DNA of 64,000 nt, taken from positions 62,001 to 126,000 of the forward strand of contig JABSSW010000043.1 of the NCBI GenBank assembly GCA_018902385.1, written 5' to 3'. Under the pieces are notes generated by a model. It did no database searches. It saw nothing but the letters and a program-made list of their open reading frames with translations, and was not told where the DNA came from. The first letter of the stretch is position 1; each line of letters starts with the position of its first letter. This DNA is from Physcia stellaris. Taxonomy: Eukaryota > Ascomycota > Lecanoromycetes > Caliciales > Physciaceae. Made by a program: the position numbers and the translations under genes. Positions 1 through 64,000 of the stretch are shown piece after piece.

Positions 1-2499
1 GTTAGTCATGGTAGAAGTATTGTGGGTAGCGGGACCGCTGACAAAGTCGAACTCGCTGGAACCAGCACTGCTGTCAGGTCCAATATGGACATTGGGTCCA
101 GGATGGGAGAAAGAAGCAGAGGCAATTGGAATATCATCATCGTAGACACCACCGGATTCATCGTCGCAGCCTCCGGCCCAAAGTGGAAGATACTTCCATT
201 CAGTGTCGTTAAGGCAGCTTAGAACGTCGAGAAGCTGGATATTATGCATATCTCTGTCCACGTTGGATAACATACGTGTGGCTACGCTTTGAAGATGGGT
301 CTCGACTTCGGAGAAAAGCTGAACCAGATCGAAACGGCGATCTTCATCGACTATCGGTTCGATGAGGGCTTGATTCTTCATTTGTGACGACATGACCGAA
401 GCGTTTGGAAGGCATATTTTCGAGGCTAGAGATGTACGTAGATCTCCTACATGGTTTGCCAGCAAAAATAAGTCTCTCCTGGGCACTACCTCGAATACTG
501 CATTATCGCGAAGTTCTTGCTCAGCAGTACTTGGTGTTTCAAGCGGTACGTGAGTCTCTGATGCCGAACCAACAGACACATTCGATACTTCATAGGATAC
601 AGAGCGAGAGCGTAGGAGGTGCCAGAAACCTCGAGTCAGGATGCGCTCGCGTGGTATCAGCGCGTTCCACACTACTCTTTGGTCCTTGCTGGGAAATAAG
701 GAGTTTGTTCGAAGGTAGTCCCAATCACGCCAGTTGTGAGCGTCTAGGAGCCAGTCAAGGTAAAGGAGACGGAAAACCCTACCACGGTAGTACCTCCTCA
801 GAGTGGTCTGAAGCAAGCCGATAGCTGTGTCGTATTGGTCGAAGTTGCCAGGCATGGAGGTTACGGGGCGCAAACTCGACAATTTCTTGAATTCAGGGAT
901 ATTTTCGAGCCATTCCGTGCTGACAAGGTTCTCAAATTCAGCATTGACGCGTTCGATAAAGGCTTTGCTCGCATATTCAATACGTGTTCGGTAGCTCTCA
1001 GGAATCACATCCTCCCTCTTTCGGCCATGCATGGTGGTAGCTAGGTTCCCACAACGGTTACGGCACAGAGATTCCAAAGCCTCTTCAGCGACCAGGATCG
1101 CAAAAGCATCGCGACACATGTTGTGGCACTTTAGTATATCTGCAATCTTTAGGCTCACTTCGGGAAGAATCTCAAGAAAGTAGGAGTTTTGGCCTGTGTA
1201 AACCCAGCTGACAACGTAATCGAGAAGTAGAGGACTGTCTATTTCGAGAGACTTGGCTACCACACACATCGTCCAGACCTTGGCAGCCGAATCCAAGCCT
1301 GGATCAAATCCAGCTACAGTGCGTAGGACACGAACAATGGCTGATCTATGTCGTATGGGGCTGTATTGAAGCGGAAGTTCCATGGAGTCCTCGTAATATT
1401 TGCGAAGTCGCTGCGTCTGCTCCTCGAAATTGCTGATACTTTGTAAGGCCACGAGTTCTTTCTGGTCCCCTTCACTGCTTGTGGCATTTGTGTTCGTGGA
1501 AATGTATTCGTCCTGTCCGCCTATGAGAGTATTCGAGATCGCCCAGAGATTTCCTGCAATCGACCACTTTCGAACACCGTCGGAGCAGTACAGTTCACTC
1601 AGTAGATGTGCCGCATCATCACCCTCGGTCGCAGGAGTGAGATCAAGCACATATTTAATGTTTGGAGGCAACTGTCCTACCAAACCACGGCGGCGCACGA
1701 CACGGTGTTGGGCGGTCGGGCCCCTGCGTGAATCCCGGAATTAGCGTTCACCTCAAAATGAAAAACTCACGGGTTGCGACAGGTCGCAACTGTACGGAAG
1801 GGGAAAGGAGGCTCCAGCCACTACTCACAAGGCTTTGTTCAAGACTGCGGAGTTGAGGGAATACAGAGTAGAGCTCTTCATAATCATGGGAATTTCGAAG
1901 CGGCTTCTATATACATTGTAAGAATCGTAGTCCTGTTCGGGCTGCTTTGATGGCGGGTCTATGTAGACGTAGGTGTCGCCGTCTGGCTCGTTGACCGGGT
2001 GCAGCCGGAGGGCTAGCTCAAGATCCATATCCCTGATGATATCCTGGATAGTAGCAGGCGCTTTAGAAGGATCAGATAGCTCCTCACTGGCCTGTGCTTT
2101 CCCTGTCATACGCACTTTCGGTGGTCCGGTAGTCTGAGGTAAAGGCGGTTCAGAAGGGCGTGAGGTTTCTGCGCGCTTGTTCTTGTCAATAGACGTGGTA
2201 GTAGTTTTGGTAATAAAACCTGGTTGCTCGAGTCCAGCGGCTTCCAGCGACTGTCGCATACTCGTAGCCTTACACAGTCCCGGAGAATCTTTATAAACAG
2301 CAGCTGCACTCAGAGCCTCGATCTGACGTGCACGTGTCCGCCGTTGTGATTCCGTGGCTGGAGTCCAATCAGCAGAATGCACATAAGTTGCCGTCAACTG
2401 AGGGGTGTCGAGCGACGCAGCGATTGCATTTGCGATATCCTCATCCTCAACATCGCGAATACCTTGCGTGAACTGACTCGCCTCAGGTATTCTGGGCAT
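1..2499 (-). CDS. UIM-containing fungal protein, C-terminus cut by window edge
   Basis: Two exons are visible on the minus strand: 1829-2499 and 1-1723, the second still open at the left edge. The intron (1724-1828) has donor GTGAGT and acceptor CACGCAG, and joining TT with G keeps the frame. At least 797 residues are encoded. I chose the ATG at 2499; one in-frame ATG lies upstream at 2535. Near the N-terminus DEDIANAIAASLDT fits a ubiquitin-interacting motif (acidic patch, Ala, Ser). The next ~180 residues are polar and low in complexity. The second exon is a helical region rich in Leu and Trp that I do not recognise. The N-terminal motif suggests ubiquitin binding; the rest is uncharacterised. 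The gene is sure, the function is not. Confidence 0.8.
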
Positions 2500-3833
2500 G
2501 ACTCTTGAAACTTCCAGGCTCGAGCAGCAACTCACTCTCTCTACCAGTATTAAGAGATGACTCCTTCACTCAAGTTGAGTTCATCTATGCGACGATGCTT
2601 CAGTATCATCCGGTCACAAGTGAGTTTCAAACCCCCAAGCATGTTAAAGCACACCAGTACAAGAGGACTTTTTGCATATGAGAGGTTCCAATTTCTCTTG
2701 TTTTACATACCCCATTGGCAATTTGACAGGCGACGTTGTTTTGTAAAAAGTCAGCCTGAGGGGTGGATATGAGAGCTGATGCCTGCGGCTATGCTATGCA
2801 AGAAGCCGCTTTCACAAATCTCATTGGATAGAAGAAAATCATACTATACCTCCCTCTCACAATGAAAGTTCACCAACCTTCACATCTCTGCCTTATCCCA
2901 TGGTCTGGTGATAAGTGGTGCTTATTTTTAGGATCCACCGAGAGATCTACGATTACCCGGCTTCGGGCGGAATCAGAAGATGATGTTGTCTTCATATCAC
3001 TTGCATATCGTCTTCATATCGTCTTCATATGTCTTGGGCCAAACACGGGTAAGCGTGTTATCATCTTGGCTGTATTGATGGCAATGCATTGGAGGCAAGA
3101 AGCACCACACCAGACCATGGGATAGCCTTATCTGGCATTGCCCGCTTCCTTGGCCAATATCTTCTCTCGATCATGATTCCACTGCACCGGGCCTGTTTTC
3201 CATGGTTACAGCCATCTAGGGGATTGTCTTGATTCATTTCCAAGCTCACGGTGGTCAGAATAGAGTACCCGGTACCTACATATGATAATTTGATTTGCTA
3301 GTAAGCGCCGGACATAAAGGATTTACGGATATCACCGTTAGCTGATAGCTGTATTCAGCCCTCTCTTTCCAAGCTTGCAAGCTCAATTACACCTGATGAC
3401 AATCCCCAATCTCTAGCGTCTAGCCAGCTCTCCCATTGAGTCAGAGCCCGCAAGTTCCACCCTCATTCGATTGAGCTCTAGAATCAGAAGCCTCAAGGAG
3501 CTCTTCTCCACAATGTGGGGAACCACGGAACCATTCCGGTCCCCAAACCACGAAGCACGCGACCAAGCAAAACCCCGTTCCAATCCACTTAACCCTCCCA
3601 TCCAGCTCTAGATCTAGCCATCTTGGTCTGAAACCTTCCTTTCACAATGACACATTTCATGGAAGTCCTAAAGTATCATCCCTTTTTTCCTTCCCACCCC
3701 TACTTACTGCTCCTCCCGCAATCTCAGGGCTCATGACGTCAAATCCTCAAACTCACTCCGAAAGGCATTCTTCTAGATAGCTAACAGCTCCAACAGACGC
3801 CCCTCAACCATCCCCATCGTCGCAGTCGTCAGT
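2500..3833. other. Intergenic stretch with one MITE
   Basis: I see no convincing gene here. Short open frames lack splice support or recognisable composition. The only structure is the inverted-repeat element at 2896-3122 and a run of near-tandem CTTCATATCGT units inside it. The remainder presumably holds the promoter of the minus-strand gene on the left and of the small plus-strand gene on the right. Confidence 0.5.
2896..3122. mobile_element. MITE with TA target duplication
   Basis: A 227-bp element bounded by inverted repeats starting TCCCATGGTCTGGTG, perfect for 15 bp. The match continues as TGGTGCTT after a 5-bp insertion in the left arm. It is flanked on both sides by TA (2894-2895 and 3123-3124), the duplication left by Tc1/mariner-superfamily elements. 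It encodes nothing recognisable, so it is a non-autonomous copy. No second copy was seen in the window. Confidence 0.65.
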
Positions 3834-4123
3834 ATGGGCAGCATGTACCTCGGTCTCAAGACCCGCACCGTGATGGCGCGGCAAGGGCGCGGGGACCAGG
3901 GCGAGGAGAGGAATTATCAGGTTGACACCCATCGCTCTGGTGAGTGTTGGTGTGGCTGTGAAAGATGTGGAGAATATTTTTGACGAGATAACAGGTGGTG
4001 GGGTTTAGAAGATCTCTAAACCTCCGAGGTGTTCCAGTGACGGGGGTGTTTATGAGAGGGTTTATGGGCGGAGCGAGTGCTGGATGGTACAAATATAACG
4101 GGCACTGGACGATACTGAGATGA
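3834..4123 (+). CDS. Small hypothetical protein, 63 aa, two exons
   Basis: Exons 3834-3939 and 4038-4123 join in frame (G plus TG). The donor is GTGAGT, the acceptor TTCCAG, and a CTAAAC branch-like site lies about 20 nt upstream of the acceptor. The product begins MGSMYLGLKTRTVMARQGRG and ends in MGGASAGWYKYNGHWTILR. It has a basic N-terminal half, a short Gly/Ala-rich weakly hydrophobic segment (around residues 38-50) and an aromatic tail. I do not recognise the family. Size and composition resemble small mitochondrial or membrane-associated fungal proteins, but that is a guess. The call rests on the clean splice sites and on a tail that does not look random. Confidence 0.5.
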
Positions 4124-4495
4124 GGATGATGACAAACGTGGTGGTGGTATCTGCTTCATATATACGGATGATGAAATGATGAAGCGATGATAGGATGTCT
4201 ATAATGCGGGTCGATGAAATGATCGTATGGGGACACCGCGTTGATCATGGGATTATCATACTCTGAGTCTTAGGCGTTGATTGATCAATGAGTTATTAGT
4301 ATACATTATTGAAATAATGCGTAGTTTGTCAAAAAGCTCCTCCAAATCTATGCAAATCAATGAAGATGTTGACCACCTGTGAAAAGCAACGCCACCATGC
4401 TGTGTGTAACGCTGAGCAGCAAAGGGTATCTTGCAAGAAATGAAACCACCTTCTAATGCAAATGCTGGAACTCTTGAAATGTAAACGGCCACCTC

Positions 4496-7400
4496 CTACG
4501 CTTCGGCTTCATTAGGGGCTCCTGCAGCCTCGCCCTGTAATTGCGGCTGCGGTTCATCTTTGATTTTTGGCGACTTGTTTTTGGATTTTTCCTCCTTCCT
4601 CGATCTTTTGTTCATTGGTTTGGCGAATTTGACCTCTGGCCGGTCATCGCCCGTGCTCCTCGTGTCGTCTTTTCTCCAATCCTTGACCTCCTTCAATATG
4701 TCACGGAACCCTTCTTCAAGTGTGTTCATCCTTGCTAACATCAGCTTGCCCATCCTGCGCTGGTCCTCACTTTCACCGGCAGCCTGCTGTTTGGCTCTCA
4801 TGGCACCTGAGGCGAAAGCCATCTGTGTTGCGAAGCTTGAGGGAACAGCACCGACAAAGCCTCCTCCTACAGCTTTGTTGTCGCCAAGATCAGATCCTAG
4901 ATCCATGTTCAAAGACGAGCGACGATCTCTTCCTTGATCATTAAACATTAGCATACCGGCCAAGTCAGGGGCTGACTGGAATAGATTTCGGGGTGGCAGA
5001 ATGGGTCGAGCTCGGGCTGCGCCAGGGGTTGGGCGTTTCGGCGTCCGACGACCTGCTGTTACAGGCGTTTGAGTGCCGCTCCCCGTATTCTTGGCGCTGT
5101 TACGCGCTGTAATAGCTCTGCGGCTAGGAGATGACGAAGAGTCATTGATTGGGTCAATCGGATCATAGAGAACCGTAGTAGTTGAGAAATTCCTTACGTG
5201 AGCCCCACGGTTTGGTCGATAGGCATTACTGCGAGGTTGAATTGGTTGACTGAGCGTTGGGACTTTAGGCCGACTAGATGACCAAGAAGACGACAGCTGT
5301 CGCATCCCAGTTCTACCGTTTAGAGTTCGTTGAAAGTAACCCTCGGGTTCTTCTTCTACATGTCGAGAAGGTGTCTTCTCGATACGAGGAGTGGTATCCG
5401 GTGGATCGGACAACACGTTTTCGTCGTCGTCATTGGTGACTAGTTCATCGTCTCCATCAGCGTCGGTCTGCTGTGGCATGTCCTCCATACTCATGCTTGG
5501 CATGTCACTATCTTCTCTGAATCGTAGACCTGGCTTTGTAATTCTGCTTGTCCCAAATTCCTCTGGGTCTGAAGCAATGGACATAGTGGCCTGTGTGAAG
5601 TCGCGAGAGCGCCCGGTTGGTCTTCTCCGTATTTCCAATAAAGATTGCCGATGTGCAAGCTGACGTGCCTCTAGCTTGTCTACTATTGACCTATCTTGCT
5701 CATCCGGAGGGTTGGCTGTGCCGTTTGGACCCATACTTTGCATCCAATTATTGACGACATTGCTCGTCTTCCGTCGCTCATGGCTTTTCTGTGTGTGGCG
5801 AATTGTATTGTCTCGGAAAGGCCTTCGAAAGACCTCGTCTAATGCGCGGTCCTTCTGATGGGTTGCAACCGAAGGTTCACGAAGCCGAGGGTGATGCGGA
5901 CTAAATAGATTCAAAGCGTTTCCCGGGTTCTCAAAGGCCTTTGCTTGAGTGATAGGTCGCCCCCGTTCGACAAGATCGGTTGGCTCGAAGGTCGCGTGCC
6001 TCAAAAACATACTCTCATAGCCGTATATGACGAACAGGATTGGAAAGTGAGTGATCCTATCGTCAATTCATATGTCAGCATGTTTCGTTGAGTGACAAAT
6101 CGTTTTATATGCGAAAGAAGTTATCCGTGGCTATCTCTGCCATTTGAACAGATGCCACAGGAAGAAACTCCTTCTTTGGGTAGACTTACTTGATGACAGT
6201 TCGGTTCAATCGAACGAACTTTGGGAACGGCAGCATAAAACGCAGGGGAGTGAGAATCCAGGCGACTACGTTCGTTGGTGCAACGTACGAGAACAGCGCG
6301 TCCGACTTGACCATGGAAATCGCATTGACAGCAAAGACGAACTGATGCTCCTCATTCGCATTCTGAACAATGGCCATGAATGAATTCGTAAGGACAGTAA
6401 TAAGGATCGTCACAATTAGGAAGTGACAGATGAACAAGAAAAGCGTCATCATCGCCTTTCCCAGAATATTGTAGTGTCCCCATACATCCCATGCGGCCGG
6501 CGTGTATCCCAAGAGTATCTGGAACATTTGATAAGCCACGCCGTTGGCATCATATCCATCACGACCAAAGGACAATGTAAAGGCAACGAGAAAGCCACTG
6601 CAGCTGATAACGATCAATATGAAGACGGCAGCTAGGTCCAATGCCATCATGCGAAAGGCAATCAATAGCTGTGAGAAGTAGCGGTAATGATCAAGTACAG
6701 AGAACAGTCGTGGGAACAGAAGAACTGCGTTGGCGGCGAGGAGATCGTAGGCCCTATCAGCAGTCTGATGCTTTCGTGCTTCGGGTATTAAGATACCGTA
6801 CAATCGCATGCCATAATAACACACAAGCAGGAGCAAGATCCCGAGGTCGAATGCGTTCCAGAAACTCATGATGTAGAGACTGAAACCTTGCTCATTAAAA
6901 CCCACAATTTCATCAAGCATGAAACCGGCGCTCCAGACCCAGAAAACGACTTCCAGGGCGGTGATGGTCAGAGACCTCTCAATCAAAACAGCAAGAAAGA
7001 GGCCAAGAAGCACTGCGAATGAACAAGTGGATAGGAATTGACGATACCGGGGCACTCTTAGTCGTGAGAGCTTAAACAAAGAGGCATCTCGTGGATCATA
7101 CAGAGTCACAGATCTTCGAGTGGTAACGCTCACAGGATCGAGATGGTCCCTCTGCTTAGCAGGTTGTAGGCGCTCGGGTGAGGCTTGTAAGATAGGCCCT
7201 CTGCTACCAACAGCGCCATAGCCTCTATTCTGGTTTGGTATTACTCTCTCGGGCGGTCGATGGAGGTTATCGGCAGCAGAGTGGAAGACGATGGAGCCCG
7301 CCCAAATAGCCTCGAGTTGTTGAACCACAAGAGGATGTGCCAAAAGTCGTTTGGCTTGGGCACGTATTGCAATTTCCAAGGTTGAAATTCGAGCCGCTCG

Positions 7401-8298
7401 TTGTTGAGCTTTTGATGCTTGAGGAGAATTCCAGTTGGGTCCAGGGGTGGTGTTGCCCGGTGTTTGTGGTCCGAGGCCTTGTAATGGATGAAAATCATAG
7501 GACAGTGCGTCTACGAGGGGTAATTGTCAGTGGGCGAAAGGACTCAATAGGAAGGGCAGACTGTATGTACCAATCTGTGACATTGTTAGCAAAGACACTT
7601 TGCATGACAATGGACGATATCAACCTACTAGTTCTCTTGTGCTGAACTCTTTCAAAAGCTTGATCGCGAGAAGCTCGCAAACCATAGCCCTTGTTTTACT
7701 TGCACCGCTATTGCCTGGATTCATCTGAACTTCTTTGTTGAATTGTAGACAGTTAGCCATTAGGGCGTATAGTGTGGCTCGCGAGAAATGGGACGTTCGA
7801 ATCTGCTGCTGGATAGGCTTCACAAGGAATTGAGAGACCTGAGGCGACCTCAGTTGGTCCCAAGAAAGTGTAGTTTCGCATCGTGGGGCAACAAGTGAAC
7901 GTAGGGTATGCGTTAGGTGGTAGACAGGAAGGGAATCTAACATATGCGAGGGATACGTGAGCACATGTCCAGCAGATAGATAGGAAGAGGTAACGGATAC
8001 CTAGATGAGCAGCGGAGAAAATTGGAAGCAATGGGGAAGTTTCGCCTTCCCCGTCCTCGTCTAATTCCTGGTCTTCCACATCTTCCTCGGGCTCGTCTTC
8101 ATCTTCCTCCTCATCAATTTTGACCTCTGGAGCCGGCGAAGCATCTGCATTGAAATTGGCAGCTGGTCGACGGCGTTCCTCGAGGGAGCCGCGTCTGGCG
8201 GCAACTGGAGTGGAAAGCAGGGCAGTATACGGCGAGGAAAATGGGGATCGTTCACCTCGCGGACGGCCTCTGGCACGCTTTGCGGCACTTAGAGGCAT
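4496..8298 (-). CDS. yvc1: Vacuolar TRP-type cation channel (YVC1-like)
   Basis: Four exons: 8001-8298, 7625-7936, 6190-7510 and 4496-6056, together 1163 residues. Introns are 64, 114 and 133 nt and all phases agree. The N-terminus is acidic and disordered. Residues about 100-260 hold the conserved cytosolic region (CELLAIKLLKEFSTREL, AHPLVVQQLEAIWAG). Six hydrophobic segments follow, about residues 360-620, including the pore-side stretch around LLGYTPAAWDVWG. The segment after NRTVIK continues across the last intron as ITHFPILFVIYGYE and FEPTDLVERG, typical of fungal TRP channels, so the long last exon belongs to this gene. The ~500-residue C-terminal tail is low-complexity and ends in a basic, coiled-coil-like region. 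The family releases Ca2+ and other cations from the vacuole under osmotic or mechanical stress. Confidence 0.92.
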
Positions 8299-8747
8299 GC
8301 CTGAGTCCTCGAGGGTTGCACAACAGGTCGAAGGGAGCGAGCAAGCTCCCTACGCGATGCACCCCGGATTTCTTTAATAAGAGGCGAAGACATCGGAAAC
8401 GGAACGCGACCGATAACAGATAAGGCAACGGCACGCAGCCGCATATTTAGGACACTTGCAATCAATCTAAATATCATCTGACAAGACATTTAGCTTCGAG
8501 CTGGACGAGCATGCGGTGCAATTATGCTTCTCATTGGCCAGGATTTGTATCATACCTCCGCACACCGCTATGTTTGCATCCATCTGAACCAAAGGTCCGA
8601 GCATGAGCAACCCCCACATCCCTTGAAATATTGCATTAGCCGAACGGTATGTGATGTCCATTGTGATCTGATGAAATCGTCATGTCAGGGATTATCCGTT
8701 GGGAATCCTTATCGCGACCTGCGACACTGGCTACATGCACCTTGACG
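8299..8747. other. Intergenic, presumed YVC1-like promoter
   Basis: No gene or repeat was recognised. The interval separates the start of the TRP channel gene from the left TA of the pogo-type transposon, so the transposon sits roughly 450 bp upstream of that start codon. Confidence 0.4.
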
Positions 8748-8749
8748 TA

Positions 8750-11211
8750 GAAGAATCCACCCGGTAACCGGACAAACCTAGTAACCGGACACTCTGAAGT
8801 TAGAGTCTTCGGATTTAAAGTTCTTAAGGCCGTTTGATAGGTAGATTTTATTATTGCAGAAAACGCATATTTGACTTCGAACGTTTCTACATCAATATAA
8901 CGATGACGTAATGTTTGATTTAATGATTTTATTACATGCGACTAAAAATCTTCTTTGACGTTGATCTTGACCGAACGACGAATCAATCAAATCGTTTCGT
9001 TTTTTTCTTCAACGTTCACGCTCGAGATTCTGATTACTTACTCGTATTGACAAATTCATAAATAATTTTTCTTTTCGTCGAAACGTCTGATCGTTTCGTT
9101 GATCGAGCAACGAACTTATTGTTGATCGTTGTAAAATTTTTCTTCGCAATAAATATCAACTTCGCATTATTTCTTTTTGTGAAGATTTTTTTCGCAATCT
9201 TTTTCGCAATCTCTTTCGCAAATATAATGATCAAATTTTCTCTTTTCGCAAATGATGCGACGATGACGAATTGTTTCTTTGTTGATGAAACAATGATTTT
9301 GATTTTCGCGAATTGCTGATCTTGACGATCTCACGACGAACTACTCTTTTCTCGTGAATTTTCTTTCTTGTAAAATCGAATACGTTCAAATGTATTTCAT
9401 TTAATCGTCTGCAAATCGAATTTCAATTTCAATTCAATCGTTTTTCGTCAAAAACTTCTTGATTTATGCATTGAACGTTTTGAAAAAAAAATTTTTTTCG
9501 CTTCTTTTTGAATTTCTTTTTGAATATTAAAATCATTAATTGTTCAATTTGATCGATCATTAAAATAACATTAACGAAAACATGCAACGTTGATTTGTTT
9601 ATTTTTTGAACTATTCGATCAACGTCTTTCGACATATTCAAAATCTGTTTCAAAAACTTTTTCATCTGTAAACTATTGTGAAAAATCATGACGACATTTC
9701 GAATTTCGTCGTTTGAACTGATGCAAATGATCGTGATTTCGACGAAAAAATCAAATGAACTCGAAATAATAAAAATTATCGAATAATGCGTATTCGATGA
9801 TTCGATATTCAAAATTGAATTTTCTCGATTTCGATACTTGTGTAAAATGAATTTCGAATTGAATGATTCGAAATTCGTTTTCGCATAAACGTTTTGAATA
9901 TTCGATATTGTCATTGATTTCTCGCGAATCGATTTGAAAACTTTTAAAAAATCGATTTTATCAATAACATAATCAACTTCGTATTGAGTCAATGCGTGAA
10001 AATCGTTCTTGTAAATCGTCGATAAAAAAACGAAAACGTCTACATTCAAAAATTGTAAAATGTGAATAATGTGAACAAAAAAACATAATAATATAATACG
10101 TTTTTGAACGCAAAATTCAATGATTTTCGTATTAATATGAAACGCATGTTCGTTCACAATAAATATACGATATTCGTCATCGATTGTAACAATTTTCACG
10201 TCGAAGCATATTTGTAATCAAAACAAATTTATTTCGTTGTTGATTCAATCATTTTCATTGCATGTAAAATGAACTTTTGAATAAACATCAATTCAAATCT
10301 TTTGAAATATTATTTTTTTGAAAATAATTCACGAACGAAGTTTTCGATCAATCATTGATACACATTCAATGAGAAAAATTCATTTTCGATTATCGAATTG
10401 AATAATCAATTGATTGATTTCGTGTTTTGAAATAATGATTTTCAATTTCGAAATGACGTTTTGCAAAAAATTTTTTTCGTTCATGTTGTAAATGTTGTCA
10501 TTTTTGATGTTGTACAACGTTTTGTAACGTTGAAATAAATCAAATCATTTCTCTAATATCGCAAAATTTTGTGTCATAATTCGATTTTTATTCAACGACG
10601 AAACGTATTTGCTAACGAAATGTTTATGTCGAATCATGAATTTGTGTATTCAATTGATATTTGTTGATGCGTTAACAATCGAACTAGATGACAAAAAATG
10701 ATACTTATTTAGTGAATTTTTATCATTTTTTGCAATGAGCAATTGCTCGATCATAAATCGAACATGTTGTATTCGAGCAAATCAATTTCATGATTGTAAT
10801 CGTTCGATAATCTTAATCATTATCGTTTTCTCTTCAAGTCAAATACGCTGCAATTTTTGAATTCGCTCAACTCACGAGTTTGCACTCTTGATACGATCGT
10901 TGAAAATGAATGACGAAAAATCATACTGTTTTGCAATTTTGCGTTGCGATTTGATGTTTGACTCGTTCATTCACTCGTTGTATGTCGTCTCGATTCGCTC
11001 GTTTCTGAATAATTGTGATTTCTCGTAATTGATATCGTTCACAGCTTGCTTGACGTCACTCGTAATGTGATCGAAGTCCATGATGTAATATATCAAACTC
11101 AAAACGTTGAAGAAATTGGCCGAGTTGGTCTAGGTGGAGAAAGGTGCGGAGACGATCTAACCCTAACCCTGTCCGGTTACTAGGTGTGTCCGGTTACCGG
11201 GTGGATCCTTC
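8750..11211 (-). mobile_element. Full-length pogo/Fot1-type DNA transposon, heavily C-to-T mutated
   Basis: A 2462-bp element with 42-bp terminal inverted repeats that differ at two positions. Each begins GAAGRATCCACCCGGTAACC and contains two copies of the unit GTAACCGGACA. TA is duplicated at 8748-8749 and 11212-11213, as expected for Tc1/mariner-pogo elements. The minus strand carries one transposase. The interior (about 8830-11100) is very AT-rich and almost free of CC and GG. The outer ~80 bp on the left and ~105 bp on the right, including both repeats, kept normal composition. Intact ends with a dead interior fit insertion followed by RIP-like mutation. Confidence 0.92.
9429..11081 (-). 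pseudogene. Dead pogo/Fot1 transposase
   Basis: One reading frame from the ATG at 11081 can be followed along the whole family pattern. It has an N-terminal helix-turn-helix region (ARIQHVRFMIEQLLIAKND), then KYVSSLNKNR, KTLYNIKNDNIYNMNEKNF and the C-terminal DDE region (IIEFCVQKRIILLCF, IDKIDFLKVFKSIREK). At least nine in-frame stops interrupt the first half and all are TGA; several replace conserved Trp. Two catalytic aspartates of the DDE triad are lost: the family NMDEKG reads NMNEKN, and VDGHxSH reads VNEHAFH. Both changes are G-to-A next to a G. The C-terminal 256 residues (9429-10199) remain open. The copy cannot be active. Confidence 0.88.
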
Positions 11212-11213
11212 TA

Positions 11214-11648
11214 CTCGTACAGGACTGCCTCCGAAGGATAGTATGAATTGCATGAGGCTGAGCCCAAGATGGGGTAAGCCCCAGGCTGGCCACAACCCTG
11301 CCGAGACCTGCTTATGACGGGCTGACCATCTTCATCACATCTCTATAGTGTAGTCTCTGGATTGTAGACGGGATTCCTCATTCTTCGAGTATGCTGTAGA
11401 AAAATTACACAAGCTTTCACCAGCAATCACTCGCTTCTGACAACGATGAATGCCCGAGGATAAGATGGCTGCTGAGCTAGAGATTTTCTCCTCTATGGCT
11501 TGTACGTGACTATGTGCATACCTAAAAAAAATATTTTGAAATTTGGTGTTTCCCCAAACTCGGCCTGCCGTGTGTCCACCAGGTTTAGCCAAGCCGTTTC
11601 GCTCAGTGCGATTGAAAGCGAAAATCTACCATCTGGAAAATTCCTAGC
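11214..11648. other. Intergenic between transposon and STAND-domain gene
   Basis: Composition is normal and nothing is recognised. It probably contains the promoter of the gene starting at 11649. The transposon ends about 440 bp upstream of that start. Confidence 0.4.
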
Positions 11649-13666
11649 ATGGCGGAGGTTGGGATTGTAGCCTCGGTCGTCCAGCTTGCTAGCACTGGAC
11701 TGAAGCTGTCAATCAGCCTATATACCTTTTCAGAAACCGTCAGGTCTGCCGATAAGGACATCAAGCATATCGCAAAGGACATCTCACTGACCTCTGCTGT
11801 CCTGAGCGAGTTAGGCGAAAATTTGAGAAATGACAAGCAGCACGGTGTTGCCAGCGATAACGCAATCAGCGTTGCTGAGGAGGTTGTCCACGAGTGCTCC
11901 GACCTTTTCAAGGACGTCAACGCCGCCTTAGAAAAGGGGACTGGAAAGGGCAGTGGAAAGCTTTCTCTCGGTAGATTCAAGTGGCCCTACTTGCAACCTA
12001 AGATGGAACTTTTACGAAGCAACCTAGAAAAACTCAAAAGCACACTGATACTGATGCTTCACGTTCTAAGTTACGCCCCGAAGAGAAAACGGTGAGTTGA
12101 TCGATGAAAATCAAGGCGTGCTACTAATTCATCAGGCATTCCTCTGACGCATCCCAAGCGGATGTTGACCGGCAGCAGATTCAGTGCTTGATAGAAGCGA
12201 ACAAAAAGGCTGTTGCCCATTTCGAAAAGTTACGTCACACGATTGGTCCTTCAGAACAATTTCAAAGTGGCTATCACCAAGATTACCCCAAGGGTTCTCC
12301 CGATGGGCCTGACTCCAGATATGGGAGTAGTAAAACTATTGGCATTTCTCCAGCCTCTTCAAGCGCTCGTCCCGGTCTATCTGCCAATGATGTGCCTCGT
12401 CCCTCCAATAGTATAAGGATCCCATCTTCTGCGTCAGGTAATAAGTCCTTGCCAGTACCGGACCATGATCATTCGACCTCATCTCGGAGCAACTTGCGAA
12501 TCATGTCTATGATGGATATCACAGCTTTGCTTCATTGGCTACAGAAATCGGTTGCTATTGTGGAAAGGATTGAATCAGCTCCTACAATGCTCTCGGCGAC
12601 CGATATTGCCCGGGGGGAAGAAATAGCTGTAGGGGACACCCACCAAACACGATCACAACGTGATGAGCTCCATTTCGAGAGTGGCGGCGTCCAGCGAGAA
12701 CAGAGGAGCCGTCGTGAGCATCGTGACAGACTTCACTACGAGGATGCCAGCGGTCTTCTTGTTCCCGCACAACCCGCTGGAGCTGGCGTGCGTCGCTCGA
12801 ACTCACATCCCGATACTAAACCAGCACCTCTTATCATCAGCAATAATCGGTGGGATGACCCTTCATCAGGGCGAAGACGAAGAAGCTATCAAGACGGACA
12901 TTCCTCCTCCTCAGAAGAGTATGATGACCGCTCACACAACTATGAACGTCACCGACTGAGATCTCGGTCACGAGGCCGACACCGCAAGCAAAAGTCCCGA
13001 ACACCGTCGCCAGATCTCGAGATCGAAAGAAAATTGCAGAGACTGGAAGAGTTGGAGCTGAGAGATGCTGCAAGACAGAAATCTGAAGAGCAAAGCATCA
13101 TTGAGGACGCGAGAAAAGACAAGAGAGCTAAAGAGCCGCAGGCTCAGAAAGACAAGGAGCTGGAGATTCTGAGGAAGCTTGCGATCGAAGAACATGACGC
13201 CAAGGTACTGAAGGAAAAAGTGGAAAAGACAAAGATGAAGGAAGAGAAGAAGCCCAAGAAAAGCCAGGACTCAACTCGGCCAACTTATATAAAAGTCCAT
13301 CGAAAGCATCTTAGTCCCGCTACGCTAGATATCTACGATATACCATGGGAATGGGATGATGTGAGTAGCTTCTGTCTCTGTGCGACATCGGCTAATAATA
13401 TGTAGCGGGATTCGAATTATATGATCATCAAACGTTGGATACCCGAGCACGAGCTAGAGCCCCTATTCGAGCATAACAGGAAAATGCGAGAAGGTCGATT
13501 ACTCACGAATGCAACAGTTCCAATCAAGAAAGAGAGAGATAAGCTACTAATGCTGCGGAAGAAAGAGCCGCGGGAGAGGGAGCCGGTTGATGAAGTCGAT
13601 GAGCTTTTGGATAAATGGACGACTTTGGGGAGCAACTCTAGAAGGAGAGATATCATCTTCGCCTAA
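11649..13666 (+). CDS. Fungal STAND-type N-terminal domain protein
   Basis: Three exons: 11649-12091, 12136-13360 and 13406-13666, encoding 642 residues. Introns are 44 and 45 nt with GTGAGT donors. The N-terminus (MAEVGIVASVVQLASTGLKL) is the helical domain often found at the front of fungal NLR/STAND proteins. Here no NACHT or repeat domain follows. The middle is Ser/Arg-rich and disordered, then comes a long charged coiled coil (about residues 420-540). The conserved C-terminal block spans exon 3: IPWEWDD, then RDSNYMIIKRWIPEHE and EHNRKMREGR. This architecture is common in filamentous fungi and its function is unknown; a link to regulated cell death or non-self response is only inferred from the N-terminal domain. 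It lies between a transposon and decayed repeats. Confidence 0.85.
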
Positions 13667-14060
13667 CGTAACTATGAATGAGTGATCTTCCCCTGCTTTT
13701 TCGGCACTCCAGAGGTCACATACTTAGCAGGGCTTCGCGTGGAGCACCAAGCGGCAAGTCCCGTTTTTACCTGTTCACGGATGAACATCGGTTTTAGGTA
13801 CATATAATCTCAATTTGAAGAGCAATTTACTGAAATGTCACTCCCGACGTTAGTATTTACTGAATTGTCACGCGGCCCGTACGAGACTTGTCTATGTACG
13901 TCGGATAGCGGAAGTGACACGCGCTTCGCGCTAAAGTACGTCGCGGTCTCTGCCAGGTCAGGAACCGTGACAGAAATGTAGAAGCACTTCTAACGGATGG
14001 AGACACTCAAAGATCTTCTATTCTATTGAAGTCTGCGTCGTCTTCTGACTTAGAAAAAGA
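13667..14060. other. Intergenic
   Basis: Just over 390 bases with no gene recognised. It contains the 3' end of the upstream gene and the left edge of a decayed repeat region. Confidence 0.35.
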
Positions 14061-14410
14061 ACTGTCGATTGAAAAGATTAGATTGATCAAGTAAGATGAT
14101 TTAAGAGATGAGACGATGATCGGGAGATTACATCAAAAGGAAAAGTTGACTAACAAGAAGAATAAGGCCGAGTTCAAGATTCCCATTAAGGTAGGAAGTC
14201 TTGTAAAATTGAGAAGATTGCCGCAAGAATAATTGTCGATTGAAAAGACTGTCTTAGAGATTAGACTGGCTCAGTAGAATGGTATAAGAGATGAGAGTGT
14301 GGTCAAAAGATTGCATCAAGAGAAATACTTGACTGACAAGAAGAATAAGGTCGAGCTCAAGATTCCCTTTAAGGTAGGGAGTCTTGTGCAATTGAGAAGA
14401 TCGACGTAGA
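14061..14410. repeat. Diverged tandem duplication, two units of about 175 bp
   Basis: The unit starting near 14061 (TGTCGATTGAAAAG) recurs near 14232. The block AATAAGG..GAG.TCAAGATTCCC recurs with a spacing of 171-181 bp, so the units carry small indels. Both units read as similar Lys-rich peptide when translated in the plus sense, so the duplication probably arose in coding sequence that has since decayed. Confidence 0.6.
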
Positions 14411-15529
14411 AAGAACAGCACTCTAACAGATTGAAGGCAAGATGAGAGAACTCATATCTAGTGCATACGCTGAGAGAAAGAATGACGAGAATTCAAATCA
14501 AAACAAAAGGTCTGTAGTGGAAATTGATGAACAAATTAGACAGAATGTGCGCAAGTGACAGCGTCCAAGAATTGGCGAGTTAAATCATCCGGCATATACA
14601 CAGGATGATGAGAAACTGGCAGAGTTATCAAGTTATTATGGATTCTTAGGGCCCCGGAGAGAATCGCAAAGGGGTGACGTCAGATTGCGCATCGGATTAT
14701 TCAGCGCGAGCTCTCGCAGCCCCCTCTTTATGATTCGAACTCGGACTTAGAGATTTCCAGCACGCTACATACACTTCTACTCCGGGACTTAGCGATATTT
14801 CAAACGGAACACCTGCCGTAACGAACCACCTGGGTATGACTGCCCATCACTACCCCCAAGCGGAAGGCCCTGGCGCACAAGCAGAGGACTGCCTACAAAA
14901 ATGAGATTTCTGCGGGCGGTGCCAGACCTCAGCGAAGTGTGACGGGTAGCCATTTACGGCAGGGGGTCCTGCCCAGTATACTTTTCAAACGTGCCAGGTT
15001 ATTTGTCGATCAAGTGCATGGTTCTCTGGATTCTCAAGGATGGGGGATACACTATGAAACCCGAAGAAAATAGGGGGTGTCTCCCATCCCGCCTAAGCAA
15101 AGATGGCGGTAAAATTCCACCCCGCGGGATGTAAAGCCCAGGAGATTGCCAAGGACGAAAGGTATAGTTGAGATGGAGAAATTTGCAGCAGTGGCCTATT
15201 ACGGCAGGCGGCTTTGATACAAGAGGAACACTATCAACCAGACTTGACCTCAGGACAGTCCCCCTAGGAGTGAAAAAGGGCGGAGCGGAACCGGAAGACG
15301 GCAAAGGAAGATTCCGCTTCCGACATTCATCATGTCGCGGTGAGTTACCTTTCACTCTTCTACACTACCTTTCACTCTGCGACTTATCCACTTACAGCAG
15401 TGACCTTGTCATTGATTCTTTCAGTCTTCTATTCAATCTTTCATTAGTCCAGGATTCATATTGAATATCAGAACTACGAGCCAGCGATCAGAAAAGTGCA
15501 GCGAGACCTTTCACTGGATTTGTCACTCA
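14411..15529. other. Decayed coding debris, family unknown
   Basis: The first ~300 bases (to about 14720) still read like plus-strand protein with several interruptions, including the peptide ELNHPAYTQDDEKLAELSSY. I cannot assign it. From 14720 to 15529 I find nothing recognisable. GC content is near that of the genes, so this debris did not undergo the mutation seen in the AT-rich islands. Confidence 0.35.
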
Positions 15530-16635
15530 TGGCCGAAGGCCAATCACCGTCTGTCAGTCTCACTCAGGAGCACCTGCAACTTTAACTTCCGATAGAGATG
15601 TTATGGCAGAGGGGCCTGCTACGTCAGGTGATCAGGCACAAAGCACGTAATCCTCGAATACTGCCAACGGCTACATGGAAGCTCCTTCAAGCGACTCAAT
15701 ACCTCCCTCCCCTGCCACGATTCCTTCGTCTACGGCAGTCAGCGTACCTACCCCGAATGCGACAATTAATTCACCTACACCTGCCGTAAGCATTCCAGTC
15801 GGAGATATGCTCAGGGAAGACGTACCAGAGGAAGATAAGGGATGGAGTTGAGATAGTGGATCCGGCAGGATCGCAAGAGGGCAACATTATGGAGACAGCA
15901 CGTGAAGGAAGGCCTGTGGCGTTGAGGAAGGATGAGAAGGATGAAACTGTTAAGTAGGCGAAGAAGGGTAAAGATCAGAGTAAAGAGAAGGTAGAAGAAT
16001 CCGGCCTTGGGAATCTTATTCCTGCTCCTCTAGGTTACAGCTCCAAAACCATTGAGAAATTTACACTTCAAGCGCTGGGAGTCAAGCGTTCCGCCGACAA
16101 CTTGATTGAAGCTGAGAAGAATAAGAAGAGAAGGAGAAAGTCGGCCGCAGAAATGAAGAAAGGCTATGAACACCTTTCAAAGGACGTCCCTGAGGAGGAT
16201 AGATTAAGTCACCAACAACTGCTGGACCTCGGAAATGATATGTCAGTAACTCCTTTCCAACGCTGGACCCAAGCACCGTATTGCTGGAACTATAAGGGGG
16301 TTCTCTTAGAACCCTATTTCAAGCTGGCTTTGAAAGAGACAGAGGAGGGAGAATATGTATGGTCCGACAAGAGAATCAAAAGCTTTGCTTCATTGGCTCA
16401 CTCGCCCCGGACAGAATTGAGTGCGCGTCTCATCTCAGACGATCACAATCATCCATCCAAATCGAATGAACCAACGAGAGCCCGAATTCGGAAATAGGAT
16501 CAAACTAGAATTCCATTCATATCAGATTAATTTCTGAAGTCCAAAGACGGGTAAGCGTGATTTGATAGGTGATTCTTATTTTCTATGCGCACTCAATTCT
16601 GTCCGGGGCGAGTGGCTACAGAAATCGGTAAAAAT
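15530..16635 (+). pseudogene. Decayed gene-like sequence interrupted by a MITE
   Basis: Plus-strand coding signal in more than one frame, with several breaks. The clearest part (16102-16398) encodes a Lys/Glu-rich segment and then VTPFQRWTQAPYCWNYKG and LEPYFKLALKETEEGEYVW. Upstream lies a Pro/Ser/Thr-rich stretch. I do not recognise the family; a captured host gene or part of an old mobile element are both possible. A 216-bp MITE is inserted near its 3' end. Confidence 0.4.
16399..16614. mobile_element. 216-bp MITE, best-preserved copy (family A)
   Basis: The ends are perfect inverted repeats of 28 bp beginning CACTCGCCCCGGACAGAATT. GCT (16396-16398 and 16615-16617) is duplicated at the insertion point; a 4-bp GGCT reading is also possible. 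The element carries no gene. Three more diverged copies lie in the window (35888, 39811, 54362). The CACT-type terminus and the short duplication recall CACTA/CMC elements, but the superfamily cannot be settled from a non-coding copy. Confidence 0.85.
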
Positions 16636-17255
16636 TAGAATCTAGGCTAGGACCAATGTCAAAATACTGAGGGTCAAAACTTGTGCCCTAGTGTTAGATC
16701 TCGGAATGTTGGAAGCATGAGGGGAAGTCAGAAATTGAAAATGGTCGCGTCAATCACACAGAATTTCGAGTAGCATCATCACGAAATACATGCAACAGTC
16801 TGAACAGATGTCCTCTTTTAGCATTCATGAGTACAGTACAGTAAGCCACGTGGGTAGCAGCTACTTGAAGCAGGTATCTAAATCGCCCTTTTGATTGCCA
16901 CCCCTGGTCTGATCCCCATTGAACGACCGAGCGCCATCGCTGATGCTGAAGGATGTCATGGGCTTCGATAAAGCGAAGTGAAGGCGTAAAGCATTACACA
17001 TAATACAGGTGCACTATCTAGCTTGTTGTGCTTTTGGGTATCGCTTGCGTGCGCAGTAAAGGTAGAAAAATGGTAAGGCAGAATAGTCTAAACAAGTATT
17101 CCTAATCCATATGGACAGCTAAAATCGAAGATTAGAAGGTTGATACTCTGTGAGGAGAGGCAATAGAAGGAGTGAACAAACAAAGGCAGAGCGGTGAAGA
17201 CCGCATCATCTGCGACGAAGCTAGCAATCGAAGAGACAGAGCAAGGGAGTCAAAG
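16636..17255. other. Intergenic
   Basis: No gene, repeat or RNA was recognised between the decayed sequence and the 3' end of the importin gene. It presumably includes the importin 3' UTR. Confidence 0.35.
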
Positions 17256-20200
17256 CTAAAAGCTCTGGTCCATGTACTGTAGTTTCTCGCGCTCGGCGTC
17301 GTTGAGGGACGGGTAGAGGTTCTGAAAGAGAGGATCGTTGTAGATGGAGCGAAAAAAGTCGACGAGGAACTTATTGGTTTCGTCGTCTGCTTGGCGGTAG
17401 TTGAAGCGGGATTCGTCCATCAGGGCCATGAGATCTGTTACGGAAGGTGTTAGTCTGGAAAAACCGGAAAAACATGAAGTATACAGGCTTACCGGAGCGA
17501 GTAGATGGAGAACCTAGATCGAGGATGTTGGGCTCGTCCTCCCAACCATCATCCTCGGCTTCATCGCTCACGTGACCGTCAAGACCCTTCTTGCTAAGTC
17601 CAGCAGAATTGGGGGGATTTGACATCTCTGCGATGAGAACTTTGACAAGCTTAAGCGGAGCGGTGATAACCGAGAACTGATCGGGCTCCTTCTTAGACTG
17701 AGAACGGGTCTTGATGCGAGTAGTCATCTCGACAATCAGATCTCCTTGGACTGGAATGCTCATGAGACGTTCGTCGTGAAGATTGTAAATGTTTGTCAGG
17801 GCTTTGACATTCTGGCGGACATCATCAAAACCGGCAAAGTTGATGCAGTTCTCTAACCATTTACGCATCACAACCTCGAGGCCTGATCCCGGGGTCGGTT
17901 CTGGAATCTGAACCTGCGCAAGGAAGTCGAGAATGTCTTTCGCGTTTTCGACACTAAGCCGAGCGAAGACCATAATAAGGTTCTGGATAGTGTTGGGATG
18001 GGTTGCAGTGCTCAGACGGATGGCAATAATTTGCAACAGTTGCACGAGGTAATTCCCCAATCTATCGGCGCCTGCCTTTTCGACTAATTCCACTGCGAGA
18101 CCACCAACTTCAGCGGCAGAGGGATCTTCCATCTCAGGGCTCAGAAGACGGTCGACGATGATGAGGATGATCTCAAGACCACTCTTGCCAGTATCAGCGT
18201 CTTGCCAAACCAGCACCTGCTCGAAATCGTGGGCTAGGAGGTGTTTGATGGTGAGGGTAGCCGACTGATGGACGTTGAAATCTGCGTTCGAGAAAATTAC
18301 ACGATACAGCTTTGGCATGACGGTAGCAACAAACCCCTGAGGCAGAGGCGATGGCCCGTTCTCGGCCAGAGTTGCCATTAATTGCATAGCTATATCGCTA
18401 AGAGCCATCTCCTCGGTCATATCTGCGATATCGAGAGCTCCACTCAAAGTAGGCAACACCTTGGCACAGAGCTTAGTGTACGCATCAAGGCCGATGGAGG
18501 CCATAGCTGCTGTAATTGACTCAAAAGCTTCGGTGACCAGCATGGTAGTTGCAAAGCTGTTGGCACCCTGAGACGCCAAGGTAAAGAGAATGTCGAGTGC
18601 CGGATGGTCGAGGCAGTGACCAGGGGCGGCCATGATGGCGTCGCGTAGGGTCTCAACAAGCGTGTCAAGCAGATCTTCGCTCTCTTTGAGGTCTTCCATG
18701 TCGATTTTCGATACAAATTTGGCGATACCAGCCACTACCTGCTTCTGGAAGTCCGGAACTATGGAGGCAGGCAGCGACTTCATGTATTCTTGGAGGACTC
18801 GAATACAAGAAACCTTGACGACTTCCCAGACGTTATTGTCCAGCTCATTGAGTGTGAGCTGCGCAAAGTCGGGGAGTACATCTGTGAATTGTTCGCCGGG
18901 ACCAGTGACAAGAGCGCCGGCTAGGATAAAGCTACGAGCTTTGAGGAAATGGTCGGCATTGGCTAAAAGATGTCTGCTCAGTACTGTTCTAGAGATTTGG
19001 TGATGGGGTTTTGATGCTTCACTGGGTGACCGCACGATCACCAAATGGGCTTAATAGACGGGACAATAGGAAAGATCAAGACTTACGGTCTTGCATCAAT
19101 CCGCGAATTTGATCTAGGAACACACGAGCAGACTCGATCTCCATAATCTTATCGGTAGTTCCAAATTCGTCAAGGACTTGCTTGAGTATGAACAACGTAG
19201 CCTCTTTCATCTTGTGACTGAGTCGTGACAGTAAGCTATGCACAGAGCCCAGAAGGCATAGAAAGATGACTTACTTTCCGTTAGCGAAGACAGTTTTGCT
19301 AAAGCCCACAAGGCTCTGAACGACTGGACCTGACCAGTAGCAAAGTTTGACCAGAAGGTTGGAGCAAGCACTACGCGTTGAATAGTTGGCAGTTTCGGCG
19401 GTTTCTTCAGCAAGGAAGATATTGACATCTATTTCCCACATGCCTTCGTCGTCCACAGTGATCTGGGAATAGCCGACTAATACTTGCACCATCTCGGCAA
19501 ACCAAGATCCCCCATAAGAGCCATTGGTGTTCGCCTCGGACGAGAGCTCAGTCTCTAGCTCACGTTTCACATTCTTGTCGCCAATCAAAGTCGAGATGAA
19601 GTCCAGTTCCTCCATTATGAGAAAGTCTACAGTATATGGGAGATGATCGGCGTCTTCCATACGGCCTTGGGCTTCCCCTTCGACGTACATATTGATATAA
19701 GGTCCGAGCTGGGCTTTGAGACCTTGCCATACGGCGCCGAACAGCGCCAGTGTGTGAGCTGTGAGGAGCTGAGGAAACAGTGATTGAATCTTGTCGAGAG
19801 CCTGCAAAGCATCAGTGGGTACGTAGAAATCTCGGAGTATCATGAGTGTCACCTTTACGACTTGCGTCTTAAGCGCAATTACTCCACGCCAGGTCCTGAT
19901 TGCCTCTCCGCCTGCGCTCTCCTCTTCTTTTGTCGGCATAGTGGGCAAAGGCATGTTCAAAACATCAAGGAAGAAAGGAGTCCACGCATCAGAGGCGGTT
20001 TGCATGAATTGCTTCACGGCGGCCTTGTTTGTTTGAAACACTAACTCCATTGTGTCGAAACAGGCACGAAAGGTGGAGATGGCCAAAGCTCTTGAAGTCA
20101 GTTTCTTCTGACTGTCAACGGAGACATCGTATAGTATCTTGACCAACTCAGTGGCGGAACCTGAGAACTGTTCCTCATCAAAGCCTTCCTCGACTAGGTT

Positions 20201-20662
20201 ACCGAGGACAATGAGGGTGCCATGGAGTTGGTCGGCATTGGCCTGGCGAATTTGCTGCAAGACAGCCGAGAGCAGATTGGGCCATTGCTCGGGAAAATCT
20301 GCGGAGGCGATCTTGGAGACGACATCGCTAGCAGCACGAGTGACTTGGGCTTCGCTGTCGCCGCTGGTGGCCAGCGACAAAATCGATTGGCGGACCTGTT
20401 CCTTGACCTGGTCAGCAATGGGGTTGGTACCGTCATACTCATCCAGCGACGGCGACCAGTTGGTGACGACAAGTCGCTTCAAGCTAAAGACTGCAGATTG
20501 GCGCAAGTCCCTCGGAATGGATGTATGGGAAGCTATGGAGATTAAGGAGATTGGGAATGCTTCGTTAGTGCTCAGGTCTGCCAAGTGGCGTTCTGCATCG
20601 TTTCGGACTGCAGCATCGGATACTAGCGTTGCGGCCAGAGCTGCAAGCACTTGATCCTCCAT
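17256..20662 (-). CDS. kap114: Importin-beta family karyopherin (KAP114/importin-9)
   Basis: Four exons: 19275-20662, 19087-19217, 17493-18962 and 17256-17434, giving 1055 residues, the usual length for this family (~1000-1050). Introns are 57, 124 and 58 nt and all phases agree. The N-terminus shows the importin N-terminal domain (RNDAERHLADLSTNEAFPIS, DLRQSAVFSLKRLVVTNW, ADFPEQWPNLLSAVL). The rest is HEAT-repeat-like helix pairs. An acidic stretch (DEAEDDGWEDEPN) sits near the C-terminus, as in Kap114/importin-9. The family imports TBP, histones H2A-H2B and other cargo and releases them on Ran-GTP binding. It is divergently transcribed from REV7. Confidence 0.93.
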
Positions 20663-20999
20663 GGTGTTGGGTATTCGAAGGAGAGCTGGTCAGCTATAGC
20701 AACGGATACTCGGCGAATGGGAGAGGATGGGCGTCAATGGCATCCAACGACGGCTTGAGAATTGGAATGGGTTTCTTCCAAGAGTGACGCGATCTCACGC
20801 GTGTTTACTCGTGAAAGGAGCTAAATTAGCCTCCGTCTTGCCCGATAAGGGAGAAGTTAATGTATTTTAAGCTTCTGGTGATTGAGGCTTGCCGCGGCGA
20901 TAGCGGGGTTTGGCTTTGGTGATAAAAGCTGCAAGCGTTGTTTTGGTGTTTAGTGAATCTCGACGGTCCTTTAACCTCCTAAGCGGAATACCGGCAACG
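20663..20999. promoter_or_regulatory. Divergent promoter of KAP114 and REV7
   Basis: A 337-bp interval between two start codons on opposite strands. No specific element was recognised. Confidence 0.5.
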
Positions 21000-22794
21000 A
21001 TGACCAAATCTAGCTACGAAGTACCCGTGCTGGACACCTATCATGCTGTCGTGCTTGCTTTCAGTGACTTCTTGACCGTGGCAATACACACGATCCTGTA
21101 TGAGAGGGATATCTATCCACGGACCTCGTTCCTGAGTGCCAGAAAGTACAATCTGCCTGTGAAGCAGAGTAGGCACCCCAAGGTCTGCCAATGGATTCAA
21201 GATGCCGTTGCTGCGGTTGAGGTTGAGATGCTCAAGGTGGGTTGTTATCAGCTTCTTCAATTCAGTCACTCCGGGTTCACCTATTGGTTCGCTGCTGCAG
21301 CTTTTCTTGGCACATTAAAATTTTCCTACACGGCACTTCAGCGTCAGCTCTTTTGAATCTTGAAGTAAAGGTGTTGGAGCAGCTGTATGTCAGTACGGAC
21401 CGTGTAAACCCCTTTCACTTCTAAACCCAGAAGTACCCTTCCTATCAATAGTCCCAAAGTGTGAAAAGTAGAGAGCAGCGCAGTTTGAATAGTATCCGGG
21501 AATGATGCAGGCTTGGTCTATGGCCGCGTAAGAGCGACGACGGTCACACCTCGGTGAAGTTCGACGTGGTACAGGCGTCAGCCCCAAGATTCGCTTGCTG
21601 ATCGCCGAGTCAGGGTCTCCTTCCAGCTCAAGAACAACAAGGAGTGCTGTATGACCGTAAAGGCGTTGGCGGATGTTTCGAGGCTCCGACCAGCCGAATC
21701 ACTAAGCTCCTCGCTTTACTTTGCCAGCCCTGACGAGTCAAAGGCCGAAGTAATCAAGACGAGAAGGGTACCAAATGACTTGAAGGAGCCAGTGCTTCAA
21801 GAAGGGTGTATATTGGATGACTTGTTCTATCTACAGGGTTTGCATGTCCAGCCGTAACCTTTTTTAGCCAATTAGTATGCCCACCGGTGTTGACAAATTC
21901 CCTCCCGAGTCTCCTCATGATGATAGGGGCTGAAATACTCTTTGAATTGGCATTCACAGTCAGAGATAGGATCGTCCAGTCTAGAAGTTCTCCTGACGTC
22001 GAATGTTATGCCTGCCTCTCATTGACCTTATCAGATGCTTCCAATCGTCTATTCTGCAGCCTGACTGACTTCTCTTTCTGGCTTTAGTGCACCATATCCT
22101 CCACCTCCCTAATAATCCACTCGCCTGAATCAGAACCTTTGGAGCGGTACCTCTTCTCCACAGCCTCCTTCCCCATAATACCTACCTCCGAGCATCTCAC
22201 TCCCTTCGACCTCCCTTCTGATCCCACCAACGCCTCCGGTGTGCCTAGCGCCGCTACGAATCCGAAGCTCTCAGCAGACCAACCTTCCACCTCATCAAAC
22301 AAACCCCTGAAATCCCTCCAGTGCCCCCAGAGGCCCTAACCAAACGCTTCAACCCCCCTCCAACATCGGACCTCCCAGAACAATTCCGCGCCACGCTCTC
22401 CCGCCTCTCCGCCCTCTCCAGTAACCTGGGCCCGCTTCCTCCAGACTGTAGCTTCACGCTCGCAATCGAGCTGAGGGACGATTTTGGAGTCGATCCACCC
22501 ATTGGGCATCCCCAGCCATGGATTGCGGCTGAACCGGTTGTGCAGAGGGAGAGGAATCAGGGGAAGCGGAGTGGGGATGATGATGGAAAAACTGGGAATG
22601 AGTATGGTAGTAAGAAAGAGGACACGGAGACTGGAACAGGCAGTAAGAAAGGTAAGGATCTGGGAGGGGTCAGGACTACGCCGGTGAGAAGCCTGGAGGC
22701 TGGAGCTTTTGTCATGGAGGTATGGGTTGAGGAGGGGAGAGGGAAATTCGAAGAAAAGGAGAAAAAGGGTGATGGGAAGGATATGGCTAGCTAG
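21000..22794 (+). CDS. rev7: REV7/MAD2B HORMA-domain protein
   Basis: Exons 21000-21236, 22088-22238 and 22322-22794 encode 286 residues. Exon 1 has the HORMA start (YHAVVLAFSDFLTVAIHTIL, YERDIYPRTSFLSARKYN, KVCQWIQDAVAAVE). Exon 2 continues it (SLIIHSPESEPLERYLFSTA), and exon 3 has LPEQFRATLSRLS, CSFTLAIEL and PPIGHPQPWIAAEP. Alignment across the first junction (MLK then CTISS) is collinear with the family, so no HORMA segment is missing. Intron 1 is 851 nt, far longer than any other intron here. Intron 2 (83 nt) has donor GTGTGC and resolves an apparent frame change. Rev7 is the accessory subunit of translesion polymerase zeta, bridging Rev3 and Rev1. Exon 3 carries a polar Gly/Lys/Asp-rich insertion before TTPVRSLEAGAFVMEVW. 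Confidence 0.88.
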
Positions 22795-23268
22795 GATTTT
22801 CTAGCCAGGATGTGGAAGTGCTAGATGAAAGAGCTACCTTATGGAGATCATCCAGCACAAACTCCAGGAATTATTCTTCGTAGCAGATCAACAAAACATC
22901 ATCTTGACTTTGACTTCCGTCACGAATAGACAGAATTGGCATCAGAATAGGACATCCATGAGTTCGAGAAGTAGTCGAAATTGAATTCGAGAAAGTTGCA
23001 AGCTACAAGATTCATCATCGAAACTGCTATGTCTCGGAAAAAGAAATGGGGTATCAAACCTCTAATAACCCGAATAACTTCATGCATACTTATGACAACC
23101 ACTCCACCAATCGCCACTCGGGAACTGATTCCCTCAAAGTGTGAGCTTCGATAGGTCTCCCAAGGTACCCATAGCTCGAGCCCCGTTCCCAAGGAGCTCT
23201 AGTCTCACACAGCATCGGTAGCCAATCTTGACTCTGCTCCGAAATAGGAACCGGAATACGTCAACCGA
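22795..23268. other. Intergenic between convergent genes
   Basis: The 3' regions of REV7 and of the RBR ligase face each other here. I see no further gene. Confidence 0.4.
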
Positions 23269-26038
23269 TTACTGCCTCTCTCGTCTCCTCTCGGCCCCTC
23301 TCCTTCGTCTGCCCTCACCCTCAACTCTGCCTCCATTCACATCGACCGGCAGCCCATGATCCTGCCGGTAAGCTCTCTGGCCATCATGCATTGCGTCCAG
23401 CATCCCGGGATCGAAATATCCGAAACCTCTTGCTTGTCTTAGGTCGCCTACATCCTCATCCGGCTCCACGTCTGCGTCGTAGGGTGCATCCCATCGTAAT
23501 GGCTGTCGCACGGGTGGAAAAGGTAGAGGCTCACCCGGAAACGCTGGCAGCGCGCGATTTGGTCCTCTCTGTCTATCTGGGAGCGGTGGTGGGCCTATAA
23601 ATGCATTCTGATAGCCCGGGACCAAGCGTGGAGGATTGGGAGCTTGGTACGCAGCTGCCGGTAATAGGTAATTGTTCTGGAAGACCTGCGGCGGCGGCAT
23701 TGGTCTTGGTCGGTACGGAGGTATGTCCGCAAGGGGAAAAGCTCCTGGCATGTTCTGGAGAGCAGGCGGCTGCAACGCTGGAATACCAAGACGATTGGCG
23801 AGGCGTTGGCGTACTTCTGGTCCGTATTGGTCGAAACCTGGCATGACTGGGTTAAAGCTCGGCCAGGTGTTGTCATTCTCCACTTCCTGGGAGAACTTCA
23901 GCTTCAGCTGTTCTTCGGTGAGATGAGGATTTTCTGCTCGAGCTTTCTTGATGGCTTCGGCTTCGGCCTTCTGTACCTCTGCTTTACGCCGCTCATGGAA
24001 GTTGTCGTGCGTAGGGCATTTCTTGGATGATCCTTCTCGACCAAAGTGATTGTAGCCATCTTTCGTGATGTCTTTACCACAGTAGTCACAAAGGATGCCT
24101 CCGCACATGCAGACGATTTTGTTACATCCATCTTGCTTGAGTACCTGTTTCGCGCATTTAGGACAGGTCTTGAGTAGAGCTTTGGTCATTGCCTCTTCAA
24201 CAGCATGGCGCTCATCTACTCCTAGAGACTCTTTGTATTCTTTGCAGGACATCGGTACGTGCGAGTCCTTCTGGCATAGTCGGCAACTGACTCTTTCACA
24301 ATCCGGATTACGACATCTGAACTCCTTGTCGACTTTCACTGGAGGACAAATTGCTGCAAAGTCGCAAAACGGGCAAGTTTCGAGACCCGCCATATTAGCA
24401 GCTTTGAGTTCAGCTTGCTGTTGTAGGCGCTCAAGAGTGTCGAACGTCTTGGGATCAAGAGCCCGTTCTCGCTCTTTGCGGCTGTAAGTAGCAGTGCATC
24501 CACTGTCGTGCAGGCAATTGAGTCTGTATCTCTGGTTGCCGATTTCGGTGTCCGCGTACCGCTGCAGACACCCAAAGCAAAGAAAATGTGGGCAGTCACC
24601 ATCACAGTGTGTGAACTTGTAAGTTGGATAGTCGTCACAACAGGTATCGCACTCCAGTATGTCGCCTCTGTCGCGATATTCTTTCTCCTTGGCCGCTTCA
24701 GCTGCGCCAAAATCTTTCTTCGTTTGCTGCTTAGCTTGTTCTTTCTTTCGCAACTTCCTTGCTGCCATAATCTCTCTCTTCAATTCCTGAACTCCATAGC
24801 CCCCACCTCCAGACGGCATGGCATCCAGCCAAGACAGGTTCTCGTTCTGGGGTAGTGTCAGAGGTCGTATGCGTTTGAGTCTCTCGTAAGGTGGATTCTT
24901 CGAGTCTTCCCTTGTCCGGCTTGCAAGTTCGAGACTTTGGTAGGCGGCGAAAAATCGATCTGTCTCCTTAAACTTCAAATCGATGTATTTGCGTGGTATG
25001 TCAGGAAATTCCTCCTGCAATATGAGCTTTCTAAACGCCTTAGTTAGTGTCAACCCCAGATGAAGATGTAATAAAAAATTCTCTGAGTCTTCAGTTGTAT
25101 GTCGACGTCTCTCTGACCATTCTTGTGTCCTGACGCCTACATGAAAAAAGCGTCATTGTGTTGTTTCACAAGACAAGCTATGTTCGTTTTGTTCTCCAAG
25201 AACAATGTGTTAGAAACATCCCACGTATCCACGCAGGGGCTCAAGAAGGTGGCGAGTTTTTCCGGCTGTCAGACGCGAGACATAATGTGACATACGAAAA
25301 CCGATGCATTGAAGAAGAAAGCCAGACTTACGACATATTTGAGTATTGAAATGTGGCCTCGCCTCGCTCGAGGTTTTTCAAATATGCAATTTCTTCATCA
25401 TCGCTGTCAGCAAGCCTTTTCCGCTTGAGTTCCTTCTGCCGATCTTTCTCTTTGGGATATTTCTCTTTGTCGAGAATCTTTGTGATTATGTTCTCAGTGA
25501 CTGTATGGTGTTCCTGGCCTACGACGGAATTTAGCATCTGCGCATCATATAGTTCCTGGACATGGTCGTGGCATATGTCTGGGAATATATCCAATATCTC
25601 TCTCAGACAGCCATCGTAACCAGATGGAACGCTACCTCCCGCATCTGGCCATGGAGGCGATTGGGGAATTTCTGCCGCAATTTCTCCCGCATCCAGGAAG
25701 TCTGGCTCTATTAAATTGCCACCAAAATCGAAGTCATACAAATCGTCGCGCAAATCGTTGGTCATAGATGCAGCTATGCTCGCACTGTCTGAAGACAGCC
25801 GTCTAGCAGTATGCCGTCGGAGCGCTCTAGGTGGTCCATTCTCGTTGTGTTCAAGATCAGTCACATGATCAGGGAAAGTATCATTCATCCCCACGTCGAA
25901 CGGAGACAGAGGCTGAGGTCTGAGAGGGTCTGAATCACTAGTTTGTAACCGTGCATGGCGCCTCCTCAGTCCAAGTTGGTCATCGCTACTGTCATCATCA
26001 ATTTCAATAATCTCGCGGCGCTTCACCATAGTCTCCAT
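23269..26038 (-). CDS. RBR-type E3 ubiquitin ligase (RNF216/TRIAD3-like)
   Basis: Exons 25332-26038 and 23269-25030 encode 822 residues. The 301-nt intron has donor GTAAGT and a strong CTAAC branch site 12-13 nt before TTTAG. The first ~235 residues are acidic and Ser-rich, ending in a helical region (CLREILDIFPDICHDHVQEL). The RING1-IBR-RING2 set lies at about residues 360-560: CDTCCDDYPTYKFTHC and HFLCFGCLQRY, then CPFCDFAAIC and CRLCQKDSHVPMSC, then CPKCAKQVLKQDGCNKIVC followed by MCGGILCDYC, which holds the expected catalytic Cys. The C-terminal tail is Pro/Arg-rich and disordered. RBR ligases pass ubiquitin through a thioester on RING2. The order and the N-terminal helix match RNF216-type proteins better than Ariadne types, since no Ariadne domain is seen. 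Confidence 0.9.
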
Positions 26039-26935
26039 TTAGTCTCGGTCATAGACCTGAGAGTAGCAGATGAGTGGAGAGCATAGACCTGAGATAGCCT
26101 TATATGGTTTCGGGTGACGGTCGCGCTTTCTAAGGGTTCTTTATAGCTGTGAGACAACACTGCGATACTGAAAAGACTCTCAGGCGAGATTTGATACGTG
26201 ATGCTAGCCTGGCATCCGACACAAAGTGATCTGATAACGTAATAAAAGAACCTACAGCCTTCAGCAAGGCTGGGTACCTGCGGAAAGGCAAATCTCGGTC
26301 TGCCTAATAAAGCAACAGGCGGGCGGAGGCCATGTGTTAGGTTAGATGAGCCATTTCTGCAGACTTATCTGGAACAGCAGAGATACACGTGAATCCCGGA
26401 GTACCATCGAGAAGAGTGTACATATAGTCTTAGGCAAATGTCTCACGGAAATTTCGAAAAGCCGCCCCGTCAGCCCGTGTCGACGCTAAGTGAGTTTCTA
26501 CAGCCTTGTGTTATGGGTAATGCATGAAGCCGCAAATGATGTCAGCGTGAAGGTAGCCTCATAGAAGTAATGATATGGGAGTCCTGGCGAGCCTGGTGTG
26601 TTAATAGAGCATGCACAGATCTTCACGGTGCTCCCAGGTGTGCCCCGCACAACGTACTAATTTTGCTGCATCGATCACGATCAGGATTTCGAATGCCTAC
26701 TCCCGTACAGGAGAACATACGAAGAACGAACCCCGTTATAAAGTGAACATCAATTTGCGGCCAGGGTAAAATCGAAAACGATTAGGTGGCCAATAGCTGT
26801 GATGCCCACTGCCGGCTAGAAGCGGCATTCGCCAGAACCATCATGCATCCTCACATTCCTCTATAATCTCGTAAAATACACTCATGCTCGATTGTCCCCG
26901 CTCTCAGCCTTCCTTAACCTCCCTTATCACCCAGA
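26039..26935. other. Intergenic, divergent promoter region
   Basis: About 900 bp between the starts of the RBR ligase (minus) and the acetyltransferase gene (plus). No gene, repeat or RNA was recognised. Confidence 0.4.
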
Positions 26936-28203
26936 ATGTCCTCGGATCCAAGGGTACCCAGTTTCCCTCCCAGCGATTCCCCCACTCTTGCCTTAGTTCA
27001 CCCGACCCCAGAAGAAAAGTTCGAAACGTGGAAGCTCAATGGATCTAGTTGGCGAGGTCCCTTGTCATTGGAAGCTTACCTCCGTCGCGAGGAACACCTA
27101 GCAAGCCAACCCTTCAGTCAAAATGGCGGTGTCACCTTCTGGGTACTCGTTGATACTGCTTCTAGTGTCTCTCCACGACCTATTTTGGCGAGCTGCGAGT
27201 CGTACCGAAAGCGTGCGTACGTTAGCAAATCCGGTGGACAGGTGGAAGAGGTTGTTAGCCATGGTATTGGATCTGTATTCTGCAACCCTAAATTTAGGAA
27301 ACGAGGTTATGCGCGACGGATGTTTATTGAATTGGGGAGGTCGTTGGACAATTGGCAACAGAAAGACGGAAAAACAGCCGACTTCACGGTTCTGTATTCT
27401 GATATAGGAAAGGTGCGTATATGACGTTAATCACCAAGAGAGATGTGGACACTGACTGGCCTGACTAGGAGTTCTATTCGAAGCTGGGATGGCAACCTTT
27501 TCCTTCAAGTCATATTGCCTTGCATCCGGTTGCCAATGGTCAGAAGAGCTCGAGAACCAACGCCGAGCTTCCAAGAGTGTGCCCTTTATATGCTGGGGAC
27601 CTAGCAGAGCTCTGCAAAGCTGATGAGATTGCTCTTCACGACACGCTTGCAAGACCTCATGTAGAAAGATCCGGAGCCAGCATTGCTCTGATTCCCGACA
27701 TTACCACAATTCAGTGGCATCATGCGCGGGAAGAGTTCGTGGCCAACGAGCTTCTAGGAAAAGCCCCGCAAGTAAAAGGTGCAATCGTACGAGGCGAGGG
27801 AGGCCAGCGCGTATGGTGCATATGGACGCGTACATTCAGTAGCGAGCAAGAAGGGAACACGCTTCATATACTCCGGATAGTCATCGAAGGTGAAGTCGAG
27901 AAGCGCAAGAAGTCCGATGAATCTGCATCCAGAAATGGCTCAGAGGAGCCAAATCAATGGCAGATCCCGGCAGTAGCATCGATACTTCGATCTGCCTGCC
28001 TTGAGGCAGCGAACTGGGCGATGCAGGGTATCCAGCTTTGGAGCCCTACCCACTTGATAATCTTGGCGGCGAAGCAGCTCGAGCCCACTGCGAGAATCAT
28101 TGAACGCGAAGATAGCATTCCGAGTCTTCGATGGCATGGTCCAAAATTGGACCCTAATGCTGAGCTTACGTGGATCGGAAACGAGAAATATGGTTGGTGC
28201 TGA
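26936..28203 (+). CDS. LYC1-like GNAT-fold acetyltransferase
   Basis: Exons 26936-27412 and 27469-28203 encode 403 residues; the 56-nt intron is in phase 0. The N-terminal half looks like a GNAT domain: SVFCNPKFRKRGYARRMFIE matches the acetyl-CoA loop region (R/Q-x-x-G-x-G/A type), followed by TVLYSDIGKEFYSKLGWQPF. The C-terminal half (residues ~200-403) matches the overall layout of the LYC1 family, named after the Yarrowia lysine N6-acetyltransferase: WCIWTRTF, ACLEAANWAMQ and a final LTWIGNEKYGWC. The substrate here is not shown. It ends 89 bp from the 3' end of DCC1 on the opposite strand. Confidence 0.8.
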
Positions 28204-28292
28204 ATTACTGATCCATACAAGGTAACACCCATTTGGGCGAGTTTTGTTTGAAAGTCCGCAATCAGAATGTAATCCAAAAATCGGCTCCAGTA

Positions 28293-29506
28293 TCATGGCC
28301 TTGTGTTTCTGAATTTTTCATGCCATTTGCCTAGCCGTTTTCCGCTCGTCATGATTGATTGGGCAGAGCTAGCAGGGCCAGCCTGACTCTCGGCTTCCCG
28401 TGGTAAGATAATATCTCTCGATGGCTGCAGATACATTCCCTATGATTTGATGGTGAGTACGAGGCCCCTTAAATCCATCCAAAAGCGCTACTTACGTTCA
28501 AGCGATCAAGGGAAGCATGTTGTCTCCAAGCTTCGGGAAGACGGCTCTGCCACCTTTGCAAGAAGACTGAGGCCGCAATTCCTTGAGGAGGTGATTCTGA
28601 GGCGAGAAGTGTAACGCCGACCCAAGGTACACATTTGTCAACACTTATCGTCGTCCCTGTTCAATTATCAGCACTAGTTGAATTGATGGAACTTATTCGG
28701 CAAATCTTACAGCCTTCCATTGGTATAGCCTTCTCAATATGTAGTCTATCGATAACAGCTTGCAGAAGAGCAGCGGGAAAGCCATCTTCCTCTACCAGCC
28801 CAGCCAGATCATCAATATACACACTCTCTTGAAGATTGAGACCCTTGAGAACCACAGCGGAGATGATCGATCGCCAAATTTCGGATAGACAAGCTGATGA
28901 CGGGACCCAGGATATGGAATCTAGTTCGAAGGCGCATAGCTCTATCCATGCATCTTCGAATTCTTGCAAAGATACCGGTGTGTCTTTATAGATCATTGAC
29001 TTGCTTCGCCCATCCGCAGCATCAACTTCCGCCAAATAGTTGCTTTGTAGTCCCACCTGAGGACCATCGAATACTCGAAGCTCATTCTTCAGAAGTGCGC
29101 GAGCAGAGATCGTGGGGGTTGTCAGCTCGAGCGTGGTTGCACATCGAGCTATGGCGGATACACCAGCTACTGATATACCATCGCCGTCTGTAACATTTGT
29201 GATCACCTCCGATGGCTGCAGCACAAAGACAGAGTTCGATGAATGGACTTGGCGGATTTGATATGTGCTGGTGTCAGTGCACAGTACTGCATTTGCCGGC
29301 GTTGTAGCCGAGGCTCCAGTGGACTTTAGAAAAAGGCTCTCTTTAACGTAAGCATCCTACGCGAACCATCTCGAGGGCCCTGCATACCTGGGAGGATTCT
29401 CGGACGTTATGAGTCCAAGTAGATCCGGAGGCAGCTCGAGAAGGCGAAAGCTTTGTTGTTCGTGGTGAATAGTGAGAGGAACCCCGTCATGTTCTTGTGT
29501 TGCCAT
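28293..29506 (-). CDS. dcc1: Sister chromatid cohesion protein DCC1
   Basis: Four exons: 29388-29506, 28711-29336, 28496-28656 and 28293-28439, giving 350 residues. Introns are 51, 54 and 56 nt and every phase fits. Family marks are FRLLELPPDLLGLITSENPP at the N-terminus, FVLQPSEVITNV, RCATTLELT, and at the C-terminus WVGVTLLA, RWQSRLPEAW and LGKWHEKFRNTRP. The winged-helix C-terminal part is therefore complete. DCC1 joins CTF18 and CTF8 in the alternative RFC clamp loader that acts on PCNA and supports cohesion. I chose the ATG at 29506; in-frame upstream sequence looks non-coding. Confidence 0.9.
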
Positions 29507-30094
29507 TTTCTCCAGCTGATTATAACGTAGTAATTGGTAGGCAATCGAAGGGTCATGAGTGCTTCGGTCAAATGCGAGAAGACGAAGCAAGTTCAAACAA
29601 AGTGACAACCCTACGAGGCTACGAGAGAGTACTTTATTTTGACTCCGTACTGCTACCAAAATAGAAGGTCCTGTCGCTAGCGGTCGCTAAAAGCTCGCTT
29701 GATACCTTTAGCGCGATCTTCAAACTCTAAAATGACGCGTCAGTGTTGATGTTCACTGTTGACACATCGGCTCGATCGGTAACATCGGGATCGTCAGGTA
29801 CAACCATGGCCCGCGTGTTTGATCTTCCTTGCGCCTCGGGCTAGGCCGTTTGAGAATACTCTTCGGTCTCGTGGCATGGCTCTTTCAGTAGCTGACCAGT
29901 CTGTGTAAGGTCATGCTTGATGCAGACACTCACGCCTGTTGGTCTCTCCTCGGTCTCTGAATTTGCGCGCCGCGCTATCGCACCAACATTCTCGTGTTCA
30001 ACTCTACACATTGTCTCACCATATTCAACATGATCAAAACCTAGTGGAACGTCAGAGTCAATTCCACCTCATTTGAGGGCCTAATAAGACAGCC
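29507..30094. promoter_or_regulatory. Divergent promoter of DCC1 and RhoGEF gene
   Basis: A 588-bp interval between opposed start codons. No specific motif was recognised. Palindromic GCTAGCGGTCGCTAA-type sequence near 29678 is noted without a function. Confidence 0.4.
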
Positions 30095-33000
30095 ATGGTG
30101 ACCATTTCTCCGGCATTACCGCCATTACCACCAGATCTCGTGTCCTTATATTACACGAAAGAAGCACTCCTAGAAAACTTACCAGTCGTGATTCTCTATG
30201 GACCTTCTGTCACTGCCAATTCTACTCACAACAGCTCACGTATACAAGCTCACGTCTACTCTCTAGCCGGGTTTCAGTCGTTTGCTCGTCTGACAGTAGC
30301 TCCGACATCCCCTGTATATGCTGCTGTTCACCATCTACCGACTGAGAAACAAGGCGATGAAGTATCTAGAGGGCTTGCTGTTGCTTTGCTCAGCTATTTT
30401 GCACGAATCCCAAAACCCACAAAAGAGGCCTTGAAGGACCTTGTCGCTCGCCGACGGCCTAATCGCTTGGTTCCCGCAATGTTTGATGAGATGCATGCGG
30501 GAGATCTAGCTGCCAAGATGGTAAAAGCTGATCACTCTGAAGCTTCAATATCCCATATAATCTCTGCTCTTTCCAGTCAGATTATATCTTGGGTTGATAT
30601 AGATATAGTTCTACCTCAAGGAACAATAAAGAGGGTGATGACTGGCGAAGGAGGAACCCAGACCCCATCTGTCGGAGGTGACGGTCTTCCTCTGTATCAG
30701 TACGGGGATTTCACTGCCCTAATCAGCTCTTTGGGGTTGCCGACATTTCTACCTACGTCAAAGCTGAAGCGAGCTCCATCGAAACCTACAGTGCACAGTA
30801 AGAAAAAGTCTTTGACGAAGGAACAGAAAATTTTGCTACGTCGCGAGATGTGTGAGATGCTAGATACCGAGAAACGGTACGTCGACAAAATACATGAAGT
30901 CGTCCATGTCATGGGCAAAGAACTTCACGCCAGCAACAGTGGCACTGAGGCAATAAAGATAGTGAGGAGACTTTTCCCAGATAGCTTGGACCGTATACTA
31001 ACCGCAAGCACCGCATTCCACAACGAGATGGAGCGAGTCCTGGAGGAAACTGAAGATGAAGCAATCAAAGATATCGAAGTAGCGTCTGACACTGAGCATT
31101 CTGTTGGTATCAAAAGCAGAAAAAGAGACCCTACCGGTATGACCACCTTCGCGAAAACTCTTCTGGAATGGTTTCCAAAATTTGCGGGTCCGTATCAAGA
31201 CTACATGCGGTCAAGCGCAGATCTGTCAGAGATCTTAAGCCAGGCCCATCAAACGGACACTCTAATCTCTTTTAAGATCCAAGAAATGGGGGAACAGCGT
31301 TTGAGATCAGCTTTGATAGAACCTGTCCAACGTCTTCCTCGCTACAGTTTACTTATCGAAAATATGGTAGCTTTACTCCCGGCTTCACATTCTGCTTTAG
31401 CGAGTCTGCTCAAGGCCAAAGACGTTGTTACCGATATATGTGCCCTTGACTCTGGGAGCTCGGTTGACAGTACGCGAACCGTAGCCTGTCTTCGAAATTT
31501 AGTCAAAGGTTGGCCGCCAAACCTTTCCCCTCATGGCCGGCTGGTTACCGCAGCAGATATTGTAGAGCTTGAGCCTCCATACCTAGAGGCTACTGGTGGC
31601 AAACCAGGCATCGTTCTCTTATTTCCCGAGGCTTGCGTTTTGCTTCGTAAAGACGGATTTTGTACATTGTCTGCCCGGGGTATTGTTGCAGAAGTTGAAC
31701 GCCCTACCTTGAGAATCGATGCGCAGAAAGATGGAGTAACCAGCACACTGACATTTCTATGTGAGATTCCGTTAGCTGAGATATACGTCTCGCATTCTGA
31801 CAATGGCCGTCTCATGTGGTTGGGGCGGACTGCTGTCAAATCGTTGGACGCAACGACTCCCACCAGTTCTACAAGCATGAAAGTCATCATGTTGCTATCG
31901 TCATACGAAGGGAAAGCTGCACGTATGAGCGAAGAAATAGCCAAATCCCGGATTGAGGGTCGGCATTCTGAGTCTCTTCGTGAGAGCGACAAGTGGACGT
32001 TGCGTACTATCGGCCCTGCAGCACAAGGATTGGGCATCCTGGCGGCAGTATTTGAGGATGGCGACGCTAATGGCGACGACGTTCAACAGATATCAAGCAA
32101 TATAAGAGTCGTGATTGGCGGTTCTGTCTCAACTAAATCAATACTAGCTGCGAGTACAGATCTCGATATCGCCGTCTCCGTAACTCCTATAGCTAATGAT
32201 CACTATCGAATTGATTGTCGTCACGTCGATGGTAATGTCTCGACGGACACTGCCGCGGCTGACGAACTCTCTCACTCACTTCTGAAAAGCTGTAAGTAAT
32301 CTCGCATTTTACATCAAGCATTAGCTGACTTGGAGGCAGTGGAACGTATGCTCCGGATCCATCATCAGTCGCAATCGCACGGCATTGCAGACTTGTCAAT
32401 CGCCTTTCACCGCAATATTCTCAATACATTACCTATCCGAGGGCAAGAAGACGATGCCCGAGGCCGTGGCTTTAGGCCCATTTCACCCGTCAAGCTACTT
32501 TCCAATTTCTTGCATAACGGCCTTTCTAGTCAGCCTGGGACTCCCTCCAAGCAGCGCGATGATCATCCGGTCATGAAAAACATTCCTAGAATGTTACCGC
32601 CACTTCCGTCGAATGATACGAGCAAAAGTTCAGCTGACAATCTGTCCACTACCGATAAGATTGCTTCTATCCAAGCCAATGTCATGGAGACAAAAGACAC
32701 ATTAGCGCTTCTAGAAGAAACTCTTGCCAGCTACATCATAGCTCTACGTTCAAGGAGCGGCAACATTGTTGGTCGGGTACTTCGAGGCCGAGCTGCGGCT
32801 GACGAGCTAGCTGTCAATGAGCTATACAACACACTCCTTGAGGACTCTTCCCGGATACAAGCCGCTGCGGAAGTCCCTGTCGATGTTCTCTTCGTCGCGT
32901 TTGAGAAATTTCTGAAGACGGCTTGGAGAGATCGAATGGGGCCGTTGCTGGCAAGCGGTGTTTTGAAGTGCATGCAAGCCGCATTCGATGTTGGAAGACC

Positions 33001-34774
33001 TGTCGAATTCACGCATCGATTCAGGACTTCTCTAGAAGAAATGACACCTCAAAATAAACGAGGCTTTACCGCCATAATAAAACTCCTTTCTGACTTACTC
33101 GATGCTTCAGGTAACGATGGCGACCGCGGCGCATTGATGGCAAGCTTCGCTGAGGCTTTAGTTTCCGAGGGAAGCCCTCACGACTTCATATCGCTGTTTG
33201 ATCGCTTGGTTGAGGATTTTGAGATTCTCTTCGACAATAGCTTGGACGCCGTAACGAGCCTCAATTCAGATTCTCTAAAGCGTAATAGGTCTGTCAATAC
33301 TGGATCCTTGAGCTCGAATGCCTCGTCATTGCGTAGGAAGTTTGGATTTGGATCTTTGAGTCGCGAAAACAGCAAGTCGGAATCAGAATCAAAGGTTACA
33401 TCGGTATGGCGTACGCTGAGCAAGAATTCAAAAGGTCCAGGAGAGCCTCAGTCGCAGCCAGGAAGTTTATCGAAAGGGTCTTTACTCCGGTCACGGTCCA
33501 CTGATACAGATGTACGAATGTTGCCGCCATCGCGACCGGCCTCGAGAGACAGACCGGCCACGTCGAACGGAGCTTCCAGCGATCAAACAGAATCCCGACC
33601 CGGAAGCTCACACCGCTCAATGGCAGTGCTTAGTACCATTGGCGAGAATACCCCAACAAGGCTTTCCGTACTTACCAAGAAGAAACGCCGAAGCTCTCTT
33701 TCGGACCTGCAGGCGCTGCGCGACTCTCCTGTAGCGTCACCATGGAGCCCTTCGTCACCCACACAACTTCGAACACCCACCACACTTCAAAGACACGGTG
33801 CCCTAGTACGCAGCTCGCCGAGAGATCAGCACGTCAGCCTTCAAGCTTCACTATCAAGGTTTGATACGCCAAGTAAATCGGGCATTAGTCGTCTTGGATC
33901 TCCCGAGCGTGTTGGCACGCCTCAGCAAAAGACAGGTACCCCACAGCGCTTTGGCTCCCTTCAGCAAAAGGGCTCCTCGCCGCAGGCAACACGCATAGCT
34001 TCACCGAAGAGAGTCATCAATCGAATCGACGAGGCTGTCGTTGCCAGCTCCAGCCCCGTCAAGCGCAAAACATCCCAGTCCGGCATACCGACACCCAAAG
34101 GTCTCAGCGAACGCTCGTGGCCACCCAATGCAACAACACCACCCAAGAAACCCCAGCAATTACACACGCCCCAGAAGCTGCGCATGCAGAGCCCACAAAA
34201 GCTCCGCCAGCGCCTTAGCAACGAACAGAAAGCACTCGCCAATTCTTCCACAGCACTCCAGGCCGAGCTCACCGCCATCGGCAACGAGTTGTCGGCTCTC
34301 AAGCGTGCGCCTGGCACGCCCTCTCACATTTCTCCCATCAAACCACTCAACATCACGAAAGCCTCTCCTGCTCCGGCTAATAGTACCTCAGGCCCAGCTC
34401 TCACAATAGACGACCTCTCCACCCGCCTCGCGGCTCTCTCAACCACTCTCTCGACCCAAACCAGCTCCACCGCCACTCGTCTTTCTTCCCTGACATCCGA
34501 ATCAAGCACCCTGAGCGCACAACTCGACGCCGCGAACCGCAAGGTCAAGAAACTGGATGAGCTCTACCAAGAAGCAAATGCCGAGAATGAAGCGCTGTAT
34601 GAACGATTCAATGATGAGCTGGGGAAGATTTTGGCGAGGGTGAAGGGGGGTGAAGGGGTTAAGGTGCTAAGGGAGAGGGTTGGGGGGTTAGAAGGGGAAG
34701 TTGCGGCGCTGAGGGCTGAGAATAGGCGGTTGAAGAGGGAGGGCGCGGAGGATGAGAAGACTAGGGTGTTATGA
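30095..34774 (+). CDS. Rho GTPase regulator with DH (RhoGEF) and RhoGAP-like domains
   Basis: Exons 30095-32291 and 32325-34774 encode 1548 residues. The 33-nt intron is very short; its donor GTAAGT and acceptor TTAG give the right phase. A DH domain spans about residues 245-460: REMCEMLDTEKRYVDKIHE at its start and ALIEPVQRLPRYSLLIENMV, the CR3 signature, near its end. A PH-like region may follow. After a linker, about residues 915-1040 resemble a RhoGAP or break-point-cluster fold (VAFEKFLKTAWRDRM, FTAIIKLLSDLLDASG), but the catalytic arginine finger is not evident. A long Ser/Pro-rich basic region follows, then a C-terminal coiled coil (about 1455-1540). It is likely a scaffold or activator for Rho/Cdc42 in polarity or septation. 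Whether the second domain is active is unknown. Confidence 0.85.
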
Positions 34775-35887
34775 TGGCTGATTTCGAGGAATGGCTCTGG
34801 CAGAAGGTGGTCGGTGGGCGTAAACAGCGTGATAAGGTTTGGTGTGCATGGCGTTGGGGTGCTAAATACAGATGACTGCACGATTTGTACAATGAACGGA
34901 GTTTGACGGATACCAAAAGTTGATCATCACAGTGGTTGTCACAACGAATTGTGCCATCTGAGATTTCAAAGAGCATAAGGTGTGAAATTACACGAAAAGC
35001 CACGGTACCTGTGTACAGTATTATCCATGTCATTGTATGTATTCCGAATCCTTTGTACATAGGATTACCGTTTTATCCAATTATCACCATACACACTTTT
35101 CCTAAACTTCACACAGGTGCCCATACAGTAGTCCTTTCCTGAAGACGATATGCACTTCAGTTTCTCACAACCGCTTAACGACACTAGCAGACATCGGCAT
35201 CCCACAGTCTTAGTACTAAAACGCTCGGTTAAAGTCCTCTACCTAGGTAGTCCCTTGAAGATAAGTAGTAATCTAGTGTCGTGGAAAAGTTTGCTTCTTG
35301 AATGGAAGGTGGGGACAGGACACGTTCCTCCGACTTCGGAGGCTATCTCCCTTGGACAACGTACCCAGAGAAACCTCGATCGAGGTTCTCATCAATCTTG
35401 ATGCCTCGGAGCAATGCTTGTCCAGAGCCACGAACCCACCATGGGTGGATGGCTTCGACGTGCGGACGTCCACACGTTGGAGGTTGTAGTCCTCATCAGA
35501 TAATTTTCCGGCTCGCTTTAATTCTAATACGCTCTGAACTGAGCGATAGTACATCTCATTGTGCGGTAAGCTCCATGTGGTCGCAGGCATAAAGCGGCGC
35601 TATGTGTCCTGGCTGTTTGGGCATTTTTGGGGAAGACACTAGAAGCTCTGTCGGCTTGCCCAAGAATGCGACAGCTTGCTAGGTAGCCTAACTCCCCATG
35701 GGAGGCGTTGAAGTGATGATCCGATCACGGTCTGATCTTCCCGAGAGAGTCTCCGCACAGAAGTGCCAAGGTCATCTTCCATGGTGCCGAATAGACCAGC
35801 TGTGAACTCATCCGCCAATCGATGGCATATGGCGAAAACCTCTTCGGTTGAAAGGTGTAACCAAGTGCAGGCTAAGATAGAGAATTC
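34775..35887. other. Intergenic
   Basis: About 1.1 kb with no supported gene. Open frames here lack recognisable composition or splice structure. Confidence 0.4.
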
Positions 35888-36101
35888 ACGCTCGGCCCTG
35901 GGAAAATTGAGTGCGGGTCTCGTCTCAGATCACAATCATCCATCCAAACCGAATGAACCAACGATAGCCCGAATTCGGAAAAACGGCCAATCTAGAACTC
36001 CGTTCATATCAGTTTACTTTCTGAAATCCAGAGACGGGTAAGCGTGATTTGACAAGTGGTTCCTATATTTTATGCGCACTCAATCCTGTTCGGGACGAGT
36101 G
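35888..36101. mobile_element. MITE family A, diverged copy
   Basis: A 214-bp copy in the same orientation as the one at 16399, with the shared internal blocks ACAATCATCCATCCAAA, GAACCAACGA.AGCCCGAATT and GACGGGTAAGCGTGATTTGA. The terminal repeats have drifted apart from each other. TTCA flanks both sides. Confidence 0.75.
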
Positions 36102-36207
36102 TTCATTATAGTTGAGTCGTAGCTGCATCCTGTCGCCTAGTTGCGAAATCGTAGGTTTCGGAGAGTCGAGTGTTGGCAATATGAAACCGAGTCAAGGCCT
36201 TTTCACT

Positions 36208-39200
36208 TCAGCCTTGAGGTAGGTATGCTGCTAGGGTCTGTCCGAGCTTGCCTAGCGCAAGCGGTTTCGTTAAGAAGTCGTCCGCACCAGCAGCTCTAAA
36301 CATATTTTGAGCCTCCGTGCTGACAACGGCGGTGACAGCGATGATGGGACGTCTTCGTGAAAGCATGCCGCTTGCTTCTAGTTCACGGATCTCTCTTGTA
36401 GCCGTCACCCCGTCCTTGACGGGCATGGACTGGTCCATCAAAATGGCATCTACAATGTCATCGTGCTTCATGATCTGCTCTATTGCCTGCCCTCCGTCAT
36501 CTGCAGTGATGACCTCATATTTCAGGGCATTAAGCATTTTCCTGCCAAGTTTCTGGTTGATTGGGTTATCTTCAACTAGAAGTACGGTGAGGTTCTTTGT
36601 TACTAAATCTTCCTGTGAGTGTTCGTCCGCGGCTGGAGCAACGATCTCGACTTTTGGAGCAAATCTAACAGTCCTTTCCGGAGATATAGGGGCCGGCTGC
36701 TCAAGAGCATCCTTTATTTGTTGTTCAAAAGTGTGCCAGATTAGAGGCTTTTGTAGCGGAATGACTTTGTGGGCCGTAGAAAGTCTCGGTACCTGCTTCA
36801 GGGCCCCTTTGTTATCGCACGGCACCAAGATCAACCATTTGTCTTCCTCTATTAGTTGCTGCGCCACAGACTTGTTTCGCTTCAAAAATTCCAGATCAGT
36901 CCAAACGTATTTACAGTCAATGTTAAAGAGATCAAAAAATGTGTCGACACCCACTATATCCACCCCAAAAGTCGCCCATGATGTACGCAGCCCCTCATTG
37001 TATCGTTCACTGCTGTCAAAGACGGCAATAACGGAGGAGGCTTTGGAGAAGCATGGCGGGCATTTCGGCGAATTGGATAGCTGAATAGGGATCCTGACCG
37101 TAAACGTGGTACCGGTTTGTCCTGATTCGATTCCTTCTTCATCGGGATGATTGCTTTGGACCTCTATTGATCCACCCATCTTATTCAATAACTGTTTGAT
37201 GATGCTCATGCCAAGTCCGGTACCTCTTTGGGAGCCCCGAGTCGTAGCTCTATGGAGATTTCGGAGTCAGTATTGCTCATCTAAGCTACGTTTGCGGGAG
37301 GTGCAACATGTTTCTCGAGCCAAATGTGTCATTTGCTGAACATGACTCAAAACCCAAGCGACATCACGAAAAGGGAAGAAAAGCTCCGAGATATACTCAC
37401 TGTTTGAAAGGCTCGAACAGCTGAGGCAAGAATGAGGGCGGAATACCCGAGCCAGTGTCTTTAACCGTAGCAATCAGGTCGCCCTTGCAGATCTCAATAA
37501 GTAAGAGGATGTAGCCAGACCTAGTGAATTTGAGAGCGTTGGACAACAGATTCATAATAATCCGTTGAATGTAAGTCTCGTCCAGGAACAAGGAGTGCGG
37601 CACTTCTGGAGAGACTACCACCATGAGTTCTACCTCATCTTCGTCATCCTTGTTTGGTAAGAGGAGGAGAATCGACTCGCAGACAGTCCTCATGTCAAGC
37701 GGTACAGGACGGCATGATGCATCGACGTCCTTTTCAAGCTTGCTCCAGTCCAAAACGTTATTGGTAACTTCAAAGCATCAGTACACCCTCCAATTATGCT
37801 TATTGTGAAGTGCCTACTTAGTGAGAGTGTTTTGGTAGCGTGCTGAATAGCATAGAGGAGTGTGCGGCCTTCTTCGGTCAACTGAGTCTGCGAAAGCAGA
37901 TCACTATAGCCTTGGAGGTGATGCAACGGTGTGCGAATTTCGTGAGAAGCTGAGGCGATAAAATCACTTCTGGCTGCTGCTGCTGCCTCGGCGTTCTCCT
38001 TCAAAGCAATAGTTTTCCAGAGTTGTTTTCTTGTCATCACGATCTCTGCCAACTTATTGCGAGAGAGAGTAGCAACATGGGCAAGCAAAAAATTGGCTGC
38101 TATGCAAGTGATTATAGCGATGGTACCAATAGCCACTGCGAGCATCGATGGGTAGCCCCTTTTGACGGAAGGGCCATTATAAGACCAGAAGGTGACGGCT
38201 CGCATCCCTAATATGAATTAGCGTTTCTCCCCGGATTTTTGCATTTTTCAAGAAGGATTACCTGTGAAGTGCATTGCCGCAACGCCGCCACAAGCCACGA
38301 GGGCGAACAGGAATTGCTGGGAGAAATTGGTTTCAATTCTAGCCATTAAGATGCAGCCTACAAGGCAGACAGCCCAGCTGATGAGAGCAGACAGTACGAC
38401 CAAGCCAGGTTCAAGGGTTGAATACCCGCTCGGGATGCGAAGGGCAGTAATGCCTACATAGTGCATGGAAGTAATTGCAAGGCTCCAAAGAAACCCCTTG
38501 AGGATGTTACGGCATGTACAGCCTGCGTATAGCGCTTCTCCAGTAGTTATGAACGCATTTTTCGCAGGTGATGTTCCTCGATTAGCCAGATTCATGATGT
38601 TGCTTAAGCTATAAATACTATTAGTTGAACTCATGACCGAATCAGATCGCCGTGAAATCGAGTGCTGGCTTGAGCCTCTACGCTGCATGCCTGGGTGGTA
38701 AGCGTATTTGTGAGATGTTTCCGGGCCTTCATCGGATCCACTGAGAGCTGCTCTCGAAACCGAGCCATTGAGAAGAGGCACAGTAGGCTGGGCGCTACAA
38801 CTGCTATCAGATTCTGATGATGATTCATTGTCAGAGTCTTCATGACCATTATCCTGAAGGAGAGGCGACTCGACGTCTTGGAAGGCTTCCGGATAGGCCT
38901 CTTGCTCCTCGAAGCGTGCGAGTAGGGGACTCGAGGTACTCTCTTGCATAACCATGTTTGGGCTTTCTAGATGTCTACCCCTCATCTGTGCTCTCCTTCG
39001 GTTTCTTTTCTGTCGCCTGCGCACATGACTATTCCAAAGAAGGTCTGATGCCAAAGCGGCGAATGTGAAGAAAACGGCCAGAATAGCACTCAAGAGAGTC
39101 AGAGGAAGATTAATTCCAATGCGGAGATCTAGTTCGCAGGCCAGCATAGCAACGAAGTGAAGGCTCCATATTGAGCAAAACCCAAACGTGAGGCTCCCAA

Positions 39201-39463
39201 GGACTGTCCAGATCAAAACACTTGAAAAGTGAACCGACATTCGCGCCTGGCACATACTAGACATACGGTCAGGAATACAACACCAAAGCACCGGCAAAGT
39301 CGCTTGGGGAGACAAACAGTTGTGTGGAGGTGAAGGCGCCGAGAAATGATATGGCGATTGACGCTGCAATCAGTCCTGCGTTCCTGAGGCGCTTGAGCAT
39401 TAGCTTCCCGCAAATCATGATGGTAGGACGCAGACTGGATATCAGGACCAGCTCAGCGAACAT
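36208..39463 (-). CDS. MHYT-domain hybrid histidine kinase
   Basis: Exons 39318-39463, 38262-39256, 37818-38207, 37401-37767 and 36208-37249 encode 979 residues; introns are 61, 54, 50 and 151 nt. The N-terminal ~400 residues are an MHYT-type membrane sensor: hydrophobic segments with WSLHFVAM, SMHYVGITAL and AAMHFTGMRA, split by a Ser-rich cytosolic loop. Then come the H-box ASHEIRTPLHHL (phospho-acceptor His near residue 468), N-box NLLSNALKFT, DTGSGIP, RGTGLGM, and a receiver domain with VEDNP, phospho-acceptor Asp in ILMDQSMPVKDG (near 904) and FLTKPL. All catalytic residues are present. The 5' end is uncertain: the same frame stays open upstream to about 39540 without an ATG, so a further upstream exon may exist. 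MHYT motifs are thought to bind metal and may sense a diatomic gas or redox state. Confidence 0.87.
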
Positions 39464-40430
39464 ACCATTGAGGTTGAAGCTGACGAGGTGTGTCGGTATA
39501 CTCGAACGAAGCTCCAGGAGCTCTGTCGATACTGCCTTCCATGACTGCTATAGGTCGAGAGATTGTTGCGGTGTCAAGCGCGAGATAGCTGCAAGAGTCC
39601 CAAGTCGCAGTCCCCTCATAGCCATGTTTGCCGGCAAGCAATAAGACCTTTGCGTTGGAGGTGCGATTTGAGTTGCGATTTCGGCTCTAACAAGGGCACC
39701 AAGGCTCGCAAGGGTCTAGATTCAGACGATCTACGGATACAGACTATTTACTACCCCGCGGGCCGAGGTTGCCGCTCTCCAAGACCCTGAATACGTACTG
39801 CTCGTACAATCACTCGCCTCGGACAGCTGATAAAAGTTAGAAAACACTTGTCAGATCAAGGTTGCCCGTCTTTGGCAGTCAGAACGTAAAGAAATATGAA
39901 TGGAGTTCTATATTTGTCGAATTTCCCAAGTCGGGCTATCGTCGACTTATTCGATTTGCCGTGAATAATTGTTGATCACGTGAGATGAGATCTGCACTCA
40001 ATTTTGCTAGGGGCGAGTGGATGACACATTTGTATCTCAGGCAACAATAAGAGATGTCCTCCACAAGAACCTCGAACCAGATGCCATGGTCGTTACACAG
40101 CGCAGACTAGACCGCCTTGGAAATATGCCTACATCGTTGGAGCCAGAGATATCTTCAGTAGGCATATGAGAATCTTGTTACAAGTCGCTCAGAGAACAGT
40201 AATGTTCCCTCTTCAACAGAGTCGAATAAATTGTCCAGGCCAGTCTAAATGTTGCTATGTCCCTCGTTTGCCGCATAGTCTCTTCCACTCTTATTTGAAT
40301 TTATGTGTCCCTTTCGCTAGCAGTCTCGTCGAAACAGCTATGATACGAGACTTGGCCCCTTTGCTGTTGTCTTCACTGTCCCAACATCTACTGCGGATGT
40401 TTGCCGATCTGTTCGCTCCGAGAGTAGTGC
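39464..40430. other. Intergenic with one MITE
   Basis: It contains the presumed 5' region of the histidine kinase and a MITE at 39811-40019. No gene was recognised in the rest. Confidence 0.4.
39811..40019. mobile_element. MITE family A, reverse-orientation copy
   Basis: A 209-bp copy inverted relative to the one at 16399. Shared blocks are CACTCGCCTCGGACAG at the left, CCCGTCTTTGG, ATATGAATGGA.TTCTA and GGGGCGAGTG at the right. The left terminal repeat is more eroded than the right. Confidence 0.75.
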
Positions 40431-40916
40431 TCAGAGTACCAAAGGGCCTCCATTGGCCATCACCCCCCCTGCCTTGCTTAGGAGGACGAGGCAGCACAGC
40501 ACACTTGAGATCCATACCCCTGTTCTCAATACACTCCACTGCTGTGTCGTAGTTTGAATATATGCGATGCTGTATACCGTACGCAAGACCAGGAAAAGCC
40601 CGGCCATGGTATTTAATGTGCTCGGGTCTAGCTTTGCTATATTTCCACAGATGACTGCAGCTGCGAATAGAGGGAAGCTCTCATATCCGTTGAAGTGTGC
40701 TGCTCTTGCTCGCTCAAATCTGCTAAAATCCTCCTTAGGGAGATTCTTCTTTAGGGACTGAGCATAAGTCTCGCCGCGTGGGTTCGCATTGTCGCGTCTG
40801 ACGTTCTTAGTATTTCTGACGATGCTACTGGCGTATAGCTGAGGGGCGAGGATAAGGATGAAAGAGGCTGGGATGGCGTAGAAAGAATAATTGGTTGCTG
40901 GTGTAACGGAGGACAT
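40431..40916 (-). CDS. MAPEG family membrane protein
   Basis: A single exon of 161 residues from the ATG at 40916. It has four hydrophobic segments: near the N-terminus (FYAIPASFILILAPQLYA), in the middle (ESFPLFAAAVICGNIA), then LNTMAGLFLVLRTVYSIAY and VWISSVLCCLVLL. FERARAAHFNGYESFPLF matches the MAPEG signature region around the E/N-rich loop. MAPEG proteins include microsomal glutathione transferases and eicosanoid enzymes; this fungal subgroup has no assigned substrate. It sits just left of the LINE insertion, which entered about 140 bp upstream of its start codon. Confidence 0.82.
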   Translation of the reverse strand: MSSVTPATNYSFYAIPASFILILAPQLYASSIVRNTKNVRRDNANPRGETYAQSLKKNLPKEDFSRFERARAAHFNGYESFPLFAAAVICGNIAKLDPSTLNTMAGLFLVLRTVYSIAYIQTTTQQWSVLRTGVWISSVLCCLVLLSKAGGVMANGGPLVL

Positions 40917-41054
40917 AATCAGAGCCTTCGTTGTTGCAGAGACCCTGGACAAGCGACGCCTTATTCTGATACGTCAGTGAATCCGAAAAGTGTAATGGTG
41001 GGTTCGGGGTCGTTAAACCATGTGCCCAAGATCAGGTACGCGTACTTACCTACT

Positions 41055-41070
41055 AGCTCTGACTCTCTGA
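41055..41070. repeat. Left target-site duplication of the LINE
   Basis: AGCTCTGACTCTCTGA, repeated exactly at 46972-46987. Only the LINE lies between the two copies. Confidence 0.9.
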
Positions 41071-41088
41071 TTGATTGATTGATTGATT
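41071..41088. repeat. Tetranucleotide tail of the LINE
   Basis: (TTGA)n on the plus strand, that is (AATC)n at the 3' end of the minus-strand LINE. Simple-repeat tails of this kind stand in for poly(A) in many LINEs. Confidence 0.8.
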
Positions 41089-41799
41089 CATTAAGCACTC
41101 GAAACCGACCTTAAAGATCCGTTATGCGACTAAAAACAATCGAGCCAATCACCTCCTAGGAGATTCTTGATTCTATACAGAATTATTTGCTCTTGATGTT
41201 TTGTTTTTCTATTCGAGCAAATCACTTCAGACATTTTTATTTTCATGATTTTTTCTCATTTTCACTTTGTACGAAAATTTTCAATTCAATGCACTTTTTT
41301 TGCAATCTTTATTTCTCGTCGTTCGTTATTGAAACTCGTAAATAATCAATGAGTTCGAATTTTTCGATAAATTTTGTCGTTTTTGTCAAATTGATCGAAT
41401 TGATCAGTACGTTCATCAATTTTATTTTTTTTCATTTCGCTTTTTTAATTTCGTCAATTCATAAGTTTTTGCGAAGTTTTTTCAACTTTTTGCATTCGAA
41501 AAGCACGTGTTTGATCGTTTGTTTGTTACACATGCATGAACACATGAAATTTTCGATTTGTTTTTTGTTGTATAAAAACGCTCGTAAATCTATTTTGATC
41601 GTGCGAAATTGTATTGTTATGACGTTGAATTTCTTTGTGAACTTTTCGTGTAATCGCAATATTGTTTTATTGAATTTCGATGTAATTTTGTACAAATTTT
41701 TTTTTTTATTGCAGTTTTTTCACTTTTGATTTCATTGTTGTTTTATCGATTTATTCATCACGATTTTGACGACGTTTTTCAGCATTTGCACGCTCGTTT

Positions 41800-43176
41800 G
41801 TTGTGTTTTGTGATCGATGTTCATTTTTTTTTTTTTTTATTTCGTTTTTTCAATTTTCATTTCGTGATTTGTTTGATCGCAACGTTTGTTTGTTCGTTGC
41901 TCACGATATCGATGTGAATCGAAATTCAATGCAATTTTATTTCAATATATTTGTTTCGCAATTCGTTGATCAATCAAATTATTCATTTCATCAAATATTG
42001 ATCGAAATTGATTTTCGAATTGTGCATCGTTTGAATTGTTGTCTGATTGTCGATGCATATGACGAGTTTCGATTTTTTTGCAAATTTCAAAAACGAATGC
42101 AATCGCATATTCAATGCTAAAACGATGTCATATAATTCAACAAAATAAATCGTGTATGACGTAATGAGTTTCAAATACGCTTTCGTTGTAATAAATTTCG
42201 TTTTTGAAAATATCGTTGTTGCATTCATTTTGTCGTTAATGTCGCTCTCATTTGTATATATGTAATTGATCGAATTCGTTGCTAATTGTATTTTGTGATA
42301 TTTTTTTGCTTTTTTTTTGTTTTTCATGATACGTGCAATTGACGATGTTCATCATGACGATGCGACAAAAAATAAAATTTTCTTCATATCGTGTGTTTTG
42401 ATGTTCGTTTTTTTTTCGAATTTATTCATTAACTTTTTCAATGAATTGACGTTTTTCGATTTTTTGATGAAACGATCGCGTATAATCGTGTCGTATGTTG
42501 AATTTGTTATCAATCTCATTGCGAACGCATTGATGAATTTGTTCAAACGTAAATGCATGAACATTGAATTGATTTCGATGTTGAACGTTTTTTTCGAAAT
42601 CGCTTTGTATGTTTTCGTTATGATTTTTTCGATTTGATATTGAACGTTCGCTAATCTCTTCGCTATTTTTTTGTTGTAATTTTTTTTTTTCGTCGACGTG
42701 TATTACATCGAACATGCGTATGTGAATTGTGAAACGAAAATCGTTTGCATTATTTGTTTCATTTTCGAAAATTTAACATTTCATGTAATGTCGTCAAAAT
42801 TGCGTAATGCTTTTATTGATTTCAATGTTTTCGTTTTGTTTTGATTGATTTGTGCTTTTCAATTGAATTTCTCGTTCATTATGACGTTCAAATATTTCAT
42901 TTTTTTGTTTGTTTTGATTTTTTGATTGAATTCAAAAAATAATATCGATTCGATGTCGTTTGTTTTTTTTTTCGATTGAAATAAATGAATTGATACTTGA
43001 AAAATGCAAATTTCATTTCATGTTTCAATGTTCACGATACGCAAATTTTTTCGTGTGCTTTGATTATGATATCGTTGCATTTTTCGAAAATGTGATTTTT
43101 CGTCAGCATTTTTACATCGTCGACGAATTCGCTCGCTGAAATATTTCTTTTTTTCAAAACTTTCAATAGAGATGCG

Positions 43177-43212
<36 letters not shown>

Positions 43213-45195
43213 GATGACATAAATGAATTTTGTGAAATTTTTATGAATATTTCGAGTTATTCGATATCGTATTCGTTCGTCTTCAATATCGTCATTTTAT
43301 TGAACAAAAAGAAATCAATATATCGTATCAGTTTTTCGTCTAAACGTTTCATTTTGAAATTGTGTAACAATTTTAAACGCGTTATATTGTCGAAAACGTT
43401 CATCACGTCGAAAAACATGATCACGATTATCAATCTTTTGTTTCATGTCGAGTGTATTCGTTTCATCATGTAATGTAATGCGTGTTTCGTAAACACGACT
43501 TTTCTGATTTCGAAATGTGTGCGTGACAGCAAATCGTGTTTTTTCGTCAAAAAGTTGATTCGTTTGATCAATATGAATTTCATGAGTTTGTTTATAATAT
43601 TGAGTAAAATTATTGATTTGTACGAAATCGTCATTGAATAAATATTTTTGTTTGATTTACGTAATGCGATCGTGATCGATTTTCGAAAATGTTTCGAACA
43701 ATAATTTTCGTTCAAATTGACGTTGTATATACGTTGCAAATGTGATGCGATTATGTCATTTATTCATTTTCATATTTTATTGATTATGTCGTCGTCGTTT
43801 GAGATTTTGTTCGAATTTTGTTTGATTATGATTTTCGTCATCTCGTGAAATTGTATGTTTTTCAATTTCAAATTTTGATTGTATGTGATTTTTTGTATGT
43901 CGATTAAAACAATCGTAAACGACGAAAAAAAAAACTTTTTCAACAATATGAATGCTTTTTTGATTGAATCAATTTCGAACAACATGAATGAATGATCGTG
44001 TAAAATCGACAAACAAGTTTTTTTTGAAATACGATTTTTTGTTCATTTGCATGTCTTTCACATGTTGTTTGATGTATCACATTTTTTTTCGATTTTTTTT
44101 TTGTATTGTGTTTTCATGACTTTAGAGATTACGTGATTTAAACGATTTTTCATTTTTTTGTACGATTTTCACAAATTTTCGATTTTGTCGTTGTTTTGAT
44201 ATTTTTTTTTAGTCGATTTGATCGTTTTCGATGTTTGTTTGCATTTTTCGATGAATTTTGATTTCGCGTAAATATTCGATTTGTTAATCGAAATGATTGT
44301 TTCGATGATTGTTTGAATGATTTTTATCAACTTTTTGACTTGATCGTCGATTTTTTTTGTCTGATTGTTGTACGTATCGTTGTTGAAAATGAACGTTTCA
44401 TTATTCGTGATTTTCGTTTGCAATTTCTCGCGTAATATATCGATATTTGTTTTCGTTCAAACTTTTGTGATTTTCGACTCGATCGTTTTCGTTCGCAAAT
44501 TGAATATCGTTTTAATTGAGCGATGATTCGAATAATTGTTCATGTTCTCGTCGATGTCGATTTCGATCATGCTGTTTCGAAACAACGATATTGCGTATGT
44601 AAAATCGATTGTGCTTTCGTTCGTATGTTTATTTCATGTAATTAATTTTATTGATGTGACTTTTTTCAATTTATATTTTTTCATCGTGATTATGAGCTCG
44701 TATGCGTTCGCGTTTGCTTTCACATGTGATTTTTTTCAATTGAAATGATGTAAATTAAAATTTTTCACGACGACGTGTTTTTCGTTGACTTTTTTTTGCA
44801 TCGCGTTTTTAAAATTGAATATCGCGTTGAAATTTTCGTTGCTTTTGCATGAATTATACATGTTGTGAATGTTGATAATTTTGTCGTTCGCGATTTGCAT
44901 TTTTAACGAAATCAAATTTTTGTTGTAAAACGTGTGAAAGTATTCGATTTTCGTTATTTTTTTGTTGACGAACATGCACATTTTCGTGATTGCATCGAAC
45001 ATGTACAATAATTCGAATTGTTGCGAAAATTTGTTGTTTGTCGTGAATTGAAATGAATTCTTTTATGATTTTTGCATGATCAATATATCGAATTTTTTTA
45101 TGTTTTTTGTTTCGAACAACGATATCATGATTTGAATTTTCGAGTTGTTGACGTTGTATTGTAATATCGATAATGTGTCGTTTTTTAACATTTTT
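41800..45195 (-). pseudogene. LINE ORF2: endonuclease, reverse transcriptase, RNase H (dead)
   Basis: Begins near 45190 with NDTLSILQYNVNNSKIQIM, the start of an APE-type endonuclease, whose later block HVVVKNFNLHHFN stands for the family GDFNLHHPN. Reverse transcriptase follows: HFRKSITIALRKSNK, SYKSIILLNIINKLM and FDVMNVFDNITRLKLLHNF. The catalytic box reads EFVDDVKML near 43.1 kb and keeps both aspartates. RNase H shows LVICIDNQTTIQTMHNSK near 42.0 kb. Many stops interrupt the frame. The three checked in the RNase H part (41.9-42.0 kb) are TGA, and at least two stand where the family has Trp. Confidence 0.88.
43181..43210. repeat. 30-nt A homopolymer inside LINE reverse transcriptase
   Basis: Thirty consecutive A on the plus strand. 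On the coding strand this is poly-T and translates as a run of Phe directly before YNASLL, where relatives have a Leu/Pro/Phe-rich segment enco​ded by a pyrimidine-rich tract. Confidence 0.9.
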
Positions 45196-46700
45196 TCATT
45201 GTTTTGAATCTCGTATTTCGATTCGTGACGTCAGCTAAAAATGTTCTGATGATCGTGAACGAGAAATTTTTTTTTTTTTCAAATTTCTCATATCTTTTTC
45301 TGATCATTGATGTTTTTTTATTTTTGATCGATGACGTCGATTTATCGTTTTTTTTGTCTCGAAATTTCTGTGAATTTGAAGACAATTGCGATGACATCAT
45401 TGTTTCGATCGACAAAATTATTTTCACGTGAAATTCATGCGCGTTCGTTTTTTTGCGTTTGTTGATTTCGTCTAAATAAATTTTTTTTTTTTGTGATTTT
45501 TCGATGTTTCGTCGTTGTATTTTTTTTAGTTGATTGAATTTCTTCGCAACGACTGTCGTTTTTGAATTTTCGTGAATTGTATTCATCGATTTCGAAATCG
45601 TTATCATTTTGTTGACGACGATGTATTGCTGTTTTTGAATTTCGAATTTCGCTGACGTAATCAAACGTTGATACATGATTTTTTCGATTTTCTTTTGTTT
45701 TTTTTTGCATTTTTTTCTTTATGAATTATGTGTTTTTTCACATACACAACATTTGATTTTGTAATTTTTTGCGCATTTTTTTTTTTTGTAACATGCGCAT
45801 TTGCGCAATAATCGCATCGTTCTTTTTTTGTACATTGAATTGTATTGTGTTCGTGATGATGACATTTATAACATTGAATAGTTTTGCATGTCTTGTTGAA
45901 CATTGAGCAAATTCTCAACTTTTTTTCGATCATGATGTTGTTGTTGACATATTGTTATTCATTTCTGAAATAATGATTTCAATAATCAAAAAATGATATT
46001 GTTGCATTGTCGTGAATTTGTTTTTTCAAAACACGTACAAAATTTTCATTTCTTTTAATTTTTTCACGTTTTCGTTTTTTTTTTTGATTTTACGCATCGT
46101 CGTTTTTCTATTTTTTGTCGTTGTTAAATCGAATTTTTTGATTTTTATTTCGTTGATCATGATCGCGTAAATCGAAACGATCGTTCTCGTTTTTTTATCG
46201 AATATCGTCGTTCATGCATTGTTGTTTCGCAATTTTTTTGCTTTTTTTGCGTTTATCGCGTGTATCGCGAAATCATCACTCGAAAGTTTCTTGATCGCTC
46301 GAATATTTTTGATTTGTATGTTTTTTTTCGTAATGTACGTGTTGATTTCATTGACGATACGTTTGATTTCGTATTGATTCAATTGTTGTTTTTTTTCGTT
46401 GTCGTTTAAACGTATTATGATTTCGATGTTTTTGTTTGCGATGATTTTGAACGCTGAAAAAATCGCAACGACGACTGTTCAATTGCGTGAACTCGTCTTG
46501 ATCGTGAAAAAAAAAAAAAATTTGAAAAAAATGATTATTTCTGTAATTTCATGACGAATCATGACATTGTTTTTTTTCATTTTCGCGTGCTTTTTGTTGA
46601 ATTGAGCAATCATTTTGTTCATTGCGTTTATCATGTTTCTTTGAATGAGTGCAAATTGCGTGTTTTCAAAATATGTCACGACGATTGTAAATCAACTTTC
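45185..46700 (-). pseudogene. LINE ORF1, gag-like with zinc knuckle (dead)
   Basis: The clearest mark is the CCHC knuckle CYKCHHHEHNTIQC (C-x2-C-x4-H-x4-C) near 45.83 kb, followed by a second, degraded Cys cluster (CDYCANAH). Downstream is a Lys-rich tail, 45185-45676. Upstream, 46479-46679 holds another open fragment. This is the nucleic-acid-binding protein of Tad-like LINEs. Confidence 0.75.
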
Positions 46701-46971
46701 AATGATTTTTGATGATGATTTTTTTTTTGTTCGAACGAGTTTTCGACATTTTTTGATGTTTTTCAACAGCATTGTTTTTTGTTCGTGAACGTTTTCGTTC
46801 GTTTGATTTAACAACGATCATGTTATTTTTTTCATCATCATCAATTGCTCATTGATCGATGCGCAAAGGTTCGGCGATTCGAATGACGCGTTAATCAAAT
46901 CAATATCACGTTTCGTTGTTGAGTTATTTCAAAAATTGGGTTTGTAGCATAAATTGTGTTTTTTTTTTTTC

Positions 46972-46987
46972 AGCTCTGACTCTCTGA
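46972..46987. repeat. Right target-site duplication of the LINE
   Basis: An exact copy of the 16 bp at 41055-41070. Confidence 0.9.
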
Positions 46988-47282
46988 GCTCAGCTCGATA
47001 CCCACCTTCAACCCTAGATAAACCCTAGACTAGCGCTGAGCAAACTTTTGTCCTTGTCCAATGGCAGTGGACCTCAAATGTGGACTGGTTTCACAGCCTG
47101 GGAGATGGCAGCTGAATAGTATGATCGAGCCGAGTGAAGGAGCCGCTACTCGGACATGAATCCTATGATGTATAAGTTGATCATATTCTCGATGAAGTAA
47201 ACCCAGATTCTGGTAATCCCCATCTTCTCTACCTAGGTATTTTCGTTGTCAATTGAGATCACATAAGTGCACACCTTTCAGA
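46988..47282. promoter_or_regulatory. Presumed het-C promoter
   Basis: A short interval between the LINE and the het-C start. Composition returns to normal immediately at the duplication. Confidence 0.4.
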
Positions 47283-49744
47283 ATGGCGGGCTTTGCCATG
47301 AGATTGTCTACAGTGGTTCCTGTACTTTTTTGCTTCTTATTGATCTTCTGTGCTTCTCCTGTACATGCGTTTGGAGCTGGCAATATAGGTAAGCCCCTTA
47401 GGATCTCACTTTCTGATTTTGCGCCTGCTGAAAGAGATCAAAAGCCTCTATATCAAAGATCGAGGGTCACAACTGGCGTCATGGAGACATCGAAGACATG
47501 CTCAAAACGGTTGCCTGCATCAAAGGCCATAAATGGACATCGATGATGATCAAACGAGTCTACTTTGGCAATTGGCTACGCGACTACAGCCAGGCGGTTG
47601 ACGTAGGCACTCTAAAAGGCATTCAGTCAGCGACCATCCGAATTCTTGTTTGGGTGCTCTCTTTCTTAGCTTTTGGTTATGCCACAGCCGAGTTTGAGGT
47701 CACCGAAGAACGACTTGGTGTTTATCGGCCTGAGGAGCACATTGATAATCCTAAGGATTATGCTGATAACGTCGATGCAAGGAAGTATGACGGAAGACTT
47801 CGACCACCAGTACAGCCTATCGAGCTTGAATCGGATCCGGAAACGGGAATGAAAAATTACATAGCTAATGAGAATCTCGGCATTGCAACAAGTGCCGGCT
47901 ACATCAAACACAGTTTTACTAGAAGCATCCACTTCGGGAGGCTTTATACTAACGGGGCCGGAAATACCAGTGGCAGGGAGGCTGATCTATGCGAAGCTCT
48001 GAGATGTCTTGGTCAAGGTCTGCATTGTCTTGAGGATTTCGGAGCTCATACCAATTACACTGAGCTTGCTCTTAGAGAATTGGGCCACAAGAACGTATTT
48101 CCACATACCGGCACGGCTACAGAACTCAATGTCCGAGGTCATCGAGTTTACCCTCTTGTTACTGGGACCTTCGGTGTTGTTGACTTTTTGCATTCAGGTA
48201 TGCTTGTGATTTCATGATCATCTGCTGGAAATCTGCTTTACATAGCTCCCAGCTAATGATTTGCAGTGCTTGGAGAGGCCCAGGACAACTTTGCCCAATC
48301 CGAAGTTGACCAAGTGAACAAAGCGCTCGGTGAGGCTCAAGCGCAGTCCAAACCATCAGGAGGTGCCCGGAGCTTTGGAGGAGGCTCGGATCAGCTTTCG
48401 AGTCTGACCAGTCTTTTGGCCCAAGTGCCTGGCGCTGGTGCTTTATCTCAACAAGCTGAGCAGCTCCAAGCGCAGTCCAACGCGCAGGAGCAAGCCAACA
48501 GTCGCGACGCTCAAACAGGAGCTCCACCTACTTTTGCCGGACCCCCAGGCACGAGTACTGGTGGCCCCGGCCCAGGGATCCCAGGTATGAGCGCTAACTT
48601 TGATCCACAAAAGACCGCCGCACAGATTTATCCTATTCTTGAGTTCAGAGACAAGGTAGTCAGAGCTATCTCAGCTACAATAGAAAAGATCCCGGGACTG
48701 GAAGCTCTGGTTGAGAAAATCACTGAAACCTTGACAATGTTCATATTATCCCTTCTCGCTCCAATCATCAGACCTATCATCAACGCCGTGTCCAAACAGC
48801 TCAAAACCGGTAGCTCTGCGGTCATCGATACGAGCGGAAAGCACCAATACGAACCATGGACCAACCCGTCGAGCAGCGACCCCACGCACAGCATGCTAAG
48901 CAAAGATCATTTCTCCAACATCCTTAACGAACCTGCCGGCCAAATCGCAGCCGCAATTCTCCAATACGTAGCGCCCCGCGTTATGTTCGCGTGGCAGCAT
49001 CCTGATGTTCCAGTTCACGAGGTCCTCAATGACGTCTCTCGAGTCTTCCACCACCCCGCCCTTCGAGAGCAAAATTGCGAACTCCACCGTAACATGTTCG
49101 ACATCGTGCAACGTTGGTCCAACGGCAATGGTCGTTCCAAACTCGACCTCCTCACATCCGAGAACGTTCGACACGGTAAGAACCATATCGGACTCGACTC
49201 CGGCCACGGCGGCGGACTATCCAGTATTCCCGGCGTTGGAAGCGTCTTCGGTGGCAGCAGTGGCGGGAAGACGGGCGGTATGCCATGGGACAAATTCAAA
49301 GATGTTGCGGGGATGAGGAGGGACGATCTTGATGCCGAGCCTCAAAGCGTGCCGGGTGCCTTTCCTGGGACGAACACAGCGTTCGATAGCACACGCCCGC
49401 CGACAGGGCCCATGATGGGCTATAATCAGAATGAGGGGCAATTTTACGGTCAGAATCCTTATGGCCAAAGCCAAGGTCCTACGCCTTATGATCAGGGCGC
49501 GCCCCCGCAACAGCTGCCTATGTACAGTCAGCCGCCTGGACCACCGGAATGGCAGCATCAAGGTGGCGGGTACGGAGGGCCCCAATCTGGAGGGCAGTTC
49601 CCACCGCAGGATTATCCACCTCAGCAGCAGCAGTTTGGTGGAATACCTCCCTATGGATATGATCCTAATGGACCACCACCTCCGGGGCAAGGGTATGGAG
49701 GGCCAGCGCCGCAGGGTGGCCAGTATTACGGTGGAGGCTATTAG
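47283..49744 (+). CDS. het-c: HET-C heterokaryon incompatibility protein homologue
   Basis: Exons 47283-47388, 47445-48197 and 48267-49744 encode 778 residues; introns are 56 and 69 nt, the first with acceptor AAAAG. A signal peptide opens the protein (LSTVVPVLFCFLLIFCASPV, then HAFGAGNIASISKIEG). The conserved body follows: KRVYFGNWLRDYSQAVDVGT, YRPEEHIDNPKDYADNVDAR, LHCLEDFGAHTNYTEL. A second region with hydrophobic helices (MFILSLLAPIIRPIINAV) comes next, and the last ~150 residues are Gly/Pro/Gln/Tyr-rich, the usual glycine-rich tail. In Neurospora this locus controls non-self recognition with pin-c; most fungi keep it as a secreted or membrane-associated protein of unclear housekeeping role. 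The variable segment that sets specificity cannot be judged from one allele. Confidence 0.93.
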
Positions 49745-50121
49745 CATCGCCTAATCTAGAAGTGCTTGAGAGCTCTCAGTACTGATTTAGACTACTCATA
49801 TGCGAAGTAGATGAGTTATCTGCTTAGTGGTGTCCTCTCAACCAAACTTTCATTGTGCATACACTTTTTCATGCCAGTGTCGAGAGGGAGATCTTAAGTA
49901 ACAAAGCAACGAGTACTTCTACTTTGAATCTAACATCCTGATGAACACATCGATCATCCAGAAAGAGTTTGGTACTTTGCGATTGAAAGCGTATTGACAC
50001 TGTCAGTGGATAACATCATGTACCGTGAACCCAGTGTCTCATCGAGGGTATCATGAACGCCTGTATCTCTAATTCGAACCACGTATTCGCCACCTCATGA
50101 CTCTTGTTTTCTAACCTACTT
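49745..50121. other. Intergenic between convergent genes
   Basis: 3' ends of het-C and of the carrier gene face each other. No gene recognised. Confidence 0.4.
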
Positions 50122-52282
50122 TCACGGTAGGGCAAGCAGACGTTTCGCATTGTCGTACACCACGTATGTAATGCTGACCGCCGGGACTACCTTGAGTAAA
50201 TTCGGGGTGATGCCTTTAAACAAACCCCTGTAGCCCTCTCCTTTGATCGTTTTCATCGTCACATCCAATATACCTGTATAGGTCGGTGGATGTATCGCGG
50301 TGCCCTGGCTTTGCAGCCTCGTCCGCAGTAGGTTGATAGGATAGACAACGGAAGCACCAAAGGCTCCAGAGAAAGCACCGATGCCAGCAGTCGCAAAGTT
50401 AGATGGTGCAGCCGATGGTGAAGACGGGTCGCAGTGGTTTCGGGTTGCGTTGCGGTTGACGAGGTACTGCTTGGAGTACTCAAAGGTAGTGAGATCGATG
50501 GCAGAGTAGGGGAACATGCCAACGAGACCCATTGGGAGACCGCGATAAAAGGAGCGGATGCCGGTGGTCTTCCACATCTTGACGGCGGTAGCAGATATCA
50601 GGGCGTTACCATGGAGGCCACCTTCGACAGTCTCGCATTGCATACGACTGGATGTAGGTTAGTCAAAAGAAAACATTAGGTTAGATGTATTTACGTACAA
50701 TTTGAGGGTGTCCAGTGGGTATATGGCGAATCTAGGTACATGTAAGTATGACTGTGCCAAGCCCTTGCAAGGAATACCCACTGAGATATCATTCCACCCA
50801 TGCCTGCAGCAAGGAATTGGGACCACGGAGCAAGGTTTTTGGGATCATCATGGCCTTCAAGCTTGGCGAACGCTCGCTTCGAGCCCTGGGCCAAATCAGC
50901 TTTTCGTAGAGTATCAAAGGAGCGTTTCGACCACCTCATATGAGCCAAATTTGATAGCTGATTCTGGCATGACCTTGAGTACATTCAGACCGTTCCCTTC
51001 AAAGTAGTCAGCACTTGTTCTAGGACAGCCAAAAGAAGGCATTACTTACCTGCGAAAAGACTGCGCATCCCTCCCATACGCCATAACTGTCTCATAGCAT
51101 CCACAAGCGGCCGGCTTGCGTGTTTTGCCGCTTGAACAGGAGCGCCTGACTTGGCCGCATTGATGGCTTGGTCCTTCCTCCCAACCTGGGCGATAAGGTA
51201 AACTTTCAGACGATCAAGAGGAGCTGTCGCCGTACGCGAGACGACGCCTGCTATGCCACCTGCAAGAAAATAGCCTGGGGAAATGACGAAACGAGTCAGT
51301 GATTTGCGCTCATCGACGGTGATATCTTCCCCCATGCCATTGGTTTCTACTGTAATGTGAACTGTCACGGATGATTGACCGTCGCTGGGGGCAGTAAAGG
51401 CGGAATGGGGCAGTATATCTCCAGGGTCCCATTGTTGCCGCCGCTCCCCTTCCGCCTGCGGACGTGTAGCCTCGTCGACAGGTATGGGTGACTCATGAAG
51501 GTGTGGGGTCTGCTGCTGTGCGCTTGACAAGTAGGGTCGGAAAAGACTGATCAAAGCTCCGAAAGGGATTTTAAGAAACTTTAGAGTACCTAAGCCTTCA
51601 ATCGTATCATCTGAGATATGTACGTCCCCCTCTGCGTTTACCGTCACCGTGGAGGAGTAATAGGAGAGAACAGCCTTGAGATTGGGGACATTGGCCGGTA
51701 TGAAAAGGAGGAAGTTTCTAACACTGTGAGCTTCTTAAATATTCCATCATCCATTCTGCTAAGCGAACCTCCATTCGTCGAAACTAATTACTCCATCGTG
51801 GTTTGTGTCGACCTCGGCGAAGAATCGATCAAGCTTAGAGCTTGGGATAATAAGCCCAGCTCGCACAAAAGCGTCTCTTAGCTCAAGTTTGTCCAATTGG
51901 CCGTTATGGTCGCGGTCAATGCTTCTAAACAATTGTGCAAGCTCTTTCTCGGTCTGCTCAACAAAGGTACGGAACTCTCAAACAAGAATTAGCCACGAAC
52001 TGGCAAGACCCTTAGCTGCGGCGTACCAGAGTATTGGATAACTTTATCGCCGTCCTTGTCTATGGCTTTGAGAACATCTTGGAGAAGACTGTCGGCGTTC
52101 TTCAAGGCTAGAGAGCAGTGAGCAAAAATCGCGCCAAGAAGTTAGAAGAACGTGCGGTGATCTATTTCTTGCAAGCCCTTTTTCAAGCCATTGGCATCCA
52201 ATTTGCCTTCATTCTTCGTGTCAAGTCTCTTCCAAAGCTTCTCTATCCTTGCTCCGCGTGCGTTCTTGTCTTCGCTCTCCAT
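50122..52282 (-). CDS. sal1: Ca2+-dependent mitochondrial ATP-Mg/phosphate carrier (SCaMC/SAL1 type)
   Basis: Eight exons: 52156-52282, 52027-52107, 51769-51976, 51050-51717, 50935-50996, 50782-50885, 50699-50731 and 50122-50647, together 602 residues. The first intron (52108-52155) is GC-AG; only that choice gives the family sequence IDHPLKNAD. The N-terminal half has EF-hands: a weak first (LDTKNEGKLDANG), then IDKDGDKVIQYSEF, IDRDHNGQLDKLEL and VDTNHDGVISFDEW. Three carrier repeats follow, with TATAPLDRLKVYLI, AIYPLDTLKFRMQ and VVYPINLLRTRLQ signatures. These carriers exchange ATP-Mg and phosphate across the inner membrane when cytosolic Ca2+ rises. Upstream in-frame-looking sequence (about 52377-52485, with LPTPEPKYGNPTDE) suggests one more 5' exon, so the true start may lie further right, across a MITE. 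Confidence 0.9.
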
Positions 52283-52549
52283 GACGGCGAGCAGGCGCGG
52301 TTGGCTATGATAGGCAATACATTGTCAGGTTAGCTTTCCGCTCCACTCATTAACGTAGACACTTCATCAGTGGGGTTTCCGTATTTGGGCTCCGGAGTGG
52401 GAAGCGAGAATGATCTCTGAAACTCGTCCGGCGAGGACTGATCAATGAGTGGGTTTATCTGTTCACGGTTACTTGCGTCACCCGTGGAGTGAGGGCTGCC
52501 TGGGGGTAGCTTCGGCTACACCCAGGTTTGAGGCGCTCAGGGGCTCCTA

Positions 52550-52876
52550 TTCTCGATTTCGAAACGCTTGCGACTCCTTGGCAATTTTTTTTTACCACAT
52601 TCCTTTCAACCTTCAATTTTCAACGCGGTAAAACTCAACAACAACGTGTTCAAAATCGTTCAAAAACAACAACGATTGTTTTGTGAATGTATGCGATCAA
52701 AACGAAGTAGAATGATGTTTCAAAGTCAATTTTTGATCGAAATGATAAAATTTGGCTCATTGAATCGGGCGAAATGTGCAATCAGGGTTAGGTTTGTGAG
52801 ATATTTGTTGGTGAGGTGCGGGGTAATGTGGGAAAAAAAGATTGCCAAGGAGTCGCAAGCGTTTTGAAATCGAGAA
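52550..52876. mobile_element. 327-bp MITE with 51-bp inverted repeats and TA duplication
   Basis: Terminal repeats of 51 bp begin TTCTCGATTTCRAAACGCTT and differ at three positions. TA is present at 52548-52549 and 52877-52878. One reading frame runs almost through the element but has no recognisable content. The central part (about 52640-52750) is AT-rich and lacks CC and GG, as in the large islands. It lies between the carrier gene and cyclin C, possibly within the carrier's 5' intron or UTR. Confidence 0.88.
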
Positions 52877-53178
52877 TACCTATCTCGGCGAAGGTCCGTG
52901 TCCTTCCGTCTCTGGCAATAATGGATGTGTGATAGGTAATACGTACTTCACCTTCATTACATAGTGAGGACGAGATCTAGAACTTCAAGGAGACTGTGCT
53001 GATACCGAGACAAAGAATGGCGATGGTGGTAGTCCAAGCTTGTGGGCCTATATTATCTTGTGATCTAAACGGTTGCATTCAGGACCCTATCTCTCATCCT
53101 TCTCTCCCCGTTTGACAATCCACAAGCCTGTTGTTCTTCTGTAGACGATTGTATCAACGCTTTTGTTGCTACTTTGCT

Positions 53179-54179
53179 ATGGCTGCAAACTTCTGGGCTT
53201 CCACTCAACGTCGGTATTGGCAATTTTCAAAAGAGCAACTGGCAGCAATTAGGGATAAGCTGGATAGCGAAGACAAGGCATTGGTACAGCAATGTCCCTT
53301 ACCAGATAGACGTCTCCTGAGCCATTTCTTCAACACGCGTAGGGTTTCGCCATCGTTGAAGGGCCATTTTCTGACTTTGCCGCATTAGAGCTCATCAAGC
53401 TTGGGAAGCGTATGTCAATCCGCCAGCAAGTAATTGCAACCGCCCAAGTATATCTTCGAAGATTCTACGTCAAAGTCCCAATCAGACAGACAAATCCATA
53501 CATAATTATGGCTACGGCCCTTTATTTGGCCTGTAAGATGGAAGAATCACCACAGCATATTCGTATTATCGTCAGCGAAGCACGTGCCGTTTGGTCAGGT
53601 AGCGAACACTTTCCGATGAAGCAACCATTGGCTGACCAACAAGACCTCATGTTGCCCGACGTTGCAAAAGTCGGAGAATTCGAGTTTTACTTGATTTCGG
53701 AAATGAACTCGCAGCTGATTGTCCATCACCCATACCGATCTTTGCAAGAACTGCAGGCGACACTAAATATGGCCCCGGACGAGACATCACTTGCCTGGTC
53801 AGTAATCAATGATCATTACATGACGGACTTGCCACTGCTCTACCCTCCTCATATCATCGCTGTGACCGCGATATTCCTCGCATTGACCTTGAAGCCGACA
53901 CAGGCTGGTCTGCAAGCAGCAGCTAGTACGGCAGCTGCACTTAGCAACACACCGCAACTCCTCAAACAGCCTTCAAGTGCAGATGCTCGATCTCCCAATA
54001 TCGCCTCCAACAAAGTACAGAACTTTGTGGCTTGGCTTGCCGAGGGCGAGGTAGACATTAAAGCAGTCGTCGATTGCTCGCAGGAGATCATATCGCTTTA
54101 CGCAATCCTTGAGGAGTATAAGGAGACCATCTGCAAAGAGCAGATCGCGGCTTACATGAAGAAAAGAGGGCTAGTCTGA
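53179..54179 (+). CDS. ssn8: Cyclin C, Mediator kinase module (SSN8)
   Basis: Exons 53179-53338 and 53389-54179 encode 316 residues; the 50-nt intron joins FFNT to QLIKLGKRM. Family marks: MAANFWASTQRRYWQFSKEQ at the start, then MSIRQQVIATAQVYLRRFY and ATALYLACKMEESPQHIR in the cyclin box, EFEFYLISEMNSQLIVHHPY, and ITVT-like helices (PHIIAVTAIFLALTLK) in the second fold. Cyclin C partners CDK8 (Ssn3) and with Med12 and Med13 represses or tunes RNA polymerase II transcription; on stress it can also promote mitochondrial fission. The length is normal. Confidence 0.93.
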
Positions 54180-54361
54180 CAGACATCACAAAATAATAAG
54201 CGCAGAGCATGGCGGCATTGCGGTATGCAATGCCAAGCTTCAAACCTCATGAGTGGCCGTTGAACCAAGCTAGACAGCCATACTTTCACGAGCAGAACCC
54301 AATTGTTCTATTCTTTGGCCAGATCATAGCAACATCCGCTTGAGACTCGTCATTGCTTGGT
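54180..54361. other. Intergenic
   Basis: Presumed cyclin C 3' region; nothing else was recognised. Confidence 0.35.
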
Positions 54362-54591
54362 CACGACTCGCCACGGGCAAAACTGAGTGCCGATGTCATC
54401 CCTATACTACTGCTCACATTGTCACAAGGTCACTCAACCAAGAATCATCAAACACTATTCCTGCTTGGGCAAACGTTGAGTCAGAAATCCTTTCATATCA
54501 CGTGGGGTTTTGAATCTCAAGGACGGGTAACTTTGTTCTAATGAATTGTTCATGTCTTGAATCAGCACTCGGCTTTTTTCCGGGCTGTGTG
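54362..54591. mobile_element. MITE family A, most diverged copy
   Basis: About 230 bp. Similarity to the copy at 16399 is limited to the left end (ACTCGCCACGGGCAAAACTG versus the family terminus), the block CATATCA..., GGACGGGTAA and the right end with GCACTCGGC..CCGGGC. Boundaries are approximate. Confidence 0.5.
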
Positions 54592-54705
54592 CACGTACAG
54601 CTCTACGGATCAAGAACACGAAGGGTATATGTCTAGGCAAAATGAGCTTTTATGCCCAGTGATCACTAACTTTCTCAGCATGACTCCTGTATGATAGAAT
54701 GACGC

Positions 54706-55439
54706 CTACATTATCCAGCATTCATAATGAGTGGCAAACCCAATGAACAGAACAATAAGGAGTACGATCGTAATGGTCCGGTGCATAGCACCCCTCCTTG
54801 GCCCAGCGGGCAACTCCATTATATTCTGTCCTTTGCGGACAGTTGACGTCTTATGCTCAAAATAAATAACATCGTCTGTCTCCAAAGCCGTCTGGTCTGA
54901 ATCTCTTTGCGTCTTTGTAGTTCGGGAAGACTGGTATGTTGGATTCGATGAGGGACGGTGCGAGCATAGGAGTTTCTCCTCGCAAGGTTGAGAGGGACAT
55001 GGTCCGTTCAAGGTGCCATCAATGAGAGCAGTAGCTACTAATGACCGTCAGCTTGGAAATAAATAGGATGTTCTCGAAAGTTACCAAATGCTTGGAGAGT
55101 TTTGTTCGCAATAGCTTGAGCTTCAGCCTCATTTTTTGCGTGCAGGCTGAAGCTTTGGCCTTGCTCCTCGTCGCACTTCTCTTGCTCTTCAGTCCAAGAC
55201 GCAAGACCTCGCAATACGCCAACGTCGAATGGTGTTGGATGGGCAAGATGCGAATCTTCGAAACAAGATGAGAGGCTGGACATACAAGAGCTGGTCGAGT
55301 CTGAGCCAGCTACTCCTTTCACGGTATCCGTATGCTGGCTTAACCTGATGGCCGATGTTTCATTGGTTCGTTGATGCGTTATCACACCTCTTGTAAGAAA
55401 GTCGGGGTCCTCCACGTCCGATAAACATAGAGGTGCCAT
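54706..55439 (-). CDS. Hypothetical tail-anchored protein, 228 aa
   Basis: Exons 55085-55439 and 54706-55037 join in frame (G plus TA) through a 47-nt GT-AG intron. The product is acidic and polar, then ends in one hydrophobic segment (TITIVLLIVLFIGFATHYE) only six residues from the C-terminus, typical of a tail anchor or single-pass membrane protein. I do not recognise the family. Codon-like sequence continues upstream on the same strand (55440-56200), so this may be only the 3' part of a longer gene; the ATG at 55439 is the first usable one in this frame. Confidence 0.55.
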
Positions 55440-57308
55440 TCTTGATGTGCTATCTCGTCCGTTAACGCTTCAGGGTCGTCTGCAGCCAGAAGTGGTTCGA
55501 TGGATAGAATGAAACTATATGAAGCGTGTCAAGTGCTGTCTTGTCGTCAAGTCTTGACGCCGACCTAGAACAAAGTCGGTAGACAAAGGTACCGTGAACT
55601 GTTTGCAATCTTCTCGCGCTGCTCGGCGCGGTTTTTAGTAAGTGACCACAATAGGTTCACCGAATCTGGGTGTAGACACGCCTACCCGGTTGTGGCCATT
55701 CATCAAAAACCGCGCTGAGTATAGGTCAGGTTTCTCTTGGTGCTTCGCTTTACGTCGTACGTTTGTAAAAGGATGCAGGCCGCTTGCAAAATCCTCTTCA
55801 GAATCTGACGAGGAAAGGATGATTATCAGTATGCTAAGGAATCACCCCGAGGCTCAAGAGCACCAACCTTGTCGATACGGAGCAAAGTGGGAACCGTCAC
55901 GCCATGAGGAGAAAAAGCCAAGCCTCCGCTGAAAGGAAGTAATGGAATCCTCGAGCTACTCAGAGTACTGGGGAAAAGATACCAGTTTCATTGAGATGAG
56001 GAGATCATGGAGGGTGGGGAACCGCTGGGCTCTAACGCCAAAAAGACCACCAGCCTTTGGGAGATTGAAGACCCCCTCGTCATCCTATGCGGATTCCAGG
56101 TACTATGATATGCGGAGGATGCAGAGAAGGAGTCTCTTCATGCGGCCCTTTAGATTTCGGAGAATAAATCTCTCCAACAACTGTTGGGATGCAGCAAGAT
56201 GACTCCATGGAACCAATCAGTTACCGGCATCAGCCAGGTTTGACAGCTGGAACAACGGTGACGGAAACAGCTATAGCCCGGCGAATAATAACACAGCAAG
56301 CATGCAGGACCAGGAAGGCTGCGTGTAACATCGGACACGCCTAGGTACTGACGAACTCATCCCCAAGCACCAACGAACTCAAGCGGTCCTGCGGCTTTCC
56401 AGACGCAGGAACTGGAAGTGAAGCCCGCACCGTTATATATCTAGATCCTCCACCGCTCATCTCCAGCGATTTTGAGACGATCTCGTTACAGATTTTCTTT
56501 TTCCTGATTCCCCTAATTGCGCTGTTGCTATTACGCGTTTCTCGAGGATGAAGCTTACGGTGGAGAGGTGCTTGACTGAAAAGGGGCATGCGGCAACGCC
56601 GTAAATGGTCTTATGCATGGATCTCGAGGCTGAGAACTTCTCAGATAGTGTCCCAGGAGTCGTTCGATCGATAGCCCACTAATTACGCTTTAAAAGCTCT
56701 CGTGAGAAACTACGACGCAGGAATTTCTGCATAAAGTCCCTTGATTTATTGGAATGGTCTACAGCCGCAGATTTTCGAGAGACGATCTACCTTGGATGTG
56801 CCCCTTAATGATCCTATTGACTATCCCCTACCTGCGGGAATAACCCAATCGCTACTGTCTGCAGACTTTTACTGCTGGTCCTGCGCCGTTTCGGATGCAA
56901 GCAAGAGTGGCAAGCTTTTATCGAATCGTTCGGTCCATCTCGCATGCACAGCTAGACTTGCCTAGCAGCCGCAGCTGAAAGTGACCGAGAATGCGAACTT
57001 CGTCGCTTTCCGTCCATCAAGATCATAATCCGGTCACCTTCTGACATAAACGAGGACCGATCTTGGTTGATCACATTTACAGGTGTTTGGGATGTCACAT
57101 CTGCCTGTGATTTGGAATCAGCTCTGGAAGTGACGTCTGCCCCCCATGGGACTACGGTACGGATGTCATTTGTTCATGCCGACTCTGCACTCAAGTATTA
57201 TATGACCCAATCGTGACTCTTTGAAATCACATGACTTTAGCGCCGACAACAGCTGCGTCAGGGACTTGAGATCCGCACTCCATTATTTGCGCTTCTAGGC
57301 CTCAACTG
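55440..57308. other. Gap with possible minus-strand exons
   Basis: On the minus strand, segments such as SARFLMNGHNRVGVSTPRFG (about 55.7 kb) and IPLLPFSGGLAFSPHGVTVP (about 55.9 kb) have protein-like composition. They could be upstream exons of the gene ending at 54706, but I could not phase the splice sites. From 56.3 to 57.3 kb nothing is recognised. Confidence 0.35.
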
Positions 57309-58586
57309 CTAGGGCACGATCATGCCATCGAATCGTACGAGGCAAGCAGCACTTGACAGCGCTTCCCTGACCAATCTCCTTCGATGCCGACTTGCGACTC
57401 TCAGCTCATTTCGGCCCTTTACCCTTCGCTTCGTTCTCCCCAGTTCTCTCACAAACACACTGACGACACCTTCCGTGGCACCCTCCTTTCCATCCTCGAA
57501 CCCCGGGCTAATCGCAACGGCCAAGTACTTCCCATCTCCGGAAAAGCTCAGAGCGGCAACACTCGCCGCATACTTCTGATACTGCCTTATTCTCCGTTTC
57601 GCAACTCCATCCCACAATGCCACAAACCCATCTCCGCCTCCGCTAGCGAACGTCCCATGAACAGGATGAAACGCTAATGCGTTGACGGGGTAGACGATGT
57701 CTACGCCCTCGGGGGAAGACTGGCGGTGGCACTTGAAAGCGTATTTTCGTGATTGAGATGCTTCTGAGGGATCAAACCATTCCACTGCGACACGCCCTTC
57801 GATGCTGGAGCTTGCATATCCGGCGTCATTAGGCATGCACGCTACAGCGCGCGTCATGAATTTTAGCGAGCTTTCCCGGCGTTGCCATGGCTCGATTGAC
57901 AGGATTGGATATTCATCCGAAGAGGCAATCTGCGCGTTTTTGGCGGACTCAGATGCCAGTTGCGCGAGATCGTAGATGTGAAGAGCGCGGGAGGCCATGG
58001 CTACTACTAGCTTCGTTGCCGTAAGGGAGAGAGAGAATGGTTTGGAGGGTAACGTGACGGATGTCGGCGACTGTGAGGGCGATTGAGGGTGATGGATATG
58101 CAGTGTCGAGTCCCAAGAGGCTGATATTAGGAGTTTGTGCGCCGAGCTGTAGACTACGCACTTGACACCCTTCCCATGGGTAGAAAGCGTCGTTTGGACG
58201 CCGCTCTGAAGGTCGATTCTGCACCATCCATTAGCCATGCAAATGTCCCTAAGAACAAAGGATAGGTATGGAGGAAACTCAGGCATACCTCCGCACAGCC
58301 CAGTCTAGGCCCCCTGTGAAAGCCTCGTCGTCCCCTTCCCCGAAACAAACATCAAGCACCGGAGCATGATACTCGTAATTGCGAAGTAGGCGGCCACCGG
58401 CTTCCGTTGTGTCATATAGATAGACGTTCTTGTCCCATGATGCTACGAGTAGCCTGAGAGCGGCGGGCGCGAATTGGATAGAGGAGATGGCATCGGTAGG
58501 TGGGGAGGCTAGCTCGTGCTGTGCTGCACGAATTATTAGCTGAGTCACAAGAAGGGTGAGTGGGCAAAGTACGAACTGTTACTCAT
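57309..58586 (-). CDS. bub3: Spindle checkpoint WD40 protein BUB3
   Basis: Exons 58583-58586, 58289-58523 and 57309-58218. The first exon is only ATGA; its splice to CACAGCACGAG gives MTQHELASPPTDAISSIQFA, the expected Bub3 start, through a 59-nt intron with a CTAAT branch site. WD-type repeats run through the protein (RLLVASWDKNVYLYD, VLDVCFGEGDDEAFTGGLDW, FHPVHGTFASGGGDGFVALW). As written the frame yields 382 residues, but the last ~42 are foreign to the family. At a GGGG run (plus-strand C at 57438-57441) the other frame reads GENEAKGKGPK and stops, the usual Bub3 ending. Either one base is missing here by mutation or by sequencing error. Bub3 binds phosphorylated MELT repeats with Bub1 or Mad3 at kinetochores. 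Confidence 0.9.
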
Positions 58587-58816
58587 CCTGTCCTCTTTAC
58601 GCAGTGAAAAGATTTCCAAGTTCTTGTTTACGGATGCGAGTACTCTGTGCGGCTCAATCAACAATTTTCCGCCGCGCCAAGCCCGCCCCTCCGCTCTCCA
58701 TCACCGTTGCACCCCATCCGCCAGACCACCACCCCTCCTTTCACCTTTTCACCCACTCTCTCCACTATTGGTCTGCTCCTCTCGCCTTCCCGTCAAAAGT
58801 GCGTCTTCTCCGGCCA
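58587..58816. promoter_or_regulatory. Divergent promoter of BUB3 and GPN2
   Basis: 230 bp between start codons on opposite strands; the half next to GPN2 is pyrimidine-rich on the plus strand. No defined element recognised. Confidence 0.5.
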
Positions 58817-60010
58817 ATGCCCTTCGCACAACTCGCTCTTGGGCCCCCGGGCTCCGGCAAATCGACCTTTTGCAATGGCATGCACCAATTCCTCTCTGCT
58901 ATTGGCCGCAAATGCTCTGTCGTCAACCTTGACCCCGCCAATGACGCGCTACCATACCCGTGCGCACTCGATATCCGAACTCTAGTCAAGCTGGAAGACG
59001 TCATGACGGAGGAGGAACTTGGACCGAACGGCGGCGTGATGTGGGCGATGGAAGAGCTGGAAACCAACTGGGAGTGGTTCGAGGGAAAGTTGGGGGAATT
59101 GGGCGGTGAGTCTGGTTATTGAATGTTTGGGGATGGTGGGCTGGGAGGGAAAGACGAAAAGCTGACTTGAGGAGAGCGGTAGAGGATTATGTGCTTTTCG
59201 ATTGTCCGGGGCAAGTTGAGTTGTTCACGCATCATGAGAGCTTAAGGAACATCTTCTTCAGGATACAGAAGTTTGGGTATAGAGTTCGCTTTTCCCTTTT
59301 CTCCCTTCCTGTTCAGATCTCTCCTGCAGAAGCACTCAGCTGACTGGTCCTGGCTGCAACAGCTAGTAGCCCTACATTTCACAGACTCTTATGCGCTCAC
59401 ACTACCCTCTCTGTACATCTCAACGCTGCTCCTTTCCCTCCGCGCCATGCTACAAATGGATCTTCCCCACCTCAACGTCCTCTCGAAGATCGACAGGCTC
59501 TCCTCCTACGGCCCCCTCCCGTTCAACCTCGATTACTACACTGAAGTCCAAGATCTTTCCTATCTCGTCCCCCATCTCAAAGACGAATCGCCAATGATGC
59601 GCCATCCCAAATTCGAAGGACTCAACAACGCCATCATCGAGCTCATAGAAGATTTTGGTCTCGTAGGTTTTGAGACGCTGGCGGTGGAGGATAAGAAGAG
59701 CATGATGACGCTCCTGCAGTCGATAGATCGGGCGGGCGGGTATGCGTTTGGCGGGGCGGAGGGCACGAATGATACTGTATGGCAGGTTGCCATGAGGGAG
59801 GGGTTAGGGAAGATGAGTGTTCGGGACGTGCAAGAGCGGTGGATAGACTATAAGGATGAGTGGGATGAAAAGGAGAGGAGAGAGAACGAGGAGGCTGCGA
59901 ATGGTGTCGAGGGACCTAACGCCAGCGAAGACGAGGCGGATCACGATAAGACCGAGGACATGCAGGCAAAGCTACCCGACAGCGGCGTGAAGATAGTGAG
60001 GAAAAGCTGA
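58817..60010 (+). CDS. gpn2: GPN-loop GTPase 2
   Basis: Exons 58817-59105, 59183-59283 and 59363-60010 encode 345 residues; introns are 77 and 79 nt. The G1 loop is GPPGSGKSTFC, followed by VVNLDPANDALPYPCALDIR with the Gly-Pro-Asn loop in LGPNGGVMWAMEEL, G3 FDCPGQVELFTHH, and G4 NVLSKIDRLS. HFTDSYALTLPSLYISTLLL matches the GPN2 branch. The acidic C-terminal tail is disordered. GPN proteins help assemble and import RNA polymerase II and III. The second donor (GTTCGC) is weak, but the junction gives the conserved YRLVALHF. Confidence 0.92.
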
Positions 60011-61168
60011 TGGTGTTGAGGAGCAAGGTAGAGGCTTCAAAAGGGAGAGAATCTTTGCTAAGCCATCATTGAAAATAGAAGAATAACGAAGCGATGAATT
60101 GACGTCGGTTATGAGCGTTGTGGATCAGACCAGCAAACCGGCCTTTGCACGTTCTCAGTGGTTGCTGAAGACATCCTTGGGGACAAATGCTCACTTTGCC
60201 TGCAGAAACGAGTCTTATAATTAAAGCAGAAAAGCTGCGAAAGATATAGCCCATTTCGAGGGGGGCTCAGTAATGCCTGGAAAATGGTCTAATGTCGAGG
60301 GATCATGCAAGAAGGGACTATAGGGAGGCAAATGTTGTTATGTTGCATGAGATGCAAGCTCCTTGACGGGTGGATACTTGTCTCAAAAAAATGTAGATTT
60401 GAGGATCTCTGAAGATTTGCTAGCCACCATAAGCAATTCGGTCCATTGAGTACTTCACGGAGGGTTTTCTTAGCTTGAGTCATCTTATGGCAGGCTTTAA
60501 GAAACACAAAGGTAGAAATCAATGATGATTATAGAATGCTGGAAATCCTTGAAATACGAAGCGAAATGTCAATAGGACCCGGATGTAGGACCCTGAAACA
60601 TAACTACTTTTGAACAGGAAGCGCAGAGAAAGCGTAGAGGAGTCTTCCCAAATAACGTTTGATTCTGGTTTTCAACAAATCTACGAGCAGCCGGAGAAAG
60701 TGGACGAAGAGCTGTTGAAACCCCAGTGTACGATTGGTGGCTTGCGGCCGATTCTTGATCCTCTCCAAAAGGTCAGAAGCCGCTCCACAAGCTCCGCCTT
60801 TTCCAAATTGTCCGCTTTCAAGGAAGAGTAGCACAAGACATCGCTGTATACGCTCCAAATCCTGCGTGGTTGTCGCTCCACCGAAAATGCCATATGGGGA
60901 GATAGGGTGAATATGATGAGCTGGGTGGGAATTCAAGGATACCGGCTTAGTATCAAAGGACTGATATTCAGGCCTAAAGATCATCTGGCATGCCATAGCC
61001 TTAAGGCCAAGTCTTGTGGAATGGCTTTTGATTGATGGTAGGTGACCTTTCGCTTTCGTGCGCCGGGAGTTCCGATTAGACGAGCAAAGTGTACGGTCTT
61101 AGAAAGACAGAGTTGGAAGTGTCCATCGCGACCTCGGTGTTACGCCGGAAAAGCATTCCAGGTGGTGT
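60011..61168. other. Intergenic with one doubtful frame
   Basis: An open frame of 130 codons starts with ATG at 60996 (minus) and runs to 60604. Its composition is not clearly coding (YGIFGGATTTQDLERIQRCL) and no family is recognised, so I do not call it a gene. The rest shows nothing. Confidence 0.3.
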
Positions 61169-61825
61169 TCAATCGCTTCCGTCACTCTCCATTTCTTCGT
61201 CATCATCTCGGTCGTTAGCAATCGTAGCAGGCCTATCGCTATCTTTCTCACCAAGCGACCTCGTGCTAGCGTCGGGATCGGGTTGACCAAGGATTGCGTC
61301 AAGTCCCTCTGTAGCGCTGCCTACTGCTTCTCTCTTGGCCTTCAATATCGCAGCCCTAGCACGCCGGATAGCTTCCTCCTCCGACTTCTTGATCGTGCCA
61401 GACACCCTCACCACTTGCATCACGCACGGTCTAGGTTGTGCCTGCTTGGAGAGTTTGGGGAGATGGGTCATGTAAGTTAGAGCAGCCCACACGAGCCGAT
61501 AATTGTCGCGTGAGCATCGAATGATGGCCGTTGGCGTGGCGGGGGAAAGGTACTTGACTACATAATGGCGTTAGTCTAATCTGCCGCAAGGTCTGAATGG
61601 GGAAGCTCAACCATTGAGCCCGCTGTTGGTGACGCCCGCACCGTAGTCGCCATAAAGCAGGGCTATCTGATCCCTGATTGCGCGCGCGAGCAATTGCGGC
61701 GTCAGGTCATCAGGGGTCGGGTGATGAAATCGGACGATGTCGGGCAGGGGAGCTTTTCGCGGATACTGCTCGGGTTCGGGATAGAGAATATTGAGGAGTA
61801 AATATCGGTGCTTTACACGTACCAT
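61169..61825 (-). CDS. pop5: RNase P/MRP protein subunit POP5
   Basis: Exons 61612-61825 and 61169-61557 encode 200 residues; the 54-nt intron has donor GTTGAG and joins SGLN to VKYLSPATPT. The signature MVRVKHRYLLLNILYPEPE opens the protein, followed by AIIRCSRDNYRLVWAALTYM and CVMQVVRVSGTIKKSEEEAI. POP5 pairs with RPP1 in the protein core of nuclear RNase P and RNase MRP, acting in tRNA 5' maturation and rRNA processing. The C-terminal 50 residues are an acidic extension, as in other fungi. Confidence 0.93.
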
Positions 61826-62124
61826 ACTCTGGAAACCAGATGCATTTGTAGTGGACTATCCGGCGTGTTTTATAGATCTGCGAACTGCAGACGGGGACGA
61901 CGGAAAACCGCTCCGGCGCGAGAACGCGGGCCGAAGGCTAGAGCTAGCGCTAGTTCTAGCATAAGGGGCTTCACTCTTCCATGGAAGGTGACTGGCATGA
62001 TCATCTCCCTGCTAGTCACGGATTTCCTCTCTTTTCTTTTATCGGATTCGTCCAGTGCGGACTGTGTGCTAAACGCCAAGTCTTGATGCCGCAAACACTG
62101 CAAGAAACATAGCCAATCAGCCCA
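61826..62124. other. Short intergenic spacer
   Basis: Separates two minus-strand genes. It contains the small inverted motif GAGCTAGCGCTAGTTC near 61941. No gene is supported. Confidence 0.35.
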
Positions 62125-64000
62125 CTACACCCCTAGAAGCCTTCCCATGATCAACGCTTTGACCTTGTCTCCTTTAGCAAGCACCCCGTCCCCTGCAGGT
62201 AAGCACAAAAGTGCGTTTGCTCCTTTAAGACTGCCAACTCTTGAGCTGCGTTGCCCACCCGTGCTTGCCGCGTGAAGGAGCCCGTCCGCTTTCGAGACTA
62301 CCGCCGCTCGATGATATTCAGCCCGTACCTTGTCCAGGCGGAAGTCATGGTCCAACACCACCATAACTTGCGGAAGACCTGGTGGACTGATGCCGCAAGC
62401 TTGATGGAGGCAAGGCAGTAGGAACAAGTGCGATGTAACTACCGCAGAAGCCGGATTTCCGGGCAACGAGAAGATAAGTCGAGACTCGGGGTCTCCAGCA
62501 TTATTCTTGAAGGGCACAGTGGCGAATGTGGTGGGCTTGCCAGGCTTCATGGAAACGCGACCAAAATGTATGGTACCGCCTAATGAGCGCTCAATCGTAG
62601 GTTTGAGCAGATCAAGCTCGCCCATGGAGACACCGCCAGTGGTCACGATGACTGAGACTTTGCGCATGGCGTCCCGAAGCGTGTGCTCCAATGCCCCAGG
62701 TCTTGTGGAGGTCAGCTTTGGATACCCGGATCAGAACTCGTTCTACTTACGTATCTTTGGCAATACCAAGATCTATTACTTCAAAGCCCCAGCCCTGGAT
62801 GGCAGCCATCACTGTTGGCCTGTTAGAGTCTCTGACTTCCCCAAGCCGTAGCTCGCTCGGGCGGTCATGCTCAACAATTTCGTCCCCAGTGCTCAAGACG
62901 CCTACAACAGGTTTGTCGTAAACCATGACTTCGGATTTCCCTACCGACGCCAGTAGACCAAGCTCGCCCCCTACTGCGCTGATCTCGTCTCCTTTCCGAA
63001 GTATGGTCTCGCCGTACTTGATATCACTACCTATTTCCCGGACGTTCTCGTTTGACTTGACTTGATCGGTCAGGATTTCAACGATCTCTTCTTCATGGCC
63101 ATCTTCAGTCATGCTGCTGAGGACTGTATCTTCGACCATCACTACAGACGTAGCGCCAGGAGGAAGCGGGGCTCCAGTCGTAATCCTCGCGATGGTTCCT
63201 GGCTCAAGAGTTGGAATCTCGCCGGGAGTCGCATGAGAGACTGAGGCAACAGGGAATGAACCCTTGGTACTCGATCCATTGTCGGAAACAGTGACTGCAT
63301 AGCCATCGACAATACTTGCTCGATACGCAGGTACTGCTTCCCTCGCAAGTACATCTTCAGCTAGGACACGACCAACTAATACACCATCCACAGGTAACTT
63401 CACGGCAACTGGGCTTGGTGTATGCTCCAGCACTAGTCGTGTGGCCTCATCGACAGAAAACATCTGGTATGGTGAATGCCTATAGCGACCCGTAGGGCCA
63501 GCGTGGGGATCATTCGAGAGAGGTCGGTCTTCAGGACGAGTGTGAGCTTTGGGGATGTTATGTCCGGCATGCCCATGGGTATGATCGTGACTATGGCCGT
63601 GACCGTGACCGTGATGACTATGAAATGCCTTTGCTTTACTCGTAACACCTGCCTCTCGCTCGAGCTTCTTGACACCGCCTGCATGTAGAGTTCTGGAGTC
63701 CATGCCAGCAGCTTGCATACAGGCGTGTGGCAGCTGTTTGATCACTGCTTCTAGATTCTCCACAGCTCCATTAGGCGAACCAGGAACCGTAAGAATTAAT
63801 GTCTTTTTACGCATGCCTGCAACAGGCCTCGACATCATAGCAACTACAAGCCATGAGTACCAAAGACAATAAAACGAGTAGAATGGAAATTATCGAAGCA
63901 CATAATGAGCCTGATGAACCAACTCTAGAGTTCTGTTCCTCTTCTAGTCTGTCGGATATTATTGAAAGGGTACTTACATGGAGTGCTTTCTAGGGAAGCA
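62125..64000 (-). CDS. cnxE: Gephyrin-type molybdopterin biosynthesis protein (cnxE), 5' end cut
   Basis: Exons 63978-64000 (open at the window edge), 62751-63843 and 62125-62701; introns are 134 and 49 nt. The visible part starts at the end of the MogA-like G domain (ASLESTP, MMSRPVAGMRKKTLILTVPG, SPNGAVENLEAVIKQLPHAC). A His-rich linker follows (about 63556-63622), then the MoeA-like E domain: SPVAVKLPVDGVLVGRVLAE, AYRASIVDGYAV, ARITTGAPLPPGATSVVMVE, VGVLSTGDEIVEHD, DSNRPTVMAAIQGWGFEVID, VTTGGVSMGELDLLKP and FSLPGNPASAVVTSHLFLLP. The G domain adenylylates molybdopterin and the E domain inserts molybdate. Fusion of both in one chain is usual in fungi. Most of the G domain lies beyond the right edge. 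Confidence 0.92.

Follow-up and report, generated by a model that had tools for sequence, protein, structure and literature searches.

Two transposons in the window

The window, a 64-kb stretch of Physcia stellaris DNA, carries two transposons whose interiors appear heavily mutated from C to T. One is a non-LTR retrotransposon (LINE) on the minus strand at 41071–46971, delimited by identical 16-bp target-site duplications at 41055–41070 and 46972–46987 (plus strand; two matches in the window, none in 100 shuffles) and recognised by the Pfam family Exo_endo_phos_2 ('Endonuclease-reverse transcriptase', E = 2.7e-8) in the N-terminal part of its read-through ORF2. The ORF2 frame, for the endonuclease and reverse-transcriptase (RT) part, covers 42879–45317 (minus strand, 813 codons), and the ORF1 frame, taken from stop to stop, covers 45726–47024 on the same strand, extending beyond the element end. 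A third minus-strand frame (41743–42702; 320 codons with ten TGA and one TAA, the latter being the frame's end) holds what we take, from motifs recognised by eye, to be the RNase H; the RT and zinc-knuckle parts were presumptively named in the same way. Pfam gave no significant match to these three parts, the RNase H frame yielding a weak RNaseH_like hit below the cut-off (E = 0.024). The LINE reading changes frame, and ORF2 carries three TAA codons. Searches with an ORF2 piece returned 11 pattern stretches and no relatives among genome contigs, and no matches among PDB sequences.

The other element is a pogo/Fot1-like DNA transposon at 8750–11211 (minus strand), with terminal inverted repeats flanked by TA and a Pfam DDE_1 match (E = 1.3e-13) on its transposase frame (8778–11129, minus strand), which is open except for TGA, read here as Trp. 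Its left and right inverted repeats (8750–8791 and 11170–11211, plus strand) are unmutated, and the arms 8747–8791 and 11170–11214 are 96% complementary. The read-through transposase matched 50 pattern stretches but no relatives in viral contigs and nothing among PDB sequences, and the inverted-repeat motif was not found in viral contigs. Single-sequence folds of the transposase and the LINE protein were uninformative (mean pLDDT 36.0 and 37.2).

Of the 22 window ORFs of at least 200 aa, 20 were examined, and none of these showed a transposon domain; the other two are located within the pogo element or run antisense to another ORF. Neither the Rfam scan nor the tRNA scan of the window yielded a match, and an intron-motif scan gave 12 matches against a shuffle mean of 15.65.

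Dinucleotide composition and tract limits

To describe the two interiors, we compared their dinucleotide counts with those predicted from densities in the remainder of the window, outside both tracts. The LINE core (41166–46867) holds no CC or GG in 5,702 bp, against 653 predicted, and the pogo core (8866–11077) one against 253. Across 1,000 base shuffles, the same measure ranged from 201 to 282 in the LINE and from 69 to 124 in the pogo core, and the lowest value among 485 overlapping 2,212-bp stretches of host sequence was 185. CT+AG was lowered to 149 (785 predicted) in the LINE and 94 (305 predicted) in the pogo core. CpA/TpG, CpG and TpA, in contrast, stayed near host density in both cores and at or above it in the LINE (CA+TG 783 vs 774, CG 354 vs 308, TA 259 vs 252; pogo: 275 vs 300, 139 vs 120 and 117 vs 98, respectively). 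Thus, the depletion of CpA and TpG with enrichment of TpA that marks canonical CpA-directed repeat-induced point mutation (RIP), and that the first-pass annotation had named as evidence against its own reading, was found in neither element.

The annotation's hand counts were reproduced: 42001–42120 contains 8 CpG, 7 CpA, 2 CpT and 3 TpA with neither CpC nor GpG, and 45001–45120 contains one CpT and no CpC, GpG or ApG. For 41166–46971 as a whole, raw counts were CC 0, GG 4 (positions 46868, 46873, 46938 and 46939, close to the LINE end), CT 106 (odds 0.31), AG 46 (0.20), CA 273 (1.47), TG 522 (1.21), CG 361 (3.03) and TA 264 (0.39); for 8830–11100, CC was 3 and GG 1, with odds of 2.88 for CG and 0.44 for TA. 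The GC content of the tracts is low (0.28–0.29). Both strands are affected, CpC and GpG being gone and CpT and ApG reduced. The residual CpT of the pogo element is unequal between strands (79 CT to 387 TT vs 15 AG to 312 AA; Fisher p = 4e-8), a difference that the mutation model leaves unexplained; in the LINE, the corresponding p is 0.63.

The two tracts also comprise the longest CC/GG-free stretches of the window (5,709 and 2,107 bp), followed by one of 131 bp adjoining the pogo tract (8840–8971) and one of 127 bp elsewhere. They are confined to the transposons: 1-kb bins outside them have ordinary composition, and the flanking single-copy genes are untouched. Most of the outermost ~100 bp of each element is spared, and the intervals first proposed were refined to elements of 41071–46971 and 8750–11211 with narrower saturated cores. 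Three of the four ends (90–115 bp) retain near-host CpY, namely the LINE 3′ end (41071–41160, 90 bp; CC+GG 7 vs 10.2 expected from the host, CT+AG 9 vs 12.3) and the left (8750–8864, 115 bp; 13 vs 13.1 and 15 vs 15.7) and right (11111–11211, 101 bp; 21 vs 11.5 and 13 vs 13.8) pogo ends. The fourth, the LINE 5′ end (46868–46971, 104 bp), is partly spared (4 vs 11.8 and 2 vs 14.2).

Published criteria call a sequence RIP-positive at TpA/ApT >1.15, (CpA+TpG)/(ApC+GpT) ≤0.75 and a composite index >0 (PMC7882544). With values of 0.38, 1.35 and −0.97 for the LINE and 0.41, 1.34 and −0.93 for the pogo element, both tracts are scored unmutated by these CpA-based thresholds, just as the first-pass annotation had anticipated.

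Mutation models, codon spectra and timing

Fitting C-to-T rates at host-like GC gave 0.99–1.0 for CpC, 0.65–0.80 for CpT, at most 0.09 for CpA and 0 for CpG, with looser fits permitting more: raising ancestral GC to 0.61 moved the LINE to ~0.13 for CpA and ~0.15 for CpG, and the bootstrap range for pogo CpA at a GC of 0.53 was 0.04–0.16. A model restricted to CpC and CpT led five alternatives (CpA-only, CpA+CpT, CpG-only, CpC-only and uniform) by at least 404 log units in the LINE and at least 145 in the pogo element. Leaving ancestral composition free raised CpA and CpG to 0.20 and 0.25 in the LINE and to 0.36 and 0.44 in the pogo element (with CpT only 0.20), and required the ancestral sequences to have been 8% and 1.5% A, respectively; we dropped this model on account of that implied composition. 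Composition and codons thus suggest that the missing CpY became TpY through C-to-T transition. The earlier claim that CpC had been removed holds to saturation, whereas conversion of CpT appears to have reached only some two thirds to four fifths.

The codon spectra indicate the same preference, with Trp codons all TGA, Gln codons kept and Gly and Pro codons lost. In the pogo core, the 736 codons of the transposase frame include 18 TGA but no TAA, TAG or TGG, along with 39 Gln, 43 CGN, one GGN and no CCN codons. Because the open frames were picked as open under TGA = Trp, their lack of TAA and TAG is partly a matter of selection, for which the five other pogo frames (8–26 TAA+TAG each) serve as control. 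LINE ORF2 has 15 TGA, 27 Gln codons and no TAG, TGG, GGN or CCN in its 813 codons, the last of its TAA being the frame's end, and the ORF1 stretch 45955–46867 (303 codons) has five TGA and no TAA, TAG or TGG. Composition, mutation model and codon spectra, on both strands and in two unrelated transposons, therefore support the mutator of C before pyrimidine that the first-pass annotation had proposed.

Could a familiar process have been misread as something new? The low GC of the tracts is a general outcome of RIP, yet ordinary CpA RIP and CpG decay are at odds with the LINE, whose CpA/TpG, TpA and CpG match or exceed host density, and models limited to CpA or to CpG gave a much poorer fit. Ultraviolet damage would strike TpC, which is kept in the LINE (70 vs 74 per 1,000), and single-strand deamination does not account for CpC lost from both strands. 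Plain AT bias would yield neither zero CpC alongside three-fold CpG odds nor reading frames devoid of Gly and Pro codons. We consider this whole group of explanations very improbable. In the LINE interval, TCG occurs 233 times on the plus strand, and the effect of the 5′ base on residual CpT is weak (0.05–0.13). APOBEC-like deamination follows a 5′-neighbour context (e.g. CC to CT) plus strand bias; an APOBEC-like one-strand process was rejected, as CpT falls rather than rises and CpC has vanished from both strands.

The tracts also bear on timing. Since no CC or GG has been regained in the LINE, substitutions after saturation amount to at most about 0.31% there (at most about 1.15% in the pogo element), and the LINE mutation is recent or maintained. 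Over the 2,208 bp of the 736 transposase codons, the absence of TAA and TAG limits other substitutions to about 83 at most. In many eukaryotes, methylated transposons lose methylated cytosines with time, and slow spontaneous deamination of long-standing non-CpG (CpY) methylation might likewise have emptied the two elements with no repetition-induced burst. However, complete CpC conversion beside so few other changes makes such decay improbable.

A probable CpY target among known repeat defences

RIP is triggered by a second copy of a sequence, requires a RID/Masc1-class methyltransferase (or DIM-2) and operates in the sexual cycle ahead of meiosis. The tracts described here resemble the CpA-type RIP of Pezizomycotina (Neurospora, Leptosphaeria, Mycosphaerella) in that C-to-T change affects both strands, is confined to transposons, spares single-copy genes and destroys reading frames. 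CpA and TpG, however, are the main target there, as reported in excerpts of PMC4522978 and PMC4352252, and are spared here, where CpC is exhausted. In the CpT-accompanied RIP of Magnaporthe, Botrytis and Sclerotinia, and of Neurospora Tad1 by RIPCAL, conversion of CpT to TpT is major, as here (portions of PMC4352252, PMC2621366 and PMC7882544), but CpA is struck as well (PMC4352252, Table 2), whereas the tracts here keep their CpA, and CpC is hit hardest. The RIP-like, CpG- or TpCpG-directed hypermutation of Basidiomycota (Microbotryum, Rhizoctonia solani AG8) is likewise a C-to-T bias of fungi that is not aimed at CpA; CpG, the named target there, is fully kept here, with no depletion in either element (354 observed, 308 predicted; 139 and 120).

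Two precedents touch on CpC itself. In a basidiomycete SNP table (Table 2 of PMC4014442), CpC SNPs are the most frequent, at one per 214 bp across the genome (CpG 370, CpA 422, CpT 491), although the accompanying text, in the part available, names CpG; those data are heterozygous SNPs over genes and repeats, unlike the repeat-confined, CpA-sparing saturation seen here. In Monilinia, CpC is altered too, as CpC-to-TpT double mutations, but there the change accompanies classical CpA-to-TpA RIP (PMC8959702, in excerpt). The sections of the repeat-defence literature consulted name CpA, CpT or CpG signatures and nowhere CpC as target. A literature search for RIP with CpC-to-TpC change gave no papers, though Clutterbuck 2011 may contain a CpC case; in the excerpt of PMC5602860, 'CpC' denotes strain numbers.

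We conclude that an element-confined C-to-T mutator of RIP type, with CpY as its target (CpC over CpT), probably inactivated these two transposons of unrelated class; repetition may have induced it. The mutator would read C before a pyrimidine on both strands, essentially exempting CpA and CpG, and with both strands read, GpG and ApG would become GpA and ApA. Both elements would be repeated in the genome, their repetition triggering the mutator before meiosis, and the enzyme may be a homologue of the RID/Masc1- or DIM-2-class cytosine methyltransferases with an altered preference for the 3′ neighbour. Alternatively, two enzymes may have shared the work, one (e.g. a RID homologue) converting CpC and a DIM-2-like methyltransferase plus deamination converting CpT. 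Saturated CpC next to 65–80% converted CpT would suit such a division, as would the CpT preference ascribed to DIM-2 in a 2026 review (PMC13297926, in part) and the CpT signatures of several RIP fungi (portions of PMC4352252 and PMC7882544). Nevertheless, CpC and CpT loss have identical tract limits in both elements, and a single enzyme with graded preference needs fewer parts, which makes the division unlikely.

As to what the single mutator might be, we give about even chances to a distinct CpY-specific repeat mutator, either a re-aimed RID-class or an unrelated enzyme, that acts on both strands of the repeat interior, halts ~100 bp inside the ends and makes a RIP-active lineage look RIP-negative to CpA scans. 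A kingdom-wide study of 2025 concluded, in the part available, that RIP-like defences share a CpA preference (PMC12543289); a CpC/CpT mutator sparing CpA would contradict that conclusion and escape the index thresholds by which species are called RIP-capable. It would also be a natural specificity swap for locating, within a RID-class enzyme, the part that selects the 3′ neighbour, and the spared ~100-bp ends would offer a testable footprint of repeat recognition.

Two transposon classes and their surroundings

Two transposons, both encoded on the minus strand, lie in the window. The element at 8750-11211 is a pogo/Fot1-like DNA transposon, as indicated by its inverted repeats (8750-8791 and 11170-11211), TA on their outer sides and a DDE_1 match in the transposase reading (1.3e-13). 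The other, at 41071-46971, is a non-LTR retrotransposon (LINE) bounded by 16-bp target duplications (41055-41070 and 46972-46987; 0 in 100 shuffles) and containing an endonuclease-reverse transcriptase domain (2.7e-8); further parts, recognized by eye only, we take to be its reverse transcriptase, RNase H and zinc knuckle. A plus-strand run of ~30 A (43179-43212) within the reverse transcriptase region is read as consecutive phenylalanines in ORF2 and perhaps grew longer after mutation. Short telomere-like motifs occur just inside the right end of pogo (CTAACCCTAACCC, 11157-11169), just outside the right end of the LINE (two copies of AACCCTAGA, 47010-47029) and at 59801-59809 (GGGTTAGGG).

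Domains among the host ORFs (the rest of the window) comprised Het-C, a BUD3 PH domain, a YVC1-like channel, a LYC1-like domain and importin-9, and a transposon domain was found in none of the 20 ORFs scanned outside the two elements (22 ORFs of at least 200 aa in total). These domains point to a fungal host, which we judge to be most likely a filamentous ascomycete. Adjoining minus-strand ORFs at 36208-39369 carry an MHYT domain and the receiver domain of a response regulator; they may be a single hybrid sensor kinase gene split by an intron.

Depletion of C preceding a pyrimidine in both elements

In both elements, C followed by a pyrimidine (CpY) has been lost on both strands, while the adjoining genes are spared. 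The first-pass annotation had described a C-to-T signature that removes CpC and spares CpA and CpG, and its counts were reproduced. The interval 41166-46971 contained 0 CpC and 4 GpG, with odds ratios of 3.03 (CpG), 1.47 (CpA), 1.21 (TpG), 0.39 (TpA), 0.31 (CpT) and 0.20 (ApG), i.e., CpA was not depleted and TpA not enriched. The same signature was present in 8830-11100 (CpC 3, GpG 1; odds ratios CpG 2.88, TpA 0.44). Across 1-kb bins of the window touching neither element, the CpC odds ratio was 0.69-1.24. The longest CC/GG-free stretches in the 64 kb were the LINE (5,709 bp) and pogo (2,107 bp) tracts, the next being 131 bp, adjoining the latter, and 127 bp in another part of the window.

When counts were predicted from each dinucleotide's density in the rest of the window, the LINE core (41166-46867; 5,702 bp) gave observed/predicted values of 0/653 for CC+GG, 149/785 for CT+AG, 783/774 for CA+TG, 354/308 for CG and 259/252 for TA; those for the pogo core (8866-11077; 2,212 bp) were 1/253, 94/305, 275/300, 139/120 and 117/98, respectively. 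This amounts to ~1,289 CpY sites lost in the LINE core (22.6% of positions) and ~463 in the pogo core (20.9%). In 1,000 shuffled-base controls, CC+GG ranged from 201 to 282 and from 69 to 124, respectively. The CpY effect is real and strong. Residual CpT was strand-asymmetric in the pogo core (79 CT : 387 TT on the plus strand vs 15 AG : 312 AA; Fisher p 4e-8), which ancestral codon composition could explain, and showed no strand difference in the LINE core (Fisher p 0.63).

The signature ends within the elements, short of their termini, at limits set by eye from the same counts and hence descriptive. The two outer stretches of pogo, of 115 and 101 bp, matched or exceeded host level, with 13 and 21 CC+GG (expected 13.1 and 11.5) and 15 and 13 CT+AG (expected 15.7 and 13.8). 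At the LINE 3′ end, the last 90 bp were near host level (CC+GG 7, expected 10.2; CT+AG 9, expected 12.3), and 104 bp at its 5′ end were partly mutated (4, expected 11.8; 2, expected 14.2). We infer that the spared ends are the footprint of a process recognizing the interior of a duplicated stretch.

Substitution rates, codons and timing

When the ancestor was given the host's dinucleotide structure and a GC of 0.48-0.52, the C-to-T rates fitted for each 3′ base were 0-0.02 (CpA), 1.00 (CpC), 0 (CpG) and 0.78-0.80 (CpT) for the LINE, and 0.04-0.09, 0.99, 0 and 0.65-0.67 for pogo. Negative log likelihoods were 13,784 (LINE) and 5,436 (pogo) for a model of CpC and CpT alone, and 14,188-14,946 and 5,580-5,804 for models of CpA only, CpA+CpT, CpG only, CpC only or uniform mutation. 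Counter to a strict exemption of CpA and CpG, ancestral GC of up to 0.61 would permit LINE rates of ~0.13 (CpA) and ~0.15 (CpG). A free-composition fit (LINE: CpA 0.20, CpG 0.25; pogo: CpA 0.36, CpG 0.44, CpT 0.20) was dropped as implausible, since the ancestral sequences would have had to contain 8% and 1.5% A, respectively.

Codon content supplies further evidence. A CpY mutator is expected to convert Trp codons to TGA, and a CpA mutator Gln codons to TAA or TAG. The 736 core codons of the pogo transposase frame (minus strand), picked for being open under TGA=Trp, included 18 TGA and no TAA, TAG or TGG, alongside 39 retained Gln codons; Gly GGN numbered 1 and Pro CCN 0, with 43 Arg CGN, 22 His and 15 Met retained. 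The five other frames of this stretch held 8-26 TAA+TAG. If the ancestral frame was open, our own arithmetic places a 95% upper bound of ~7% on the Gln-to-TAA/TAG route. The LINE frames agree with this pattern: ORF2 (813 codons) had 15 TGA, 3 TAA (one being the frame's end), 27 Gln and no TAG, TGG, GGN or CCN, and a stretch of ORF1 (303 codons) had 5 TGA but neither TAA nor TAG. Given the TAA codons within ORF2, CpA may have mutated at a low rate, or decay of another kind may have occurred. The LINE reading frame shifts between ORF pieces (42700-42880 and 45600-45730), with TAA stops more numerous downstream of 42881; the LINE may have partly decayed before, or in addition to, the CpY mutations.

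No CC or GG has been regained in the LINE core, and since ~17% of random substitutions would create one, substitutions after saturation amount to at most ~0.31% there (95%) and ~1.15% in pogo. Saturation is therefore recent or maintained. A burst fits recent or maintained saturation better than slow decay does.

Relation to repeat-induced point mutation

The lost sites would have undergone C-to-T transition, probably triggered by repetition and acting before meiosis, through a putative RID- or DIM-2-like enzyme, either a cytosine methyltransferase or a deaminase. The graded preference for CpC over CpT suits a single enzyme; two enzymes, one behind each loss, are possible.

As anticipated in the first-pass annotation, standard CpA-based indices score both tracts as negative for repeat-induced point mutation (RIP) at the thresholds in the excerpted text of PMC7882544. 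RIP-type signatures in the available portions of the literature involve CpA, CpT with CpA, dominant CpT, and CpG or TpCpG (PMC4352252, PMC7882544, PMC2621366, PMC4014442). The claim that the preference has no precedent thus stands for CpC saturation with CpA spared, which appears in none of these portions, and falls for CpT. Excerpts on Monilinia report CpC-to-TpT double mutations alongside CpA RIP (PMC8959702), and those on Rhizoctonia solani AG8 rank CpC commonest in a table of heterozygous SNPs while the text names CpG (PMC4014442). A 2025 kingdom survey, in its excerpted part, finds CpA preference common to the RIP-like processes surveyed (PMC12543289). By the CpA preference that marks canonical RIP, both tracts fall outside it. 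As judged from sequence, the CpY process appears to behave like RIP yet to depart from its canonical CpA preference, and would be a novel form of such mutation on available evidence.
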